A stretch of 64,000 nt of DNA, taken from assembly GCF_000375345.1 (NCBI RefSeq), contig NZ_AQXD01000001.1, forward strand, positions 636,600 through 700,599, given 5' to 3'. Position 1 is the first letter of the stretch, and each line of letters starts with the position of its first letter. Positions 1 through 64,000 of the stretch are shown piece after piece. The DNA is from Wohlfahrtiimonas chitiniclastica DSM 18708 (GTDB lineage: Bacteria; Pseudomonadota; Gammaproteobacteria; Cardiobacteriales; Wohlfahrtiimonadaceae). Under the pieces are notes generated by a model that searched no databases, was not told where the DNA came from, and was given only the letters and a program-made list of their open reading frames with translations. A program made the translations under genes and the position numbers.

Positions 1-511
1 TATTGATGGCTTGCAAATGCTCTTGTAAACGGCTCTTTGGATCCTTCACAGATTCTGTGATGCATTGGAAAGAGCGCTCATTAATGGTGTGTAACTCCGC
101 TTCATATAGGCGTAAAATCATGGCTTTAGCGCTTTCAAAGTTGCTGTCTAAAAAGACCGCAGCAATGATGGCTTCCACCGTGTCTGCTAAAATGCTTGCG
201 CGTTTTGCACCATCGTTTTTACGCTCACCATAGCTGATCACCAAATGTTTTTGTAGATCTAAGGATTTTGCAATGGTGTGCAGCGTCTCTTCCTTCACTA
301 AGTGGGCACGAATGTTTGATAATTCACCCTCTTTAGCATCCGGAAAACGTTCATACAACGCATGGGCAATTGTGAAATTTAAGCAGCCATCTCCCAAAAA
401 CTCTAAACGTTCATTGTGAACGCGGGAAACTGAGCGGTGAACCAACGCTTGTTTTAACAAAGCGATGTTCGTAAATTGGTATCCGAGTTTTTCTTGTAGT
501 CGATCAATCAT
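1..511 (-). CDS. rnc: Ribonuclease III, 3' part cut by the window edge
   Basis: Ribonuclease III cleaves double-stranded RNA, including the rRNA precursor. The visible N-terminal 170 or so residues are the endonuclease domain. It holds the signature HNERLEFLGDG and, later, LADTVEAIIAAVFLDS, so the acidic catalytic residues (E and D of the signature, D and E of ADTVEA) are present. The residue after GD is Gly where most homologues have Ser. The dsRNA-binding domain lies beyond base 1. The ATG is at 511-509, two bases after the lepB stop, so translation is probably coupled. The lepA-lepB-rnc order is the usual gammaproteobacterial one, normally followed by era. Confidence 0.93.
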   Translation of the reverse strand, partial: MIDRLQEKLGYQFTNIALLKQALVHRSVSRVHNERLEFLGDGCLNFTIAHALYERFPDAKEGELSNIRAHLVKEETLHTIAKSLDLQKHLVISYGERKNDGAKRASILADTVEAIIAAVFLDSNFESAKAMILRLYEAELHTINERSFQCITESVKDPKSRLQEHLQAIN

Positions 512-513
512 AA

Positions 514-1320
514 CTATTTCAATACTGTGAAAATGTGGTCACAATCTTTCAATTGCGTCACACATTTGTAATTCATCCAAATAAAATTGGCTTTACCCAC
601 CAATTGATTATCATTGACAAAGCCCCAATAACGGCTGTCTAAACTATTATCGCGGTTATCGCCAAAAGCCAAGTATTGTCCATCTGGCACTTTAAATGGA
701 AATGGGCGCAGGATGTCCAACCCGGCATCTGCACGCGTCAAGTATGGCAACTGCTGCACGCCATGCTCAACGATGCCATCTTTAGATGGCAGGTATTCTG
801 TAAAGATCAAATCTGATTCAGGCTCAATGGCTGGCCCGACATATTCATATTTAACAGGCACACCATTGATGGTGAGCATTTTGTCTTTATAATCCACCAC
901 ATCACCTGGTAAACCCACAATGCGCTTGATGTAATTGATGCGCTCATCTTTTGGGTATTTAAACACGGCAATGTCACCGCGCTCAACGCCTTCGCCGGCC
1001 TTGCTGAAAATGCGCTCATTGGTGATCGGGTAACGCAAACCAAATGACCAGCGATTGGCCACAATCATGTCACCGGCATATAATGTCGGTTGCATTGAGC
1101 CACTTGGGATGATGAACGGCTCTGCGATGAATGTACGCAGCACCGTCAAAAAGAGAACAACCGGAAACAAAAATGCTGCCCAATCCACCAGTGCCGGCAA
1201 TTTTGTATCCTTTGTGCGCTTTTTCTTAAAATATAAGCGATCAATGAGCAGAATTAAACCCGTCACAGGCACTGCAAACACAATGGCAATCGCCAAGTAA
1301 TGCGTGAATTGGGAAAACAT
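514..1320 (-). CDS. lepB: Signal peptidase I
   Basis: Inner-membrane peptidase that removes signal peptides from exported proteins. The 268 residues begin with two membrane segments (about 8-28 and 47-65) separated by a basic cytoplasmic loop. The catalytic Ser75 lies in PSGSMQPT and the general-base Lys132 in YIKRIVGLPGD. The C-terminal family box GDNRDNSLDSRYWG is also present. It is shorter than the E. coli enzyme (324 residues), mostly in the periplasmic domain. It sits between lepA (15 bases upstream) and rnc (2 bases downstream) and is probably co-transcribed with both. Confidence 0.96.
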   Translation of the reverse strand: MFSQFTHYLAIAIVFAVPVTGLILLIDRLYFKKKRTKDTKLPALVDWAAFLFPVVLFLTVLRTFIAEPFIIPSGSMQPTLYAGDMIVANRWSFGLRYPITNERIFSKAGEGVERGDIAVFKYPKDERINYIKRIVGLPGDVVDYKDKMLTINGVPVKYEYVGPAIEPESDLIFTEYLPSKDGIVEHGVQQLPYLTRADAGLDILRPFPFKVPDGQYLAFGDNRDNSLDSRYWGFVNDNQLVGKANFIWMNYKCVTQLKDCDHIFTVLK

Positions 1321-1335
1321 CGTAATATCCTTTGT

Positions 1336-3126
1336 CTATTTATCAACTTGCAATACAGCTAAGAAGGCAGATTGTGGAATTTCCACGTTACCCACTTGCT
1401 TCATGCGTTTTTTACCCGCTTTTTGTTTCTCGAGTAATTTGCGCTTACGGCTCACGTCACCGCCGTAACATTTCGCCAATACGTCTTTACGCATCGCTTT
1501 GACAGTGCTTCTTGCAATGATTTGCGCACCAATCGCCGCCTGAATGGCAATGTCAAACATCTGGCGTGGAATCAACTCTTTCATTTTTTCCACCAAATCG
1601 CGACCACGATACACCGCATTGTCTTTATGCACAATGAGCGCTAACGCATCAACCGTTTCACCATTGATGAGGATGTCCACTTTCGCAAGATTGGCCGCTT
1701 CATAGCGCACAAATTCATAGTCGAAAGAAGCATAACCACGAGACACTGATTTTAAGCGGTCAAAGAAGTCAAGCACCACTTCACTCATCGGCAATTCAAA
1801 TTGCAATTGCACCTGGGAGCCTGCATACACAATGTTCTTTTGTACGCCGCGCTTTTCCACACACAATGTGATGATGTTGCCTAAGTACTCTTGTGGCGTC
1901 AAAATATTTGCACGAATGATCGGCTCACGGATTTCACTGATTTTATTTGGCGCAGGTAAATCATTCGGGTTATCAATCAATACCACTTCACCATCCGTTT
2001 TTTCTAATTCATAAATTACGGTTGGCGCAGTTGTGATTAAGTCTAAATCATATTCACGTTCTAAACGCTCTTGAATGATCTCCATGTGTAGCATGCCTAA
2101 GAAGCCACAACGGAAACCAAACCCCAACGCTTGAGAAGATTCAGGTTCAAAGTTTAAAGATGCATCATTTAAACGTAATTTTTGTAACGCTTCGCGTAAA
2201 TTTTCATAATCTGATGAATCCACAGGAAACAGACCGGAGAATACGCGCGATTGTACTTTTTGGAAGCCTGGCACAGCTTCTGTGGCCGGATTGTTTTCTA
2301 ATGTTAAGGTGTCACCGACTGGCACGCCATCAATGTCTTTAATCCCGGCGATCACAAAACCCACTTGCCCTGCGGACAATTCTGTTTTATCTAAACGCTT
2401 AGGTGTAAACACACCCACATGGCTCACTTGATAGTTACGCTTTGTGCTCATCACTTGCATTTTGTCACGCACGCGAAGGGTTCCTTCAAAGATGCGCACC
2501 AAAGAGATTACGCCCACATAAGGGTCAAACCATGAGTCAATGATCAATGCTTTTAATGGCGCATTTGGATCACCTTTTGGTGCAGGGATTTTTTGTACCA
2601 ATGTTTCGAGTACATCTTCAACCCCCATACCTGTTTTAGCAGAACACGTCACGGCATCCATCGCTTCAATGCCAATGATGTCTTCAATTTCAGCAGCAAC
2701 TTTCATCGGATCTGCTGCTGGTAAGTCAATCTTATTTAAGACAGGGACAACTTCTAGCCCATGATCAATCGCCGTATAGCAGTTGGCCACCGATTGTGCT
2801 TCAACGCCTTGAGCCGCATCCACCACCAAAAGCGCCCCCTCACAGGCAAAAAGTGAGCGAGACACTTCATAAGAGAAGTCCACGTGTCCTGGCGTATCAA
2901 TGAAGTTCAAATGGTAAACTTCCCCATTTTTAGCTTTATAGTCCAATGACACAGAGTGTGCTTTAATCGTAATGCCACGTTCACGCTCAATGTCCATGGA
3001 GTCTAACACTTGAGCCTCCATTTCTCGTTCGCTCAAGCCATCACAAATTTGGATAAAACGATCGGCGATCGTGGATTTACCATGATCAATATGGGCAATA
3101 ATGGAAAAGTTTCTAATGTTCTTCAT
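1336..3126 (-). CDS. lepA: Elongation factor 4 (LepA GTPase)
   Basis: Ribosome-associated GTPase that back-translocates or remodels stalled ribosomes. The 596 residues show the EF-G-like order: G domain with P-loop [14 protein letters not shown] and NKID motifs, then domains II, III and V and the LepA-specific basic C-terminal domain ending near [16 protein letters not shown]. The ATG at 3126 gives [10 protein letters not shown], which matches the family start. An in-frame TTG at 3144 would add six residues and is less likely. Its leader contains a 7-base inverted repeat. It is the first gene of the lepA-lepB-rnc group. Confidence 0.96.
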
Positions 3127-3151
3127 GCAGTTAATGTCTACCAAAGTAAAG

Positions 3152-3180
3152 AGGAGAGAACTCTATATGATTCCTCTCCT
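3152..3180 (-). other. Inverted repeat in the lepA leader
   Basis: AGGAGAG at 3152-3158 and its complement CTCTCCT at 3174-3180 are separated by 15 bases. They lie 26-54 bases upstream of the lepA ATG, and no U-run follows on the lepA strand. It is a possible leader hairpin. The role is unknown. Confidence 0.4.
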
Positions 3181-3213
3181 AAATTCAAATAACAGCTTAC
3201 AATTATAATGGAA

Positions 3214-4488
3214 TTACTGAGCTTTTGTTGAGTTTTTCTCAAGGTATGCTTTGTAGGCGCGATTGAAGGCATTTGGCAAAGGTTTTAACACGCCTAAATA
3301 TTCATAGAGTTCCGTTTGATATAAGCGATGCTGATATTTATGCGCTTTACTGCTAAAGGGATACGCCACACAATACAAAAATGCAAAGAGCGACACCACA
3401 AATATCAATAAGCTGATTAAGTTCGGCGAAGGTGGCGGCGCACCAAATTGATTATTGCCTTCAATCCCTGGCATAGAAAAGAGCAAAATCGCCCCAATGA
3501 TCATCCCCGCATACACCACCCATTTAATGATGGCATCAATCTGTTGTAAAAAATGACGTTGGTTCGTTTGTGCTAAATACTCTTTCAATTCTGCCTTTAA
3601 GCCAAAGTATTGCTCACTCATACTGTGTTCTCTGACAAAAAGCTCCGCAAACTGCACTTGGGCATCTTTGAGCACATAGTAGTTTTGTACAAATAGGCTA
3701 AAAATCAACGTGAAGATTAAAATCGTCACAAATGCCATCTTCCCAATGGATAAATTATCAATGTCACAAAAACGCTGGCTGACAATCATCAACATAAATG
3801 TAATGGCAAAGAAGATAAAGAAGAATGAGATGATGAAACTTGCACTGCCTAACGCATCATATAGATAAAGCGGCAAAATATTGAGACAACCAAATAAAAT
3901 GGCAAATGCCAAAGTGATTCGGTACAGAAAATACAAACGCCCAATGCGCACACCGCTGTGCAATAAAGGCGGCGTTGGGGCAATGTCACGATCATCAATC
4001 TCAATATTATGATTGGGATTGGCACGGGTTTTGGCAATGCGCTTCATCTTCTCAACACGGTTGCTCTCTAATGCAGAAACATCATCTGTGTGGCGCATCA
4101 ATGTCAATTTTTCAGGCGCTTTCAAATAATCTTTTGCGGCTAATTTTCGCTCAGTGTGTGTCGGCGAATGATCAGTCGCCGCAGGTTTCGCGTTAGGCGC
4201 AATGGTTTGTGTTCGCGTAACCTCCGGCATTGATAAATCAGGCATTAGGTCATCGACATCTAAATCAATGTCCGCAATTAAACCCGCCTCTGCCAATGCT
4301 GTTTGATATTCAATGGCATCACCTTCAGACAAACCGGTGATCAACACAATCGATTGACCCCCTTTTGCAAAAAACCTCTGATAAACCTCTTCGGTCGTTT
4401 GATCAAAAAGATCAGACAAATTTTCAAGGATCATCTTTTGATCAACCGTGCGATCAACCTTTCCTCGAAAAACGACTTTGTATTTCAT
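3214..4488 (-). CDS. DUF805-like inner-membrane protein with an N-terminal soluble domain
   Basis: Function unknown. Residues 1-80 form a soluble alpha/beta module (MKYKVVFRGKVDR...QKMILENLSDLF...) of a kind often fused to small membrane domains in proteobacteria. A charged linker (about 85-180) follows. Then comes RIGRLYFLYR and several hydrophobic segments (about 190-265, 315-335, 355-375), with a central R-x-x-D (RFCDID) that recalls the DUF805 motif. The assignment to DUF805 is by motif resemblance only. It precedes lepA on the same strand with 87 bases between, so it may have its own transcript. Confidence 0.6.
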   Translation of the reverse strand: MKYKVVFRGKVDRTVDQKMILENLSDLFDQTTEEVYQRFFAKGGQSIVLITGLSEGDAIEYQTALAEAGLIADIDLDVDDLMPDLSMPEVTRTQTIAPNAKPAATDHSPTHTERKLAAKDYLKAPEKLTLMRHTDDVSALESNRVEKMKRIAKTRANPNHNIEIDDRDIAPTPPLLHSGVRIGRLYFLYRITLAFAILFGCLNILPLYLYDALGSASFIISFFFIFFAITFMLMIVSQRFCDIDNLSIGKMAFVTILIFTLIFSLFVQNYYVLKDAQVQFAELFVREHSMSEQYFGLKAELKEYLAQTNQRHFLQQIDAIIKWVVYAGMIIGAILLFSMPGIEGNNQFGAPPPSPNLISLLIFVVSLFAFLYCVAYPFSSKAHKYQHRLYQTELYEYLGVLKPLPNAFNRAYKAYLEKNSTKAQ

Positions 4489-4803
4489 AAAACCTTTTAC
4501 ACTCTAATGAATTAAGACAATTAAAAAAAGTTCTTAAATGAAAACCACTCGTGTCATCACTTAAAAACTGAAGTATATAAAATAAAATGGACAGTGAGCA
4601 TTTAAATTAGATCAAATAATACTCAAAAATAGGAAGTGCCCTGCATTATATAATTTTTTTAAAAAAATAATGCCATATCGTGTAGAATATAGATAAATGT
4701 CATATTATGTGTAAGTAATCTAAAGGGCGTTCGCCCATTTGCTGCAAATACCATCACACCACACAATTTACCTTCCACACTCATAATTTTTTTGAGGGTT
4801 TTC
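4489..4803. other. AT-rich divergent intergenic region with two adjacent hairpins
   Basis: This 315-base stretch separates a minus-strand membrane protein gene from a plus-strand transporter gene, so it should hold both promoters. It is very AT-rich up to about 4720. Two short inverted repeats follow directly on one another: GGGCG-TT-CGCCC (4725-4736) and ATTTG-CTG-CAAAT (4737-4749), 55-79 bases before the transporter ATG. No small gene was found here. Confidence 0.55.
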
Positions 4804-6228
4804 ATGCGTATTTTTTTTGTTGCCTTGGTCATCTTCTCTACATTCTTTACCACAAGCTTTGCATCGAATGTCTCAAGCCACACATTTGATGGCAATCATT
4901 TATCGATGCTCTACACAATTCCCTTTATTGGCTTAATTGCGTCTGTTGCGTTATTGCCTTTAATCGCCCCAAAACTTTGGCTCAATCATTATGGGAAAAT
5001 CACATTGGGCTGGAGCATCATTTTTTTCATTCCTTTGATCCTTAATTTTGGTTGGGGTGTCGGCGGCGCTGTGCTGGTGGACACACTCATCTCCGAATAC
5101 ATTCCCTTTATTTTATTGCTATTAACCTTATATGTGGTTTCAAGTGGCATTCAGATCACCGGTCACTTTGCCCCAAGCCCTGCTTTAAATGTGATGATTT
5201 TACTGATCGGTACTTTACTTGCGTCCATTATGGGCACAACAGGCGCCTCAATGTTACTCATTCGCCCAATACTGCAAGCAAACCAACATCGCCGCCATAA
5301 AGTGCATGTGGTGATCTTCTTTATCTTCTTAGTGGCCAACATTGGCGGCGGCTTAACGCCCCTTGGGGATCCGCCACTCTTTTTAGGATTCTTAGAAGGC
5401 GTGAGTTTCTTTTGGACACTGCAATACATGTTATTGCCTGTCATCATCACATCAAGCATGTTATTGATGCTCTTTTACCTTATTGATACCAAACTCTTTG
5501 CCCTTGAAGAGATCAAACCACAAAAATTAAAAGATAATCATTTTGTGATTAATGGAAAATTTAATTTTATATTAATCGCCGCGGTGCTTGCTGGCATCAT
5601 CATCTCCGGATTTTGGAATCCAAACATTCAATTAGAAGTGTTTCATTCCACCATTGCCCTTGAGAATGTCTTTCGTGATGTACTCTTTCTAATCGTGATT
5701 TATCTCTCTTTTAAATTCACGCCAAAGCAGTTACGCATTGATAATCAATTCAACTGGGAACCCATATTAGAAGTTGCCAAACTCTTTTTAGGCATTTTCC
5801 TTACCATTACACCGGTGATTCTGATCCTTCAATCGACCGATCACCCTGTCACAGCATTTTTAATGCGCTTTGCACATGATGAAAGCGGTGCACCTAATAA
5901 TGTGATCTACTTTTGGATCACCGCCACATTGTCCGCTTTCTTAGACAATGCCCCAACCTATTTGGTGTTCTTTAAAATGGCCATCGGTGATCATGCTCAA
6001 GGCGCCGCTTACTTAATGAATGTGATTCCAACAACATTGCTCACCATTTCAATGGCAACGGTGTTTACAGGGCCTTTAACCTACATCGCCAATGCTCCAA
6101 ACTTCATGATCAAAAGCATTGCAGAGCAACAAGGCATTCGCATGCCAAGCTTCTTCAGTTATATGCTGATCGCCATTGGTACACTCTTACCCATTTACAT
6201 TTTGCTCAATGTTATTTTCTTAATGTAA
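4804..6228 (+). CDS. Sodium:proton antiporter / CitMHS-type ion transporter
   Basis: Polytopic inner-membrane carrier of the ion-transporter superfamily that includes NhaD and CitMHS. About 474 residues with a signal-like first segment and some 11-12 membrane spans. The conserved loop NIGGGLTPLGDPP (about residue 180) and the second-half SAFLDNAPTYLVFF are typical re-entrant, substrate-binding motifs of these antiporters. The ATG at 4804 follows GAGG at 4794-4797 at good spacing; an upstream in-frame TTG (4792) overlaps that ribosome site and is rejected. Sodium/proton exchange is the likely role, but the substrate cannot be fixed from sequence. Confidence 0.8.
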   Translation: MRIFFVALVIFSTFFTTSFASNVSSHTFDGNHLSMLYTIPFIGLIASVALLPLIAPKLWLNHYGKITLGWSIIFFIPLILNFGWGVGGAVLVDTLISEYIPFILLLLTLYVVSSGIQITGHFAPSPALNVMILLIGTLLASIMGTTGASMLLIRPILQANQHRRHKVHVVIFFIFLVANIGGGLTPLGDPPLFLGFLEGVSFFWTLQYMLLPVIITSSMLLMLFYLIDTKLFALEEIKPQKLKDNHFVINGKFNFILIAAVLAGIIISGFWNPNIQLEVFHSTIALENVFRDVLFLIVIYLSFKFTPKQLRIDNQFNWEPILEVAKLFLGIFLTITPVILILQSTDHPVTAFLMRFAHDESGAPNNVIYFWITATLSAFLDNAPTYLVFFKMAIGDHAQGAAYLMNVIPTTLLTISMATVFTGPLTYIANAPNFMIKSIAEQQGIRMPSFFSYMLIAIGTLLPIYILLNVIFLM

Positions 6229-6229
6229 A

Positions 6230-6580
6230 TTAAAATGCATTGGCAATCCAAGTGATGCGCGGTGGGGAGAATGAAGTGTCAATCCCCACCACATCAATGC
6301 GCGCATCCCCTTGATGATTCACTTGTTGTAAATAACGCTCCGCCGTTTTTCTAACTTTTTGCTGTTTACCAAATGTAATGCTCTCTAAAGGATCACCATG
6401 TAAGCGCGTATTTCTCACGCGCACCTCCACAAACACCAAAACGCCGCCCGTTTGCATGATGAGATCAATTTCGCCCATTTTGCAGCGATAATTTTTCATC
6501 ACAAATTGAAGTCCATGGGCTTCTAAATGTGCCCGGGCATATGCTTCGCCCCAATCACCTGTTAATTGTGGTTCGCTCAT
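6230..6580 (-). CDS. yraN: UPF0102 family protein YraN (nuclease-fold)
   Basis: Small protein of the UPF0102 family with a restriction-endonuclease-like fold and no settled function. The 116 residues carry the family motifs GDWGEAYARAHLEAHG, KNYRCKMGEIDLI and VFVEVRVR, whose GEIDL and EV residues resemble a PD-(D/E)xK metal site. The ATG at 6580 has AAGGA 8 bases upstream; the longer in-frame TTG form (6619) would begin inside the divergent promoter region. Its stop is one base past that of the convergent transporter. In E. coli yraN lies downstream of rsmI and lpoA; here it faces rsmI and lpoA is absent. Confidence 0.9.
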   Translation of the reverse strand: MSEPQLTGDWGEAYARAHLEAHGLQFVMKNYRCKMGEIDLIMQTGGVLVFVEVRVRNTRLHGDPLESITFGKQQKVRKTAERYLQQVNHQGDARIDVVGIDTSFSPPRITWIANAF

Positions 6581-6595
6581 TGCGTCATTTCCTTG

Positions 6596-6601
6596 TATAA
6601 T
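6596..6601 (+). promoter_or_regulatory. Candidate -10 element for rsmI
   Basis: An exact TATAAT lies 34 bases upstream of the rsmI ATG in the short divergent gap with yraN. No good -35 is visible (best TTCGCT at 6572-6577, 18-base spacer), so this is a weak call. Confidence 0.4.
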
Positions 6602-6634
6602 CGTAACCCTTAAATTCAAGAATCAGAGAACTCT

Positions 6635-7474
6635 ATGTCAATTTGCTACGTTGTTGCAACACCAATTGGAAATATTGATGATTGGTCACCGCGCGCCATC
6701 GAAACTTTAAAAAGCGTTGATGTCATTTTTGCCGAAGATACTCGACACTCCGCTAAACTGATGCAGCTTTTTAACATCCAAACGCCAATGCGCTCCCTGC
6801 ATGATCACAACGAAACTGACCGCATAGATGAGATCTTAAATTTATTAAATGATGGACAAAATTGCGCCATCATTTCAGATGCGGGCACGCCGCTCATCTC
6901 TGATCCTGGCTTTAAAGTGGTGCGTGCCCTTCGTGAAGCCATGCAAACTGTGATTCCCATTCCCGGCGTCAGCGCATTGATCACCGCATTATCCGTTTCC
7001 GGCATTGCTACAGATCGTTTTAGCTTTGAAGGATTTTTACCAGCAAAATCCGCAGGCCGCAAAGCACGCATGAATGATGTACGTAAAGATCCGCGCACTT
7101 TGGTCTTTTATGAATCGAGCCACAGGATTCTACAAATGCTTGAAGATGCCATGGCAGTGTTTGGCGAAGATCGCTATGCTTTCATTGGCCGCGAGATGAC
7201 CAAACGCTACGAAAGTTATCTTTCAGAGAGCCTTAAAAATCTTCACGACTATTATACAACCCATTCAGATGAACAACGCGGTGAGTATGTTGTGGTCATT
7301 GAAGGGGCAAAAGTTGACACAACAGAGTCAGAAAGCATCGATTTAACAGAGCTGTTAACCATCTTATTGGATGAATTGCCCTTAAAGCAAGCGGTGAGCA
7401 TTGCCACAAAAGTGACAAAATTATCGAAAAATCATGTGTATCAAGCTGCACTGGCGATCCAAAATAACGTATAA
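6635..7474 (+). CDS. rsmI: 16S rRNA (cytidine-1402 2'-O)-methyltransferase
   Basis: Methylates the 2'-OH of C1402 in the ribosomal decoding centre using SAM. The 279 residues have the tetrapyrrole-methylase fold: ATPIGNIDDWSPRA near the N-terminus, the FAEDTRHS segment, SDAGTPLISDPG (about 88-99), PIPGVSALITAL (about 111-122), and the C-terminal family segment LPLKQAVSIATK. Length is normal. It starts the plus-strand run and is followed 30 bases later by an MFS gene. Confidence 0.95.
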   Translation: MSICYVVATPIGNIDDWSPRAIETLKSVDVIFAEDTRHSAKLMQLFNIQTPMRSLHDHNETDRIDEILNLLNDGQNCAIISDAGTPLISDPGFKVVRALREAMQTVIPIPGVSALITALSVSGIATDRFSFEGFLPAKSAGRKARMNDVRKDPRTLVFYESSHRILQMLEDAMAVFGEDRYAFIGREMTKRYESYLSESLKNLHDYYTTHSDEQRGEYVVVIEGAKVDTTESESIDLTELLTILLDELPLKQAVSIATKVTKLSKNHVYQAALAIQNNV

Positions 7475-7504
7475 TCCCTCTGCAAATTAAGGAGTTGAAA
7501 AGTA

Positions 7505-8734
7505 ATGTCAGACGCGACTGTCAATACCAGTACAAAATTATTACCGGGGGAACTCGGTCTTAGCCTCAAATTAGCAGGGCTTTTCTCCATTAGGATGCTG
7601 GGCATTTTCATCATATTGCCGGTACTTACCCTTTATAGCCAAAGCTTAACGGGCTCTACCCCCTTTTTAACAGGACTTGTGTTCGCAAGTTATGCCCTCA
7701 CACAAATCTTATTGCAACCCATTTTTGGTGTGGTGTCCGATAAGATGGGCAGAAAACCTGCCTTAATCGCCGGCCTTGGCTTATTCATTGTGGGCAGCAT
7801 CATTTTAATGTTTGCAAGCCATGTCTATGTGGCCATTTTAGGGCGCATCATTCAAGGCGCGGGGGCTGTTTCTGCCGTTGTCTTGGCACTAGCCACGGAC
7901 TTAACCCGTGAATACATTCGCTCAAAAGTGATGGCCATGATTGGCGTGAGCATCGGTTTAACTTTTGGTGTCGCGGTGTCATTAGCCCCCATCATCTATA
8001 TGGTGGCCAAAGGTTATGGCATTTTTGGTGTCTGTGCACTCATGGGTGCGCTTGGCATCTATGCCACCATTAAATTCATCCCTGATGCACCGATGCCCAC
8101 AGAAGCAATGAAAACTAAGTGCGAAAGCATCTCTGAGCTCACACGCATCGCCTTTAGCAATGGCAATGTGGTGCGTTTATACTTTGGCGCATTCATGCTG
8201 CATCTATTATTGACCATGACCTTTGCTGCCATGCCAAGCCTCCTTTCTCAATTAGAAATCTCTGGCGGATCGGCCACCCTTTATTATGTGAGCACATTTT
8301 TCATCTCATGCGTCATCATGTTTGCCTGCGTAGGACTTGCTGAACGCTTTTATCGTCACCGCATTTTATTCTTAGTGGCCATTTTATTTTTAGCACTCGC
8401 GTATTTAGGCTTAATCATTTCTGAAGAAGGCAGTCATGCCCTATTTTTCTGGGGCTTACTGTTATTTTTCTTTGGCTTTAATGTGATGGAAGCGATGCAA
8501 CCTTCCATCATGTCTCGCGCAGCCGATCAACACTATCGCGGTACCATTATGGGTGTTTTTTCCTCATCACAATTTTTAGGCACATCCATTGGTGGCATGC
8601 TTGGCGCTACAATCAGCGGTTATTTTGGCGTACAATATGTCTTTTACTTGGCATTTCTTTTAGCAGCAGTTTGGTTCGCAATCGCATGGCCGATGCAAAA
8701 TCCTGTTAAACCTCAAAAGAAAGCAGACGCATAA
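7505..8734 (+). CDS. MFS transporter, YajR-like
   Basis: Twelve-span major facilitator. The first half closely follows the YajR pattern: FSIRMLGIFIILPVLTLY, motif A as GVVSDKMGRKPA after span 2, GRIIQGAGA in span 4, and ATDLTRE after it. At 409 residues it ends after the last membrane span and lacks the soluble C-terminal domain of E. coli YajR (about 454 residues). AAGGAG stands 10 bases before the ATG. The stop overlaps the next ATG (TAATG), so it is translationally coupled to a deoC-like aldolase. The transported substrate is unknown; the coupling hints at a sugar or nucleoside-related compound, which is inference. Confidence 0.85.
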   Translation: MSDATVNTSTKLLPGELGLSLKLAGLFSIRMLGIFIILPVLTLYSQSLTGSTPFLTGLVFASYALTQILLQPIFGVVSDKMGRKPALIAGLGLFIVGSIILMFASHVYVAILGRIIQGAGAVSAVVLALATDLTREYIRSKVMAMIGVSIGLTFGVAVSLAPIIYMVAKGYGIFGVCALMGALGIYATIKFIPDAPMPTEAMKTKCESISELTRIAFSNGNVVRLYFGAFMLHLLLTMTFAAMPSLLSQLEISGGSATLYYVSTFFISCVIMFACVGLAERFYRHRILFLVAILFLALAYLGLIISEEGSHALFFWGLLLFFFGFNVMEAMQPSIMSRAADQHYRGTIMGVFSSSQFLGTSIGGMLGATISGYFGVQYVFYLAFLLAAVWFAIAWPMQNPVKPQKKADA

Positions 8735-9474
8735 TGGAAGCAGAAACCTTAAAAATTAAAGTGGCACAAAAAATGATCGGGCTGATTGATCTGCCCTATC
8801 TATTTTTAAACCTAGATGCCCAAAAAGTGGCACAAGAAGTGACAACCATTGGGCCCATTGCCTCAATCACAACCTTTGCGCAACACATTGCCCCACTTCG
8901 TGAAGCATTAGGCGACAATCCACCGACATTGTCATGCATCATCAACTATCCAAATGGCCCTTTTAATACCTACAACGCCACCCAAGAGATGAAACAAGCC
9001 ATCGAAGCTGGCACTGATGAAATTGACCTCGTCTTTCCCTATCAAGCCTTGGTCAATCGTCAAGCGGGCTTATGTTTGAAATTTTTGAACACCATGCGTG
9101 AAACCGCAGGTGATACGCCATTAAAGCTCACCATTGAAGCGGGCATTTTACAAGATGCCAAATGGATTCGAAAAGCCACAGAACTTGCTGTCAGAAGTGG
9201 CATGAATGTCGTCAAAACCGCTTCAGGACGCAATCGTCAACAAATCACCCTCACCATGGTGCAAATGATGCTGACTGTGATTGAAGACATGAATCCTGAA
9301 ACGGGCATTCACATCGTGACAACCAACAACAATTTTACCGAAGCTTCACAATACTTAGAGGAAGTCATCAACCGTTTAGGCACATCATGGGTTGATGCTT
9401 CTCATTTCCGTTTAAGTGGTCCGAATTTGGTCAGCTCCATTTCAGAGCTGCTCGCTAAAGACCATGCTATTTAA
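8734..9474 (+). CDS. deoC: Deoxyribose-phosphate aldolase homologue with altered active site
   Basis: Class I aldolase fold. DeoC cleaves 2-deoxyribose 5-phosphate to glyceraldehyde 3-phosphate and acetaldehyde. The 246 residues align along E. coli DeoC: GTDEIDLVFPYQAL with Asp98, KLTIEAGIL, VVKTASG with the Schiff-base Lys161, and a C-terminal WVDASHFRLSG. The strand that normally reads GFKPAGG and carries the second essential lysine reads GIHIVTTNNN here, so that lysine is replaced (His193 by ungapped alignment). It may be a weakened or re-purposed aldolase. It starts inside the stop of the MFS gene. Confidence 0.82.
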   Translation: MEAETLKIKVAQKMIGLIDLPYLFLNLDAQKVAQEVTTIGPIASITTFAQHIAPLREALGDNPPTLSCIINYPNGPFNTYNATQEMKQAIEAGTDEIDLVFPYQALVNRQAGLCLKFLNTMRETAGDTPLKLTIEAGILQDAKWIRKATELAVRSGMNVVKTASGRNRQQITLTMVQMMLTVIEDMNPETGIHIVTTNNNFTEASQYLEEVINRLGTSWVDASHFRLSGPNLVSSISELLAKDHAI

Positions 9475-9495
9475 TATTTTTAATCTGAGAGTTTT

Positions 9496-10275
9496 ATGAA
9501 TCCACAATTAACCATCGCACAAAAAAGTGTTTCTAAAGTTAGCCGTTTAATCAATCAAATCTTTGAACAAACTGCTAAATTAAGCCAAGCACAACGCGAA
9601 GAGACCGAACGTTTTGACATCTTTTACGCACAAATCGAAACTGAAATTGCCAAAGAGATTTTATACGCTTATCCAGATCATACGGTCGAAACAAAACTCA
9701 CGGGCGTTCATGGCAAAGCTGACAATAAATCTTATTGGTATGTGAGCGGCATCGTTGGCAAACAAAACTTCTTAGGTGGCAATCCTGACTTTGCTGTTTC
9801 TGTGGCTTATATGGTTGAAGACAAATTAATGGCAGCATATGTTTATGCGCCTGTGTCACAAAAAACCTATATGGCTGTGAAAAATGAAGGTGCGACACTC
9901 AATGACATTCGCATCCGTTTACCTCGCCACAGCGGCCGCATCAGCGATGCCCTTTTACTCACAGATGCTCGTTCATTGCGTAAAGAAAACGTGATGATGA
10001 CCGCGCATTTACATCACCTCTCTTTAGGTGTTAGAGTATTAGGCGATGAAGCATTGAGCATCTGCGAAATGATCGAAGGCAAAGCATCTGCCGCTTGGTT
10101 GAATGCGTTTGATCCTTGTGATCATTTAGCGGCTGTATTGATTGCCCAAGAAGGCGGCGCTTTAGCCACTGACTTTAGCGGTAATGAAGTGGACATCAGC
10201 GCTGAAAATGCAGCTTTCGCCACACCTAAATTATTGAAACCTTTATTACAATCCATCCATCAAGCCAAACGTTAA
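9496..10275 (+). CDS. suhB: SuhB / inositol monophosphatase homologue lacking the catalytic metal ligands
   Basis: Aligns without gaps to E. coli SuhB across the catalytic core (YPDHTVETKLTG; WYVSGIVGKQNF; DFAVSVAY). The metal-binding residues of the family are gone: Glu67 is Lys67, and Asp84 and Asp87 of DPLDGTTN are Ser84 and Val87. The Asp of the upstream VTNVDKAAE box is also lost. Only the late Asp209 (DPCDHLAA, family WD) remains. Phosphatase activity is therefore unlikely. E. coli SuhB also works in the Nus complex during rRNA transcription, a role that does not need catalysis, so it may be kept for that. It lies 21 bases after deoC and overlaps the next start. Confidence 0.8.
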   Translation: MNPQLTIAQKSVSKVSRLINQIFEQTAKLSQAQREETERFDIFYAQIETEIAKEILYAYPDHTVETKLTGVHGKADNKSYWYVSGIVGKQNFLGGNPDFAVSVAYMVEDKLMAAYVYAPVSQKTYMAVKNEGATLNDIRIRLPRHSGRISDALLLTDARSLRKENVMMTAHLHHLSLGVRVLGDEALSICEMIEGKASAAWLNAFDPCDHLAAVLIAQEGGALATDFSGNEVDISAENAAFATPKLLKPLLQSIHQAKR

Positions 10276-11060
10276 TGAAGATCCGGAAATCTCACCTACT
10301 TGCCCCATTGTTAACCCTGTGCTTCATGCCAGAAGCCCACAGTTTATCGTTGTTGATGCAAAAGTATCACAATGTGGAGTTTGCAGTGGTTGAGGTTTCC
10401 GAACATGATTCATTACAACTTTTTTGGAAAAATCCAGCCACTGAGCAGCCGTATCAATCTTTTTCAACCCTCAATAAGACGCTGCAAAAAGAGAAAAAGC
10501 AGCTTCTGTTTGCCATCAACTCTGGCATTTTTGGACAAGATCAATCGCCGCTTGGTTGGCATATGGAAAAAGGTGAGCTCTTAAAGGGCTTAAATCAGAT
10601 CACACGCACAAATGCCATCGGGAACTTTTCATTGATCCCGAATGGCGTTTTTTTTGTCAATAAAGATGGATCGCGCCATGTGTTGGAAACAGAAAATTTT
10701 CTTCGCAATCAAAAGCGCTATGAGCCTTTATATGCCACACAATCTGGCCCGATGCTTGTGGTCAATGGTCAATTGCACCCAAAATTCTTCCCATCTTCCG
10801 ACAGCTTAAAATACCGCAGCGGCGTTTGTGTTAAAAACAACACCACGTATTTTGCCGTCACACAAAGCCCCATTAATTTTTATTACTTTGCCAAATTCTT
10901 TCAAGCGGAACTTGGCTGCAAAGATGCCCTTTATCTTGATGGCACATTATCACAACTCTCTTACCTTGGAAAAATTTATGGCGCACCCTTTTGGAATGTG
11001 CGCCCATATGTAGGCATTTGGGCCGTTACGAGCCCGATGACAAAGGAAACGTCAAAGTAA
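10275..11060 (+). CDS. Secreted phosphodiester glycosidase-like protein (DUF2233/NAGPA)
   Basis: Exported protein with an N-terminal signal peptide (about residues 1-23, ending near EAHS). The rest matches the NAGPA/DUF2233 pattern: AINSGIFG (cf. AINAGMF), PLGWHMEKGE, FSLIPNGVFFV, ATQSGPMLVVNGQL, YRSGVCV and DALYLDGTLSQ. Family members are phosphodiester glycosidases; the bacterial substrate is generally unknown. It starts within the stop of the suhB-like gene (TAATG). Its last 35 bases overlap the 3' end of cpxA on the other strand. Confidence 0.78.
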   Translation: MKIRKSHLLAPLLTLCFMPEAHSLSLLMQKYHNVEFAVVEVSEHDSLQLFWKNPATEQPYQSFSTLNKTLQKEKKQLLFAINSGIFGQDQSPLGWHMEKGELLKGLNQITRTNAIGNFSLIPNGVFFVNKDGSRHVLETENFLRNQKRYEPLYATQSGPMLVVNGQLHPKFFPSSDSLKYRSGVCVKNNTTYFAVTQSPINFYYFAKFFQAELGCKDALYLDGTLSQLSYLGKIYGAPFWNVRPYVGIWAVTSPMTKETSK

Positions 11061-12354
11061 TCATCAATCCGCCATCGGCATGATTTTTTGCCTCAATGGT
11101 GCCGTGATGATGCTTCACCATTTGCCCTGCGATGGCTAAACCTAAACCGGCACCATTTGAATCCGGCACCTCTTCATTCTCCGCACGATAAAACGCCTCA
11201 AATAAGCGCCCTAAATCCTTTGGCTGAACGCCGGGACCATCATCATGCACGCTGATGATCAATTGATCATTCACCACTTTAAAGGCAACATCAATGCGCG
11301 TTTTAGCATAATGGATGGCATTACGCAAAATGTTCTCAATCCCGCTTTGAAAGTTTTCCACATTTAACAGCACGTTGATCTCTGGCACGTCATCATAATG
11401 AAGCTGTTTGCCATTGGCATCGGCTTCAAACGCCGCCTCTGCCAATAGTTCAATCAATGCTGACGTTAAAGGTACCGATTCATGTTGCTCACGGCGCAAA
11501 ATCAATTCACGAGACAATGACAACATCGCCTGAATACGATCTTCAATTAAAATGAGGTTTTGCTCAATTCGGTCAATGTCCGGCGCTAAGGATGCATCTG
11601 TTTTACGGCGCAACATACCATTGGTTAAACGAATGCGCGTCAAAGGTGTTCTCAGCTCATGGGACATGTTCCCAAAAAGGCGATTCTTCTCTGCTTCTGC
11701 CTTTTGCAGCTCTTCGACCATTTGATTAAAGCTTTGCCCAAGATAACTGAACTCCACCGTCCCTTTTTCAAGGGCAGGATCCACTTCCCAATCGCCTTTC
11801 GCCACCCGATCGGCCGCTTGTTTTAAGCGCTTAATTGGACGATAGAGCGAATAGGTGAGTAAAAAGATAAAAGGCAAACTGGCAAAGAGCATCAACAACA
11901 GTAACAGTGAAGGCGATTTAAACATCATGCTCACATAATACGATTGCGGTAATTTTGGAAAGAGCATATAAAACTGATAACGCGCCCCTTCCACCTCAAA
12001 AGGCCCCATGATCATTTGCGAATTGATCACTTGTTGATGCGGTACATCTTCATCCGTCACCGCCGTAATGAATTCACGATACTCAGGATTATCCACACTA
12101 CTGATGGAATAGGCTAAATATTCAGGATCATTGGTTTTCGGAATGGCAATGAAGCGCCCTGCATTTTTAGCATGGCGCATCTGTAACTGGCGATCAAGGC
12201 GCTGTTGAATCTTCTCCCGCTCAGCACTTGGCACTTCACGAATGCGCCTTTGATCAAGCGTTGGAATGATGATGGCGATGGAGACCACCGCAATGCAATA
12301 GATCAAAAAGACAAAAAAGATCCGCACACTCAACAAAGAGAAAAATTTACGCAC
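11026..12354 (-). CDS. cpxA: Envelope-stress sensor histidine kinase CpxA
   Basis: Inner-membrane kinase that senses misfolded envelope proteins and phosphorylates CpxR. The 442 residues show a membrane segment (11-32), a periplasmic sensor of about 115 residues, a second membrane segment (148-170), HAMP, the dimerisation/phosphoacceptor helix GNMSHELRTPLTRI with His232, and the ATPase domain with N box ENILRNAIHYA, G1 DDGPGV and G2 GAGLGLAI. It lies 10 bases after cpxR. The identity rests largely on the partner regulator and the divergent cpxP. The 3' end overlaps a convergent gene by 35 bases. Confidence 0.9.
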   Translation of the reverse strand: MRKFFSLLSVRIFFVFLIYCIAVVSIAIIIPTLDQRRIREVPSAEREKIQQRLDRQLQMRHAKNAGRFIAIPKTNDPEYLAYSISSVDNPEYREFITAVTDEDVPHQQVINSQMIMGPFEVEGARYQFYMLFPKLPQSYYVSMMFKSPSLLLLLMLFASLPFIFLLTYSLYRPIKRLKQAADRVAKGDWEVDPALEKGTVEFSYLGQSFNQMVEELQKAEAEKNRLFGNMSHELRTPLTRIRLTNGMLRRKTDASLAPDIDRIEQNLILIEDRIQAMLSLSRELILRREQHESVPLTSALIELLAEAAFEADANGKQLHYDDVPEINVLLNVENFQSGIENILRNAIHYAKTRIDVAFKVVNDQLIISVHDDGPGVQPKDLGRLFEAFYRAENEEVPDSNGAGLGLAIAGQMVKHHHGTIEAKNHADGGLMITLTFPLSSGS

Positions 12355-12364
12355 GCCTCACCCC

Positions 12365-13051
12365 TTATTCAATGAACATATAACCTAAACCATGAATGGT
12401 TTTAAACCATGGCATGCCGTTGTCACGATCGGGAATTTTCTTACGCAGATTGCTCACATGCATGTCAATGACGCGGTCAAACGCTTGATGACGCTTTCCT
12501 AAAATTTCGCGGCTCAATTCATCTCGGCTGATGGCTTTGCCGCGGTTTTTCACCATATACAACAATAATGAGAATTCCGTATACGTTAAATCGATTGGTT
12601 TGCCGGCAAAGCTTGCTTGAAACTGCGCTTGATTGAGCTCTAATTGATCCACTTTAATCACATTGTGATCCTGCGGCGCCTCTTCTGCATTGGCACGGCG
12701 CAATAATGCACGGATGCGCGCAATCAACTCACGATCATCAAAAGGCTTGCCAATATAATCATCAGCGCCAAGCTCTAGCCCAAGCACGCGATCAATGCTG
12801 TCACCTTTTGCTGAAAGCATCAATACGGGCAATAAAGGATGCGTGCTTCTCACCTCTTTTAATGTGTCCCAGCCATTCTTTTTGGGCATCATCACATCTA
12901 AAATCAATACATCTGGCGTTGTGTGTGCCATATAAGCTAAGCACTCTTCCCCGTTGTTACACACATCGACGGCAAAGCCCTCAAAGGTCAATAACTCCGA
13001 GATCAACGCTTGCAGTTGTAAATCATCATCCACCAATAAAATATGTTCCAT
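12365..13051 (-). CDS. cpxR: Response regulator CpxR
   Basis: OmpR-type DNA-binding regulator of the envelope-stress response. The receiver has the acidic pocket VDDD (8-10), phospho-acceptor Asp52 in LILDVMMPKKNG and Lys102 in GKPFDDREL. The C-terminal winged helix holds VIDMHVSNLRKKIPDRD and WFKTIHGLGYMF. The stretches DVMMPKKNG, DRVLGLELGADDY and FDRVIDMHVSNLR(R/K)K follow E. coli CpxR closely, which makes this more specific than a generic OmpR call. It is divergent from cpxP with a shared CpxR box between them. Confidence 0.93.
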   Translation of the reverse strand: MEHILLVDDDLQLQALISELLTFEGFAVDVCNNGEECLAYMAHTTPDVLILDVMMPKKNGWDTLKEVRSTHPLLPVLMLSAKGDSIDRVLGLELGADDYIGKPFDDRELIARIRALLRRANAEEAPQDHNVIKVDQLELNQAQFQASFAGKPIDLTYTEFSLLLYMVKNRGKAISRDELSREILGKRHQAFDRVIDMHVSNLRKKIPDRDNGMPWFKTIHGLGYMFIE

Positions 13052-13102
13052 GACTACCTCCTTAGGCCATTATAGCGGCTTCTCTACAACTGTCGAAAAA
13101 CA

Positions 13103-13117
13103 TTTACGCCGCTTTAC
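13103..13117 (-). promoter_or_regulatory. CpxR box between cpxR and cpxP
   Basis: TTTAC-N5-TTTAC, i.e. GTAAA-N5-GTAAA on the minus strand, is an exact match to the E. coli CpxR consensus. It lies 51 bases upstream of cpxR and 75 bases upstream of cpxP. A further TTTAC is at 13134-13138. Autoregulation of cpxRA and activation of cpxP are the natural readings. Confidence 0.8.
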
Positions 13118-13192
13118 ATTCTCTAGACTGCCTTTTACAAGCACGGGCTTATCATGTACTCAATCTAAAAACATTCACATGAGGACATTGAT

Positions 13193-13603
13193 ATGAAAAA
13201 GTTAGCTTTAGCAGTGATTGGCGTGATTGCACTTTCAAGCGCCGCGATGGCAAAACCGGATCGTGAACCTAACATCGATCGCTTGCAATTAACGCAAGAA
13301 CAGAGCGCGCAAATGAAGTCATTGCATGAATCCATGCAAAAAGAGCGTGAAGCCACACATGCCGCTCATCAAGCAGAGATGAAAAACCTCTTAGAAAACC
13401 CAACCTTTAATGCAGATCAAGCACGTAAAATGCACCAAAAACATCGTGATGATCGCGCTGTACAAAAATTGCAACACAAGCATGTGGTGTATCAAGTATT
13501 AACGCCAGAACAACGCGCTGAATATTTAAAAGCACACGATGGCAAAGGTCCGCGCATGAACCATGACGGAAAAGGCCACAAAGGTCATCGTCAACACCCA
13601 TAG
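13193..13603 (+). CDS. cpxP: Periplasmic CpxP/Spy-family protein
   Basis: Small periplasmic chaperone or feedback inhibitor of CpxA. The 136 residues start with a signal peptide (1-20, ending SSAAMA). They contain two LTxxQ-type motifs, LQLTQEQ (about 32-38) and LTPEQ (about 102-106), that define the CpxP/Spy/LTXXQ family. The rest is highly charged helix. The last 25 residues are rich in His, Gly and Lys, which could bind metal. GAGG precedes the ATG. The head-to-head position to cpxR with an intervening CpxR box supports CpxP rather than another Spy-type protein. Confidence 0.88.
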   Translation: MKKLALAVIGVIALSSAAMAKPDREPNIDRLQLTQEQSAQMKSLHESMQKEREATHAAHQAEMKNLLENPTFNADQARKMHQKHRDDRAVQKLQHKHVVYQVLTPEQRAEYLKAHDGKGPRMNHDGKGHKGHRQHP

Positions 13604-13641
13604 TTTACCCTGATTTACCCCGATTCTCTCACACTCTCCTT

Positions 13642-13670
13642 ATCCCATCTTCGCGATGGGATCTTTTTTT
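13642..13670 (+). terminator. Rho-independent terminator of cpxP
   Basis: ATCCCATC (13642-13649) pairs with GATGGGAT (13655-13662) around a 5-base loop and is followed by seven T (13664-13670). Confidence 0.85.
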
Positions 13671-13807
13671 GCTCATCGAAAAAGACTACATAATAATGAC
13701 ATTAAAGCCATATTTATGCACCATAATTCACAATGAGTCTCAAAAATCCCCGAGGAAATAGATGCTCACCCATTAAATTAGGTAACTTATTTGTAATGAA
13801 TTCCCAC

Positions 13808-13835
13808 AAAAAAAGGATCTTTCGATCCCCTTTTT
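13808..13835 (-). terminator. Rho-independent terminator after mlaB
   Basis: GGATC (13815-13819) and GATCC (13824-13828) flank TTTC, with an A-run on the left (13808-13814) and T-run on the right. On the minus strand the A-run gives the U-tract 18 bases past the mlaB stop. It may work in both directions. Between this and the cpxP terminator I see nothing else. Confidence 0.75.
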
Positions 13836-13852
13836 ATACATCTATCTAACCA

Positions 13853-14134
13853 TCAATGAGTGAACCACTTCGCCACATGATACAGCGTCAATAATTTGCT
13901 GAGCTGCTCAGGAATGGCATCAAGCGCTAAGCTTGGGTAATCATGCTTATAGCTGATCAGCAATGCCACAAACGCACTGTCGCAGCGACTGACAGAATTT
14001 AACGACAACAGGCTAGGCGCCTCATTTTTAAACGCCGTACGAATCACACGATCATACTCAGGAATGGTGAATTTATTAAACTCGCCAATCAATTGATAAA
14101 CGCCTTGTCCTGTCGCTTTCAAGCAGTCACTCAT
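13853..14134 (-). CDS. mlaB: MlaB-type STAS domain protein
   Basis: Cytoplasmic STAS-domain subunit of the Mla phospholipid transport system, which binds the MlaF ATPase. The 93 residues show the STAS pattern: an early beta-strand segment, LLSLNSVSRCDSAFVALLISY (phosphorylation-loop-like DSA segment with the following helix) and a C-terminal PEQLSKLLTLYHV helix (cf. the family PxxLxxLaxlyg). Sequence identity is low, so the call leans on the position 9 bases after mlaC. The partner genes mlaF, mlaE and mlaD are not in this window. Confidence 0.75.
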   Translation of the reverse strand: MSDCLKATGQGVYQLIGEFNKFTIPEYDRVIRTAFKNEAPSLLSLNSVSRCDSAFVALLISYKHDYPSLALDAIPEQLSKLLTLYHVAKWFTH

Positions 14135-14143
14135 GTTGATGTC

Positions 14144-14749
14144 CTATTTATTTTTTTGCGCTAAGGTTTCAATCATACCATCAATGCCTTTAGCATTCAC
14201 CAATTCACGGATTTCCGTACGATAGCTCGTCACAATGCTCACGCCTTCAATGGAAACATCATACACCAACCATTTACCGCCAGATTTGATCATTGAATAG
14301 TTCACAGCTACAGGTTTATGGCTTGATGATGTGATTTCTGAACGCACTGTCACTTCATTTTTGTTTTTCGCATTTGGTGGCAATGGGAATACATTGACTT
14401 TATCATCGGTGTATTCAAGCAATGCGCTACCGTAAGCATTGATCAACAATTTTTTAAATTCATTCATAAAGCGATCACGCTGAGCAGGCGTTGCATCACG
14501 CCAAGCACGACCCATCACCCATTGTGACATGGTGTTAAAATCAAAATATGGCACCGCCATTTTTTCAATAAAACCATACAAACGTTTTGGATTCTGCTTT
14601 AAGGCAGTTTCCTCTTTTTTCAAGGCATTGATCAATTGTGCAGAGGCTTTTTCAATGGTCTGCTCTGGCGTATCAGCTGCATACACCATTGAACACATCG
14701 AAACCACCACCATCAGTGCCACAGACTTCAATAATTTTACAAGTTTCAT
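14144..14749 (-). CDS. mlaC: Periplasmic phospholipid carrier MlaC
   Basis: Shuttles phospholipids between the outer-membrane MlaA complex and the inner-membrane MlaFEDB transporter. The 201 residues begin with a signal peptide (1-24, ending SMVYA) and contain the family landmarks VPYFDFNTMSQWVMGRAWRDATPAQRDRF, FKKLLINAYGSALLEY, VNYSMIKSGGKWLVYDVSIEGVS and SYRTEI, listed here in parts. It heads a two-gene mlaCB unit downstream of murB (54 bases). Confidence 0.92.
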   Translation of the reverse strand: MKLVKLLKSVALMVVVSMCSMVYAADTPEQTIEKASAQLINALKKEETALKQNPKRLYGFIEKMAVPYFDFNTMSQWVMGRAWRDATPAQRDRFMNEFKKLLINAYGSALLEYTDDKVNVFPLPPNAKNKNEVTVRSEITSSSHKPVAVNYSMIKSGGKWLVYDVSIEGVSIVTSYRTEIRELVNAKGIDGMIETLAQKNK

Positions 14750-14803
14750 ACACTTCTTCCTATGGTTAATAAAAACTGTTGTGTCCCATCTATCATTCTA
14801 ACA

Positions 14804-15802
14804 TTATAGAATGATCACTTCAGGCTCTAAACAAATACCAAATGCCGCCTCAACGGCTTGCATCACTTTTACACTGTGTGCATAGAGCGCTTGCCCTGTT
14901 GCACCGCCTAAATTCACTAAAATGAGGGCTTGCTTTTCATACATGCCCACATTGTTTGCATATTGCCCTTTAAATCCTAAACGATCGATGAGCTGACCTG
15001 CGGACAATTTACATTGTTCTCCATAAGGATAGATCACCAAATCTGGATATTGTGCTTTTAATGCCTCAGCTTTCGCAAGATCCACCACAGGGTTCTTAAA
15101 AAAGCTGCCAGCACTGCCAAGCTCACTCACTTCAGGCAATTTCGAGCGACGCACCGCAATCACTGCATTAAAGATATCAAGCGATGCCGGTTCATCAATC
15201 CCATGTGCATGTAAATGTGCTTGTAAGGCAGGATAAAAGCGCTCATAGACATGCGGTGATTTAGATAAACGAAAATCCACACTCACAATTAAACGATCTT
15301 TCAAAGCAGATTTAAAAATGCTGTCTCGATACGCAAAAGCACATTCATCGTTGCCATAGGCTTCAAAGCATTGCGTATTTAAGTTGTACACATGGACACG
15401 CTCAATGAATTGACATGCCTCAATGCCATAAGCTCCAATGTTTTGCACAGGCGTCGCGCCCACTTGCCCGGGAATATAGGCCAAGCATTCTAATCCATGC
15501 CAACCTTCAGACAAAGTATGCGCCACAAAAGGATGCCAAGGCTCACCTGCATACGCTTTGACTAAAACTGACGCATCATTCTCTTCAATGATCTCAATGC
15601 CGCGCATACAATTATGCACCACAGTGCCTACATAATCTTCGGTGAACAATACATTACTACCACCGCCTAAATAAAACAGCGGCGTTTTTAAGTCGCTCAA
15701 TCCTGCTAAATCATCTAGCACATCAATGCGATAATAATGAGCCGCTTGAGCTGCAATGCCAAACGTGTTCACATTGACTAAATTAAAATTGTGCTCAATC
15801 AT
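14804..15802 (-). CDS. murB: UDP-N-acetylenolpyruvoylglucosamine reductase
   Basis: FAD enzyme that reduces the enolpyruvyl group to make UDP-MurNAc for peptidoglycan. The ATG at 15802 gives MIEHNFNLVNVNTFGI, which matches the family start (…NTFGI). A longer reading frame overlaps the previous gene and is rejected. Landmarks are LGGGSNVLF, the FAD-binding ECLAYIPGQVGATPVQNIGAYG region, the FAYRDSIFK segment and SELGSAGSFFKNP with the active-site Ser. The end EPEVIIL carries the last catalytic Glu. The 332 residues are a normal type I length. It begins 5 bases after the stop of the Sel1 gene. Confidence 0.95.
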   Translation of the reverse strand: MIEHNFNLVNVNTFGIAAQAAHYYRIDVLDDLAGLSDLKTPLFYLGGGSNVLFTEDYVGTVVHNCMRGIEIIEENDASVLVKAYAGEPWHPFVAHTLSEGWHGLECLAYIPGQVGATPVQNIGAYGIEACQFIERVHVYNLNTQCFEAYGNDECAFAYRDSIFKSALKDRLIVSVDFRLSKSPHVYERFYPALQAHLHAHGIDEPASLDIFNAVIAVRRSKLPEVSELGSAGSFFKNPVVDLAKAEALKAQYPDLVIYPYGEQCKLSAGQLIDRLGFKGQYANNVGMYEKQALILVNLGGATGQALYAHSVKVMQAVEAAFGICLEPEVIIL

Positions 15803-15807
15803 ACCAT

Positions 15808-17022
15808 CTACTTTTTTGAGAGACGCTCTAGCGCCGTTTGTGCTTCCGTCACATTTGCTTTGGCCGCTTTTTGATACCAAGCTTTGGCTTCCTCAAGATT
15901 TATCACCTCAGGATACTCTTCAAAAATGCGGCCTAAATTATATTGTGCATTACTGTCATTTTTTTGTGCCGCCTCGCCATACCAATAAATGGCACGCTCT
16001 AAATCTTTATCCACACCAATGCCACGCTCAAAGGCACGCGCCACACAATTTTGCGCTTCAATGTTGCCCGCTTCTGCGGCGGATCGGTAGTAATCATAAG
16101 CACGGCGATTGTCTTTTTCAACCCCAAAGCCATGTTCATACAGATGGCCTAATGCCACTTCCGCAAGTGGAAATTGATTATTGGCCGCCTTTTGATACCA
16201 AAATTGCGCCGTTTCATAATCTTGCTTTGTGCCTAAACCCTCTTCATACATGTAGCCGAGTTTATATTGAGCGCTCGGTAAATCTTCATTCGCCGCACGC
16301 TGAAAGAGCAACAATGCTTCGCTGATGCGGTTGCGATCATTCTCTTGAAGATACAAATTACCTAAACGCTCATATGCTAGAGGGAAATTCTCATCGGCAG
16401 CATTTTGATAATATTTTAAGGCTTGGTTTAAATCCACCGGCACACCTAAACCCACTTCATACATATAGGCCAAACCATAATCGGCAATGGGGTTGCGCTG
16501 AAACTCAGTCGCTTTAATGAACCAATCACGTGCCTTTTGATAATGCTGATCCGATGGCGTCGGATGATCTAAATAATGGTTAAACAGATAGATGTTGGCA
16601 TTTTCTGAACCATGAAGCGCCGCACGCTCATAATGATCAAACGCTTTTGTCGCATCCTTAGGCAAACGAATGCCTTGATCGTACATGATGGCCAATAACT
16701 CATTCGCCCTTGGTTGATTGTCTTTCGCTAAACGATTTAAAATCCCAAGGCCTCTGGCAATTTCTGACGGATCATTGCTGGCAAGCATCACTTCTGCTTC
16801 ATCGATCCACTCATCATCACTTAAACTGACGTCTAAAACATCAATCTCATCGATGACTAAATGAGTGGCCATCGGCATTTCTGACAAAGGCGCATCATTG
16901 GCCTTTGTCAAAACAATATCGGACAAATAGTCCTGCTCACCGCCATCATTGTGCAGCGTCATGTAGAGGAAAAAACCAGCAATCCCCGCATACGCCCCAA
17001 TCAATAAAGTGCTATTTCGCAT
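15808..17022 (-). CDS. Membrane-anchored Sel1-repeat protein
   Basis: An N-terminal membrane anchor (about residues 5-22) is followed by an acidic linker and then by a solenoid of roughly eight Sel1-like repeats from about residue 85 to 400. Each repeat has the form xAxxxLGxxYexGxGvxkDxxxAxxWYxkAAxxg; for example AQYKLGYMYEEGLGTKQD and AEVALGHLYEHGFGVEKD. Such proteins are periplasmic or membrane scaffolds with no single function. It sits between ppiD (1 base upstream) and murB in a tight minus-strand run. The specific role is not known. Confidence 0.85.
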   Translation of the reverse strand: MRNSTLLIGAYAGIAGFFLYMTLHNDGGEQDYLSDIVLTKANDAPLSEMPMATHLVIDEIDVLDVSLSDDEWIDEAEVMLASNDPSEIARGLGILNRLAKDNQPRANELLAIMYDQGIRLPKDATKAFDHYERAALHGSENANIYLFNHYLDHPTPSDQHYQKARDWFIKATEFQRNPIADYGLAYMYEVGLGVPVDLNQALKYYQNAADENFPLAYERLGNLYLQENDRNRISEALLLFQRAANEDLPSAQYKLGYMYEEGLGTKQDYETAQFWYQKAANNQFPLAEVALGHLYEHGFGVEKDNRRAYDYYRSAAEAGNIEAQNCVARAFERGIGVDKDLERAIYWYGEAAQKNDSNAQYNLGRIFEEYPEVINLEEAKAWYQKAAKANVTEAQTALERLSKK

Positions 17023-17023
17023 A

Positions 17024-18925
17024 TTACTCTGTCAAAAATGGGACTTGATACACGTCGATCTGACTTTGATCATACAAGCCCTGCATGAATAAAAGGGTTT
17101 CGGCATTGGCCATATCAGAACGCAAATATTGGCCAATCAAGGTCAATTCTTCTTCTGTGTAATCAGAGAGTTTACCAGGCTCAATGTTATTGACAATCAC
17201 GCCATCGACATGATCATTGATGCTCAATGCCACAAAGGCCGCCGGATAAGTTCTCGCCACCGAAAAACCTTGTTCAAGCACGGCGGCAATTTCAGGATCG
17301 TTGTTTGCCGCTTCATTGATGTTCACCGCAGATAAATCTGTATAGTTTTTCACCGTAACATCATGTTTTGCCGCCACATCAGCCAATGATTGACCTTCTG
17401 CCAATTCAATATTGATGGCATCAATCAAGCCACGGGCTTTTTTCTCAGCTTCAGAGCGCACCAATGCTGTTTCAATCTGTGGTTTTGCTTCATCAAAGGT
17501 CAAAGGACGCGCGGCTTCATACGCTTGTACGCGCACAATGCGAATTTCACCATTGTCTGCTTGATAGGCTTCAGAGTTTTTACCGCCCACCAATTGCATC
17601 TCTTGACTGATCATGTCAAAGGTTGCTTGATCTTTCAGCGCACCCGTTTTTTCCGTCAAACTCAACCAATCTGTTTCAACAGGCGTTGTATTAAACGCTT
17701 GCGCCAATAGATCTAAACTCTCTGCATTTTTTTCTGCCACTTCTTGAAAGCGCTGTTCATACTCAGCCTTCATGGCAGCTTCTTTGCTCTGTTTAACTGC
17801 TGCAGTGGCTTTTGCAGTCAATGCCTCATCACTTAAGGCATCATCGCCATCGATCGCCAATAAACGCACCACATGTACAGCATTGTCCGTCACAACTGGG
17901 GCAGAATACGGCGCATCCATGGTCAAACCAAAGAGTGCCGTTTCAATGCCTTGTGTGCCATTGATGCGTAAATTGCCTGTTTGATAATATAAACCTTCAG
18001 GGTTTTGCTCAATTTCGGCTTTTGCTTCCTCAAAAGATAGATTGCCCGCTTTTAATGCATCGCTGATGGCGGTCAAAGCTGCGAGTGCTGCTTGCTTTTC
18101 ATCTTCTGTACTGAATTGAATGATCAATTGATCAGAATTACGGCTCTCTGTCGCTTTTTGCTTTTCTAAAATTTCAGCTTTTTTAGCGGCCACTTCTTCA
18201 GTGGTGACTGTGATCTCGTCATTGGTCAATTCAGGCAATGTCACATAAGCAATTTTCACACGCGGTTCTGTGGAAAATTCATGTTTATGGCTCTCATAAT
18301 AGGCCGCTAACATCTCATCGGTCACAATTGCATCTTTCACAAAGCGCGCAAGCGGCACAGAGATGACAGATAAATCACGTTTTTCACGATCAATTTTTGC
18401 AAATGCTTCGATGCTCTCTTGTGGCACAATCACAGAGTCAGAAATCGCGCGGATCAACAATTGCGTGGTCATATCACGGCGCAATAAATTTTCCCACTGC
18501 TCTGCCGTTAAGCCTTGTTGTTGTAAATAATATTGATAGCGCTGTTTACTGAATTGTCCATTCTCTTGTAAAAATGGCATTTTATGGATGGCATCGCGCA
18601 CCGCTTCATTCGATGCCATGATGCCCATTTTTTCTGTGGCTTGCTGCATCACTTGCTCTTGAATGAGCCCGTTTAATACATTCTTCTTCACCATCAAAGC
18701 CGCCGCACCTTCTGGTGTGACGCCGCCTTGCTCACGCAAATGATTCATATACGCCTGCGTTAAGACACTTGTGGAAATTTTTTCACCATTCACTTTCGCA
18801 ACGGCAGGATCGCCAAGGCTGCCCATCATGCTTGAGCCACCAAAGCCCAAAAATGAGATGCCAATCCCTAGAAATAAAAACTTAGCAAATTTACTCGTCG
18901 CTCGTTCGCGAATATACTGCATCAT
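17024..18925 (-). CDS. ppiD: Periplasmic folding factor PpiD
   Basis: Inner-membrane-anchored chaperone near the Sec translocon. The 633 residues have one N-terminal membrane segment (about 14-34), a SurA-like N domain (VNGEKISTSVLTQAYMNHL, LIQEQVMQQATEKMGI, FSKQRYQYYLQQQGLT), a central parvulin-like region and a long C-terminal helical part. The parvulin segment (about 265-360) is weakly conserved, as in other PpiD proteins that lack isomerase activity. Length matches E. coli PpiD (623). It is followed directly by the Sel1 gene. Confidence 0.9.
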   Translation of the reverse strand: MMQYIRERATSKFAKFLFLGIGISFLGFGGSSMMGSLGDPAVAKVNGEKISTSVLTQAYMNHLREQGGVTPEGAAALMVKKNVLNGLIQEQVMQQATEKMGIMASNEAVRDAIHKMPFLQENGQFSKQRYQYYLQQQGLTAEQWENLLRRDMTTQLLIRAISDSVIVPQESIEAFAKIDREKRDLSVISVPLARFVKDAIVTDEMLAAYYESHKHEFSTEPRVKIAYVTLPELTNDEITVTTEEVAAKKAEILEKQKATESRNSDQLIIQFSTEDEKQAALAALTAISDALKAGNLSFEEAKAEIEQNPEGLYYQTGNLRINGTQGIETALFGLTMDAPYSAPVVTDNAVHVVRLLAIDGDDALSDEALTAKATAAVKQSKEAAMKAEYEQRFQEVAEKNAESLDLLAQAFNTTPVETDWLSLTEKTGALKDQATFDMISQEMQLVGGKNSEAYQADNGEIRIVRVQAYEAARPLTFDEAKPQIETALVRSEAEKKARGLIDAINIELAEGQSLADVAAKHDVTVKNYTDLSAVNINEAANNDPEIAAVLEQGFSVARTYPAAFVALSINDHVDGVIVNNIEPGKLSDYTEEELTLIGQYLRSDMANAETLLFMQGLYDQSQIDVYQVPFLTE

Positions 18926-19007
18926 AATGGTTATTTTCCTAAAATATCATCGATGGATCATTTAAACTTCGCAATTCTACCAAACCTCAGGTTTGAATCA
19001 AACTCAT

Positions 19008-21578
19008 TTATCGGAAACGGTCATAGAGATCAGCATTGACCTCGCCCACCACCGAGCTGAGCCATTCATCATCTAAGCGTTCTAATTGCTTGTGGGTATC
19101 TTTTAGAGTGCGATCTTGATTGAGGGCTTGTGATAATACCGCCATTTGTAGCGCTAAGCGCGCTTCACGCTCTTCTGCCCTTGCCGGAATCTCCAGCATA
19201 ATTTCACGCAGCAACACCAAACGCAGCGCCACTTGATCACGTTCAGTGGATAAAGCCTCTAAACGCAATTGCGCAGTGCGCTGACCAGCTAAAATACTCA
19301 ATAACGTTTGTACGCGTTTTTTCAACATCGGATGTTGCACATTGCGCACAGGCTCAATCTCAAACGGTAAACCGAACAATGCTGCCGTTTCTAATGCACC
19401 AATCATTTCGGCCGTTTTTAACAATTCTGCGCGCTTTTGTGCGTGCAAATCCGCCATGCGAGTCTTTTGTGCCTGCTCAATCGCCGCAATTGCGGATTTA
19501 AAGGCGCGTTCTAATGATGAGTGCTCAGCCTTTGGCACACGCCCTACTTTTTGCCATTCAGCTTTGACTTGATCAAGTTCATGTGCTGTCGATAATGTCT
19601 CTAAACGCGCTAAAATCTCGCGCTTTTTCGCCACATTGCGCTGCGCTTCACGTGTTTGCGTACTCATTTGTGCATCACGTGCTGCAAAAATTTGATCATT
19701 GACAAGGCGCATCATTTTCCAAATATGATTTTCCTCTTGATTCGTGACACGCACTGTTGGCGTAAAATCGCGATTAAAGGCTTTAGCCTGCGCCACCGCT
19801 TTTACAATATCACCTTGAGACAATAATGCATTTAACTCAGCAATCATCCCTTCTCTGCGCGCTTTCTCCGCGGCACGCTCTGCATCAATCGCTTGCTCTA
19901 AAGGCGCAATGATGGCACGCATTTGTTTTTCTAATTGCTGTTTATCACGATGTAAAAAGAGCGGCGCACCATAACTCAACACGCCATCTGTCGAATATTG
20001 ATTCAAATAGCGATGCCACTCTTTAAAAAACTGCTGGCGCATTGTCATCAATTGATCCCAGTTCGGGGCTTGCCAATCAATGCCATCGATCCATGTTTGT
20101 AGGGCGCTTAACAAGCCTTCCGCCTCTGTGCGATAAATGGCACGCGCTGCTTGATCTTTGTCGCGCATTTTCATCACATTTTGATGAATTTGATGGCACG
20201 CTTTCTCAAAGCGCTGATGCAAACTTCGCGGCACATGAGTAATGCCCACTTGCGCCGCTTGCCACTGCGTGCGTAAAGCTTTTAAACGCGCCCCTAAATC
20301 ACTTGTTTCACTCCTTAACAAGGTTTCTGCTTCGTCACACAACGCCGATAACGCTTGATGCGTGCGCCAGCGCACCACATCTAATTGTGCATGCATCGGT
20401 TCTGTCAAACTTTTCAACTCTGCACGATATTGTTCTGCGCGGCGTGACGATGAAGCTGTTTGTAATTTTTCTAACAGACTCTCTTCTAAATGTGCTGCAG
20501 CTTGCAACTCACCGGATGCCATCAATTGTTCTAATGCCACAAGCGCATTGTCCATATATGCCCAATCTAATGTGACTTCTACCACTTTTTGAACGTCAGG
20601 CTGTGCTTTCATCACAGGTTCAACAACAATCGCCGCTTTATTGTTAAGTTCATGCAATTGCATAATTTTATTGTGTAATGTCACCTGGAGCTGCTGCATT
20701 TCTGTGCGTTCTTTTAAAGAGAACACATCATCTTTCATCAATACATCAAGCTGTTTGATGGATTGCTTTAAGTGATCAACGTCATCGCACTCCATGCTTT
20801 CTGCCACGATCTGTTTCCATGCATTCAATTGCGTTCTGCGTTGTTCATTCATCGCTTGATGGCGCGCTAAATACGCATTACGAAACGCTTGATGCGCATC
20901 CCCAAGGGATAAAGCTTGCCATGCAGCATCTAAATCACTCAATTGATTGAGGGCCGCTAATGGCTCAGATTCTGCCAAGGCTTGATAATCACGCAATAAT
21001 TCAGCTTGTTTAGCTGCGCGCATTTGTGCGGTTTCAAGCGCTTGAATGCGATTTTTAAGGGCAACGGTACGTTGTTTATCTTTGCCTAAATTTTGTTGTA
21101 AAAATTGCTTTAATGTGGCGATGTCATCCATGGCTTCAATTTCATCAACACTCAAAGCATAGTTTTGCTCAATCAGATGCGTGGCCTCTTCTTTGGCAAT
21201 CACATATTGCATGAGTGCGGGCTTTAAAGAGACATCCTCACACGCCATCAATAAACGCGCCACCGGAAAATCACGGCACACCGTGTGCGTCATAAAGTGA
21301 TGAATACCTTCAGCGCCATTTGCTAACGTAAAACGACGACAAATCTCTTTTAAGAGTACAGATTGCGCCTCTGCATTCGGCTCTTGTAAAAAAAGTGTGT
21401 AGAGCTCAACAATCCCCTCAATTTTCGTAAATGCATACATACGTACATCACAAGATGGGTCAGATTGCGCCATCGATAAGATGATGCTTTCGGCTAAGGC
21501 TTCTGTTTGTAATGCGTGCTGCCTTACTTTTGGATTTTTATGCTGCCATTTTGGTTTAAAAAAACTCAACATCGCCAT
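19008..21578 (-). CDS. DUF349-domain coiled-coil protein
   Basis: Large cytoplasmic helical protein of about 856 residues with repeated DUF349-type units (tryptophan-centred motifs such as LRTQWQAAQVG, VKAEWQKVGRVPKAEHSSLERAFKSA). Glu/Gln/Ala-rich coiled coils separate them. The N-terminal 100 residues resemble HEAT-like helices. DUF349 proteins are common in gammaproteobacteria and of unclear function. The ATG at 21578 overlaps the stop of the upstream glycosyltransferase by one base (TGATG); an in-frame TTG at 21581 is the alternative. Confidence 0.8.
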   Translation of the reverse strand: MAMLSFFKPKWQHKNPKVRQHALQTEALAESIILSMAQSDPSCDVRMYAFTKIEGIVELYTLFLQEPNAEAQSVLLKEICRRFTLANGAEGIHHFMTHTVCRDFPVARLLMACEDVSLKPALMQYVIAKEEATHLIEQNYALSVDEIEAMDDIATLKQFLQQNLGKDKQRTVALKNRIQALETAQMRAAKQAELLRDYQALAESEPLAALNQLSDLDAAWQALSLGDAHQAFRNAYLARHQAMNEQRRTQLNAWKQIVAESMECDDVDHLKQSIKQLDVLMKDDVFSLKERTEMQQLQVTLHNKIMQLHELNNKAAIVVEPVMKAQPDVQKVVEVTLDWAYMDNALVALEQLMASGELQAAAHLEESLLEKLQTASSSRRAEQYRAELKSLTEPMHAQLDVVRWRTHQALSALCDEAETLLRSETSDLGARLKALRTQWQAAQVGITHVPRSLHQRFEKACHQIHQNVMKMRDKDQAARAIYRTEAEGLLSALQTWIDGIDWQAPNWDQLMTMRQQFFKEWHRYLNQYSTDGVLSYGAPLFLHRDKQQLEKQMRAIIAPLEQAIDAERAAEKARREGMIAELNALLSQGDIVKAVAQAKAFNRDFTPTVRVTNQEENHIWKMMRLVNDQIFAARDAQMSTQTREAQRNVAKKREILARLETLSTAHELDQVKAEWQKVGRVPKAEHSSLERAFKSAIAAIEQAQKTRMADLHAQKRAELLKTAEMIGALETAALFGLPFEIEPVRNVQHPMLKKRVQTLLSILAGQRTAQLRLEALSTERDQVALRLVLLREIMLEIPARAEEREARLALQMAVLSQALNQDRTLKDTHKQLERLDDEWLSSVVGEVNADLYDRFR

Positions 21579-23173
21579 CAATCGCTCTCTTTTCTAGTCA
21601 GTAGATTTAAATTATCAATATCCGCCACCGAAAAAATTGCCAAATAGCGATTGCGAAACGGTTGGTAATATTCCGCCATTTGCATGGTCGTCGGTGTCAT
21701 TTTATCTAAATACACAATGATGCGGCCATTCGGCGCAAAGGCTTTAAAACGCTCAAACTCCAGGTCATGATCGATCACCACCAAAGGTTCTGCTAAGCGT
21801 CCTAAAAAGTGATATTGCCCCATATAACGACCATTATTGGCCACCACATAGCCATTGTTCTGATACCAACTGATGCGCTCTGAAGCTGGCAGCACATCAT
21901 AAAAATCGCGGGCGTTTCGGATCACGCCAAAATTAAAGGCAAGCGTCAATGCCACACTCGTCAAAGCAAGTGTCATCAAACGTGTCTCTTTGGCAAAAAT
22001 GAGCAACATTACACTGAAAATCAATAAACCCACGCCCCACATTGGGGAAATCGTGGAGAGCCATTCAATGGCATGTGTGTCTGAAACAAATTTACGGGCA
22101 TATGGAAAACTCATCAAAATGAGCCCCATAATGGCAATCACCGCTGCCACTAACGCCACATCCTTGCGGCGATTAATAGTGCCTTGATATGCGCGCGCAA
22201 CCAACAAGCAAAATGCAGGATACAGCGGGATCAATGGCACAATGGAAGTTTTCATGGTGATCAACACCACAAACAGCGACGAGCACAACCATGCCACACA
22301 GAATTTAAACGCAGCCTCTTGTTTATTCACCGCTGCAAATGAACGATAAAGTGGCAACCAAAATACCCAAGGAAAAAGCATGATCACTAGGGATAAAAAG
22401 GTCATGCCAAAAGGCATCGGGTCATTGATTTGTGCCAATAAACGGGATAAGCCAAGAATATTGCTCAATGATAAAAACGGATAATGGTGTTTGACACCAT
22501 AGCCCCACACCCAAAAGATGGCAAATGCACTGATGACGGCACATGCACCATAAAGCGCGCCTTTACCATAATGTTTTAACCAAAGCGGCATCACCAGAAG
22601 TACAGGCAATGCATAAATTAAAAATGCCACACCCGTGACAAAAAAACCGAGCAATAAAGCAAACGCAACGCCTAGCCACCAAATGGCGGAATATTGCCAT
22701 GCTCGAATCAAAAAATTAATGTAAAGCAAGAGAAAAAATGCCACAAAGATTTGCTCAATGTGAGCGGTGGCAAAGACTGACCACATCAAACTGCCAATTA
22801 AAATGAGCGGTGCATTTGCCCGCACTTTTGGCAGTTGTGGCCACAGTTGTTTACCCGCCAACGCCGTTAAAAACAGCGTGCCTAAACTGAAAATCGCCGC
22901 TAAAAAACGGATGGAGAACTCACTGACACCAAACAGTGACCAAATGAGCATCTCAAGCCAATGAACAAGGAGATAGGACTCTTCCACCACTTGTCCATTT
23001 AAGGTGGGTATCCAGTATTGACCCGATACCCACATTTCCCATGTGACTGCTGCGGTGCCCAATTCTTGGTAAGGCAATAGTGGCCGACAAAACCATGCGG
23101 TAATCACTAAGGCGAGCCAAATGCCAATCCAATTGAACGCTTGTTTGCGTGTGATCTTAGGCGTCTGCAGCAT
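21578..23173 (-). CDS. Polytopic glycosyltransferase, GT39/ArnT type
   Basis: Inner-membrane lipid-dependent glycosyltransferase of the PMT/ArnT superfamily. The 531 residues contain an early membrane span, a periplasmic loop with YQELGTAAVTWEMW and VVEESYLLVHWLEM (the position of the acidic catalytic motif of GT39), then about ten more spans and a C-terminal periplasmic domain of some 100 residues. The sugar and acceptor cannot be read from the sequence. It lies 9 bases downstream of fur and is coupled to the DUF349 gene. Confidence 0.78.
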   Translation of the reverse strand: MLQTPKITRKQAFNWIGIWLALVITAWFCRPLLPYQELGTAAVTWEMWVSGQYWIPTLNGQVVEESYLLVHWLEMLIWSLFGVSEFSIRFLAAIFSLGTLFLTALAGKQLWPQLPKVRANAPLILIGSLMWSVFATAHIEQIFVAFFLLLYINFLIRAWQYSAIWWLGVAFALLLGFFVTGVAFLIYALPVLLVMPLWLKHYGKGALYGACAVISAFAIFWVWGYGVKHHYPFLSLSNILGLSRLLAQINDPMPFGMTFLSLVIMLFPWVFWLPLYRSFAAVNKQEAAFKFCVAWLCSSLFVVLITMKTSIVPLIPLYPAFCLLVARAYQGTINRRKDVALVAAVIAIMGLILMSFPYARKFVSDTHAIEWLSTISPMWGVGLLIFSVMLLIFAKETRLMTLALTSVALTLAFNFGVIRNARDFYDVLPASERISWYQNNGYVVANNGRYMGQYHFLGRLAEPLVVIDHDLEFERFKAFAPNGRIIVYLDKMTPTTMQMAEYYQPFRNRYLAIFSVADIDNLNLLTRKESD

Positions 23174-23182
23174 ACAATGGCT

Positions 23183-23593
23183 TTATTGACATCTTTTACA
23201 AATGCCGTAGATCGTCACTTTCGCTTCTTGGAACAAATAGCCAAAGTTTTTTGCGATCTCTTCACTCTTCACACGAAACTCTTCTTTGTGAAACTCATCG
23301 ACATAACCGCACTTAACGCACACAATGTGGCTGTGCTGATCACCATTGTCTAATTCAAACACCGATTGGCCACCATCAAAGAAATGGCGTTGCACTAAAC
23401 CGGCTTGTTCAAATTGCGTCAATACGCGATAAACCGTGGCTAAACCGACTTCTTCACCCGATTCATTCAAACGTTGGTAAATCTCTTCTGCACTTAAATG
23501 ATCTTCTGAGGATGCTGACACTAAAATGTTTAAAATTTTAAGCCTTGGTAGGGTAACTTTTAAACCAGCATTTTTTAATTCTTCTGAACCCAT
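23183..23593 (-). CDS. fur: Ferric uptake regulator
   Basis: Iron-responsive repressor. The 136 residues show the winged helix (LKVTLPRLKILNIL; LSAEEIYQRL; VGLATVYRVLTQFEQAGLVQRH), the metal site DQHSHIVC (His87, His89), Cys92-x2-Cys95 and a C-terminal Cys132-x2-Cys135. TVYRVL is the classic Fur recognition helix. Length is a little shorter than E. coli Fur (148), the difference being in the His-rich tail. The upstream divergent region has AT-rich imperfect Fur-box-like sequences, so autoregulation is possible. The GT39 gene follows 9 bases later. Confidence 0.95.
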   Translation of the reverse strand: MGSEELKNAGLKVTLPRLKILNILVSASSEDHLSAEEIYQRLNESGEEVGLATVYRVLTQFEQAGLVQRHFFDGGQSVFELDNGDQHSHIVCVKCGYVDEFHKEEFRVKSEEIAKNFGYLFQEAKVTIYGICKRCQ

Positions 23594-23613
23594 ATATTCC
23601 GCCTATCCATAAA

Positions 23614-23639
23614 ATTATCAACAATGATTAATTATAACA
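23614..23639. promoter_or_regulatory. Possible Fur box upstream of fur
   Basis: ATTATCA (23614-23620) is an exact Fur half-site, and TGATTAATTATAACA (23625-23639) matches the 7-1-7 consensus TGATAAT-N-ATTATCA at 9 of 14 fixed positions. It lies 21-46 bases upstream of fur. The match is partial and the region is AT-rich. Confidence 0.3.
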
Positions 23640-23770
23640 CCAAATATTAATTTATTTCATTCATGCATGATTTTCTCGCGATCACATCAAAAGCATGATC
23701 AATTAGACTTTTATTTATTGTCGAAAACGAGTACTATGTGCGCATTTTTTGATTACTTGGAGTTTATATA

Positions 23771-24820
23771 ATGCAGCTTGGCACCCCGCTGTCTCAATAC
23801 TTGATCGAAGAGCAGCGTCTCTACCCTGAAGCCACCGGCTCTTTCACTCTACTGATGAATGACATTGCCCTAGCCTGTAAAACCATCTCAGCTGCTGTGC
23901 GCAAAGGCGCATTGGTGGATGTCTTAGGCAATGCAGAAACTGATAACTGTCAAGGCGAACAACAAAAGAAATTAGACATCATCGCCAATGACTTATTCAT
24001 TAAAAACAACATCTGGCGCGGTCACATCTCTGCAATGGCCAGCGAAGAGATGGAAGAAGTTTTCCCCATCCCTGAAGATAAACCTCGTGGCAAATATTTA
24101 CTCGTGTTTGATCCATTAGATGGTTCAAGCAACATTGATGTAGATGGTCCAATTGGCACCATTTTCTCCATCATGCGTTCTGATAAAGAACATCCAACAG
24201 AAGAAGATTTCTTACAAGAAGGCGTCAAACAAGTGTGTGCAGGTTACTGCTTGTATGGCCCTGCCACCATGATTGTGATCTCAATTGGCCACGGTACACA
24301 CGCCTTTACACTAGATCCAGACATTGGTGAATTCATTTTAACCCATAAAGACATTCAAATTCCGGCAACCTCTGCTGAATATTCCATCAACCATGCTAAC
24401 CGATTGAAATGGGAAAAACCCATGCTTCAATACGTACAAGATCGCGAAGCGGGCGTCGATGGCAAAAAAGGCAAGCGCTATACAATGCGTTGGGTCGGTG
24501 CTATGGTGATGGACGTGCATCGCATTTTAATGCGCGGCGGCATGTTTGCTTACCCAATTGATGAAGGCATTCGCGCAAAAGGCGGTCGTTTACGCTTAAT
24601 GTATGAGGCGAACCCCATTTCATTTTTAGTGGAACAAGCAGGCGGCATTGCCACCACAGGTTATGAACGTATTTTAGACATCAAACCGTCTAAATTGCAT
24701 CAACGCATTCCTGTGATCATCGGCTCAAAAGAGGAAGTGACAGACATTTTAGACTATCACAAAGCCTTCGCTGCAGAACATGACCTTAAATTTACCCACG
24801 AATGCAAACTCTATAAGTAA
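23771..24820 (+). CDS. fbp: Fructose-1,6-bisphosphatase class I
   Basis: Gluconeogenic enzyme that hydrolyses fructose 1,6-bisphosphate to fructose 6-phosphate. The 349 residues carry the metal site: EE of SEEMEEV (about 91-92) and DPLDGSSN (114-121). Family segments YCLYGPATM, YTMRWVGAMVMDVHRI and GGRLRLMYEANP, the last including substrate-contacting residues, are present. Normal length. TTGGAG stands 10 bases before the ATG. It is monocistronic; efp follows after 103 bases with its own -10. Confidence 0.96.
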   Translation: MQLGTPLSQYLIEEQRLYPEATGSFTLLMNDIALACKTISAAVRKGALVDVLGNAETDNCQGEQQKKLDIIANDLFIKNNIWRGHISAMASEEMEEVFPIPEDKPRGKYLLVFDPLDGSSNIDVDGPIGTIFSIMRSDKEHPTEEDFLQEGVKQVCAGYCLYGPATMIVISIGHGTHAFTLDPDIGEFILTHKDIQIPATSAEYSINHANRLKWEKPMLQYVQDREAGVDGKKGKRYTMRWVGAMVMDVHRILMRGGMFAYPIDEGIRAKGGRLRLMYEANPISFLVEQAGGIATTGYERILDIKPSKLHQRIPVIIGSKEEVTDILDYHKAFAAEHDLKFTHECKLYK

Positions 24821-24875
24821 CGATTTGCCTAACAAATAGTTAACTTTTAGCAAGATTTTGTGAGTATTTTTATCG

Positions 24876-24881
24876 TATAAT
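24876..24881 (+). promoter_or_regulatory. Candidate -10 element for efp
   Basis: Exact TATAAT 42 bases before the efp ATG in the AT-rich gap after fbp. No clear -35 at standard spacing. Confidence 0.45.
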
Positions 24882-24923
24882 GACAAAGTTTTTATAAACA
24901 ACTTGGAATGAGAATAGATATTT

Positions 24924-25490
24924 ATGGCAACTTATAGCACAAACGAATTTAAAGGCGGTTTAAAGATCATGCTCGATAATGACCCTTGCAGCATTATCGA
25001 AAATGAAATGGTAAAACCTGGTAAAGGTCAAGCATTTAACCGTGTGCGTTTAAAAAACCTCAAAACAGGTCGCGTGATTGAAAAAACATTCAAATCTGGC
25101 GACACAGTTGAAGCGGCTGACGTAATGGACATGGACATGCAGTACTTGTATGAAGATGGCGAATTCTGGCACTTCATGAACCCTGAGTCTTTTGAACAAG
25201 TGAGCGCATCTGCCGCTGCTGTAAGCGATGTTAAAAAATGGTTAAAAGAACAAGATCTTTGTGTGGTGACCCTTTGGAATGGCGTACCGATTTCCATCAC
25301 ACCACCTAACTTTGTTGAATTGAAAGTTGTAGAAACTGACCCAGGTTTAAAAGGTGATACAGCGGGCACAGGCGGCAAACCTGCGACGTTAGAAACAGGC
25401 GCTGTTGTGCGTGTACCACTTTTCATCCAAATTGATGAAATTGTTAAGATTGATACGCGCACAGGCGATTATGTCTCTCGCGTAAAATAA
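24924..25490 (+). CDS. efp: Elongation factor P
   Basis: Relieves ribosome stalling at polyproline stretches. The 188 residues have the three beta-barrel domains. The modified-lysine loop reads KPGKGQAF with Lys34, which is the E. coli-type beta-lysylation site rather than the Arg-rhamnosylation type. The C-terminal signature follows [19 protein letters not shown]. The modifying genes epmA and epmB are not in this window. Confidence 0.97.
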
Positions 25491-25532
25491 TCTTTTCTTT
25501 GTCAATATATTATAAGTAAATCGGAGAATGTG

Positions 25533-26123
25533 ATGAGTGATAATAACAATGTCGATCTCAAAAGACGACGTGTTCTGACGCTAGCAACGTCAGCCGTAGG
25601 CGGTGCAGGAGCTATGTTCTTAGCCTACCCTTTCATTGCTTCGTGGATGCCTAGCGAAAAAGCAAAAAACGCTGGTGCGCCTGTTGAAGTGGACCTATCT
25701 AAATTAAAGCCAGGTGAATTACTGCGCGTGGAATGGCAAGGGAAACCTGTTTGGATTTTAAACAGAACACCTGAAATGCTCTCTTTATTAGAGAAAATTC
25801 CTGCCAGCGAATTGGTGGACCCTGAGTCAAATATGGATCAACAACCAAGCTATGCAAAAAATGCATGGCGCTCTGAGAAAAAAGAGGTATTGGTGTTGGT
25901 GGGTATTTGTACTCATTTAGGCTGTTCCCCAACCTATCGCCCGAACGTGGTACCGGCTGAAAATTGGGTCGGTGGCTTCTTCTGCCCATGTCACGGTTCG
26001 AAATTTGACTTAGCTGGTCGCGTGTATAAAAACGTACCTGCGCCCACTAATCTCATCGTCCCTAACTACCAATTCTTAGAAGGCAATCGCCTCTTGATTG
26101 GTAAAGATAAGGAGAGCGCATAA
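25533..26123 (+). CDS. petA: Ubiquinol-cytochrome c reductase, Rieske iron-sulfur subunit
   Basis: [2Fe-2S] subunit of the bc1 complex. An N-terminal KRRRVLTLATSAVGGAG segment carries a twin-arginine-like signal and membrane anchor. The cluster ligands are Cys126-T-His128-L-G-Cys131 and Cys151-P-Cys153-His154-G-S. 196 residues, normal. The ATG at 25533 is preferred because GGAG (25523-25526) lies 6 bases upstream; a GTG directly before it (25530) is too close. First gene of petABC; its stop overlaps the petB start (TAATG). Confidence 0.96.
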   Translation: MSDNNNVDLKRRRVLTLATSAVGGAGAMFLAYPFIASWMPSEKAKNAGAPVEVDLSKLKPGELLRVEWQGKPVWILNRTPEMLSLLEKIPASELVDPESNMDQQPSYAKNAWRSEKKEVLVLVGICTHLGCSPTYRPNVVPAENWVGGFFCPCHGSKFDLAGRVYKNVPAPTNLIVPNYQFLEGNRLLIGKDKESA

Positions 26124-27397
26124 TGGCATTTAAAGAAAACAGTTCACAGCGCGGCATTGTTGGCTGGATCGATAACCGTTTACCGGTTGTCGAAGCCACT
26201 CGCAAACACATGACCGAATATTACGCACCGAAAAACTTCAACTTCTTGTATGTGTTCGGTGTGTTGTCGATGGTGGTTTTAGTGAACCAAATCATCACTG
26301 GTATTTGGCTTGTGATGCATTACATTCCCGATGCCACTTTAAGCGAAACAGGCATGCCGATTGCCTTTGCTTCCGTAGAAACTGCCATCATGCGTGATGT
26401 GGATTGGATGTGGCTGATACGCTACATGCATGAAGTGGGCGCATCGATGTTCTTCGTGGTGGTCTACATCCACATGTTCCGTGGTTTAATGTATGGATCT
26501 TTCCGTAAACCACGTGAGCTTGTGTGGATCTTCGGTATGTTCATTTACTTACTCTTGATGGCTGAAGCCTTCATTGGTTACGTATTACCGTATGGTCAAA
26601 TGTCCTTCTGGGGCGCGCAAGTGATCATCTCATTGTTTGGTGCGATCCCTTATGTGGGCGACACTTTACTTGAGTTCATTCGCGGTGACTTCGTCATTTC
26701 AGCGGCAACTGTGTCTCGCTTCTTTGCCCTTCACGTGATTGCATTGCCACTCGTGTTGGTTTTCTTAGTGATTGGTCACATCTTAGCCCTTCACCATGTG
26801 GGTTCAAACAACCCAGATGGCATCGAAATCAAAGATCATTTAGATGAAAATGGTAAGCCTTTAGACGGCATCCCATTCCACCCTTACTACTCTGTGCATG
26901 ACACATTTGCAGTGGGCATCTTCTTAATCATCTTTGCTTTGATCGTGTTCTATGCGCCAGAAATGGGTGGTTATTTCTTAGAAAAACCAAACTTTGATCC
27001 AGCAAACCCATTGGCAACACCATCACACATTGCACCGGTTTGGTACTTCACGCCATTTTACTCCATCTTACGTGCGATCCCATCATGGTTCGGTACGCAA
27101 ATCTGGGGTGTGATTGGCATGGGCGGCGCGATTGCAGTACTCTTTGTTCTACCTTGGTTAGACAGAAGTCCTGTGAAATCAATTCGCTATAAAGGTCCAT
27201 TGACTAAAATTCTTTTAACACTCTTTGTGATCTGCTTCTTAGTATTGGGTTACTTAGGTGTTGTGGAAGCAACTGCAGGTAGAACATTGGTGGCAAGACT
27301 TTGTACGGTTTATTATTTCGCTTTCTTCTTATTGATGCCAATTTGGAGCAAGCTTGATAAAACCAAACCAGTACCAACAAGGGTGACAATGAAATGA
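26123..27397 (+). CDS. petB: Cytochrome b subunit of the bc1 complex
   Basis: Polytopic heme-b protein that carries the quinol oxidation and reduction sites. The 424 residues have about eight membrane spans, the paired heme-ligand histidines in IRYMHEVGASMFFVVVYIHMFRG and RFFALHVIALP...GHILALHHVGSN, the segment GYVLPYGQMSFWGAQV, and a PEWYF-like box as PVWYFTPFY. Both halves (b6-like and subunit IV-like) are in one chain, as in true bc1. It overlaps petC by four bases (ATGA). Confidence 0.96.
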   Translation: MAFKENSSQRGIVGWIDNRLPVVEATRKHMTEYYAPKNFNFLYVFGVLSMVVLVNQIITGIWLVMHYIPDATLSETGMPIAFASVETAIMRDVDWMWLIRYMHEVGASMFFVVVYIHMFRGLMYGSFRKPRELVWIFGMFIYLLLMAEAFIGYVLPYGQMSFWGAQVIISLFGAIPYVGDTLLEFIRGDFVISAATVSRFFALHVIALPLVLVFLVIGHILALHHVGSNNPDGIEIKDHLDENGKPLDGIPFHPYYSVHDTFAVGIFLIIFALIVFYAPEMGGYFLEKPNFDPANPLATPSHIAPVWYFTPFYSILRAIPSWFGTQIWGVIGMGGAIAVLFVLPWLDRSPVKSIRYKGPLTKILLTLFVICFLVLGYLGVVEATAGRTLVARLCTVYYFAFFLLMPIWSKLDKTKPVPTRVTMK

Positions 27398-28221
27398 AAA
27401 AATTAAAAATTTTATTAATGTCAATCTCATTGATGTCAGCAGCTTCTGCAACGACTTTACCACCAGTTGAGATTGATGTAACAGATCAAGTATCTTTACA
27501 AAATGGTGCTGAGCTCTTCATGCAATACTGCCACGGTTGTCACTCATTAGAGTTTCAACGCTATAACGTGACAGGCCGTGACATTGGCATGGCCGATGAC
27601 AATGCAGTCAAAGATAAACTCATTCATACAGGCAGCTTCTCCACCCGTGAAAATGAGTATCAGCCAACGAAAGTGGGCGATTTAATGAAATCCTCCATGA
27701 ATCGTAATGACTCAAACTTATGGTTTGGTAAAGCGCCACCGGATTTATCCACCATCGTGCGTGCACGTACGGGTGATCCAAATGGCTCGATTGAACCACG
27801 TAAAAATGGTGCGGACTATATTTATCACTATTTGAACTCATTCTATTTAGATGATACGCGTCCCATTGGCGTGAACAACATCGCCTTCCCAAGCGTGGGT
27901 ATGCCACATGTGTTGGCAGAACTTCAAGGGGAAACCAAAGCCGTCTTTGAAGAGCGCTTGCCAGAAGGTTGTAAGGTTGCCGATGAGAATGAATGTAAAC
28001 CTGAGACTGTGGTGATTGACACTGAAGTCATCACACCCGGAAAAATGACGCCTGAAGAGTATCGTGCGGCGACTCGTGACATTGTGAACTTCTTGTCCTA
28101 TGTTTCAGAGCCTGCGCAAATCAAGCGTGCTCAATACGGGCCATGGGTCATTCTCTTCTTAGTGATCTTTACAGCTTGTGCCTATTTCATGAATAGAGAA
28201 TACTGGAAAGATGTAAAATAA
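27394..28221 (+). CDS. petC: Cytochrome c1 subunit of the bc1 complex
   Basis: Periplasmic c-type cytochrome anchored by a C-terminal membrane span. A signal peptide (1-19) is followed by the heme-binding motif Cys46-H-G-Cys49-His50. PPDLSTIVRARTG and the Met-containing segment FPSVGMPHVLAELQG are typical of c1; the anchor is about residues 249-268. 275 residues. Last gene of petABC. A strong terminator hairpin follows 11 bases after the stop. Confidence 0.95.
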   Translation: MKKLKILLMSISLMSAASATTLPPVEIDVTDQVSLQNGAELFMQYCHGCHSLEFQRYNVTGRDIGMADDNAVKDKLIHTGSFSTRENEYQPTKVGDLMKSSMNRNDSNLWFGKAPPDLSTIVRARTGDPNGSIEPRKNGADYIYHYLNSFYLDDTRPIGVNNIAFPSVGMPHVLAELQGETKAVFEERLPEGCKVADENECKPETVVIDTEVITPGKMTPEEYRAATRDIVNFLSYVSEPAQIKRAQYGPWVILFLVIFTACAYFMNREYWKDVK

Positions 28222-28232
28222 GCAGTATAAAG

Positions 28233-28266
28233 TGGGCTATCCTTTGGATAGCCCATTGTTTTTATT
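28233..28266 (+). terminator. Terminator after petABC
   Basis: TGGGCTATCC (28233-28242) pairs perfectly with GGATAGCCCA (28246-28255) around TTT, then TTGTTTTTATTTT. It ends petABC, so sspAB needs read-through or its own promoter in the next 30 bases. Confidence 0.85.
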
Positions 28267-28288
28267 TTGTTTGAGGTAAAGGAATAAA

Positions 28289-28888
28289 ATGTCTACACGT
28301 CGTTCAGGCTTTACGCTTTATCAAGAAAATCCTTCATTAGATGCGGATCGTATCGCGATTACATTATTAGAAAAAAATATACTCAGCGATTCAGTCTATG
28401 TTGACATCAGCAATCCGCCCGAAGAGTTATTAGATATTAACCCACAATTAATTCTCCCAACTTTAGAAACAAAAGAAGTCACCCTCTATTACCCTGGCAT
28501 TGTCTTAGAATTTTTAGACGAACGCTTCCCTCATCCACCCTTGTTGCCCCATGATCCCATCAATCGTGGTAAATTCCGTTTGATTTTAAAGCGCGTGCTC
28601 AATGAATGGTATCCACTACTTGAAAAAGTGCTCAAAAAAGGCGAAGCTGATAAGAAATCCATGAAAGCGATTCATGATCTATTATTGCGCTATAACCCAT
28701 TATTTGAGGGTTTTATCTATTTTCAAAGCAATGATTTTAGTATCATAGATGCATCGCTCGCGCCCTTCTTCTGGCATTTGCAAGCCTTTGACATTGCCAT
28801 TCCAGAAAAAGCGCCTGCAATCATTGAATACAACAGCAACATTCTCGCCCGCGAGAGTGTGATTCATCATTACAAATCAAAGGGGTAA
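28289..28888 (+). CDS. sspA: Stringent starvation protein A
   Basis: RNA-polymerase-associated protein with a glutathione S-transferase fold but no known GST activity; acts in stationary-phase and acid responses. 199 residues: an N-terminal thioredoxin-like part (GFTLYQENPSLDADRIAITLLEKN), PQLILPTLETKEVTLYYPGIVLEFLDERFPHP, and a helical C-terminal domain. The petABC-sspAB order is typical of gammaproteobacteria and betaproteobacteria. sspB follows 6 bases later. Confidence 0.93.
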   Translation: MSTRRSGFTLYQENPSLDADRIAITLLEKNILSDSVYVDISNPPEELLDINPQLILPTLETKEVTLYYPGIVLEFLDERFPHPPLLPHDPINRGKFRLILKRVLNEWYPLLEKVLKKGEADKKSMKAIHDLLLRYNPLFEGFIYFQSNDFSIIDASLAPFFWHLQAFDIAIPEKAPAIIEYNSNILARESVIHHYKSKG

Positions 28889-28894
28889 TTCACC

Positions 28895-29362
28895 ATGATG
28901 ACTTCAAATAAGCCTTATATCATCCGTGCATTTTATGATTGGATTGTGGACAACGGTGTCACACCCTACATTGCGGTTGATGCCACATTGCCTTATGTTG
29001 AAGTCCCTGAGGATTACATGACAGAAGGTAAAATTATTTTAAACATCGAGCCTTCTGCCACCCCAAATTTGGTGCTTGGCAATGAATGGATCACGTTTTC
29101 TGCCCGCTTTGGCGGTGTGCCGATGGAAATTAATGTCCCCATTGGCGCTGTGATTGCCATTTATGCCCGTGAAAATGGTCATGGCATTGAATTTCAGCCA
29201 GAACCTTTGTTAGATGATCCATTCCCAGTGGAAGCAGAAAAAGCCTCGCCATTTGCCGTCATTGCCAATGAAGAGAGCGAGAAACCTGCTAAAAAATCCG
29301 CAGCTAAAAAAGCAACGGGTAAAAAACCCACTAAAAAGCCTTCATTGACCATCGTTGAATGA
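28895..29362 (+). CDS. sspB: ClpXP protease specificity-enhancing factor SspB
   Basis: Adaptor that brings ssrA-tagged proteins to ClpXP. The 155 residues begin with the conserved core KPYIIRAFYDWIVDNGVTPYI and contain ISFSARFGG-like ITFSARFGGVPMEINVP and AIYARENGHGIEF. A Lys/Ala-rich linker leads to the C-terminal SLTIVE, the position of the ClpX-docking peptide. Two ATGs in a row (28895, 28898) follow AGGGG; either could be used. Confidence 0.95.
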   Translation: MMTSNKPYIIRAFYDWIVDNGVTPYIAVDATLPYVEVPEDYMTEGKIILNIEPSATPNLVLGNEWITFSARFGGVPMEINVPIGAVIAIYARENGHGIEFQPEPLLDDPFPVEAEKASPFAVIANEESEKPAKKSAAKKATGKKPTKKPSLTIVE

Positions 29363-29374
29363 TTCAAACCCAAT

Positions 29375-29402
29375 AAAAAAGCCTGTTTTCACAGGCTTTT
29401 TC
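29375..29402. terminator. Bidirectional terminator between sspB and ppa
   Basis: GCCTGT (29381-29386) and ACAGGC (29391-29396) with loop TTTC, an A-run on the left and a T-run on the right. It can serve both convergent genes. Confidence 0.85.
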
Positions 29403-29426
29403 TTCATCTGATGAATGATTCAACCA

Positions 29427-29963
29427 TTATTTTTTACTGTTGAACATTTCTAAAGATTTTAAGATCTCTTTTTCAGCATCTTCTTTTGTGCCAAAACCAT
29501 CTAATTTAACCCATTTGCCTTTTTCTAAACCTTTGTAGTTTTGGAAGAAGAACTCGATTTGTTTCACCAATAATTCTGGTAAATCATCGATGGATTGAAT
29601 GTTGTCATACATTGGGCACAATTTAGACACTGGCACTGCCACTAATTTAGCATCACCGCCAGATTCATCTGTCATGTTCAACACGCCTAAAGGACGTGCA
29701 CGCACAACACAGCCGTGGATTAATGGAAATGGTGTCACAACCAATACGTCTAACGCATCGCCATCATCACATAATGTTTGTGGAATGTAACCGTAGTTTG
29801 CAGGATAACGCATGTTTGTGCCCACAAAGCGATCAACCCATACTAAATCATCTTCGATCTCATATTTCACAGGATCAGATTCAGCAGGGATTTCGATGAT
29901 ACAGTTAAAATCTTCAGTGATTTTGTTTAAATCTTTTGCAGCCGGAATAGAATTAAAGCTCAT
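29427..29963 (-). CDS. ppa: Inorganic pyrophosphatase
   Basis: Soluble family I enzyme that hydrolyses pyrophosphate. The 178 residues show the family landmarks YEIEDDLVWVDRFV, MRYPANYGYIPQT, DGDALDVLVVTPFPL (metal-binding D-x-D-x4-D signature) and KLVAVPVSK. Normal hexameric-type length. Monocistronic on the minus strand, sharing a bidirectional terminator with sspB. Confidence 0.96.
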   Translation of the reverse strand: MSFNSIPAAKDLNKITEDFNCIIEIPAESDPVKYEIEDDLVWVDRFVGTNMRYPANYGYIPQTLCDDGDALDVLVVTPFPLIHGCVVRARPLGVLNMTDESGGDAKLVAVPVSKLCPMYDNIQSIDDLPELLVKQIEFFFQNYKGLEKGKWVKLDGFGTKEDAEKEILKSLEMFNSKK

Positions 29964-30050
29964 TTTTGACCTCTAGTTGTGTGATGAACATCTAAAACGC
30001 GCTATTATACCCGTTTATATCCTCGACTTCCATGCACCTAAAGGCACAAA

Positions 30051-30674
30051 ATGTACACTCGTTTGATTCTTTTGCTCCCTGGCCCCGTCAATTACGCACA
30101 ATTGAACCTCTCTTTGAATAAGAATGATTACATCATCGCGGTAGATGGTGGCATTGAACATGTCAAAGCGCTCGATGTTACGCCAAATTTATGGGTGGGC
30201 GATTTTGACTCTTGCCAAAGCGAAGATCAAGCCATCTATCAGCATCTTAATAAAGAGACACATCCGACGGACAAAGATTATTTAGATACAGAACTTGCCC
30301 TTTCAAAAGCTGAATCGCTGAACATCACAGAGTGCATTTTAATTGGCGGCATCGGTGGATTGCTTGATCATCAAATGGGCTTATTTATGCTGCCCTGCGC
30401 GCATAAGGATCTCCATTTCATTCATACAGATGGCCACACAAAGCTTTATTCCCTCAATCATGCTTGCACGCTTGCGATTGCCCAAGAACATTATCAGCGC
30501 TTGAGCATTGTGCCCATCACGACACTACAATCAGTGACCACAAGCGGTGTTAAATGGCCATTAACGAACGCCACATTGCCCGTAGGCTTTGGGCGCTCCC
30601 TTAGCAATCAAATCACAGATTTTGTGGTCAATTACACACAAACCGATGGCATTGGATGGATCATTCTTTCTTAA
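30051..30674 (+). CDS. thiN: Thiamine pyrophosphokinase
   Basis: Transfers pyrophosphate from ATP to thiamine. The 207 residues show the TPK signature: DYIIAVDGGIEHVKALDVTPNLWVGDFDS, then THPTDKDYLDTELAL (metal/ATP loop) and LIGGIGGLLDHQMG. The C-terminal beta domain holds YQRLSIVPI and SNQITDF. No TPP riboswitch is visible upstream. It is divergent from ppa and lies 80 bases before modA. Confidence 0.9.
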   Translation: MYTRLILLLPGPVNYAQLNLSLNKNDYIIAVDGGIEHVKALDVTPNLWVGDFDSCQSEDQAIYQHLNKETHPTDKDYLDTELALSKAESLNITECILIGGIGGLLDHQMGLFMLPCAHKDLHFIHTDGHTKLYSLNHACTLAIAQEHYQRLSIVPITTLQSVTTSGVKWPLTNATLPVGFGRSLSNQITDFVVNYTQTDGIGWIILS

Positions 30675-30695
30675 TTGCCGCTGTGAAATTGAATT

Positions 30696-30721
30696 TCGAT
30701 ATATAACAATGTATATTACGA
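30696..30721 (+). promoter_or_regulatory. ModE-like operator upstream of modABC
   Basis: TCGATATATA (30696-30705), six bases, then TATATTACGA (30712-30721). The right arm read on the other strand is TCGTAATATA, so eight of ten positions are symmetric. Arm sequence and 6-base spacing follow the known ModE operator pattern. It lies 33-59 bases before the modA ATG, where it would overlap the promoter. No modE gene is in the window. Confidence 0.7.
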
Positions 30722-30754
30722 TCTGTTTAGATTCCTAACTGTGGAGTAATACGC

Positions 30755-31498
30755 ATGAAAAAACATTTAATTGCCACAACGTTAATCGCTTCATTCTTCA
30801 CTTTAGCCTCTGCTGAAGAAATCATGGTGTCAGCGGCTGCAAGCTTAACAAATGCCTTTACAGACATCGCTAAAAACTACGAAAAAGCGCACCCTGAAGA
30901 TAAAGTGATGCTCAACTTTGCAGGTTCTGGTGCATTATTACAACAAATGGAAAATGGCGCACCTGTGGACATCTTTGCCTCAGCTGACCAAGTGACCATG
31001 GATAAAGCCATTGAGAAGAAATTGGTGAAAGCCGACACTCGCAAAACCTTTGTCCAAAATACATTGGTGGTGATTGTCAGCACAGACAGCAAATTAGATC
31101 CTAAAAATTTAGAAGATTTAACCAAAGCAGATGTGACGAAAATCGCCCTTGCAAACCCTGCAAGCGTGCCAGTTGGCCGTTACACTAAAAATGTGTTAGA
31201 AGCCGCTAAATTATGGCAAACACTTGAGCCTAAATTCATTGAAACTGAAAGCGTGCGCCAATCGCTTGCGTATGTGGCACAAAATGAAACAGACACAGGC
31301 TTTGTGTATGGCACCGATGCTGCAGTCCTCAAAAAAGAGGTGCGCGTTGCCTTCACAGTGCCCACAGAACAACCGATCACTTACCCAATTGCTTTAACCA
31401 CAGATAGCAAAAAAGGCAGCGACCGTTTCTATGACTATATCTTTAATGCAGACAGCCAAAAGATTTTAGAAGATTACGGATTCACGAAGCCTGAATGA
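30755..31498 (+). CDS. modA: Molybdate ABC transporter, periplasmic binding protein
   Basis: Binds molybdate or tungstate in the periplasm. The 247 residues have a signal peptide (1-20, ending LASA) and the ModA core: VSAAASLTNAFTDIAKNYEK, LNFAGSGALLQQMENGAPVDIFASAD, ALANPASVPVGRYTKNVLE and ETDTGFVYGTDA. These contain the oxyanion-contacting Ser residues. First gene of modABC; a ModE-type operator lies upstream. The stop overlaps the modB start (ATGA). Confidence 0.94.
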   Translation: MKKHLIATTLIASFFTLASAEEIMVSAAASLTNAFTDIAKNYEKAHPEDKVMLNFAGSGALLQQMENGAPVDIFASADQVTMDKAIEKKLVKADTRKTFVQNTLVVIVSTDSKLDPKNLEDLTKADVTKIALANPASVPVGRYTKNVLEAAKLWQTLEPKFIETESVRQSLAYVAQNETDTGFVYGTDAAVLKKEVRVAFTVPTEQPITYPIALTTDSKKGSDRFYDYIFNADSQKILEDYGFTKPE

Positions 31499-32163
31499 TC
31501 GATTCAATTTATCCAATTTTAATCCTAACGCTTAAGGTGGCAGGTTTTGCCACGTTAATCGGCTCCCTATTAGGCATTTTAATTGGATATTTCCTAGCTC
31601 GGGCAAACTTTTGGGGTAAAAATCTACTCGACACCATCCTTACCCTACCGATGGTTTTACCTCCGACAGTGCTCGGCTATTACCTCTTAACAGTCATTGG
31701 CCAGAAAAGCATGTTTGGCCAATGGTTGTCTTCAACGTTTGGCATTCGCTTAATCTTCACTTGGCAAGCTGCCGTGATCGCCGCAACCATTGTGGCATTC
31801 CCATTGATTTTAAAGCCTGCACGCGCTGCTTTTGAAGATGTCAACCGCGAATATGAACAAGCCGCAAGCATGCTTGGGGTCTCTAAAATTGCCATCTTTT
31901 TTCGCATCACTTTGCCGCTCGCTTGGCGCGGTGTGCTTTCAGGTGTTTTATTGGCGTTTGCCCGCGCCCTCGGCGAATTTGGCGCAACCTTAATGGTGGC
32001 CGGTGCCACACAAAAGACGCAAACCCTTTCAATCGCCATTTATCGTGCCTATAACTCCTTTGATTATGATACCGCGAACTATTTAGTGCTCATCACATCG
32101 ATTGTGTGTATCTGTATTTTAATGACGGCAACGTTCCTTAACCCTCGCAAACCAAGATTGTAG
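31495..32163 (+). CDS. modB: Molybdate ABC transporter, permease
   Basis: Inner-membrane permease of the molybdate importer. 222 residues with five or six spans; typical LPMVLPPTVLGYYLL and the EAA loop with its glycine (YEQAASMLGVSKIAIFFRITLP), which docks onto ModC. ALGEFGATLMVAGATQKTQTLSIAIY is diagnostic for ModB. Seven bases before modC. Confidence 0.95.
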   Translation: MIDSIYPILILTLKVAGFATLIGSLLGILIGYFLARANFWGKNLLDTILTLPMVLPPTVLGYYLLTVIGQKSMFGQWLSSTFGIRLIFTWQAAVIAATIVAFPLILKPARAAFEDVNREYEQAASMLGVSKIAIFFRITLPLAWRGVLSGVLLAFARALGEFGATLMVAGATQKTQTLSIAIYRAYNSFDYDTANYLVLITSIVCICILMTATFLNPRKPRL

Positions 32164-32170
32164 GGGCGCT

Positions 32171-32842
32171 ATGAACATTAATCTATCCATCCATAAAACA
32201 TTAACCGCCTATAAACGCACCTTTGTGCTTGATGTTGAGTATCAAACTGAGGCGGAACGCTTAGTGATCATTGGGGCATCGGGTTCTGGGAAAAGCGTTT
32301 TATTAAAAACCATTGCAGGGCTCATTACGCCAGATGCGGGTAAAATCGTGTTGCAAGATCGTGTTTTGTTTGATGCCGATAACAAAATCAACCTCAAACC
32401 CCAAGAACGCAAACTTGCTTATCTCTTTCAGAGTTATGCCCTATTTCCACATTTAAATGTGGCACAAAACATCAGCTTTGCACTGCATCAATCCATTTTC
32501 AATGGCCGCAAACACCATGTACCGCCAGAAGTCCAATATTGGCTTGAGCTCTTTCATTTAGAAGGCATTCAGTTTCAATATCCCGATGAAATCTCAGGCG
32601 GACAAAAGCAGCGCGTTGCCCTTGCTCGCGCGTTGATTGTCAATCCGATGGCCATTTTGTTAGATGAGCCATTCTCTGCCCTTGACACCAATTTGCGTGG
32701 CATCATGCGTAAAGAGCTCAGCGACATTCAAGCAGATTTACAGATTCCGATGATCCTCATCACTCATGATCGAGAAGATGCCAAAGCCTTTGGCGATGCG
32801 GTCATTGAGATTGAAAATGGTCAGATTTTGAAAACATCTTAA
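32171..32842 (+). CDS. modC: Molybdate ABC transporter, ATPase without Mop domain
   Basis: ATPase that powers molybdate import. Walker A GASGSGKS, Q-loop LFQSYALFPHL, signature SGGQKQRVALARAL, Walker B AILLDEPFSALD and the switch His of LITHDRED are all intact. At 223 residues the protein stops after the nucleotide-binding domain. The usual C-terminal Mop/TOBE molybdate-sensing domain (ModC is about 350 residues in E. coli) is absent, and no reading frame for it follows. Feedback by bound molybdate may therefore be missing. Confidence 0.92.
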   Translation: MNINLSIHKTLTAYKRTFVLDVEYQTEAERLVIIGASGSGKSVLLKTIAGLITPDAGKIVLQDRVLFDADNKINLKPQERKLAYLFQSYALFPHLNVAQNISFALHQSIFNGRKHHVPPEVQYWLELFHLEGIQFQYPDEISGGQKQRVALARALIVNPMAILLDEPFSALDTNLRGIMRKELSDIQADLQIPMILITHDREDAKAFGDAVIEIENGQILKTS

Positions 32843-32909
32843 ACAGGATGCTTTTAAAGTGCGCCCATAACTCATACAATAGCGCATTGATTACCATTTT
32901 AGCTTGAGC

Positions 32910-33296
32910 ATGAATCAACTCATCATCATTACACTCATCGGCATTGGCGGCGGTTTAGGTGCGATTTTACGGCATTTGAGCGGTGTTGCCATTGTGCGGA
33001 TTTGGCCACATGCTTTTCCTCTGGCAACTTTCTCCATCAATCTTTTAGGGGCATTGTTGATTGGTGTATTGATGGCGATGCTCACAGCTAAAACAGCGCA
33101 ATCCTCTTTACTCAAATATTTCTTCATCACAGGATTATGCGGTGGCTACACCACTTTTTCCACATTCTCCCTCGAAAATTGGCAGCTCATTGAAGCCGGT
33201 AAATTTGGCACTGCCCTCCTTTACAGCATGAGCAGCCTGATTTTAAGCTTAGGCTGCGTCTTTGTGGGACTTTATGTGGGCAAATCCCTCTCTTAA
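32910..33296 (+). CDS. crcB: Fluoride channel Fluc/CrcB
   Basis: Small dual-topology membrane channel that exports fluoride. The 128 residues have four membrane spans and the family motifs GIGGGLGAILRHL, NLLGALLIGVL (with the conserved Asn) and GLCGGYTTFSTFSLE (the Phe-box pore segment). The ATG at 32910 gives the normal family length; an upstream in-frame TTG (32904) is less likely. No fluoride riboswitch is apparent in the 67 bases after modC. Confidence 0.95.
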   Translation: MNQLIIITLIGIGGGLGAILRHLSGVAIVRIWPHAFPLATFSINLLGALLIGVLMAMLTAKTAQSSLLKYFFITGLCGGYTTFSTFSLENWQLIEAGKFGTALLYSMSSLILSLGCVFVGLYVGKSLS

Positions 33297-33308
33297 AAAG
33301 CAATCATC

Positions 33309-34073
33309 ATGAAAAAACCTTTTCCCGATACCCTTTTAAATCGCATTCGCATTGTTATGGTGCGCACCTCTCACTCAGGCAACATTGGCGCAGCAGCGCG
33401 TGCAATGCGCGTGATGGGTTTATACCATTTAACTTTAGTGGATCCTAAACACTTCCCAAGCCAAGAAGCCACAGCACTTGCCAGCGGCGCTGTCGATGTA
33501 TTAGAGCAAGCCGTCGTTGTGCCGACATTAGAAGAAGCCTTAAAAGATTGCCATGTGGCTTATGCCACCACAGCGCGCCCGCGTTACATTTCATCGAAAC
33601 TCTACACTGTCGAAGAAGCTGCCATTGAAGCTGTGCGTGACATTCAAGTGGCGGATGATCAACAGATTGCCTTTGTCTTTGGCACAGAACGCACAGGCCT
33701 CACCAATGAAGAGATCGAACTTTGCCAACGCATGATGACGATTCCCACTGAAAATCGCTACAACTCACTCAACATTGCCTCAGCCATTCAAGTGGTGTGT
33801 TATGAGCTCCATAAGGCCCATAAAACAGCGTTAGAAATTCCGATGATCACTGAGCAGTTTGACCTTGATCCTTTAGCGAATGGCGAGATGCGCGAAGGGT
33901 TTTATCAACATTTAGAAGAGGTCTTGTGCCAAACTGAATTTTTAGACCCCAATGAACCGAAAAACATCATGAAAAAAGTGCGTAACCTCTTTCAAAAACG
34001 CGATTTAACTGAACCTGAAATCCATTTATTGCGCGGCATTCTCACCGCCATTAACCGCAAAATTGAGGGCTAA
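33309..34073 (+). CDS. trmJ: tRNA (Cm32/Um32) 2'-O-methyltransferase
   Basis: SPOUT-class SAM enzyme that methylates the ribose of nucleotide 32 in tRNA. The 254 residues contain [26 protein letters not shown] (SPOUT motif 1), [15 protein letters not shown] (motif 2) and [25 protein letters not shown] (motif 3, knot). A helical C-terminal dimer part follows. It is 12 bases after crcB and 2 bases before cysE; trmJ-cysE is a common pair, usually followed by iscR, which is not here. Confidence 0.94.
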
Positions 34074-34075
34074 AC

Positions 34076-34846
34076 ATGTTCAAACACATGAAAGAAGACA
34101 TTCAAACCATTCACTATAAAGATCCTGCCGCGCGCAATACCTTAGAAGTATTGCTTGCCTATCCCGGCTTATGGGCTGTGTGGGGGCATCGCATTTCCCA
34201 TTTCTTATGGCATCATCACTGTAAGCTATTAGCACGTTGGTTATCGACTGTGACGCGTTTTTTAACGGGCATTGAGATTCATCCGGGTGCGAAAATTGGT
34301 CGTCGCTTTTTCATTGATCACGGCATGGGTGTTGTGATTGGTGAAACCACAGAGATTGGCAATGATTGTACCCTCTATCATGGTGTGACATTAGGCGGCA
34401 CGAGCCTCAATGAAGGTAAACGCCATCCAACCCTTGGCAATAATGTGATCATTGGCGCAGGCGCTAAAATTTTGGGGCCCATTACCCTTGGGGACAATGC
34501 TAAAGTGGGCTCTAACTCTGTGGTGACCAAACCCATCCCAGAAAATACCACCGCTGTTGGCATTCCTGCGCGCATTGTGAAGCAAAATACGCTTTCAACG
34601 GAGATTGCAAGCAAACTCTTTACCGCTTATGGTGTTGATGCTGTAACGCCTGATCCTGAAGCCACAGCGATTAATTTACTCCTTGATCACATTCAATCAT
34701 TGGATCAAAGTTTAAAAAACATCTGTAAAGAGCTCGCTGCCCAAGACATCCACATTTGCACCCAAGTGCCTAAATTAGATGATCAAGAACTTGAGAATTT
34801 AGAAGCCTTTACGCAAAACCAAGCACCTAAAGATTCTACGCAATAA
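34076..34846 (+). CDS. cysE: Serine O-acetyltransferase
   Basis: First committed step of cysteine synthesis: acetylates serine using acetyl-CoA. The 256 residues have a helical N-terminal part and a left-handed beta-helix of hexapeptide repeats ([32 protein letters not shown], given in parts). The catalytic His-Asp pair (FIDHGMG) and the GVTLGGT segment are present. The tail is longer than in short iscR-linked forms and ends in a Gln-rich stretch. Confidence 0.93.
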
Positions 34847-34856
34847 CCATTGAGCC

Positions 34857-34887
34857 ATAAAAAAAGGACTGCTAAGCAGTCCTTTTT
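34857..34887. terminator. Bidirectional terminator between cysE and argG
   Basis: GGACTGC (34866-34872), loop TAA, GCAGTCC (34876-34882), preceded by an A-run and followed by TTTTT. It serves both converging genes. Confidence 0.88.
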
Positions 34888-34904
34888 CAATCAATGCGTC
34901 AACA

Positions 34905-36119
34905 TTATTTATTTTTATGCGCACGTTTTGCTGCCGTACGTAAACGAAGGGCATTTAATTTAATGAAACCTGCCGCATCTTTTTGATCGTATGCACCGGC
35001 ATCATCTTCAAATGTTGCGATGTTTTCATCAAATAAAGACGCTTCAGATTTACGACCCACAACGATCACATTGCCTTTGTAGAGTTTTAAGCGCACAACG
35101 CCAGAAACATGTTCTTGGGATTTATCAATCGCCGCTTGTAACATTTCACGCTCAGGGCTCCACCAGTAACCGTTATAGATTAAAGATGCATAACGAGGCA
35201 TCAATTCATCTTTCAAGTGCGCCGCTTCACGATCTAAAGTGATGGATTCAATCGCACGGTGTGCTTTTAAAATCACAGTCCCTGCTGGTGTTTCATAGCA
35301 ACCACGAGCTTTCATGCCCACATAGCGGTTTTCAACGATGTCCACGCGGCCAATGCCGTTCGCGCCTGCGATTTTGTTCAATTCAGCCATCACAGTTGCC
35401 GGTGATTTCTCAACGCCATCAATCGCCACAACGTCACCTTTTTCAAAGGTCAATTCGATGTAAGTGGGTTCATTCGGTGCTTCTTCAGGAGAAACTGTCC
35501 AGCGCCACATGTCAACTTCTGGCTCATTCCATGGGTTTTCTAATGCCAAACCTTCATAAGAGATGTGCAATAAGTTTGCATCCATTGAGTATGGAGATTT
35601 TTTACCACCACGATCAATCTGAATGTTATTTTTTTCTGCATAATCGAGCAATTTTTCACGAGACATCAAATCCCATTCGCGCCAAGGCGCAATCACTTTC
35701 ACGTCTGGTTTTAATGCATAAGCGCCCAATTCAAAACGCACTTGGTCGTTCCCTTTACCCGTTGCACCATGAGAGATGGCATCGGCATTGGTTTCATTGG
35801 CGATCTCAATTAAACGCTTAGCGATCAATGGACGCGCAATGGACGTCCCTAATAAATATTCACCTTCATAGATGGTGTTCGCGCGGAACATTGGGAAGAT
35901 GAAATCACGGGCAAATTCTTCACGCAAGTCATCAATGTAGATCTCTTTCACGCCTAAAGCTTGAGCTTTTGCGCGTGCAGGTTCCACTTCTTCGCCTTGA
36001 CCTAAATCTGCTGTGAAGGTGACCACTTCACAATCATACTCATCTTGTAACCATTTTAAGATTACAGATGTATCTAAACCGCCTGAATAGGCGAGAACAA
36101 CTTTGTTCACTTTACTCAT
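34905..36119 (-). CDS. argG: Argininosuccinate synthase
   Basis: Joins citrulline and aspartate with ATP in arginine synthesis. The 404 residues begin [22 protein letters not shown], the PP-loop (SGGLDTS), and contain [16 protein letters not shown] and [14 protein letters not shown]. This is the type I (about 400 residues) enzyme. AAGGAG lies just before the ATG. It follows trkA by 17 bases, which may make a bicistronic unit. Confidence 0.96.
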
Positions 36120-36136
36120 TAAACTCTCCTTGTGTA

Positions 36137-37525
36137 TTAGTCATGACTGCCTTTGATTTGGCACAGCGATTCCAACTCTGGAATGCTTTGCTTATTTGAA
36201 ATGAAAAAGATCATGTGGTCATTTTCTTCAATGATGGAATTCTTATGGGAGACGATCACCTGCTGATTGCGAATGATGCCCGCAAGCGTAATGCCATCGG
36301 GCCAATCGATCTCTTCAACCACTTTACCAATGATGCGAGAGGTGTCTGGCGTACCGTGTGCCACAATCTCAAACGCTTCTAAATCACCGGTGCCAAGTGA
36401 GTACAACTGAATCACATCACCCTTACGAATGTACGTCAATAATACACCTAAAGTCACTTGTTGCGGAGAGAAGGCGATGTCAATATTTGACTCATTTTCC
36501 ACCAAATCCACAAAGGCACTGCGATTGATTAACGTAATGACGCGTTTAGCCCCTAAGCGTTTAGCGAGCATGCTCGATAAAATATTGGTTTGCTCATCTT
36601 CCGTCACCGCGCAATACACATCGATCTGATCAATGTTTTCATCGTACAGTAACGCTTCATCGGTGCAATCACCATTGAGCACCAATGCATTTTTCAAATG
36701 GGACGTTAAGCGCGCGGCGTTTGCTTTATCAATTTCGATGATTTTCACGCGTAGATCATCTTCTAATGCACTCGCAAGACGATAACCAATGTTTCCGCCG
36801 CCTGCGATCATCACTTTTTTGGCAATTTTTGTCGAAGGGCGAATCTCAGCCATCACTAAACGGGCATGTTTTTGTGGGCATAAATAATAAACTTCATCCC
36901 CCACTTCAATGACGCTTTCTCCGGTGATCTCTAAAGGCTCATCTTTACGGAAAATCGCCACGATGCGCACATCAATGTCAGGCAAATGGGAAGGCAAATC
37001 CTTAATCGGTAAACCCACTAAGCGCCCGCCCTCTTCTGCTTGAGCCGCGACAATCAACACACGCCCACGATCAAAGCGCAGCACTTGCTGAGCACCCGGT
37101 AAATTGATAATGTTTTTTAAACGTTCTTTCACTAAAATCTCAGGGCTGATGATCACGTCAATGTTGAACGCTTTTTCTAATTCATGGCCAAAGATGTCTG
37201 CATATTCAATGTAAGATTGAGAACGAATGCGCGCAATTTTTAAACGCACATCAAACAGTGTGTGTGACAACTGGCATGCGATCATGTTCACTTCATCGCT
37301 TGAGGTCACGGCAATGACAATGTCCGCCTCTTTTGCACCGGCCTCATCGAGCACATGTGGCAATGAGGCATTGCCCACCACTGTGCGAATGTCGTAGCGT
37401 TCTTGTAGATTCGCTAAAATGTTCGAGTCAACATCGACAATCGTCACCTCATGTTTCGCCTCTTGCGAAAGAATATTGGCAGCGTTAGAACCGACCTGTC
37501 CTGCACCTAAAATCAGTATTTTCAT
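36137..37525 (-). CDS. trkA: Trk potassium uptake regulator TrkA
   Basis: Cytoplasmic NAD(H)-binding regulatory subunit of the Trk potassium channel. The 462 residues have two repeats of a Rossmann RCK_N domain ([32 protein letters not shown]) each followed by an RCK_C domain. The ATG at 37525 matches the family start; a TTG 12 bases upstream is the alternative. The channel subunit trkH is not in this window. Confidence 0.95.
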
Positions 37526-37707
37526 GGAAAGACACAAACAATTATAAAAACAAAGCAGATCATTGTATGGAGTTCATAGGGAGTTTTCAACAGCTAATTA
37601 AAATAAGCCCTAAATGGCGCAAAATTCAGTACAATGAATGATCAATGAATAGTATAATGAATTTGCTGGATATTTTTTAATAATTTAAATGATATAAGGA
37701 GTGAACG

Positions 37708-38358
37708 ATGGGTGCAGAAGTGATGTTTTTCATTTTAGGTGGCATTGCCGGTGTTGTGATCGGCTATTTCGTGGCCCGCTCTGGCGTGTCTGCAAACAAT
37801 GAAGTGATTGATAAACTCAAAGCCGAACTTGAGGGTGTCAAAGAAAAACTGAAAACCCAAACGGAACATTTCACAGAAAGTGAAAATTTATTGCACCGTT
37901 TAGGCACAGATTTAAAAGATTTATATCAACACATGAGCAAAAATGAGATCTCGACCTTAAAAGAGAAATTTAAAGGTCTTGTGATTGATGCTGACGCAAA
38001 AGTTGATGAGATTTCCCACAAAGCAAAAGAAGCGGGCAACAAAGTGAAAGATGCCGTTGAGCATGCCCATGAAACGGCCAAAGAAGAAGTCGCTGCCGCT
38101 AAAGAAAAGTCTGAAGATGTGAAAAAAGCTGCACAAGATAAGATCGAGCAAGCACAAGTTGCCATCGATGACGCTCAAAAGGATGCCAAAGCCCATGCTG
38201 AACAAACCATCGAGCAGGCAAAAGAGAAAGCCTCTGACGTAAAAGATGCCGCAAAAGATGCCACACAGACGGCAAAAGAGCACATCTTTGATGCCAAAGA
38301 CGCGGTGGTTGAAACGGCCCACGATGCCAAAGACAAAGTGAAAGATGCGGTCAAATAA
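37708..38358 (+). CDS. ZapG/YhcB-like (DUF1043) protein with LEA-like tail
   Basis: The head (residues 1-90) matches YhcB/ZapG: a membrane anchor (about 4-24, GGIAGVVIGYFVARSG), a short coiled coil, and HFTESENLLHRLGTDLKDLYQHMSK, close to the E. coli HFARSAELLDTMAHDYRQLYQHM box. YhcB is a division/envelope coordination protein. From about residue 90 to 216 the protein is an extended amphipathic helix of Lys/Ala/Glu/Asp repeats (KDAVEHAHETAKEEVAAAKEK..., repeated DAKD), resembling LEA or apolipoprotein-type helices and unlike E. coli YhcB (132 residues). AAGGAG precedes the ATG. A terminator follows. Confidence 0.82.
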   Translation: MGAEVMFFILGGIAGVVIGYFVARSGVSANNEVIDKLKAELEGVKEKLKTQTEHFTESENLLHRLGTDLKDLYQHMSKNEISTLKEKFKGLVIDADAKVDEISHKAKEAGNKVKDAVEHAHETAKEEVAAAKEKSEDVKKAAQDKIEQAQVAIDDAQKDAKAHAEQTIEQAKEKASDVKDAAKDATQTAKEHIFDAKDAVVETAHDAKDKVKDAVK

Positions 38359-38378
38359 CCCATTGATCACCTCCACAA

Positions 38379-38408
38379 GATCCAGTGCATTGCACTGGAT
38401 CATTTTTT
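38379..38408 (+). terminator. Terminator after the ZapG-like gene
   Basis: GATCCAGTGC (38379-38388) pairs with GCACTGGATC (38392-38401) around ATT, followed by ATTTTTTA. Confidence 0.88.
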
Positions 38409-38432
38409 ATTTCCCATTGACTGAACACAACC

Positions 38433-38858
38433 ATGCAACTCACACAACAAACGGATTACGCCTTTAAAACTATGATTTATGTGGCGAGCTACCCAGATCG
38501 ACTCGTCAACATCAGTGAGATTGCCAACTACTACACCATCTCCCGAAGCCACTTAACTAAAGTGATTGCCAAACTCAATAAGCAGGGTTATTTAACCAGC
38601 ATCCGCGGCAATCAAGGCGGCTTAAAATTAGGACAGAATCCTCTGAACATTAACCTTGGTCAGTTGGTGCGGGATTTTGAAGATTTCCCTCTCATTGAGT
38701 GCTTTTCGAGTACCAATCAATGCCAAGTGACGCCACAATGTCGCATTAAACGCATCATGCAAGATGCCCTCAAAAGCTTTTTACAAGTGCTCGATGGCTA
38801 CTGCTTAGCGGACATCATCAGCAATCCTGCCCTCATTGGCTTGGTGCGCGGCGAATAA
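38433..38858 (+). CDS. nsrR: Rrf2-family nitric-oxide-sensing repressor NsrR
   Basis: Iron-sulfur repressor of nitrosative-stress genes. The 141 residues start MQLTQQTDYAFKTMIYVAS and contain the winged helix (ISEIANYYTISRSHLTKVIAKL; YLTSIRGNQGGLKLG). The three cluster cysteines are Cys90, Cys97 and Cys103 in ECFSSTNQCQVTPQCRIK. The ending SFLQVLDGYCLADII matches NsrR (SFLTELDNYTLADLV). The Cys90-Cys97 spacing (six residues between) is longer than in E. coli NsrR (four). It lies just before nadR but probably regulates genes elsewhere. Confidence 0.87.
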   Translation: MQLTQQTDYAFKTMIYVASYPDRLVNISEIANYYTISRSHLTKVIAKLNKQGYLTSIRGNQGGLKLGQNPLNINLGQLVRDFEDFPLIECFSSTNQCQVTPQCRIKRIMQDALKSFLQVLDGYCLADIISNPALIGLVRGE

Positions 38859-38870
38859 AGGTTTTATATA

Positions 38871-38907
38871 TTAAACAAAATATGTATAATTAATAATAAT
38901 TGTTTAA
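38871..38907 (+). promoter_or_regulatory. Promoter with operator-like palindrome upstream of nadR
   Basis: TTAAACAA (38871-38878) and TTGTTTAA (38900-38907) form a perfect 8-base inverted repeat 21 bases apart. An exact -10 TATAAT (38885-38890) lies between. The TAAACA/TGTTTA words are those of the enterobacterial NadR box (TGTTTA-N6-TAAACA), though arranged in the opposite order. This suggests autoregulation of nadR-pnuC. Confidence 0.55.
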
Positions 38908-38919
38908 GGAGACAGTGCT

Positions 38920-40152
38920 ATGATCAATATGGCCTATGTGAAAAAAGTCATCAAAGATAAAGGTTTAACCTTACAGAATGTGGCAGACCACTGCGACATG
39001 ACCAAGGGTTATTTAAGCCAGTTACTCAATAATAAAGTGCAAAACCCAAGCGCCACAAAGCTCAATGCCCTGTATCAATACCTCAACATTAACCCACAAA
39101 CAGAAGACAAAACTGTGGGTTTAATCTTTGGGGCATTTTACCCATTGCACACAGGGCATGTTTACCTCATTCAGCGCGCCATCAGTCAATTAGATGAACT
39201 GCACATCATTTTACGCTACAACGAAGCGCGCGATTTACAGACCTTTAAAGACAGTGCCATGAGTCGCCAACCCTCTTTAAAAGATCGCTTGCGCTGGTTA
39301 CTGCAAACCTTTAAGTACCAAAAAAATATTCACATCCATTACATTGATGAAGAAAACCTCACTCAATCCATGGATGATCAAATTAAATGGGCACATAAAG
39401 TCGATGAGTTTTTGCAATCCCACAATATTGACCCAAATGTCATCTATAGCAGTGAAACCCGTGATGTGGATTTTTACCAAAAACATTTAGGGTTGCCCAC
39501 TAAAATCATTGATCCTGAACGCACCTTTATGAACATTTGCAGCGAAGACATTCGTCGCTCGCCCCTACATCATTGGGAATACATCCCCACAGAAGTGCGC
39601 CCATTTTTTGTCAAAACCATTGCCATTTTAGGCGGTGAATCAAGTGGTAAAAGCACGATGGTCAATAAATTGGCCAACATGTTCAACACCACAAGCGCAT
39701 GGGAATATGGGCGTGAATATGTGTTTAAACATTTAGGCGGCGATGAACGTGCCTTACAATTTTCGGACTATGACAAAATTGCCTTAGGTCATGCGCAATA
39801 CATTGATTTTGCCGTCAAACATGCCAATAAGATCGCCTTTATTGATACAGACTTCATCACCACACAAGCCTTTTGTATGAAGTATGAAGGTAAATCGAAT
39901 CCATTTGTACAAGCGATGATCGACACCTATCGTTTTGATTTAGTGATTTTATTGGAAAATAATACGCCCTGGGTGGCCGATGGCCTACGCCATTTAGGCT
40001 CAAATCATGTGCGCAAAGAGTTTCAGTGCTTACTCAAGTCATTACTTGCGGAAAATAATGTGCCCTATGTCGAGATCACCTCAGATCAATACGATGAGCG
40101 CTATTTACAATGCATTGATTTAGTGGATGGATTATTGAAAAACTCACTGTAA
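38920..40152 (+). CDS. nadR: Trifunctional NAD regulator/NMN adenylyltransferase/ribosylnicotinamide kinase
   Basis: Controls and carries out NAD salvage. Three domains are seen in 410 residues. A helix-turn-helix covers about 1-58 (LQNVADHCDMTKGYLSQLLNN). An NMN adenylyltransferase follows (about 66-225) with GAFYPLHTGH, including the nucleotidyltransferase HxGH site at 77-80, and a CSEDIRRSP segment. Ribosylnicotinamide kinase covers about 232-405 with Walker A GGESSGKST (238-246). The DNA-binding domain is intact, so repressor function is plausible. AAGGAG stands 8 bases before the ATG. pnuC follows 9 bases later. Confidence 0.95.
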   Translation: MINMAYVKKVIKDKGLTLQNVADHCDMTKGYLSQLLNNKVQNPSATKLNALYQYLNINPQTEDKTVGLIFGAFYPLHTGHVYLIQRAISQLDELHIILRYNEARDLQTFKDSAMSRQPSLKDRLRWLLQTFKYQKNIHIHYIDEENLTQSMDDQIKWAHKVDEFLQSHNIDPNVIYSSETRDVDFYQKHLGLPTKIIDPERTFMNICSEDIRRSPLHHWEYIPTEVRPFFVKTIAILGGESSGKSTMVNKLANMFNTTSAWEYGREYVFKHLGGDERALQFSDYDKIALGHAQYIDFAVKHANKIAFIDTDFITTQAFCMKYEGKSNPFVQAMIDTYRFDLVILLENNTPWVADGLRHLGSNHVRKEFQCLLKSLLAENNVPYVEITSDQYDERYLQCIDLVDGLLKNSL

Positions 40153-40161
40153 GGAGGAGAC

Positions 40162-40848
40162 ATGCGTTCGCTCATTTTAACCATCGGTCGGCACAAGGCC
40201 TATCCGTTTGTCTGTTTTATTTTGGTGATTGGCGCATTTTTGTACACAGAACCTTTTAAAGCCCTCAATCTTCGTTATGCCATCTCATTTTTTGGCGCGA
40301 TCACGGGCTTAATTTGTGTCATTTTATTTACGCGCAGAAGTCAGCTTGGTAACTATTTTGGCTTGTTGGCCACCTTTGGTGAGAGCATGGGCAATTTTTT
40401 GGGCGGTAACATTGGCGCAGGATTGCCCCATCTGTATAACTTCAGCACGCACATCTATGGCATTTTCAATTGGCGCAAACATCATGATCAAGATGATAAA
40501 GTCATCACGCGTAGCCTAACATGGATGCAAATGCTCTATGTCATCTCTGCCTTTTTTGCCATTTTTGGTTTGAGCATCTGGATCACAAAAGTGATGGGCG
40601 TGGATAATACCCTCGGGCAACTCATCGTCAATAGCATCATTTTTGGTTTAGCGGTACCTGCACAAACGCTGCTGGTGATGCGTTATGACTTTAACTGGTA
40701 CCTTTGGATCATCATGAATGTGTTTGTGGTGGGGTTAAACTTTTTTGGCCCTGAGCCTAATCCTGTCATTGGTGCACAATATTGCATTTATCTGTTCAAT
40801 GCAGTGTATGGTTTAATCGAATGGCGATCCTTTGCACACAAACACTAA
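40162..40848 (+). CDS. pnuC: Nicotinamide riboside transporter PnuC
   Basis: Inner-membrane facilitator for nicotinamide riboside; uptake is driven by phosphorylation by NadR. The 228 residues have about seven membrane spans and the family residues around GNIGAGLPHLYNFSTHIYGIFNWRKH and NAVYGLIEWRSFA, a W-rich repeat of the PnuC fold. AAGGAGG overlaps the nadR stop, so the two are coupled. A terminator follows. Confidence 0.94.
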   Translation: MRSLILTIGRHKAYPFVCFILVIGAFLYTEPFKALNLRYAISFFGAITGLICVILFTRRSQLGNYFGLLATFGESMGNFLGGNIGAGLPHLYNFSTHIYGIFNWRKHHDQDDKVITRSLTWMQMLYVISAFFAIFGLSIWITKVMGVDNTLGQLIVNSIIFGLAVPAQTLLVMRYDFNWYLWIIMNVFVVGLNFFGPEPNPVIGAQYCIYLFNAVYGLIEWRSFAHKH

Positions 40849-40854
40849 GACAAC

Positions 40855-40881
40855 AAAAAACCCGCAATCAGCGGGTTTTTT
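40855..40881. terminator. Bidirectional terminator between pnuC and rplI
   Basis: CCCGC (40861-40865), loop AATCA, GCGGG (40871-40875), extended by six A on the left and six T on the right. Confidence 0.88.
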
Positions 40882-40901
40882 AATGCATTGAGGGGTTGAA
40901 A

Positions 40902-41348
40902 TTATTCAGCCACTACGTTCACTTGGATGTCTACAACAACATCTGGGTGCAATGCTAATACAACAGCGTGTTCACCGATGCTACGGATAGAACCGTCAGC
41001 GATGCGAACTTCGCGTTTGTCTAATTTAACGCCAGCGTTGGTTACCGCTTCAGCGATGTCTTGGCTAGTCACAGCACCGAATAAACGGCCTTCTGTTCCT
41101 GCTTTAACAGACATAGTGATCACGATGCCGCTTAATTTTTCGCCGCGTTCAGTTGCATCTGCCAAAATAGCCGCTTGTTTTGCTTCTAATTCTGCACGAC
41201 GCTCTTCTAATTTTTGTAAATTCGCAGGTGTTGCTTCTGTAGCTTTACCTAATGGTAATAAGTAGTTACGAGCATAACCAGATTTTACTTCAACAGTATC
41301 ACCAAGTTGACCTAACTTGCCGATTTTTTCTAATAAAATAACTTGCAT
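40902..41348 (-). CDS. rplI: Ribosomal protein L9
   Basis: Large-subunit protein. 148 residues with the L9 signature GKLGQLGDTVEVKSGYARNYLLP at the N-terminus, a long connecting helix and a C-terminal domain ending VVDIQVNVVAE. AAGGAGC precedes the ATG. Last gene of rpsF-rpsR-rplI. Confidence 0.98.
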   Translation of the reverse strand: MQVILLEKIGKLGQLGDTVEVKSGYARNYLLPLGKATEATPANLQKLEERRAELEAKQAAILADATERGEKLSGIVITMSVKAGTEGRLFGAVTSQDIAEAVTNAGVKLDKREVRIADGSIRSIGEHAVVLALHPDVVVDIQVNVVAE

Positions 41349-41363
41349 GATTGCTCCTTAAAA

Positions 41364-41588
41364 TTAATGCTGATCAGTATATGGAAGCAATGCAATGTAG
41401 CGAGCGCGTTTGATCGCAGTTGCTAATTGACGCTGATAACGAGCTTGCGTTCCAGTAACACGACTTGGGATGATTTTCCCAGTTTCAGTGATATAATTTT
41501 TTAAGGTATTGATATCTTTATAATCAATTTCTTTTACGTTTTCTGCTGTGAAACGGCAGAATCTTTTACGACGAAAATAACGTGACAT
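41364..41588 (-). CDS. rpsR: Ribosomal protein S18
   Basis: Small-subunit protein that pairs with S6. 74 residues with RFFRRKR-like start ([17 protein letters not shown]) and [32 protein letters not shown], the S18 signature. It lies 28 bases after rpsF; the primosomal gene priB, found between them in E. coli, is absent. Confidence 0.98.
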
Positions 41589-41616
41589 ATTTAAATTCCT
41601 TTATTGAATGATGAGA

Positions 41617-41979
41617 TTATTCACCCGCTTCAGCAGACTCTTCATTAGAACGGTCTTCGCGCTGAGGCTTAACTAATACAGATGGCTCAGTCACAGCTTC
41701 TTCTTTTTGAATAACCATGTGACGTAAAATCGCATCATTGAAACGGAAAATGCCTTGTAATTCTTCAAGAGCCAATTCGTTACATTCAATGTTCATTAAC
41801 ACATAATGAGCTTTGTGTAATTTTTGAATTGGGTAAGCCAATTGACGACGACCCCAATCTTCTAAACGGTGGATTTGGCCACCTTCGTTCGTTACAACTG
41901 AACGATAACGTTCAATCATCGCTGGTACTTGTTCGCTTTGATCTGGATGAACAAGGAATACAACTTCATAATGACGCAT
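41617..41979 (-). CDS. rpsF: Ribosomal protein S6
   Basis: Small-subunit protein. 120 residues starting [25 protein letters not shown], like E. coli S6. The ATG at 41979 is chosen because AAGGA lies 9 bases upstream; an ATG at 41985 would be only 3 bases from it. The tail after about residue 100 is acidic (EESAEAGE). A promoter and a leader hairpin lie upstream. Confidence 0.97.
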
Positions 41980-42013
41980 ATTCATAATTCCTTATGGATT
42001 TATTAACAATAAA

Positions 42014-42035
42014 GTCTTCAGGATACCTGTAAGAC
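42014..42035 (-). promoter_or_regulatory. Leader hairpin upstream of rpsF
   Basis: On the minus strand GTCTT-A-CAGG (loop TAT) CCTG-AAGAC folds into a nine-pair stem with one bulged A. It lies 35-56 bases before the rpsF start, in the leader downstream of the predicted promoter. Ribosomal-protein autoregulation is possible. The known S6:S18 motif (with its CCG bulge) is not recognisable. Confidence 0.5.
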
Positions 42036-42069
42036 AAGGAATGTATTTTGTTAAAAATACAAGCGCTGA

Positions 42070-42098
42070 ATTATAATCAATCTTGAGACAAATTGCAA
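42070..42098 (-). promoter_or_regulatory. Sigma-70-type promoter of rpsF-rpsR-rplI
   Basis: On the minus strand TTGCAA (42098-42093), 17 bases, TATAAT (42075-42070). It lies within the end of psd and would start transcription near 42063, giving a leader of about 85 bases. Confidence 0.6.
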
Positions 42099-42916
42099 AG
42101 ATTATAAAGTGCCCCGCCCATTTGCACAGGCGCTGCCTCTTTTAACTCAGGATTTAAGGCAACGCGATCATTCTTTTCAAGGAGCACAATCGCCGTCGAG
42201 CCCATGTTAAAGCGCCCCATTTCTGCACCTTTTTCTAAGGTGATGCCATTTTCATAATTTTGATATGCCAACACTTTGCCATAAGGCGGTGTGATCTCCC
42301 CTGCCCAAACGGTTTCCATGCTTGAAACATTGATCGCACCCACTAAAATGACAATCATCTTGCCATATTCCGTATCAAACACAGAGACATAACGCTCATT
42401 TTCTGCAAACAATGTGGGAATTTGTCCGGCTGTTTTCAATGACACACTGTAAAGCTTGCCCGGAATGTGAATGGTGCGCAGCAACGTGCCCGCAGCTGGC
42501 ATGTGCACGCGGTGATAATCCCTTGGAGATAAATACACCGTCGCAAAGCTGCCATTTTTAAAAGTTTGTGCCAACTCAGGATCAGCAATTAAGCTTTCCA
42601 CCGTAAAATCATGCCCTTTGGCACGAATGAATTGGGTATCCTCTAAGTTGCCACAGGCGGCAATTTTACCATCAGCAGGTGACACTAAAGGTGCATCTGC
42701 AATTGGGCGTGCGCCTTTTTCTAATGAACGCGTGAAAAATTCATTAAACGTTTTAAACTCTTCAGGTTTTTTCACGGCGCTCTCTTGCCAGTTGATGTCA
42801 TAGAGCTTTGAGAACACTTTAATGAACAGATTTTTAAACCAAGGGGTGCGAATGCGCGTCAATTTACGCATGCACCATGAGCTCAATCGTTGTGGTAAAA
42901 AATATTGGATCGACAT
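42077..42916 (-). CDS. psd: Phosphatidylserine decarboxylase proenzyme
   Basis: Membrane-bound enzyme that makes phosphatidylethanolamine. It self-cleaves to form its pyruvoyl group. The ATG at 42916 (AGGGG upstream) gives 279 residues. The cleavage site reads MGST with Ser240 (most homologues LGST). Asp81 (SPADG) and His138 (DYHRVHMP) complete the self-processing triad. It starts one base after the kdsB stop, so the two are coupled. Confidence 0.94.
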   Translation of the reverse strand: MSIQYFLPQRLSSWCMRKLTRIRTPWFKNLFIKVFSKLYDINWQESAVKKPEEFKTFNEFFTRSLEKGARPIADAPLVSPADGKIAACGNLEDTQFIRAKGHDFTVESLIADPELAQTFKNGSFATVYLSPRDYHRVHMPAAGTLLRTIHIPGKLYSVSLKTAGQIPTLFAENERYVSVFDTEYGKMIVILVGAINVSSMETVWAGEITPPYGKVLAYQNYENGITLEKGAEMGRFNMGSTAIVLLEKNDRVALNPELKEAAPVQMGGALYNLCNLSQD

Positions 42917-42917
42917 T

Positions 42918-43688
42918 TTATTGCCCCTTCTCTTTGACATACCATGCGCGCGCGGCGGTAAGCTCTGCCTCTGTATCAATGCCAACAGGTGGCACCGTGT
43001 TCATTTTTTCCACCACAATTTGATAGCCATTGGATAATGCGCGTAATTGCTCAAGTGATTCGGCTTGTTCTAAGTGAGATGGCTGTAATTTTGGATACGC
43101 TTTTAAGAAAAAAGCACGATATGCATACACGCCAATGTGGCGCTCTGGCGTTAAATCATCTGGCAATGCGCCTTCACCTTGCTCAACGCCTCTTGGATAT
43201 GGAATGGGCGCACGGGAAAAATACAATGCACCATCCACATGATTGTGCACCACTTTCACCACATTCGGGTTTAAAAAGTCTTCCCAAGTGGCAATCGATG
43301 TGGCCAATGTACTCATGGCAGCATTTTCATGACAAGCCAATTTCGTGGCCACCTTTTGAATGTATTCATACGGTAAAAAGGGTTCATCCCCTTGCCAGTT
43401 CACAATGATTTCTTCATCTTGAAAACCGCAGATGTTCGCCACTTCTGCTAAGCGATCCGTTCCCGTTGGATGATCACTCGATGTCATCACAACTTCCGCT
43501 CCGATGCTGCGCATGTGATCATAAATCGTGGGATCATCTGTCGCCACAATCACTTTTTTAGCCTTCACAGACATCGCTTGGCGCCATGTGTGCTCAATCA
43601 CGGGTTGCTCACCAATCAGTAACATCATTTTATTCGGCAAACGCGTGGACTTTAAACGCGCCGGAATCACAATGACAAAATCATTCAT
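42918..43688 (-). CDS. kdsB: 3-deoxy-manno-octulosonate cytidylyltransferase
   Basis: Activates Kdo with CTP for lipopolysaccharide inner core. The 256 residues show IPARLKSTRLPNKMM (nucleotide-binding loop), VATDDPTI, HPTGTDRLAEV, VNWQGDEPFLP with the metal-binding Asp, and the KdsB signature ALYFSRAPIPYPR. Presence implies a Gram-negative LPS outer membrane. Coupled to psd. Confidence 0.95.
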   Translation of the reverse strand: MNDFVIVIPARLKSTRLPNKMMLLIGEQPVIEHTWRQAMSVKAKKVIVATDDPTIYDHMRSIGAEVVMTSSDHPTGTDRLAEVANICGFQDEEIIVNWQGDEPFLPYEYIQKVATKLACHENAAMSTLATSIATWEDFLNPNVVKVVHNHVDGALYFSRAPIPYPRGVEQGEGALPDDLTPERHIGVYAYRAFFLKAYPKLQPSHLEQAESLEQLRALSNGYQIVVEKMNTVPPVGIDTEAELTAARAWYVKEKGQ

Positions 43689-44081
43689 AACATCAACCTA
43701 ATTAAGGACAATAAAGCGCCTATTCTAGCAGAGGTGCCTTTAAAAAAAACCCCTCACGCATCCGCCTATAATTCGCATACTATTTATACAAAAACCCTAT
43801 TGACTTATTTCTAAATGCTCTATAGGCTAGAAATCATACACAATATATGGAAGTCAAGCGACCCACACAAAACGACTGTCAACATAGAAACACCCCAAAA
43901 TTTCTCGTTTTGATCATTTTATAGACAAATACTTGACCTGATTCAACCATGCGCCCTGCGGGCCATAAATTAAAGTTATCCACAGGTTTATCCACAGTTT
44001 ATGTGGACAATATCCCCAATTAAAAATACCCTTTCGATGACACATCGAAAGTTTCACCGAACCCATAATAAGAGATGAAAT
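43689..44081. other. Intergenic region with a cluster of DnaA-box matches
   Basis: 393 bases without a gene between kdsB (minus) and eda (plus). Two perfect DnaA boxes (TTATCCACA at 43976-43984 and 43988-43996) and a reversed 8/9 match (TGTGGACAA, 44002-44010) are packed in 35 bases. Further 8/9 matches are at 43784-43792, 43834-43842 and 43919-43927. The left part is AT-rich. A perfect 9-base inverted repeat follows at 44031-44051. It could be a DnaA-titrating or DnaA-regulated site; it is not clearly oriC because rpsA and aspS to the right run toward it. Confidence 0.6.
44031..44051 (+). repeat. Perfect inverted repeat in the eda leader
   Basis: CTTTCGATG, ACA, CATCGAAAG: nine pairs around three bases, 30-50 bases before the eda ATG. 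Only TTTC follows, so it is a poor terminator. It could be an operator or leader hairpin. Confidence 0.6.
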
Positions 44082-44726
44082 ATGATGAAAAAACGCTCTG
44101 ATCTTTTACCAAACAACTCTGTCATTCCTGTGGCTGTCATTGACAGCATCTCAGATGGCTTAAAACTTGCTGACATTTTAATCAAAGAGGCGTTACCCAT
44201 CCTTGAAGTGACCTTTCTCTCAAAAAATGCCTCAGACATTTTAAAGGCCATCAAAGACCATTACCCTGATTTAACAGTCGCTGCGGGCACCATCATCAAT
44301 CCTGAGCAAGCAAAATTGGCCTACACATCGGATGCTGACTTTTTAGTGAGCCCAGGCTGTAATCCACGCACCATTCAAACGGCGCAAGATTTAGGCGTGA
44401 TGATTGTCCCCGGCGTCAATAGCCCAACGGCGATTGAAATGGCGCTCAATTATGGTGTGACGACTATGAAGTTCTTCCCTGCGGAAGCATCCGGCGGCAT
44501 TGAGATGATTAAAGCGATTTTAGCGCCTTATCAAGAGATTCAGTTGATTCCAACGGGCGGCATCAATGACAGTAACTTTAGAGATTATTTAGCCATTCAC
44601 CGCGTGATTGCCTGCGGCATGAGCTGGATGGTGGAAAAACGTTTGATCAATGAAGGCAATTGGACAGAGATTGCACGCCGCGTGCGTCTAGTTAAAGAGT
44701 TATTGGCTAAATCAACGGTTCAATAA
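44082..44726 (+). CDS. eda: KDPG/KHG aldolase (Entner-Doudoroff) with substituted substrate arginine
   Basis: Class I aldolase fold of 214 residues. Present are the catalytic Glu42 (LPILEVTF), AAGTII, LVSPGCN, the Schiff-base Lys in TMKFFPAEASGG, and IPTGGIN. In E. coli Eda the first motif reads LEVTLR and its Arg49 holds the pyruvate carboxylate; here it reads LEVTFL, with Leu. The late GGSW phosphate site reads CGMSW. Activity or specificity may differ from standard KDPG aldolase. No edd gene lies nearby. The end overlaps mepA by 15 bases on the other strand. Confidence 0.85.
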   Translation: MMKKRSDLLPNNSVIPVAVIDSISDGLKLADILIKEALPILEVTFLSKNASDILKAIKDHYPDLTVAAGTIINPEQAKLAYTSDADFLVSPGCNPRTIQTAQDLGVMIVPGVNSPTAIEMALNYGVTTMKFFPAEASGGIEMIKAILAPYQEIQLIPTGGINDSNFRDYLAIHRVIACGMSWMVEKRLINEGNWTEIARRVRLVKELLAKSTVQ

Positions 44727-45509
44727 AATTGTTTCACAAGCTTTAGGCATCGCAGGTTTCTGCGGTGCTTTTTTATTGCCACTCGGTTTTTTACGGCCAA
44801 GGGCAATGTCTTGCTGATCTTTGATCCAATTGTTTAAATCCGCATCACAGCCTGATGTTTTGGCAACGGGAGCTTGCGGCACACAATGGGGTTGATTTTT
44901 TGGGCATTTTAAACGCACATGAAAATGAGAATCGTGCCCAAACCAAGGGCGAATTTTATACAGCCACGAGGGATCTTTTTCTGTAGCGCACAAATGGGCT
45001 TTGATCACAGGATTGACAAAAATGCGTTCCGTTTGTGGATACAATGCCGCTTGATGCAATAAATCACGATAATAAGGCTGCCAATTGACCACTTGCCCAG
45101 TTTTGGCATTGACCACAGAAGGGGTGTCTAAGGACTCTTTTTCATTCGGTTTTAAGCCTGCTACACCAACGCGCTCAAACCAAATGTCCACATCAAGTCC
45201 AATTTGATGACTTGCATGACCATACGGCATGCGACCGCCATGGGCTTGTGACATGTCGCCTAAAATCACCGTGGTTTGTTGTGTTTTGGCAAACTGCCCT
45301 AAATGTTCAATCAAAGACAATAAAGCGGCATCGCCATAATTGCGCGCGCGACTTGGGCGCACTTGCTCATAACCGATGCCGCGAATGGGAATGGTGACGC
45401 CACCGGCAAAGCAGCCGTTGGCGTAACTGCCGTGAATGACGGTGTCATTGGCATATCCTTGCCCCCATAATGAGAGCGACAATAAACCCACCGCCATCCA
45501 CGCTTTCAT
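44712..45509 (-). CDS. mepA: Penicillin-insensitive murein endopeptidase
   Basis: Periplasmic zinc metallopeptidase that cuts D-Ala-mDAP cross-links. The 265 residues have a signal peptide (1-20, ending GQGYA) and the LAS-family metal ligands: GHASHQIGLDVDIWF (His and Asp) and GHDSHFHVRL (HxH). Conserved cysteines (GCF, KAHLC, RLKC, HCVP, GCD, ACE) would form disulfides as in MepA. It starts inside the stop codon of ddh. Confidence 0.93.
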   Translation of the reverse strand: MKAWMAVGLLSLSLWGQGYANDTVIHGSYANGCFAGGVTIPIRGIGYEQVRPSRARNYGDAALLSLIEHLGQFAKTQQTTVILGDMSQAHGGRMPYGHASHQIGLDVDIWFERVGVAGLKPNEKESLDTPSVVNAKTGQVVNWQPYYRDLLHQAALYPQTERIFVNPVIKAHLCATEKDPSWLYKIRPWFGHDSHFHVRLKCPKNQPHCVPQAPVAKTSGCDADLNNWIKDQQDIALGRKKPSGNKKAPQKPAMPKACETILLNR

Positions 45510-46405
45510 TATACGAGCGCCTTAATCCAATCTTCGCGCTCACCTTCTAAGAAATCCACCATTGGAATTTCAATCAAAGTGTATGCGCCTTTCTCTTGAC
45601 GCATGGCAGCACGACCACTTGAAACCATCACTTGTGCCGTCAATGCAGGATTGTCGATGGACATTTTGAACATAAAGTTCTGATTGCCAGATGTCCCTGA
45701 TGCACCTTTACGCGTCAATTCCACGCCGTGACCCACATCTTTTAACAAATTCACATCATCCACAAATTTAACATGTGTTTCATCATGAATGAAATAAGGA
45801 TCCGTTTTGATAAGATTTTCAACGATTTCAGGGGTTGCACCTTCTGATAATTCCACATAAACCATGCGGCGATGTACGCCTGCGCCCGTTGGCATGGTCA
45901 TGGATAAGGCATCTTTCACGCCTTCAATGGCTTTGACTGCAACCGTGTGCCCCATGCTCATGCCTGGACCAAAGTTGGTGTATGTCATGCCATTTGGCGC
46001 CATTGCCATCAACATGGCACGCACGATGGAATCTGTACCAGGATCCCAGCCAGAAGAAACGATGGCCACAGCATTATTTGCACGCGCCACTTCATTCAGT
46101 TCATTGCGCACGTCTAAAATGCTCGAATGAATGTCATAGCTATCGACCGTATGAATGCCTTTGGCTAAATAGGCTTTCGCTTGTGTTGGCACTTGGCGCG
46201 TTGGAATGGCTAAAAATGCCACATCAATCTTCTCACTGAACTGATCCACAGATGTTTTCACCACAACATTTGGGTATTGGGCAATTGGCTCACCGCTACG
46301 GCGAATGGCGCCCACTAAATTAAAATCTTTCGTTTGTAATAAGACATCGATAACTTTTAAACCCACGTTACCGGAACCTACAACAATAGCATTAATTTTT
46401 TTCAT
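45509..46405 (-). CDS. ddh: meso-Diaminopimelate D-dehydrogenase
   Basis: NADPH enzyme that makes meso-diaminopimelate from tetrahydrodipicolinate in one step. The 298 residues show the Rossmann start AIVVGSGNVGLKVIDVL, the TVDSYDIHSSI segment, the conserved VSSGWDPGTDS, FGPGMSMGHTVAVKAIEGVKDAL and a C-terminal SSGRAAMRQEKGAYTLIEIP. These match the Ddh family (cf. Corynebacterium STGWDPG, GPGLSQGHSDALRRIPGV, FGRAAHR). It supplies both lysine and peptidoglycan precursors. It is coupled to mepA (TAATG) and lies 23 bases after hemH. Confidence 0.92.
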   Translation of the reverse strand: MKKINAIVVGSGNVGLKVIDVLLQTKDFNLVGAIRRSGEPIAQYPNVVVKTSVDQFSEKIDVAFLAIPTRQVPTQAKAYLAKGIHTVDSYDIHSSILDVRNELNEVARANNAVAIVSSGWDPGTDSIVRAMLMAMAPNGMTYTNFGPGMSMGHTVAVKAIEGVKDALSMTMPTGAGVHRRMVYVELSEGATPEIVENLIKTDPYFIHDETHVKFVDDVNLLKDVGHGVELTRKGASGTSGNQNFMFKMSIDNPALTAQVMVSSGRAAMRQEKGAYTLIEIPMVDFLEGEREDWIKALV

Positions 46406-46428
46406 CTATGTTTACTCCTGATGGAAGA

Positions 46429-47391
46429 TTAATGAGAATCCACAATCAATTGCTTCATCATCTCAATGTGCAGAGCTTCTGTATTGAGGCATGGAATGAA
46501 CTGATAATATTCACCCCCTTTCTCCATAAAGTAGTCTCTGTTTTCAACGCCCATTTCTTCAATGGTTTCTAGGCAGTCCGCACTGAAGCCTGGGCAAAAC
46601 ACGGCAACTCTTTTCACGCCTTGAGCCGGCAAACTTGGCAAATATTCAAAGGAATAGGGCTTTAACCATTCCACATTACCAAATTTTGATTGAAACACCG
46701 TGGTGATTTTTAAGTCAGGACGATTCAACGCCTTTTCAATGAGTTTTGTGGTGGCCATACATTGATCATAATAGGGATCACCTTTCTCATAGGTTGATTT
46801 TGGCATACCGTGATAGGATAACACAAGCTCATCAATCGCTGTATCGCCTAAGCCTTCCTCAATTTTTGCGCGGCACGCATCGATGTACACAGGATGATCA
46901 TAATAATCGCTGAGCATCTGAATTTCTGGGAAATAACGGCGCGCTTTTAAGGTATCGGCAACCGCATCAAACACAGTGGCCGTTGTCGCCGCACAATACT
47001 GCGGATAAAGCGGCAAAATGATGATTTTATCGACTTTTTTAGCAATCAATTGATCTAAGCCCTGCTCGATCGATGGCTCACCATAACGCATCGCCACGAC
47101 AACGTCATAATTCTCTGGTAAGACTTTTTCAAGGGCTGTGGCTTGATCTTGTGTGATGTATAAAAGCGGTGAACCCCGATCCGTCCAAACGGTGGCATAT
47201 TTTTCTGCCGAATCCTTTGGGCGCGTGGTCAAAATAAAACCGTTTAAAATGAAGAACCAAATAAATTTAGGCACTTCAATCACGCGCGGATCACTTAAAA
47301 ATTCGCGCAAATATGGACGAACATCTTTTGCTGTCGGTGATTTCGGTGTGCCAAGATTCACCAGCAAAACACCTATTTTACGGCCTTCCAT
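46429..47391 (-). CDS. hemH: Ferrochelatase
   Basis: Inserts ferrous iron into protoporphyrin IX. The 320 residues show VLLVNLGTP at the start, the metal-site His in LVLSYHGMPKST, FQSKFGNVEWLKPY and the late CLNTEALHI with the catalytic Glu. No Cys-cluster extension is seen. Ends heme synthesis; hemC and hemDX lie about 6 kb away on the other strand. Confidence 0.95.
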   Translation of the reverse strand: MEGRKIGVLLVNLGTPKSPTAKDVRPYLREFLSDPRVIEVPKFIWFFILNGFILTTRPKDSAEKYATVWTDRGSPLLYITQDQATALEKVLPENYDVVVAMRYGEPSIEQGLDQLIAKKVDKIIILPLYPQYCAATTATVFDAVADTLKARRYFPEIQMLSDYYDHPVYIDACRAKIEEGLGDTAIDELVLSYHGMPKSTYEKGDPYYDQCMATTKLIEKALNRPDLKITTVFQSKFGNVEWLKPYSFEYLPSLPAQGVKRVAVFCPGFSADCLETIEEMGVENRDYFMEKGGEYYQFIPCLNTEALHIEMMKQLIVDSH

Positions 47392-47497
47392 GTCTTGGTT
47401 CCTATCTAATCAATAAAGTGCACCATTATGCATGAATTCTGCTGAATGTGAAACATTCTCACCCACAATCGCAGTTAATTTTCTCTATTGCGCCCAT

Positions 47498-47520
47498 AAA
47501 AAAAGCCATCTTGCGATGGC
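47498..47520 (-). terminator. Terminator of aspS
   Basis: GCCATC (47505-47510), loop TTGC, GATGGC (47515-47520); the A-run at 47498-47504 forms the U-tract on the minus strand, 30 bases past the aspS stop. Confidence 0.82.
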
Positions 47521-47549
47521 TTTAATTTTGATGTGATGAAAGCGGACGA

Positions 47550-49346
47550 TTAAGCTTCTTCTTTTTTCACTTCAGGTAATTTCACTTCAATGGATAATTC
47601 TTTCAATTGCTTAGGATTGGCAACTGAAGGTGCATCAGTCATCAAGCAAGAAGCTGTTTGTGTTTTCGGGAATGCAATCACTTCACGGATGGATTTTGCG
47701 TGCGTCATGAGCATGATCAAACGATCTAAGCCAAACGCTAAACCTGCATGTGGTGGCGCACCATATTTTAATGCATCTAATAAGAAGGAGAATTTCTCTT
47801 CGGCTTCTTCTTTAGAAATTCCCAATAAATCAAATACTTGATATTGTACTTCAGGTTGATAAATACGCACAGAACCACCGCCTAACTCAGTGCCGTTCAA
47901 CACCATGTCATACGCTTTGGCCACAGCATTTTCAGGATCATTTTTCAATGATTCAATGCCATCTTTTGGCGTGGTGAATGGATGGTGAACCGCCACATAG
48001 CGTTTTTCATCTTCATCGTATTCAAACATTGGGAAATCAATCACCCACATTGGTGCCCATTCACAGGTCATCAAGTTCAAATCTTCACCCAATTTAATGC
48101 GAAGTGCACCGATGGCATCGTTCACCACTTTTGCTTTATCTGCACCAAAGAAAATGATGTCATTGTCTTTTGCATCCGTTGCTTTTAACAATGCCTCAAT
48201 CGTTGCATCATCTAAGAATTTAGTGATTGGGGATTGCAAACCTTCACGGCCTTCAGCCACATTGTTCACTTTGATGTATGCTAAACCACGTGCGCCATAA
48301 CGACCCACATATTTCGTCAATTCATCGATGTCTTTACGAGACAATTTATCCGCTGAATTTGGAATGTTTAATGCAACCACGCGGCCTTTTGCCATGTTTG
48401 CTGCATCTTTAAACACTTTAAATTCTGTTGATTTCATGATTTCTGTCACATCAATGAATTCTAACGGAATGCGTAAATCTGGTTTATCTGAACCATATTT
48501 GTACATGGCATCGGCATATGTCATCACTGGGAATGCTTCTGCTAACTCAACATTGATGGCTTTTTTGAACACTTTACGAATCATATCTTCTGCCATCGCC
48601 ATGATGTCTTTTTCTTCTAAGAAAGAAGTTTCGATATCGATTTGCGTAAATTCAGGCTGACGATCGGCACGTAAATCTTCATCGCGGAAACAACGCACGA
48701 TTTGATAGTAACGGTCAAAACCACTCATCATTAAAATTTGTTTAAAGAGCTGAGGGCTTTGTGGCAAGGCAAAGAATTCACCTGGATATGTGCGTGATGG
48801 CACTAAATAGTCACGTGCGCCTTCTGGTGTGGCTTTGGTTAAAAATGGCGTTTCGATGTCTAAAAAGCCCGCATCATCTAAGTAATCACGCACTGCACGC
48901 GTCACTTTAGAGCGGAGCATCAAGTTGTATTGCATTTTTTTACCGCGCAAATCTAAATAGCGGTATTTCAAGCGCACTTCTTCAGAAGTGTTTTCATCAT
49001 CGACTTGGAAAGGTAACGCATCGGCTTTGTTTAAAATGGTCAAAGCTGTGGCGATCACTTCAATTTTACCGGACACCAATTTGTCATTGAACATGTCTTC
49101 AGGGCGCATGCGCACTTTACCCACCACTTGAATCACAAATTCATTACGAATGCGTTCTGCTTCTTTAAACTGATCCGCTGGGGTTACTTCTGGATCGATC
49201 ACGATTTGAACAATCCCTTCACGATCACGTAAATCGATGAAAATAACACCACCATGGTCACGGCGGCGATGAACCCAGCCGGTCAACGTGACTGTTTGAT
49301 CTAATAGAGCTTCTGAAACTAAGCCCGCATAATGAGAACGCATCAT
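47550..49346 (-). CDS. aspS: Aspartyl-tRNA synthetase
   Basis: Class II synthetase. The 598 residues contain the anticodon-binding OB fold (about 1-110), motif 2 ([23 protein letters not shown], given in part), the bacterial GAD insert (about 290-410) and motif 3 GLAFGLDRL. The anticodon-domain loop reads RRRDHGG with His31; in characterised enzymes a His here (as in Pseudomonas) goes with relaxed tRNA-Asp/tRNA-Asn recognition, while discriminating E. coli AspRS has Leu. Two adjacent ATGs (49346, 49343) are both possible. Confidence 0.95.
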
Positions 49347-49379
49347 AATTAAGTTTACCTTTAAACGTTTTGAATTAAA

Positions 49380-49640
49380 TTAATGTTTGTGAGAACAGCT
49401 AGAACCACACTGATGAGCAGAGCTGCCGGAATCTTGACTGGCCAAATTCTTTTGGTTGCTAGATTTAAAATCCGTTTCATACCAGCCTGAACCTTTCAAA
49501 CGAAAGTTTGGCGCTGTCACTTGTTTCGCTAAACGGGGCGCCTTGCACTCTGGGCATTCAGTCAATGGATCTGCAGAAATTTTCTGTAATGCTTCAAACT
49601 CGTGACCACAATTGTCACATTTATATTGATAAATTGGCAT
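49380..49640 (-). CDS. FmdB-family zinc-ribbon protein
   Basis: Small protein of 86 residues with the FmdB ribbon: MPIYQYKCDNCGHEFE followed by LTECPECKAPRLAKQ, two Cys-x2-Cys knuckles. The segment APNFRLKGSGWYETDF is the family's second box. The tail ends in QCGSSCSHKH with extra Cys and His. The ATG at 49640 has GAGGA upstream; a longer frame to 49727 has no homology. It precedes aspS by 33 bases, an order common in proteobacteria. Function unknown, probably regulatory. Confidence 0.88.
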   Translation of the reverse strand: MPIYQYKCDNCGHEFEALQKISADPLTECPECKAPRLAKQVTAPNFRLKGSGWYETDFKSSNQKNLASQDSGSSAHQCGSSCSHKH

Positions 49641-49751
49641 GTTTTCCTCAAACAAACTCACAACATAACAAAATCCGATAATTATACTGAATTTTTTTAC
49701 TTCTTTCAGTGAAATTATCAGACTCAAACGAACGAATACACGTTATACCAT

Positions 49752-49776
49752 AAAAAAATCCCTTCGTAAGAAGGGA
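49752..49776 (-). terminator. Terminator of ihfB
   Basis: TCCCTTC (49759-49765), loop GTAA, GAAGGGA (49770-49776), with A-run 49752-49758 as U-tract on the minus strand, just past the ihfB stop. Confidence 0.85.
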
Positions 49777-49783
49777 CTTGATT

Positions 49784-50086
49784 TTAGTGAATTTTAAATT
49801 TGTTGCGGCTATCGTTCACCTGTTCTCTTAAGAGCTTACCAGGCTTAAAGTGAGTGGCGTATTTACCGCTCAACTCAACGGCATCCCCAGTCTTAGGGTT
49901 GCGGCCAATTTTTGGCTCACGATAACGCAAAGAAAAACTACCAAAGCCACGGATTTCAATGCGGTTGTTTGAAACCAATGTGTCGCTCATGTGCTCTAAA
50001 ATGAGTTTCACACCTTTTTCAATTTCCGCCGCTGGAATACGTGGGTATTTAGCGCTTAGTTTTTCAATTAATTCAGACTTAGTCAT
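49784..50086 (-). CDS. ihfB: Integration host factor subunit beta
   Basis: DNA-bending nucleoid protein. 100 residues starting [15 protein letters not shown], with the beta-arm and signature [22 protein letters not shown], including the intercalating Pro region RNPKTG, and [21 protein letters not shown] and the position after rpsA distinguish IhfB from HU. The ATG at 50086 matches the family; a longer frame to 50194 is rejected. Confidence 0.96.
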
Positions 50087-50115
50087 TCCTATAAACCTCT
50101 TTATACACACTGACA

Positions 50116-50130
50116 GTACTATTCTAGTAC
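50116..50130. repeat. Short palindrome near the ihfB start
   Basis: GTACTA-TTC-TAGTAC, six perfect pairs, 30 bases upstream of ihfB. Possible operator or leader hairpin. Confidence 0.4.
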
Positions 50131-50193
50131 ACAATTCTTCTAAAATCCCCTCATGATTCAGTGATTGGGCACCACTTAATCTGAAATAAGGCA

Positions 50194-50212
50194 TAACTTT
50201 ATCATAAAGTTA
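50194..50212. repeat. 19-base perfect palindrome between rpsA and ihfB
   Basis: TAACTTTAT, C, ATAAAGTTA: nine pairs around a single central base. It lies 108 bases upstream of ihfB and is too tight for an RNA hairpin, so a protein-binding site is more likely. Confidence 0.5.
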
Positions 50213-50279
50213 CTCTTTAATTCAAACCAATCATTTTCAATCACTCAATCGCACTACCAATGCGTCCCACATCAGTAAA

Positions 50280-50308
50280 AAAAGCCATTACATTTCGTAA
50301 TGGCTTTT
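50280..50308 (-). terminator. Terminator of rpsA
   Basis: GCCATTAC (50284-50291), loop ATTTC, GTAATGGC (50297-50304), with A-run on the left (minus-strand U-tract) and T-run on the right. It ends rpsA and separates it from ihfB. Confidence 0.87.
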
Positions 50309-50333
50309 ATTCATTCACCTAAATTGCTTTAGA

Positions 50334-51998
50334 TTACTGTTGTTTCATTTGCTCTTTCAACAAATCACCTAAAGTACCGCCCACTGAGCTCTTGCTTGAA
50401 GAGTAATCAGCGATTGCACGTGCATCTTCAGCTTGATCTTTTGCTTTCACAGATAAAACGATTGTGCGGTTTTTCTTATCAACGTTTACGAATTTAGCTT
50501 CCACTTTATCGCCAACATTGTATACGTTACGAACGTCTTCGATTTTCTCGTTAGAAACGTCAGCAGCGCGTAAAGAACCTTCAACGCCTTCGCCTAAATC
50601 AATCGTTGCAGCTTTAGCATCTACTGCAATGACAGTACCTGTTACGATGCTGCCTTTGTCGTGATCTGCTAAGAAGTTAGAGAATGGGTCTTGGTCTAAT
50701 TGTTTGATGCCTAAAGAGATACGCTCACGTTCTGCATCTACAGCCAATACAACCGCTTCCACTTCGTCGCCACGCTTGAAGTTACGAACAGCTTCTTCGC
50801 CAGATTCGTTCCAAGAGATGTCAGACAAGTGAACCAAACCATCAATACCGCCATCTAAACCGATGAAGATACCGAAATCAGTGATGGATTTGATTTGACC
50901 TTTCACACGATCATTTTTGCTGTATTTGTCAGCAAATTCGATCCATGGGTTAGGTGTCACTTGTTTCATACCTAAAGAGATACGACGACGTTCTTCGTCG
51001 ATTTCTAAAATCACAACTTCAACTTCTTCGCCGATTGTTACAACTTTAGCCGGGTTAACGTTTTTGTTTGTCCAATCCATTTCTGAAACGTGAACCAAAC
51101 CTTCGATACCATCTTCGATTTCAACGAAACAACCGTAATCAGTAATGTTGCTCACTGCACCTTTTGCTTTCGCGCCAGCAGGGAAACGTACTGATAATTC
51201 GTGCCATGGATCGTTACCTAATTGTTTCAAGCCTAAAGAAACACGGTTACGTTCGCGGTCGAATTTCAACAATACAACTTCGATTTCTTGACCGATTTCA
51301 ACGATTTCAGAAGGATGACGAACACGTTTCCAAGCCATATCTGTGATGTGTAACAAACCATCGATACCGCCTAAATCTAAGAACGCACCGTAATCAGTTA
51401 AGTTCTTAACAACGCCTTTGATCTTATCGCCTTCTTTCAAGTTCGCTAATAACTCTTCGCGTTCTGCTGAGTATTCTTTCTCAACCACTGCTTTACGAGA
51501 TACAACGATGTTGTTGCGCTTAGGATCTAATTTAATTAATTTAAGTTCTAATTCTTTGCCTTCTAAGTAAGAAGCATCGCGAACTGGGCGAACATCTACT
51601 AAAGAACCTGGTAAGAATGCTTTGATCTCACCGATGTCAACAGTAAAGCCACCTTTAACTTTGCCAGAAATAACACCTTTGATGATTTCGTCAGCTTCAA
51701 GAGATTTTTCAAGGCGAGCCCAAATTTCTGCTTTCTTAGCTTTTTCACGAGATAAGCGAGTTTCACCCATACCATCGTCAACAGACTCAAGAATAACGTC
51801 AACTTTATCGCCAACTTGTACTTCTAAATCACCATTTTCGTTTTGGAATTGTTCAGCAGGGATACGGCCTTCACTTTTAAGACCCGCATCAACGATTACG
51901 AATTCTTTACTAATCGCAACAACGGTAACTTCAATGATAGAACCAACTTCTGGTTTTTCTTGAATGGATTGTTCAAATAACTCAGCAAAACTTAGCAT
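50334..51998 (-). CDS. rpsA: Ribosomal protein S1
   Basis: RNA-binding protein that helps mRNA onto the 30S subunit. The 554 residues hold six S1 domains at about 20-86, 105-171, 192-260, 277-347, 364-434 and 451-520, with the repeated pattern G-x3-D/NYGxFv-x2-GxxGLxH (for example [21 protein letters not shown]). This is the full E. coli-type S1 (557). The cmk-rpsA-ihfB order is conserved. Confidence 0.98.
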
Positions 51999-52120
51999 AA
52001 TAATATGTACTCTGTAGATGATCGCTCTAAATATCTTTCAAATCTAAAAATATTCAAATTGACCGGTTAAAATTTAAAAAATAAAACAGGTAATAATTCC
52101 TTATCACCACCCGACTGATG

Positions 52121-52798
52121 CTAGCCCACCAATTGACGATCTTTTGCCAACTGCCAAACCTGACCAAACACTTCTTCTTGCGTGCAATCTGAAGTGTCAA
52201 TGATCACAGCATCCTGAGCAGGCACAAGTGGAGAGGCTGATCGGTTTTGATCACGTTCATCTCGCGCTTTAATCTCGCTCAAAATCTGCGCAATATTAAC
52301 AGATTCATTCACGCTGATCAACTGTTTATATCGACGATCGGCGCGAACTTCAGCCGTGGCTGTCAAAAATATTTTAAGGGGCGCTTCTTTGAAAACCACT
52401 GTGCCCATGTCGCGCCCATCAGCAATGAGCCCTGGCATGACGGCGCAATCCCTTTGATAATGAAACAGCGCATCACGCACTTTAAGATGCTTAGCAATGA
52501 TGGATGCACTGCTGCCCGTCGTTTCCATGCGTAAGCGCTCTGTGACATTCTCATCATTCACAAAGATCTCAACGCCCTTGTCCGTTGGGTTTGCGCGCAT
52601 GGAAAATTGATCTTTCATGGCCACTAAAGCCGCTTCATCGTCTAAATCAATCTGATGATCCATCGCAAAAATGGCATATGCCCGATAAATGGCGCCAGAG
52701 TCTAATAAGTGCCAACCCAATTTTTTTGAAAGTGTTAATGCGAGCGTACCTTTACCAACGCCGCCTGGACCATCGATGGTGATGATGGGAACTGTCAT
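52121..52798 (-). CDS. cmk: Cytidylate kinase
   Basis: Phosphorylates CMP and dCMP with ATP. 225 residues with P-loop ITIDGPGGVGKGT, LLDSGAIYRAYA, DGRDMGTVVF and RYKQL, typical of Cmk. The ATG at 52798 has AGGA 5 bases upstream; a longer frame to 52825 overlaps the lipoprotein gene and is rejected. It lies 122 bases upstream of rpsA. Confidence 0.95.
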   Translation of the reverse strand: MTVPIITIDGPGGVGKGTLALTLSKKLGWHLLDSGAIYRAYAIFAMDHQIDLDDEAALVAMKDQFSMRANPTDKGVEIFVNDENVTERLRMETTGSSASIIAKHLKVRDALFHYQRDCAVMPGLIADGRDMGTVVFKEAPLKIFLTATAEVRADRRYKQLISVNESVNIAQILSEIKARDERDQNRSASPLVPAQDAVIIDTSDCTQEEVFGQVWQLAKDRQLVG

Positions 52799-52821
52799 GC
52801 TTGTCCTTTGTATCTTGTCGA

Positions 52822-52989
52822 TCATAATTGATAAGCGCCGCCCATGCGAATGCTGCCATACATCTGCGGACCACTGCCGCTGCCACCGATGACATTGACA
52901 TCACTTTTTGGCGCAACGCCATTTGATGCACAGCCCGATGCTAAAATTGCAGTCATCACAACGGCTAAAGTGAGTAACCATTTTTTCAT
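52822..52989 (-). CDS. Small lipoprotein (55 residues)
   Basis: A short gene with a perfect AAGGAGG five bases before its ATG. The protein starts MKKWLLTLAVVMTAILASGC: a basic N-terminus, hydrophobic core and lipobox LASGC with acylated Cys20. The mature part is only 36 residues, Gly/Ser-rich (VNVIGGSGSGPQMYGS) and ends GGAYQL. Position +2 is Ala, consistent with outer-membrane sorting. It ends 23 bases before cmk and may share its transcript. No function is assigned. Confidence 0.8.
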   Translation of the reverse strand: MKKWLLTLAVVMTAILASGCASNGVAPKSDVNVIGGSGSGPQMYGSIRMGGAYQL

Positions 52990-53111
52990 GTTGCCTCCTT
53001 AAATTCGCTTGATCATACCTAAAACGCCATTATATAACTAAGGCTATAAGTTTTGCTCCAATTATTGTATTCTATGTGGGTTATACCATTTTTATATGAA
53101 GAGAATGTGAG

Positions 53112-54053
53112 ATGTCTTTAAAAACCCTAACAATTGCAACTCGAGAAAGTCCGCTCGCACTATGGCAGGCTGAACATGTGAAAAGTAAAATCCTAGAATT
53201 TTTCCCAGAGATGGATGTTCAATTACTAGGCATGACCACCAAAGGGGATCAAATGCTATCCTCTCCGCTCAGTAAAATTGGCGGCAAAGGTCTATTTATC
53301 AAAGAATTGGAAGTTGCGTTATTAGATGGCAGAGCAGACATTGCTGTTCACTCCATGAAAGACGTACCAATGGCAAAAGAGTTGCCAGAGGACTTAATTG
53401 TCCCCGTGGTGATGAAGCGTGAAGATCCACGCGATGCTTTAGTGAGCAACCACAACTACACCATCAAAACATTGCCACAAAATGCTGTAATGGGTTCTTG
53501 CTCATTGCGCCGTCGTGTGCAATTGATGGCGCTTCGCCCTGATTTACAGCTCAAAGATTTACGCGGCAACGTCAATACCCGTTTAGCGAAATTAGATGCC
53601 GGCGAATTTGATGCCATCATTTTAGCCACCGCTGGCCTTAAACGTTTAGGGTTTGACCATCGCATCAGCGAAGAGATCTCTCAAGACATCTCATTGCCAG
53701 CAGTTGGCCAAGGCGCCATTGGCATTGAGTGCAATCGTCATAATGAAGCAGTGCGCAAAATCATCTCCTTATTAAATGATGATGACACCGCTGTGTGTGT
53801 TGCCGCAGAACGTGCGTTTAACTCAACCTTAAATGGCGGCTGCCAAGCACCGATTGCAGGCTATGCAGAGCTCACAGAAAAAGGGCTATGGATTCGTGGT
53901 TTAGTGGGTAACATTGACACCAATGAAATCATCTATGCTGAAATGGTGGGCGATCCTTTAGATGCGCAAAATTTAGGTCATCGCTTAGCCGAAGAGTTAC
54001 TCAGCAAAGGCGCGGATGAATTTTTAAGGAGTATTTATGGCGAAAAAAAATAA
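53112..54053 (+). CDS. hemC: Porphobilinogen deaminase
   Basis: Builds hydroxymethylbilane from four porphobilinogens. The 313 residues show IATRESPLALWQAEHV, KDVPMAKELPEDL, GSCSLRRRVQL and the dipyrromethane cofactor Cys244 in NGGCQAPIAGY. Its last 17 bases overlap the next gene (different frame). First gene of a hemC-hemDX-hemY operon. Confidence 0.96.
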   Translation: MSLKTLTIATRESPLALWQAEHVKSKILEFFPEMDVQLLGMTTKGDQMLSSPLSKIGGKGLFIKELEVALLDGRADIAVHSMKDVPMAKELPEDLIVPVVMKREDPRDALVSNHNYTIKTLPQNAVMGSCSLRRRVQLMALRPDLQLKDLRGNVNTRLAKLDAGEFDAIILATAGLKRLGFDHRISEEISQDISLPAVGQGAIGIECNRHNEAVRKIISLLNDDDTAVCVAAERAFNSTLNGGCQAPIAGYAELTEKGLWIRGLVGNIDTNEIIYAEMVGDPLDAQNLGHRLAEELLSKGADEFLRSIYGEKK

Positions 54054-56343
54054 AAAATCCGCACTGAAAAAAAATGCTGCGCCAATCATCTCAGCGCCTG
54101 AAGAAGTGATCACTACTCAGTCTGTTGATTTACAACAATTGGGCGTTGTGATTACGCGCCCTGCGGATCAATCTGAGTTTTTAGTGACGCAAATTACAGA
54201 GCATCATGGACATGCACTCAATGTGCCCTGCCTTGTGATTTTAGAGCCGCATGATACAAACGCTGCCATTGAAGGCTGCACACAATCGGCTAAGTCTGCT
54301 GATTATTGGGCATTCACCAGCCCAAATGCAGTAGATTATGCAGTGCGTTTTGGCTTGGATTTTTCATTAAACATCCCCTGTATTTCCATTGGTGCAGGCA
54401 CCACTAAGCGTTTAGAAGCATTAACGAGTGCACCCATCATTCAAGGGGATGCGCCGTATACATCTGAAAAACTCTTAGAAAAACTCAGCACCTTCGATTT
54501 AGGCGGCAAAGCCATTAACATTTACAGCGGTGAAGGTGGTCGTCGTTTATTGGCCAATGCCACGACAGCAATGGGCGCGATCGCACAATATGTCGATGTA
54601 TATCGCCGTGATCGCCCTGAGCATATTGATCTCACAACTGTGATGGATTATGCCAACAATCATCCTGTCACCATTTTAGTGTCAAGCCAAGAGGCATTTG
54701 GCGCTTATCATGACGCTGCGTTTTCAGTGGATGCCCACAGAACAGATCGCCCATTGATTGTGGCGAGCGAGCGCCTTGCCGATTATGTGCAAACGCTGGG
54801 TTACACCCACATCATCACAGCGTCTTCTGCTGTGAGTCAAGATATGTGGCAAGCCTTGGTTGAGGCTGCCCCACACTTGCTTTTATCCACCTTTGATTCA
54901 ACCCCTGAGGATTCATCCATGACTGAACCGAATGATAAAGAGACCACACAATTGCCTGAGCCTGAGCTCAATGTGGCGAACACTGTCGATGCTGTCAAAG
55001 AAGAACAACCAGAAGTCACGCCTCAACCTACAGAAAAACCTGCACCCATCATGCACAATGCAGCGCCTCAATCATCAGGCGGTAAATCTTTATCGCTCTT
55101 AGCCCTCGCCCTTGGCGTTGTGGGCATTGGCGTCGGCGCCTTTGCATTCTTACAAGTTTCTGATGAGAGCACACGTACGCAAGAGCTTAACCGCACCATC
55201 GTGCAGCAAAAAACAGAGCTTGAAACTTTATCGAATGCTTTGACGAATCTGCAAAAAACTGTGGCCACTGAGCGCGGTCAATCCTCTAACTTCACGGATT
55301 TAAGTGATGCCCAAAAACAGCAACAGCAAAATCTATTGGCATTACAACAACGCGTCGGTACATTAGATTCCGCCATCAATAATCTACAAGCAGACAGCGG
55401 CACCGCAAGCAATCGCTACAATCAATTGAAAGATCACATCCAACAATTTGAATCTGTGGTGAGCAATCTTGATCAATCCATCACGCAAATTGGCAAAATG
55501 GCCAATGATGCGCAATCAGATGCGGTGAAAACGCAAAATCGCTTAACCTCTCAGCTTGTGGAAATCAATAGCAAAATCGCGGCGCTCAATACATTAGAAG
55601 AACATTTATCTGCCAAAACAGACATTGATCTTTTAAACTTGAGCCAAGCGCAATACTTATTGAATTTAGCCAACTTTAAATTAACATTTGAAGAAGACAC
55701 CACAGCCGCTGTGAACATCCTTAAAGAGGCCAGTGAGCGCTTGATGGCAACGGCGAATGCCAAATTCAGCGAAACCAATAATCTCATTCAAAGTGAGATC
55801 GTTAAATTGCAAGAGATCCCCACCATCAATCGCGCTGAATATGCCACGCGCATTCAACATTTGATTGATGCAGTACCAGGTATTGACACCAAATCAGATG
55901 ACATTTTAGGCGAACTCAAAAACAGCTTTAAAGCAGAAGTGGACAAAGATGCCGCCAATGATGATCCTAATGCTCGTCCTTGGTATTCAAAAGCTGTGGA
56001 TAAAATCAAGCCTGTGTTCATTGTGACCCAAGAGCGCACCGCCGCACCAGAATTGATGTCCATCACGGATGAAGTTTTGTTAAAGCAAAACATGCAGATG
56101 CAATTGACCACGGCACGCTTAGCGTTATTGCAACATCAAGCGGTGACGTATCAAGAATCCTTAAAAGCCGCGCGCACATTACTCACGAATTACTTTAGCC
56201 CGAACGATGAAACCTATCATCAAGTATTAGCGGCGCTCAATGAGTTATTGAATGTGAATGTGGCAAATGACAATCTCAACATCGATCCGATTTTAAAATC
56301 TTTCGATGCCTCTATGTTGAACTATAGAGGAGAAGGATTATGA
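54037..56343 (+). CDS. hemDX: Fused uroporphyrinogen-III synthase / HemX membrane protein
   Basis: One chain of 768 residues joins two usually separate proteins. After a Lys-rich start (1-32) comes HemD (about 33-285): LGVVITRPADQ, WAFTSPNAVDYAV, GDAPYTSEKLLEKL, YSGEGGRRLL, VDVYRRDRP and the family C-terminus TASSAVSQ. A Pro/Glu/Thr-rich linker (about 286-348) leads to HemX: a membrane span (351-373), a coiled coil, and the HemX domain ending near FDASMLNYRGEGL. The inner Met of SSMTEPND (residue 295) sits where a separate HemX would start. Coupled to hemY (ATGA). Confidence 0.93.
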   Translation: MAKKNKKSALKKNAAPIISAPEEVITTQSVDLQQLGVVITRPADQSEFLVTQITEHHGHALNVPCLVILEPHDTNAAIEGCTQSAKSADYWAFTSPNAVDYAVRFGLDFSLNIPCISIGAGTTKRLEALTSAPIIQGDAPYTSEKLLEKLSTFDLGGKAINIYSGEGGRRLLANATTAMGAIAQYVDVYRRDRPEHIDLTTVMDYANNHPVTILVSSQEAFGAYHDAAFSVDAHRTDRPLIVASERLADYVQTLGYTHIITASSAVSQDMWQALVEAAPHLLLSTFDSTPEDSSMTEPNDKETTQLPEPELNVANTVDAVKEEQPEVTPQPTEKPAPIMHNAAPQSSGGKSLSLLALALGVVGIGVGAFAFLQVSDESTRTQELNRTIVQQKTELETLSNALTNLQKTVATERGQSSNFTDLSDAQKQQQQNLLALQQRVGTLDSAINNLQADSGTASNRYNQLKDHIQQFESVVSNLDQSITQIGKMANDAQSDAVKTQNRLTSQLVEINSKIAALNTLEEHLSAKTDIDLLNLSQAQYLLNLANFKLTFEEDTTAAVNILKEASERLMATANAKFSETNNLIQSEIVKLQEIPTINRAEYATRIQHLIDAVPGIDTKSDDILGELKNSFKAEVDKDAANDDPNARPWYSKAVDKIKPVFIVTQERTAAPELMSITDEVLLKQNMQMQLTTARLALLQHQAVTYQESLKAARTLLTNYFSPNDETYHQVLAALNELLNVNVANDNLNIDPILKSFDASMLNYRGEGL

Positions 56344-57665
56344 TGCGTTTCCTTAAAGCATTGGGTTGGTTTTTAATCCCCTTTGCCCTTGCGATCTTCT
56401 TATTTCTCTTAGTGGAAAAAGATCCCGGCATGGTGATCATTACAGGTAAAAACCTCTTCACGCAAAAAGATTTCTCTTTGATGATGACCCTTTCAGGTTT
56501 CTTCTTCAGTGGCCTCATCTTTTTTGTGGTGGGCTATGTATTATTGCGCTTTTTATTCAGAGTGATCGGTTTACCAAGCTTCTTAAAGCGCAGTGCAGAT
56601 TTACGCAGCGAAAAGAGTGCAAGCCGCAAAATGTCCCGCGCGGAATTGGCGATGCTTGAAAATAAGCCGGATTTAGCCGAAGCGCTCCATTTATCTGCCG
56701 CAAAAAGTAGCCCGAATCCAAGTTTTTGCTACATTGGCGCAGCACGCGCGGCGCACATGCAAGGCAAAACGGAGCAACGTGATCAATATTTACGTGCGGT
56801 TGAAACATTGAGTGACAATCACAACCGTTTACATGCTGGCATTATGATTGGTGAGCTGTTGAATGAATGGGATGAACCTCATAAAGCGCAAACTGTACTT
56901 GAACGCATTCGCAAAGAAAAAGGCGATCATCACCGTATTTTGGTGGCATTGGCAAAATCTTATGAGAAACAAGGTTTGTATGATCAGCTCTATCAAATCA
57001 TGCCCGATCTACATAAATCTTTACCAAAAGATGAGCGCTTAGCCATCGAGCCTGAGTTGTATGTGGCGTTGATTGATCACATTGGCGCTGAACACAATGG
57101 CAATAAACTCAAAGCATTGTGGGAAGTGATTCCAAACAACATCAAAGTGACGCCAAGCGTTGTGGTCAATTATGCTGAAAAGCTTTTGTATGCTGGCAAT
57201 GTGAGCGATGCTGAAGAGGCACTGCGCTACTCTTTGAAAAAAGAGTGGAATGATTTGGTCATCACCGCTTACGGTCATTTATATACCGGTGACTTTAAAA
57301 CGTACATCAAGCACGCTAAGCAGTTTGCGCATCAGCATCCTGACAGCGCTTATGCTGCCCTTGCGGTGGCACGATTGTATTATCAAACCAAGCAACTTGA
57401 GGAAGCCTTGACTGCTCTGCAACAAGCATTGGCAATTGATGATCAAATCCCTGAAGTGCATCACTTATTGGCGGAAATTTTATTGGAGCAAGGTGAGTTT
57501 GAAAAATCAGCCTTAGCTTTCCGTGAAGCTGGTCGATTATCGTATGCAAAACCTTCAGCGGAATTGCTGCAAGTGGAGGGCGAATTGCTCTCATCGAAAG
57601 ATGCACAGCTCCCTGAGAAGGTCGGGGTTGAAGTCACAGAAGCCGACGTGACTGAATCTAAATAA
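56340..57665 (+). CDS. hemY: HemY, TPR-containing inner-membrane protein
   Basis: Protein of the hemCDXY operon with unclear function in heme metabolism (not protoporphyrinogen oxidase). The 441 residues have two N-terminal membrane spans (about 7-25 and 45-65), the HemY_N domain, then TPR-like helical repeats (LEEALTALQQALAIDDQIPEVHHLLAEILLEQGEFEKSALAFREAG, given in parts). A strong terminator follows. Confidence 0.92.
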   Translation: MMRFLKALGWFLIPFALAIFLFLLVEKDPGMVIITGKNLFTQKDFSLMMTLSGFFFSGLIFFVVGYVLLRFLFRVIGLPSFLKRSADLRSEKSASRKMSRAELAMLENKPDLAEALHLSAAKSSPNPSFCYIGAARAAHMQGKTEQRDQYLRAVETLSDNHNRLHAGIMIGELLNEWDEPHKAQTVLERIRKEKGDHHRILVALAKSYEKQGLYDQLYQIMPDLHKSLPKDERLAIEPELYVALIDHIGAEHNGNKLKALWEVIPNNIKVTPSVVVNYAEKLLYAGNVSDAEEALRYSLKKEWNDLVITAYGHLYTGDFKTYIKHAKQFAHQHPDSAYAALAVARLYYQTKQLEEALTALQQALAIDDQIPEVHHLLAEILLEQGEFEKSALAFREAGRLSYAKPSAELLQVEGELLSSKDAQLPEKVGVEVTEADVTESK

Positions 57666-57682
57666 CCATTGATTCATCCATG

Positions 57683-57718
57683 CAACCTTCTATGATTCAT
57701 AGAAGGTTGTCTTTTTTT
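57683..57718 (+). terminator. Terminator of the hem operon
   Basis: CAACCTTCTATG (57683-57694), loop ATT, CATAGAAGGTTG (57698-57709), then TC and seven T. Twelve perfect pairs. It ends 10 bases before the folP ATG, so folP expression may need read-through or a promoter overlapping the hairpin. Confidence 0.92.
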
Positions 57719-57728
57719 AGGAGATGCA

Positions 57729-58556
57729 ATGACTCACGCGAGTCTCACTGAATTATTAAATGCCCAAGCACCCATCATCATGGGGATTGTCAATGCAACA
57801 CCCAATTCATTTTCTGATGGTGGGGATTACTTTGCCTCAGAAGATGCCATTATGCGCGCCCATCAATTGGTCGATGAAGGCGCAACCATCATTGACATTG
57901 GGGCGGAATCCTCAAATCCCAAAGCTTTGCCCATCAGTAGTGATGAGGAGATTGCACGCTTAACGCCTGTGGTTTCAGCCCTTGTGGGTAAACTCCCTGC
58001 ACTGATTTCCATTGATACTTATCACCCAGAAACCATGGCGGCGATGGTGGATTTAGGCGTGGACATCATCAATGACATCAATGGCTTTCGGGATGAAGCT
58101 GCAATTGCCGCCGTTGCGCATTCAAATGTGGATTTGGTGGTGATGCATTTAGATCAGCCCATTGCTGCGATGCACACCGAAACTGAACATGCAGACATTA
58201 CGCAAAGCATCATCGACTTTTGTCATGAGCGCGCCGCGACTTTAACTAGCCATGGCATTGAACAAAGCCGCCTCATTTTTGATCCGGGCTTTGGCTTTGG
58301 CAAAACCACGGCAGAACAAATAGAGCTTTTACAACAACTCGAGCGCTTAACTGCCCTGCCTTATCCGATGCTCATTGGCTTATCGCGTAAACGCCTCATT
58401 GGTCACTTAACGGGTGTCAGTGATGCGAAAGCACGCACCATTGGCAATGTCAGCGCTGCCCTTTGGTGTTTGACGAAAGGCGCAAAGATTTTACGCGTCC
58501 ATGATGTCAAAGCCACACAAGAAGCCTTCACCCTTTGGCAACAACTCTCTAACTGA
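57729..58556 (+). CDS. folP: Dihydropteroate synthase, divergent
   Basis: Condenses pterin pyrophosphate with p-aminobenzoate. The 275 residues keep MGIVNATPNSFSDGG, ISIDTYHPE, INDINGF, FDPGFGFGK, SRKRLIG and the C-terminal LRVHDVK. Two conserved motifs differ. The family GESTRP loop reads AESSNP, so E. coli Thr62 and Arg63, which contact substrate, are Ser62 and Asn63; MHMQG-P reads MHLDQP. It could be the organism's only folP or a paralogue. The usual neighbours ftsH and glmM are absent. Confidence 0.85.
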   Translation: MTHASLTELLNAQAPIIMGIVNATPNSFSDGGDYFASEDAIMRAHQLVDEGATIIDIGAESSNPKALPISSDEEIARLTPVVSALVGKLPALISIDTYHPETMAAMVDLGVDIINDINGFRDEAAIAAVAHSNVDLVVMHLDQPIAAMHTETEHADITQSIIDFCHERAATLTSHGIEQSRLIFDPGFGFGKTTAEQIELLQQLERLTALPYPMLIGLSRKRLIGHLTGVSDAKARTIGNVSAALWCLTKGAKILRVHDVKATQEAFTLWQQLSN

Positions 58557-58566
58557 TTGATAAAAA

Positions 58567-60471
58567 ATGATAGATTTTAACCAAATTACCTTACGCGTGG
58601 GCACAAAAGTGCTGATCGAAGATTTCTCCATGCAGATCCACAATAAAATGCATGTGGGTTTAGTCGGCAAAAATGGTACCGGCAAAACTTCCCTCTTCAA
58701 CCTGATTTTAGGGCACTATGAAGCCGATAAAGGCAATGTGCACATTCAGCCCCATTTGCAAATGGCGCATGTGGAGCAAGAGATTCGCAACATTGATCAA
58801 ACGGCGTTTGATTATGTGCTCTCAGGCGATGCAGAACTCATTGAGTTGCGCAAATCTGAACAAAAAGCATTAGATGCCAATGATGGGATCGCCATCAGCC
58901 ACATCCATCAAGAGCTTGAACGCATCGATGGTTACCGTGCAGACAGCCGCGCGGCGGCGTTGATGATGGGGCTTGGCTTTAATCCTGAGGATCTCCATCA
59001 ACCGATTGCCCATTTCTCGGGCGGTTGGCGCATGCGTTTGAATATCGCCAAAGCGTTGATGTGCCGCTCGGATATTTTGCTCCTCGATGAACCGACGAAC
59101 CACTTAGACTTTGAAACTGTGGTTTGGCTAGAAAACTGGCTCAAAGGTTATCAAGGCATTTTGATCATCATCTCCCATGATAAAGAGTTTTTAGATCACA
59201 CATGCAACTACATTTTGCACCTTGAGCAGCAAAAGGCAAATCTCTACAAAGGTAACTATGCAGATTTCCAACGCATGCGCGCGGAAAAATTGATCCTTCA
59301 GCAAACCATGTATGAGAAAAATGAGAAGACCAAAGCCCATTTAGAGAACTTCATTCGCCGCTTTGGCGCAAAAGCCACCAAGGCAAAACAGGCGCAAAGC
59401 CGCGTCAAAGCCTTGGCAAAATTGGCAGACATTGCACCAGTTGTCGCCACCAATGAATTCACCTTTTCATTTTTAAAGCCGGATCGTTTACCGGATCCAC
59501 TGCTAACCATGGACAATGTTGCCATCGGTTATGAGGTGGGCCAACCCATTTTAAACAATGTGAACCTCACATTAACGCCCGATACACGCCTTGGTTTACT
59601 CGGTAAAAATGGTGAAGGTAAATCCACCTTGATTAAAGCGATTGCCGGTCAATTGAGCATTGAAAATGGCGACTATACAGCTTCTGAGTTTTTAAACATC
59701 GGTTACTTTGCCCAGCATCAATTAGAATATTTGACGGTGACAGAATCGCCAATGTGGCACATTCAAATGCTTGATCCTTTAATCAGCACGCAAGACATTC
59801 GTAATTTCCTTGGGCAATTTGATTTCCATGGCGACAAAGCCTTAGAAAGCATCGAGCGCTTCTCTGGCGGTGAAAAGGCGCGTTTAGCTTTAGCGATGAT
59901 TGTTTATCAAAAGCCCAATTTATTGCTGCTCGATGAACCGACAAACCACCTTGATTTAGAGATGCGCGAAGCCATTGCCATGGCGCTGCAAGCCTTTGAA
60001 GGCGGCGTTGTGATCGTTTCCCATGATGCCTCACTTTTAGAGATGTGTTGTGATCAATTCGCCGTCGTGCGCAATCACACTGTCACCCTTTATGAGGGCG
60101 ATTTAGAGAGCTATCGCACACAAGTGGTCACTGAGCGCAGTAATGATGAAAAAAGCGCTGCGGGGACATCTACAGCATCCACTGAAGCGAAATTAGATTT
60201 CAATGAGCGCAAAAACCTCAATGCTCGCCTAAAGAAATTAGAGCGCGACATTCCAAAGCTCGAAGCTGAAATGGCAAAAATCGAGGCAAAAATTGCCAAA
60301 CTCGATGACATTTTAGGCGACAGTGATACATACTTAAACAAAAGCCACGATGAAATCCAAACCTTAAATGCGCAAAAAGATCAATGTTCCGCTGATTTAG
60401 CCGCCGCAGAAGAGGCTTGGCTCATGGCTGGGGATGAGATTGAAACCATCACCGCTCAACTCAATGCATAG
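58567..60471 (+). CDS. yheS: ABC-F ATPase, YheS-type
   Basis: Soluble protein with two ABC domains and no membrane part, of the ribosome-associated ABC-F group. First domain: GKNGTGKTS, SGGWRMRLNIAKAL, LLLDEPTNHLD. A linker of about 80 residues ends in AKATKAKQAQSRVKAL. Second domain: GKNGEGKST, YFAQHQLEYL, SGGEKARLALA, LLLDEPTNHLD. A coiled-coil tail (about 545-634) follows. Length (634) and motifs such as AKATKAKQAQSR and GYFAQHQLEYL closely match E. coli YheS (637). Role probably in translation. Confidence 0.92.
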   Translation: MIDFNQITLRVGTKVLIEDFSMQIHNKMHVGLVGKNGTGKTSLFNLILGHYEADKGNVHIQPHLQMAHVEQEIRNIDQTAFDYVLSGDAELIELRKSEQKALDANDGIAISHIHQELERIDGYRADSRAAALMMGLGFNPEDLHQPIAHFSGGWRMRLNIAKALMCRSDILLLDEPTNHLDFETVVWLENWLKGYQGILIIISHDKEFLDHTCNYILHLEQQKANLYKGNYADFQRMRAEKLILQQTMYEKNEKTKAHLENFIRRFGAKATKAKQAQSRVKALAKLADIAPVVATNEFTFSFLKPDRLPDPLLTMDNVAIGYEVGQPILNNVNLTLTPDTRLGLLGKNGEGKSTLIKAIAGQLSIENGDYTASEFLNIGYFAQHQLEYLTVTESPMWHIQMLDPLISTQDIRNFLGQFDFHGDKALESIERFSGGEKARLALAMIVYQKPNLLLLDEPTNHLDLEMREAIAMALQAFEGGVVIVSHDASLLEMCCDQFAVVRNHTVTLYEGDLESYRTQVVTERSNDEKSAAGTSTASTEAKLDFNERKNLNARLKKLERDIPKLEAEMAKIEAKIAKLDDILGDSDTYLNKSHDEIQTLNAQKDQCSADLAAAEEAWLMAGDEIETITAQLNA

Positions 60472-60479
60472 GAGATCAC

Positions 60480-60881
60480 ATGTTCAATCAAGCTTTCATT
60501 GCCCGTTTATTGCGCTTAGTGGGCGCAGCCTTAGTATTAAGCGCAGGCTACTTTGTCTATTTAGACAAAGAACTCATTTATACAGAAGCAAGCATTGTGC
60601 GTTATGAAGGCGATCATCCTTGGGTGCGCTTTGCAGCCTCGCCCACAGAACAGATCACCTACCAGCTCACAGAATCCATGAATGCCAACATGCACCCTAT
60701 TAACAGCACACTTTTGGTTCGCTATCCCAGTGGTGATTATGGTAAATTAGAGTATGTTTCCCCCGTTAAACAGTGGGCGTTTTACATTGTCTTGCCCATT
60801 GGTTTGATTCTGTTTTTCATCGGTGCATATTTAACGCTTAAAGTGCGCCGTGCCCAATTTAAACAACTGAATAAAAAATAA
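60480..60881 (+). CDS. Two-span membrane protein of unknown function
   Basis: 133 residues: a membrane segment at about 8-28, a loop of about 70 residues rich in beta-strand (IVRYEGDHPWVRFA; STLLVRYPSGDYGKLEYVSPVKQW), and a second segment (about 98-118) followed by a basic end. The layout recalls DUF3592-type proteins, but similarity is too weak to assign. GGAG precedes the ATG. It is 9 bases after the ABC-F gene and 9 before telA, suggesting an operon. Confidence 0.7.
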   Translation: MFNQAFIARLLRLVGAALVLSAGYFVYLDKELIYTEASIVRYEGDHPWVRFAASPTEQITYQLTESMNANMHPINSTLLVRYPSGDYGKLEYVSPVKQWAFYIVLPIGLILFFIGAYLTLKVRRAQFKQLNKK

Positions 60882-60890
60882 GGAACCACA

Positions 60891-61991
60891 ATGAACGAAA
60901 CTCAAAACGATCAAGCGATCATTGTCTCAGAAGAGAAAATCCTCAACGAATTGGCACCGAATCAAGCAGAGATCACTGCCATCAGCGAAACCATTAACAT
61001 TAATGATCCCACGCAATTTTTAGCCTATGGTTCAAAGCCAATGGCAGAGATCGCGCGTTTTTCTGACACGTTATTAAATCGCGTTAAAACAAAAGATGCC
61101 GGCGAAGTGGGCAATCAACTCTCTAACTTGGTGCTTAAAATCCGTGAATATGACCCTTTTACAAAAGAAGAACAAGCCACAGGTTTTTTAGCGAATATTC
61201 CTGTGATTGGCGGGCTCTTTCGTAAGGCTGAAAAAGTTAAAATTGATCACACCAATTTAACAGAACAAGTGGATGCCATTGCGAGCCACTTAGACAATTC
61301 AATGGTGCAATTGCTGCGTGACAATGAGCAGCTTGAATTGCTCTATGCTAAAAATTTGGATTATTACCGCGATTTAGATCTGTTCATTAAAGCAGGTCAG
61401 CATCATTTAGAAAATGTGCGCACCCATGAACTCCCTGCCCTTGAAGCGACGGCAAATGAGTCAAAAGATCTATTAGATGCCCAAAAAGTGAAAGATTTGA
61501 TGGAAAACATCAATCGCTTTGAGCGCCGCTTGCATGATTTAAATCTCTCTAAAACCATTGCCATGCAAACTGCGCCGCAAATCCGCATCATTCAAAACAA
61601 CAATCAGCAGTTGGCGGAAAAAATTCAAGGCAGCATTTTCTCCACATTGCCCGTTTGGAAGAGTCAAATTGTCTTATCGCTCTCCCTTCAAGAGCAAGAG
61701 AAAGCCGCTCAATTGCAAAAAGATGTGGCGGACACCACCAACGATTTATTGCGTAAAAATGCCGAAATGCTTCAGCAAAATAGCATTGCCACCGCAACAG
61801 AAGTGGAGCGTTCGATTGTGGACATTGAAACCATCAGAGATGTACAAAATCGCTTAGTCAATACCATTGAAGAGACCATGAAGATCGCCACAGAAGCGCG
61901 TGAAAAACGTAAAGCGGTGGAGATTGAATTGTCCCAAATGGAAGACAATTTACGCGAACGCATCACTTCTGTGGTGGATAAATATCAATAA
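60891..61991 (+). CDS. telA: TelA/KlaA-family toxic-anion resistance protein
   Basis: Cytoplasmic helical protein of the TelA family, linked to tellurite and other membrane-active stress resistance; mechanism not settled. 366 residues: FSDTLLNRVKTKDAGEVGNQLSNLVLKIREYDP, a short hydrophobic NIPVIGGLFRKAEK, and helices through KTIAMQTAPQIRIIQNNNQQLAEKIQGSIFSTLPVWKSQI and TNDLLRKNAEMLQQNSI (given in parts), all typical of TelA. AAGGA before the ATG. It is followed 15 bases later by an XpaC-like gene, the usual partner. Confidence 0.92.
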   Translation: MNETQNDQAIIVSEEKILNELAPNQAEITAISETININDPTQFLAYGSKPMAEIARFSDTLLNRVKTKDAGEVGNQLSNLVLKIREYDPFTKEEQATGFLANIPVIGGLFRKAEKVKIDHTNLTEQVDAIASHLDNSMVQLLRDNEQLELLYAKNLDYYRDLDLFIKAGQHHLENVRTHELPALEATANESKDLLDAQKVKDLMENINRFERRLHDLNLSKTIAMQTAPQIRIIQNNNQQLAEKIQGSIFSTLPVWKSQIVLSLSLQEQEKAAQLQKDVADTTNDLLRKNAEMLQQNSIATATEVERSIVDIETIRDVQNRLVNTIEETMKIATEAREKRKAVEIELSQMEDNLRERITSVVDKYQ

Positions 61992-62006
61992 TTACTCGGA
62001 GGGATG

Positions 62007-63122
62007 ATGAGTTATCAAGAGTCAGATCTACCATTTCAGCGCAAAACCCACATCATTGAAATGACATCTGTGGATACGCAAGATGGACCCATTTTGCGCC
62101 AAGAAGAGATTGATTTCAGTGAAGCCTTGGTCAAAGGTGCCAAAACCACTGTCAAGCGCATGCTGTTTCACAGCAAAGCATTCTTAGGTGGCATCACAGC
62201 ACAAGTGCTGAAACTTTTCATCCCAAGCAGCATTGATCCCTTTTATGGCGCCACTTTTTTGTGTAGCTATTTAGGGATCCTCAGCCTTTTTCCCCTGCGT
62301 AAAAATCACACTGCCACTTTGCTTGGGCTCATTGTGGCTTTAGCAACGGTTTTAGGTGGATTGTGGCCGGTGGCATTATTATTTGGCGGACTCACCACCA
62401 CAATCATCGATCTATTTGATAAAGAGACGCGCAATACAGGCTTTTGGTTCACCATTCCGCTCTCATTGTTAGCACTGGCCTTTGCGAGCATTCATATGCC
62501 TGAATCAATCTTCAGCGCGATGCCCATTTGGATTTATGGCATCATTGCCATTGCTGTTGGTCTTGGGGTACTTAAACCAAAAGCATTAAAGCATTTGGCC
62601 AATCTTGCGCTGATGAACGAGGATGAAAAACGCAGCTATTTAGAAAGCATTGAGCTGCAAGCGGCTGCAAAAATCGCCAAAGCCAATGCTGAAAAAGAAG
62701 AGCCTTCCTATGCCATTTTTGCCCGCCACATTGAGATGCTTCGCCTCATTGAAGAGCACACAACGCAGTTGCCGAATGATTTATCCATCGTGGTGGAATC
62801 AATTGGCACAGAATCTGTGGACATTTTAAAAATCATGCAGCGCGATCCGCGCGATGTGATCGCTGGCGGACAATTTTTAAACCGCTATTTACCACTGATT
62901 CATCAATCCCTTGTGCGCTACAGCACCATTAAATCCCTGCATGATGCACAAAGCATCGAGATGGACATTGATGCAAAAACATTGCAGTCCCTTCGTGGCA
63001 TTCAGCAAGCCTTTGTGCAGATTAAAAAGCAGCTTGCGGACAATGATGTTGATGATCTCAAAGTGGATCTAAATGTGATGGATAAACTCATCCGCGCCCA
63101 AGGCTTTGAGATCAAAGAGTGA
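62007..63122 (+). CDS. XpaC-like membrane protein paired with TelA
   Basis: About 371 residues. A polar N-terminal region (1-65) leads to several membrane spans (about 80-195, with PLRKNHTATLLGLIVALATVLGGLWPVALLFGG). A cytoplasmic helical domain follows, with FLNRYLPLIHQSLVRYSTI and LQSLRGIQQAFVQIKKQLADNDVDDLKVDLNVMDKLIRAQG (in parts), the pattern of the XpaC family often found beside telA. The second of two adjacent ATGs (62007) is preferred because GGAGG ends only one base before the first. It ends where the next, convergent gene ends. Confidence 0.78.
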   Translation: MSYQESDLPFQRKTHIIEMTSVDTQDGPILRQEEIDFSEALVKGAKTTVKRMLFHSKAFLGGITAQVLKLFIPSSIDPFYGATFLCSYLGILSLFPLRKNHTATLLGLIVALATVLGGLWPVALLFGGLTTTIIDLFDKETRNTGFWFTIPLSLLALAFASIHMPESIFSAMPIWIYGIIAIAVGLGVLKPKALKHLANLALMNEDEKRSYLESIELQAAAKIAKANAEKEEPSYAIFARHIEMLRLIEEHTTQLPNDLSIVVESIGTESVDILKIMQRDPRDVIAGGQFLNRYLPLIHQSLVRYSTIKSLHDAQSIEMDIDAKTLQSLRGIQQAFVQIKKQLADNDVDDLKVDLNVMDKLIRAQGFEIKE

Positions 63123-64000
63123 TCATTTTTTGGCAAAATCGAGCGGTTGGAGCACTTCTAGCCGCTTAATGCCATGGACGTTGAGCACAATGCGCACAAG
63201 TTCCGTGGCATGATTTTCCTGCCCTTCTTGATCCCCTTGAATCCGAATGCGCCGAATCATATACACATGATAACTTTTCTCCCCAAGCACTGGCGTTTCA
63301 TCCTCTTCTAAAAATGGGAGCTCTTCAAATGCCACATCAATGTAACGCAAAAAGTCCGTCACATTAAAGCGCGTAATATCTGCAATCGGAAAACGCGTCT
63401 TTTCAAATAAATCAGGCTGATTGATGAGGTGCACTGTTTTTTTGTAATACAACACATCCTCTTCGCGCTCGTTGTTGAGCAAAATCTCCTCATACGTTTT
63501 CTGATGCATGATGCGCACATCATCTGGCAATGCAGAATGAGAAATGAACCGAAACGACTCACGACAAATCCCGATGGGCTTTTTAATCCCTTGTTTATAA
63601 ATGAGTAATTTGCGATCCGGTAGCCAGCGCTGAAAGATCTTTTGCAGCTTCTTTTTACCAATGTCCTTAAAACGATCGCGGAAAATGTACGCCACCACCA
63701 TAATGAGCAGCACTTTAAAACTCAACGTATCATAGCGGCCGCTGCGCCAATTGAACATGATGGCAAAGGTAAAAAGCATCGAGACTGCCGCAATCATCGC
63801 ATAAATGGTGTGCCAAATGAACGGCGCGCCTTTGCGATGACTAATATCCAAAAATAGATAGCGATTGATGTAACGGCGCAGCGTGCTCCAGCGATACAAA
63901 ACCTTCTCATTGCTTTCGCCGGGCGTTGCGATGCTTTCAGGATAATTCTCTTCCCGATACAAAATCTCCTCGCGCCACACATCGCTGATTGCACGACGCA
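63123..64000 (-). CDS. Membrane protein of unknown function, 5' end beyond the window
   Basis: At least 292 residues are visible and the frame stays open to base 64000, so the start lies outside (an internal GTG at 63980 is unlikely to be the real start). It has a charged N-terminal part (REENYPESIATPGESNEKVLYRW), two membrane spans (about 55-75 and 88-105 of the visible part) and a long cytoplasmic region with Arg-rich and acidic stretches, ending RLEVLQPLDFAKK. I do not recognise a family. Its stop abuts that of the XpaC-like gene with no base between. Confidence 0.75.
   Translation of the reverse strand, partial: RRAISDVWREEILYREENYPESIATPGESNEKVLYRWSTLRRYINRYLFLDISHRKGAPFIWHTIYAMIAAVSMLFTFAIMFNWRSGRYDTLSFKVLLIMVVAYIFRDRFKDIGKKKLQKIFQRWLPDRKLLIYKQGIKKPIGICRESFRFISHSALPDDVRIMHQKTYEEILLNNEREEDVLYYKKTVHLINQPDLFEKTRFPIADITRFNVTDFLRYIDVAFEELPFLEEDETPVLGEKSYHVYMIRRIRIQGDQEGQENHATELVRIVLNVHGIKRLEVLQPLDFAKK

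Follow-up and report, generated by a model that had tools for sequence, protein, structure and literature searches.

SuhB of Escherichia coli is an inositol-1-monophosphatase that also acts as a Nus factor (PDB 2qfl, 6ib7, 6ib8, and 6tqn), and its enzymatic activity is already known to be dispensable in this organism. In the rRNA complex of E. coli, the SuhB dimer has been described as a hub that contacts NusA, NusE, and NusG (PMC10250234), and the growth defects associated with E. coli suhB have been described as not tied to inositol monophosphatase activity (PMC4807359). A double substitution near the C-terminus (KL251/254AA) is reported to disrupt binding to the NusA AR2 domain, shifting the Kd from 94 nM to 141 μM, with the mutant still partly binding full-length NusA (PMC6614801). 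At the DNA level, a boxA element, interpreted as feedback control, is reported before suhB in 34 of 55 gammaproteobacterial genera, and a change at boxA position 4 is described as disrupting the element (PMC5725501). The relevance of the phosphatase activity to the role of SuhB in rRNA transcription has so far been argued from E. coli mutants.

The window (i.e., the whole 64,000-nucleotide stretch of Wohlfahrtiimonas chitiniclastica DSM 18708 analyzed here) contains a suhB orthologue (9496..10275, + strand) whose 259-aa product is classified as a putative pseudo-inositol-monophosphatase from its open reading frame, Inositol_P profile, tree position, and AlphaFold model with fold matches. This protein matched Inositol_P (PF00459) at 105.1 bits (hmmscan) and aligned over nearly its whole length with chains of E. 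coli SuhB in a phmmer search of PDB chains (E-values from 1e-20 to 2.7e-20), with approximately 24% identity. In the phmmer and MAFFT alignments, the E. coli metal ligand E67 and the adjacent E68 are replaced by Lys-Leu (codons 67–68; 9694..9699, + strand; E67K and E68L), and the DPLDGTTN signature is replaced by SGIVGKQN (codons 84–91; 9745..9768, + strand; D84S, D87V, and T89K, with G88 unchanged); further changes include D44Y and W211C. These alignments confirm the substitutions E67K, D84S, and D87V and the altered signature, which an earlier note on this DNA had read by eye. Among the residues E67, D84, D87, T89, and D212, only D212 is retained (codon 209; 10120..10122, + strand); the equivalent residue is Asp in Wohlfahrtiimonas and in the third genus of its family and Thr in Ignatzschineria. 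A sequencing slip was ruled out as the cause of the site loss, as the same loss is present in five other Wohlfahrtiimonas genomes (Wohlfahrtiimonas sp. G9077, W. larvae, W. populi, and two MAGs), with the SuhB of G9077 being 97% identical to the window SuhB. Judged by its sequence, the interpretation of the window SuhB as a pseudoenzyme is well supported.

The best model of the profile library for this protein was NF008027 (PRK10757, inositol-1-monophosphatase), with 90.5 bits and thus below a 332-bit cut-off that was reached in 0 of the 32 genomes sampled from the order, intact SuhBs included; TIGR02067 (HisN) gave 54.4 bits, also below cut-off (275.15). The AlphaFold model presented a mean pLDDT of 91.9 and a pTM of 0.91, and each of the first 11 PDB matches found by Foldseek was a SuhB structure from either E. 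coli or P. aeruginosa (TM by query 0.86–0.91), including 6ib8 (SuhB with AR2) and 6tqn (rrn antitermination complex). In this model, the SuhB fold is retained without need for the active site. Proteins named inositol monophosphatase by family models may be without a catalytic site; the window SuhB reaches 105 bits against a cut-off of 27.

The window genome (a 1.99 Mb assembly in 7 contigs, completeness 100) contains two proteins found by PF00459, the window SuhB and the product of G000:C3:72985-73755. The latter belongs to the same Pfam family but has an intact DPIDGTKAF motif and falls in a clade separate from SuhB; its TIGR02067 score (228.5 bits) is under the 275.15 cut-off, and we refer to it as HisN-like. 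A second intact SuhB is ruled out in this genome, the sole other Inositol_P protein being the HisN-like one from the other clade. The combination that the earlier note had named as speaking against its reading, an intact second suhB together with neutral drift of the window copy, was thus looked for, and neither part was found. On the other hand, its statement that the lineage had dropped inositol phosphatase chemistry goes too far; an intact HisN-like family member remains in the genome, and this paralogue may act on related substrates. The HisN-like paralogue was examined in 16 of the 18 genomes sampled from the family, a count that excludes the two genomes of the third genus, which have one further match, and its motif was intact in all 16. 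One genome (G006) contains an extra, third Inositol_P family member (L145), which is intact.

The family sample comprised 18 genomes from four genera (with 6, 1, 2, and 9 genomes), including Wohlfahrtiimonas and Ignatzschineria, the named members being placed in the NCBI family Ignatzschineriaceae. A suhB orthologue was present in 18 of 18 genomes and the metal signature was gone in 18 of 18, with E67, D84, D87, D44, and T89 gone in all four genera; alignment with related genera, a check that the earlier note had suggested, therefore finds the same dead orthologue (i.e., one that has lost this site) throughout the family sample. The order sample comprised 32 genomes, 14 of them outside the family. 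Nine of these 14 contained an intact SuhB (L021, L022, L024–L029, and L032), and three contained a dead one (L031 in G021, L057 in G028, and L049 in G030); the two incomplete genomes G029 and G031 (78% and 86%) presented only matches of ≤85.5 bits and stand outside the intact and dead counts. L049 (1501-2676) and L057, both from another genus of the order, carry a lysine-rich C-terminal tail of approximately 125 residues beyond the Inositol_P domain.

Selection on the dead SuhBs was assessed by Nei-Gojobori dN/dS, for which 51 pairs were computed per protein and the six pairs with dS <1.1 were used. In these six close family pairs, dN/dS was 0.035, 0.020, 0.033, 0.022, 0.040, and 0.025 for the dead SuhB and 0.056, 0.014, 0.018, 0.033, 0.040, and 0.036 for the HisN-like enzyme. 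The dead SuhB of the family is clearly under purifying selection, and neutral decay of the window suhB is ruled out by the dN/dS of 0.020–0.040. The other pairs are near or past silent-site saturation, and among them dN was higher in the dead SuhB than in the HisN-like protein. A set of 27 intact SuhBs has 52 conserved positions; of these, 18 were lost in all four family genera (including D44, E67, E68, D84, P85, D87, T89, D201, and W211), 13 were retained in all four, and 21 were mixed. In an alignment of 13 family sequences, 21 of 259 residues were invariant, among them Q33 and the equivalents of K251 and L254; R34, F40, and Y44 were nearly invariant.

To place these losses within the class, we surveyed an even draw of 377 gammaproteobacterial genomes with completeness ≥95%, 371 of which presented a SuhB-like match. 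The genomes examined were the 17 with the weakest or no match (including two of the six without a match), 28 with intermediate matches, and 16 others, with G034 sitting in both of the latter groups. The weakest group contained five dead SuhBs, i.e., L112 (G233), L122 (G146), L125 (G235), L123 (G053), and L124 (G037), which fall in four further families (f146, f119, f26, and f10); among the loci read in the other 12 genomes of this group, none was a dead SuhB. D84, D87, G88, T89, and D212 were kept in all 28 intermediate genomes (29 places, three of which lack part of the N-terminus, so that D44 or E67 could not be read everywhere), and SuhB was intact in the 16 others (with G035 merged with the identical copy L023). 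Dead SuhBs were thus present in at least 7 of the 377 genomes, the window genome (G000) and G021 included. L112, L122–L125, L031, and L049/L057 all have T89 plus at least two of D44, E67, D84, D87, and D212 replaced, and all still match Inositol_P with 28.0 to 139.7 bits, L125 (28.0 against a cut-off of 27) barely so. The loss is therefore not a peculiarity of one lineage, as the earlier note had presented it, since three further genomes of the order and five from four other families also carry dead SuhBs.

The E. coli suhB gene is set among secDF, trmJ, and isc genes. By NCBIfam, SecF adjoins L112, L122, L124, and L125, and TrmJ adjoins L122, L123, and L125; in addition, IscU adjoins L124, the start of IscS shares a frame with TrmJ in L123, and a candidate IscR is found on the far side of TrmJ in L122 (the best IscR model falls below its cut-off and the Rrf2 superfamily model above). 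These neighbors match the E. coli setting, suggesting that the five dead genes are suhB in place. In G233, the dead SuhB is the sole Inositol_P protein found. A weak match in G071 was rejected as SuhB, as it fails the SuhB profile, and its frame resembles fructose-1,6-bisphosphatase by eye. Five genomes of 0.3 to 1.5 Mb (G049, G168, G305, G363, and G367) presented no SuhB-like match at E 1e-15, with G305 having only a CysQ-like protein; some reduced genomes may have dispensed with SuhB entirely.

When 95 proteins were placed in one tree, the family's dead SuhBs grouped as a single clade (support 100/98) within the SuhB part, separate from HisN-like and CysQ-like proteins, with a weaker join to the SuhBs of the order (84/76); they again formed one clade (100/99) in a SuhB-only tree of 36 proteins, in which L031 and L057 grouped with intact SuhBs from the family to which they belong. 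As judged from the sequences, the loss in the window's family is old and shared across the family. L049/L057 joined L123 in the 95-protein tree (95/55), a join to be read with caution because long branches meet there, and joined L031 in the 36-protein tree (91/78). Two losses within the order represent the best reading and not proof, because an AU test does not reject a single loss shared with the family (p = 0.105 for L031, 0.39 for L057, and 0.164 for both). The dead SuhBs of f146, f119, f26, and f10 were set apart by genome kinship and gene neighborhood; their branches are too long for placement by protein tree.

The equivalents of E. coli K251 and L254, which anchor SuhB to NusA according to the mutant data in PMC6614801, are found in the window SuhB within K-P-L-L (codons 248–251; 10237..10248, + strand) and are retained as K and L in all 17 distinct sequences of the family. 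By comparison, K251 is kept in 17 and L254 in 23 of the 27 intact SuhBs, and of the seven further dead SuhBs examined, L122 alone has both anchors (positions 251/254 being K/gap in L125, R/L in L124, and T/L in L049). Since 10 of the 27 intact SuhBs are without K251 and most other dead SuhBs lack at least one of the pair, the two residues are no absolute mark of SuhB function; within the family, their retention is the strongest single pointer in the sequence to probable NusA binding. NusA itself scored above cut-off in 28 of the 32 order genomes, 16 of them among the 18 of the family, where G006 (80% complete) gave no match by profile search and G012 only a weak one. The 28 NusA frames examined are between 497 and 531 codons long, and the C-terminal repeat was recognized by eye in each of them; in the window genome, this repeat scores 48.3 bits with TIGR01954 (cut-off 48.15), and NusA aligns with E. 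coli AR2 chains, 6ib8 included.

Because RF00177 found no 16S rRNA in the window genome assembly (nor in six of eight relatives), rRNA leaders were read from contig ends that enter 16S; contig C4 reaches the 16S 5′ end on both sides, and each leader contains the boxA GTTCTTTAACA. Genome-wide, GYTCTTTAANA matched 27 times in the window genome against 12 times in a reversed control; no Nus-factor gene was recognized by eye in the next open frames downstream at 20 of the 27 matches, and of the remaining seven, only the two at the C4 ends were read. Two early boxA matches with TGCTCTTTAAMA were dropped, one being beside a CRISPR array and neither locus having an rRNA match. That genome contains a CRISPR array with 18 RF01317 (CRISPR-DR4) repeats (L092, 343-1392; G000:C1 near 816,600).

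All nine Ignatzschineria genomes carry a boxA-like element, TCTTTAA[AC]A, 23–24 nt upstream of suhB, where it forms a conserved block next to the Shine-Dalgarno sequence amid variable surrounding DNA. The element fits positions 3–11 of the published GYTCTTTAANA and not always positions 1–2; its chance is 0.00095 per sequence by letter shuffles, the genomes being related. In one Ignatzschineria genome (G015), boxA-like sites are present on the correct strand in the rRNA leader and the 16S-23S spacer, a count (3 against 1.35 expected) that is not significant. No boxA was found in the 160 nt upstream of suhB in six Wohlfahrtiimonas genomes; in the window and in G9077, suhB is preceded by GCTATTTAATA, which differs from the boxA consensus at position 4. 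Elsewhere in the order, GTTCTTTGAAA, which departs from the boxA consensus at a single base, is located 28 to 18 nt upstream of the start of the dead suhB L031 (G021), and GCTCTTTTAAA lies 44 nt before the start of the intact suhB L026.

The window suhB is flanked by genes for an MFS protein, a DeoC-family protein, a NAGPA-type protein, and a histidine kinase (order MFS-deoC-suhB-NAGPA), and no secDF/trmJ/isc neighborhood was found around it. The DeoC/LacD-family gene (8734..9474, + strand; PF01791 39.0 bits, cut-off 23.8) ends 21 nt before suhB, and the start of the NAGPA-type (phosphodiester glycosidase) gene (10275..11060, + strand; PF09992 65.4 bits) overlaps the suhB stop by one base. In Wohlfahrtiimonas, the DeoC-family gene contains the Schiff-base lysine motif VVKTASG and reads GIHIVTTNNN in the segment that is GFKPAGGVRN in solved deoxyribose-phosphate aldolases, which we take to carry the second catalytic lysine of these enzymes; the third genus of the family keeps this lysine (GIKISGG). 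From its sequence, the Wohlfahrtiimonas gene looks degenerate, which would place two damaged enzymes side by side.

Together, these observations suggest that the window protein is probably a SuhB that became a natural pseudoenzyme and was retained for its role as a Nus factor. In the proposal of the earlier note that it is a pseudoenzyme kept for regulation, the pseudoenzyme part is well supported, and the Nus role is indirectly supported by the SuhB clade and fold, dN/dS, the anchors, the NusA AR2 domain, the rrn boxA, and the boxA-like element upstream of suhB in Ignatzschineria. Because metal ligands and water-activating residues are lost, the pocket would not be expected to hydrolyze inositol phosphate. 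The body of the fold and the C-terminal helix that faces NusA remain under strong selection. The dead SuhB would then most likely be a Nus factor only, docking on the AR2 domain of NusA and, with NusB and NusE on boxA of the nascent pre-rRNA, stabilizing the rRNA transcription complex, which may help antitermination and rRNA folding. What the data show directly is that the site is lost, that this loss is inherited within the family, that the protein is under purifying selection and has a SuhB-type fold in the model, and that a NusA AR2 domain and an rrn boxA are present; for the window SuhB, we infer a lack of catalysis, NusA binding, and action at rRNA. The strong conservation of the dead SuhB is most likely explained by its role in rRNA transcription being what matters, and the simplest account is that the family retained only the Nus role.

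An unlikely alternative, and the least unlikely of those weighed here, is that the pocket was repurposed, with a new ligand being bound or acted on through the residues that replace the metal site and the Nus role no longer being the main one. The replacements V40F, D44Y, and D201S, common to Wohlfahrtiimonas, Ignatzschineria, and the third genus, would fit this possibility, as would the conservation of Q33, R34, F40, and Y44. However, the NusA anchors are kept, and the genera vary in what has replaced E67, D84, D87, and T89, a pattern that fits loss better than new shared chemistry. It is improbable that the protein is still a phosphatase, with D212 and N91 remaining and an altered metal site giving residual or different activity; D212 is kept in Wohlfahrtiimonas and the third genus, but none of the four genera retains E67, D84, D87, D44, or T89, and Ignatzschineria also lacks D212.

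The HisN-like paralogue enters two further explanations. The dead SuhB could be its partner or regulator, as the dead subunit of a mixed dimer, given that the two proteins co-occur in family genomes and that SuhB-type proteins are described as dimerizing (PMC6614801); this seems very improbable, as the two genes are far apart (C1 and C3) and the dead SuhB of G233 is the only Inositol_P protein found there. That the gene is instead a pseudogene in decay, with the paralogue supplying its function, is hardly credible; a second Inositol_P protein is indeed present, but it belongs to another clade, and suhB is an open frame in 18 of 18 genomes with dN/dS of 0.020–0.040.

Retention as a Nus factor, our preferred reading for the window protein, may be part of a wider pattern. 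We tentatively suggest, as a possibility that we ourselves consider doubtful, that loss of catalysis is a recurrent route of SuhB in Gammaproteobacteria and that certain lineages have gone on to rebuild the vacated pocket, or an added tail, to suit a new partner or ligand in the rRNA complex. Hints for such rebuilding are the invariant Q33, the near-invariant R34, F40, and Y44, and the lysine-rich tail of approximately 125 residues in another dead SuhB. If this is true, SuhB would be at heart a transcription factor with a discardable phosphatase activity. We found no earlier report of a family-wide dead SuhB or of its recurrence in the portions of the open-licence literature consulted. Evolution appears to have separated both roles across a whole family and in other lineages, providing ready-made catalysis-free SuhBs for testing.

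In comparison with described systems, the window protein resembles E. coli SuhB in its predicted fold and in the K251/L254 anchors, and the window genome, like that of E. coli, has a NusA AR2 domain and an rrn boxA. Unlike E. coli SuhB, the window protein is without the metal site and shares only approximately 24% identity with it, and its gene is located in another neighborhood and is without a preceding boxA. Compared with the other dead SuhBs (L031, L049/L057, L112, and L122–L125), it has lost a different set of residues, and five of these adjoin secF and/or trmJ or iscU, whereas the window suhB does not. The nearest intact SuhBs by genome kinship, those of nine Cardiobacteriales genomes, keep the catalytic residues and are approximately 30–35% identical to the window SuhB.
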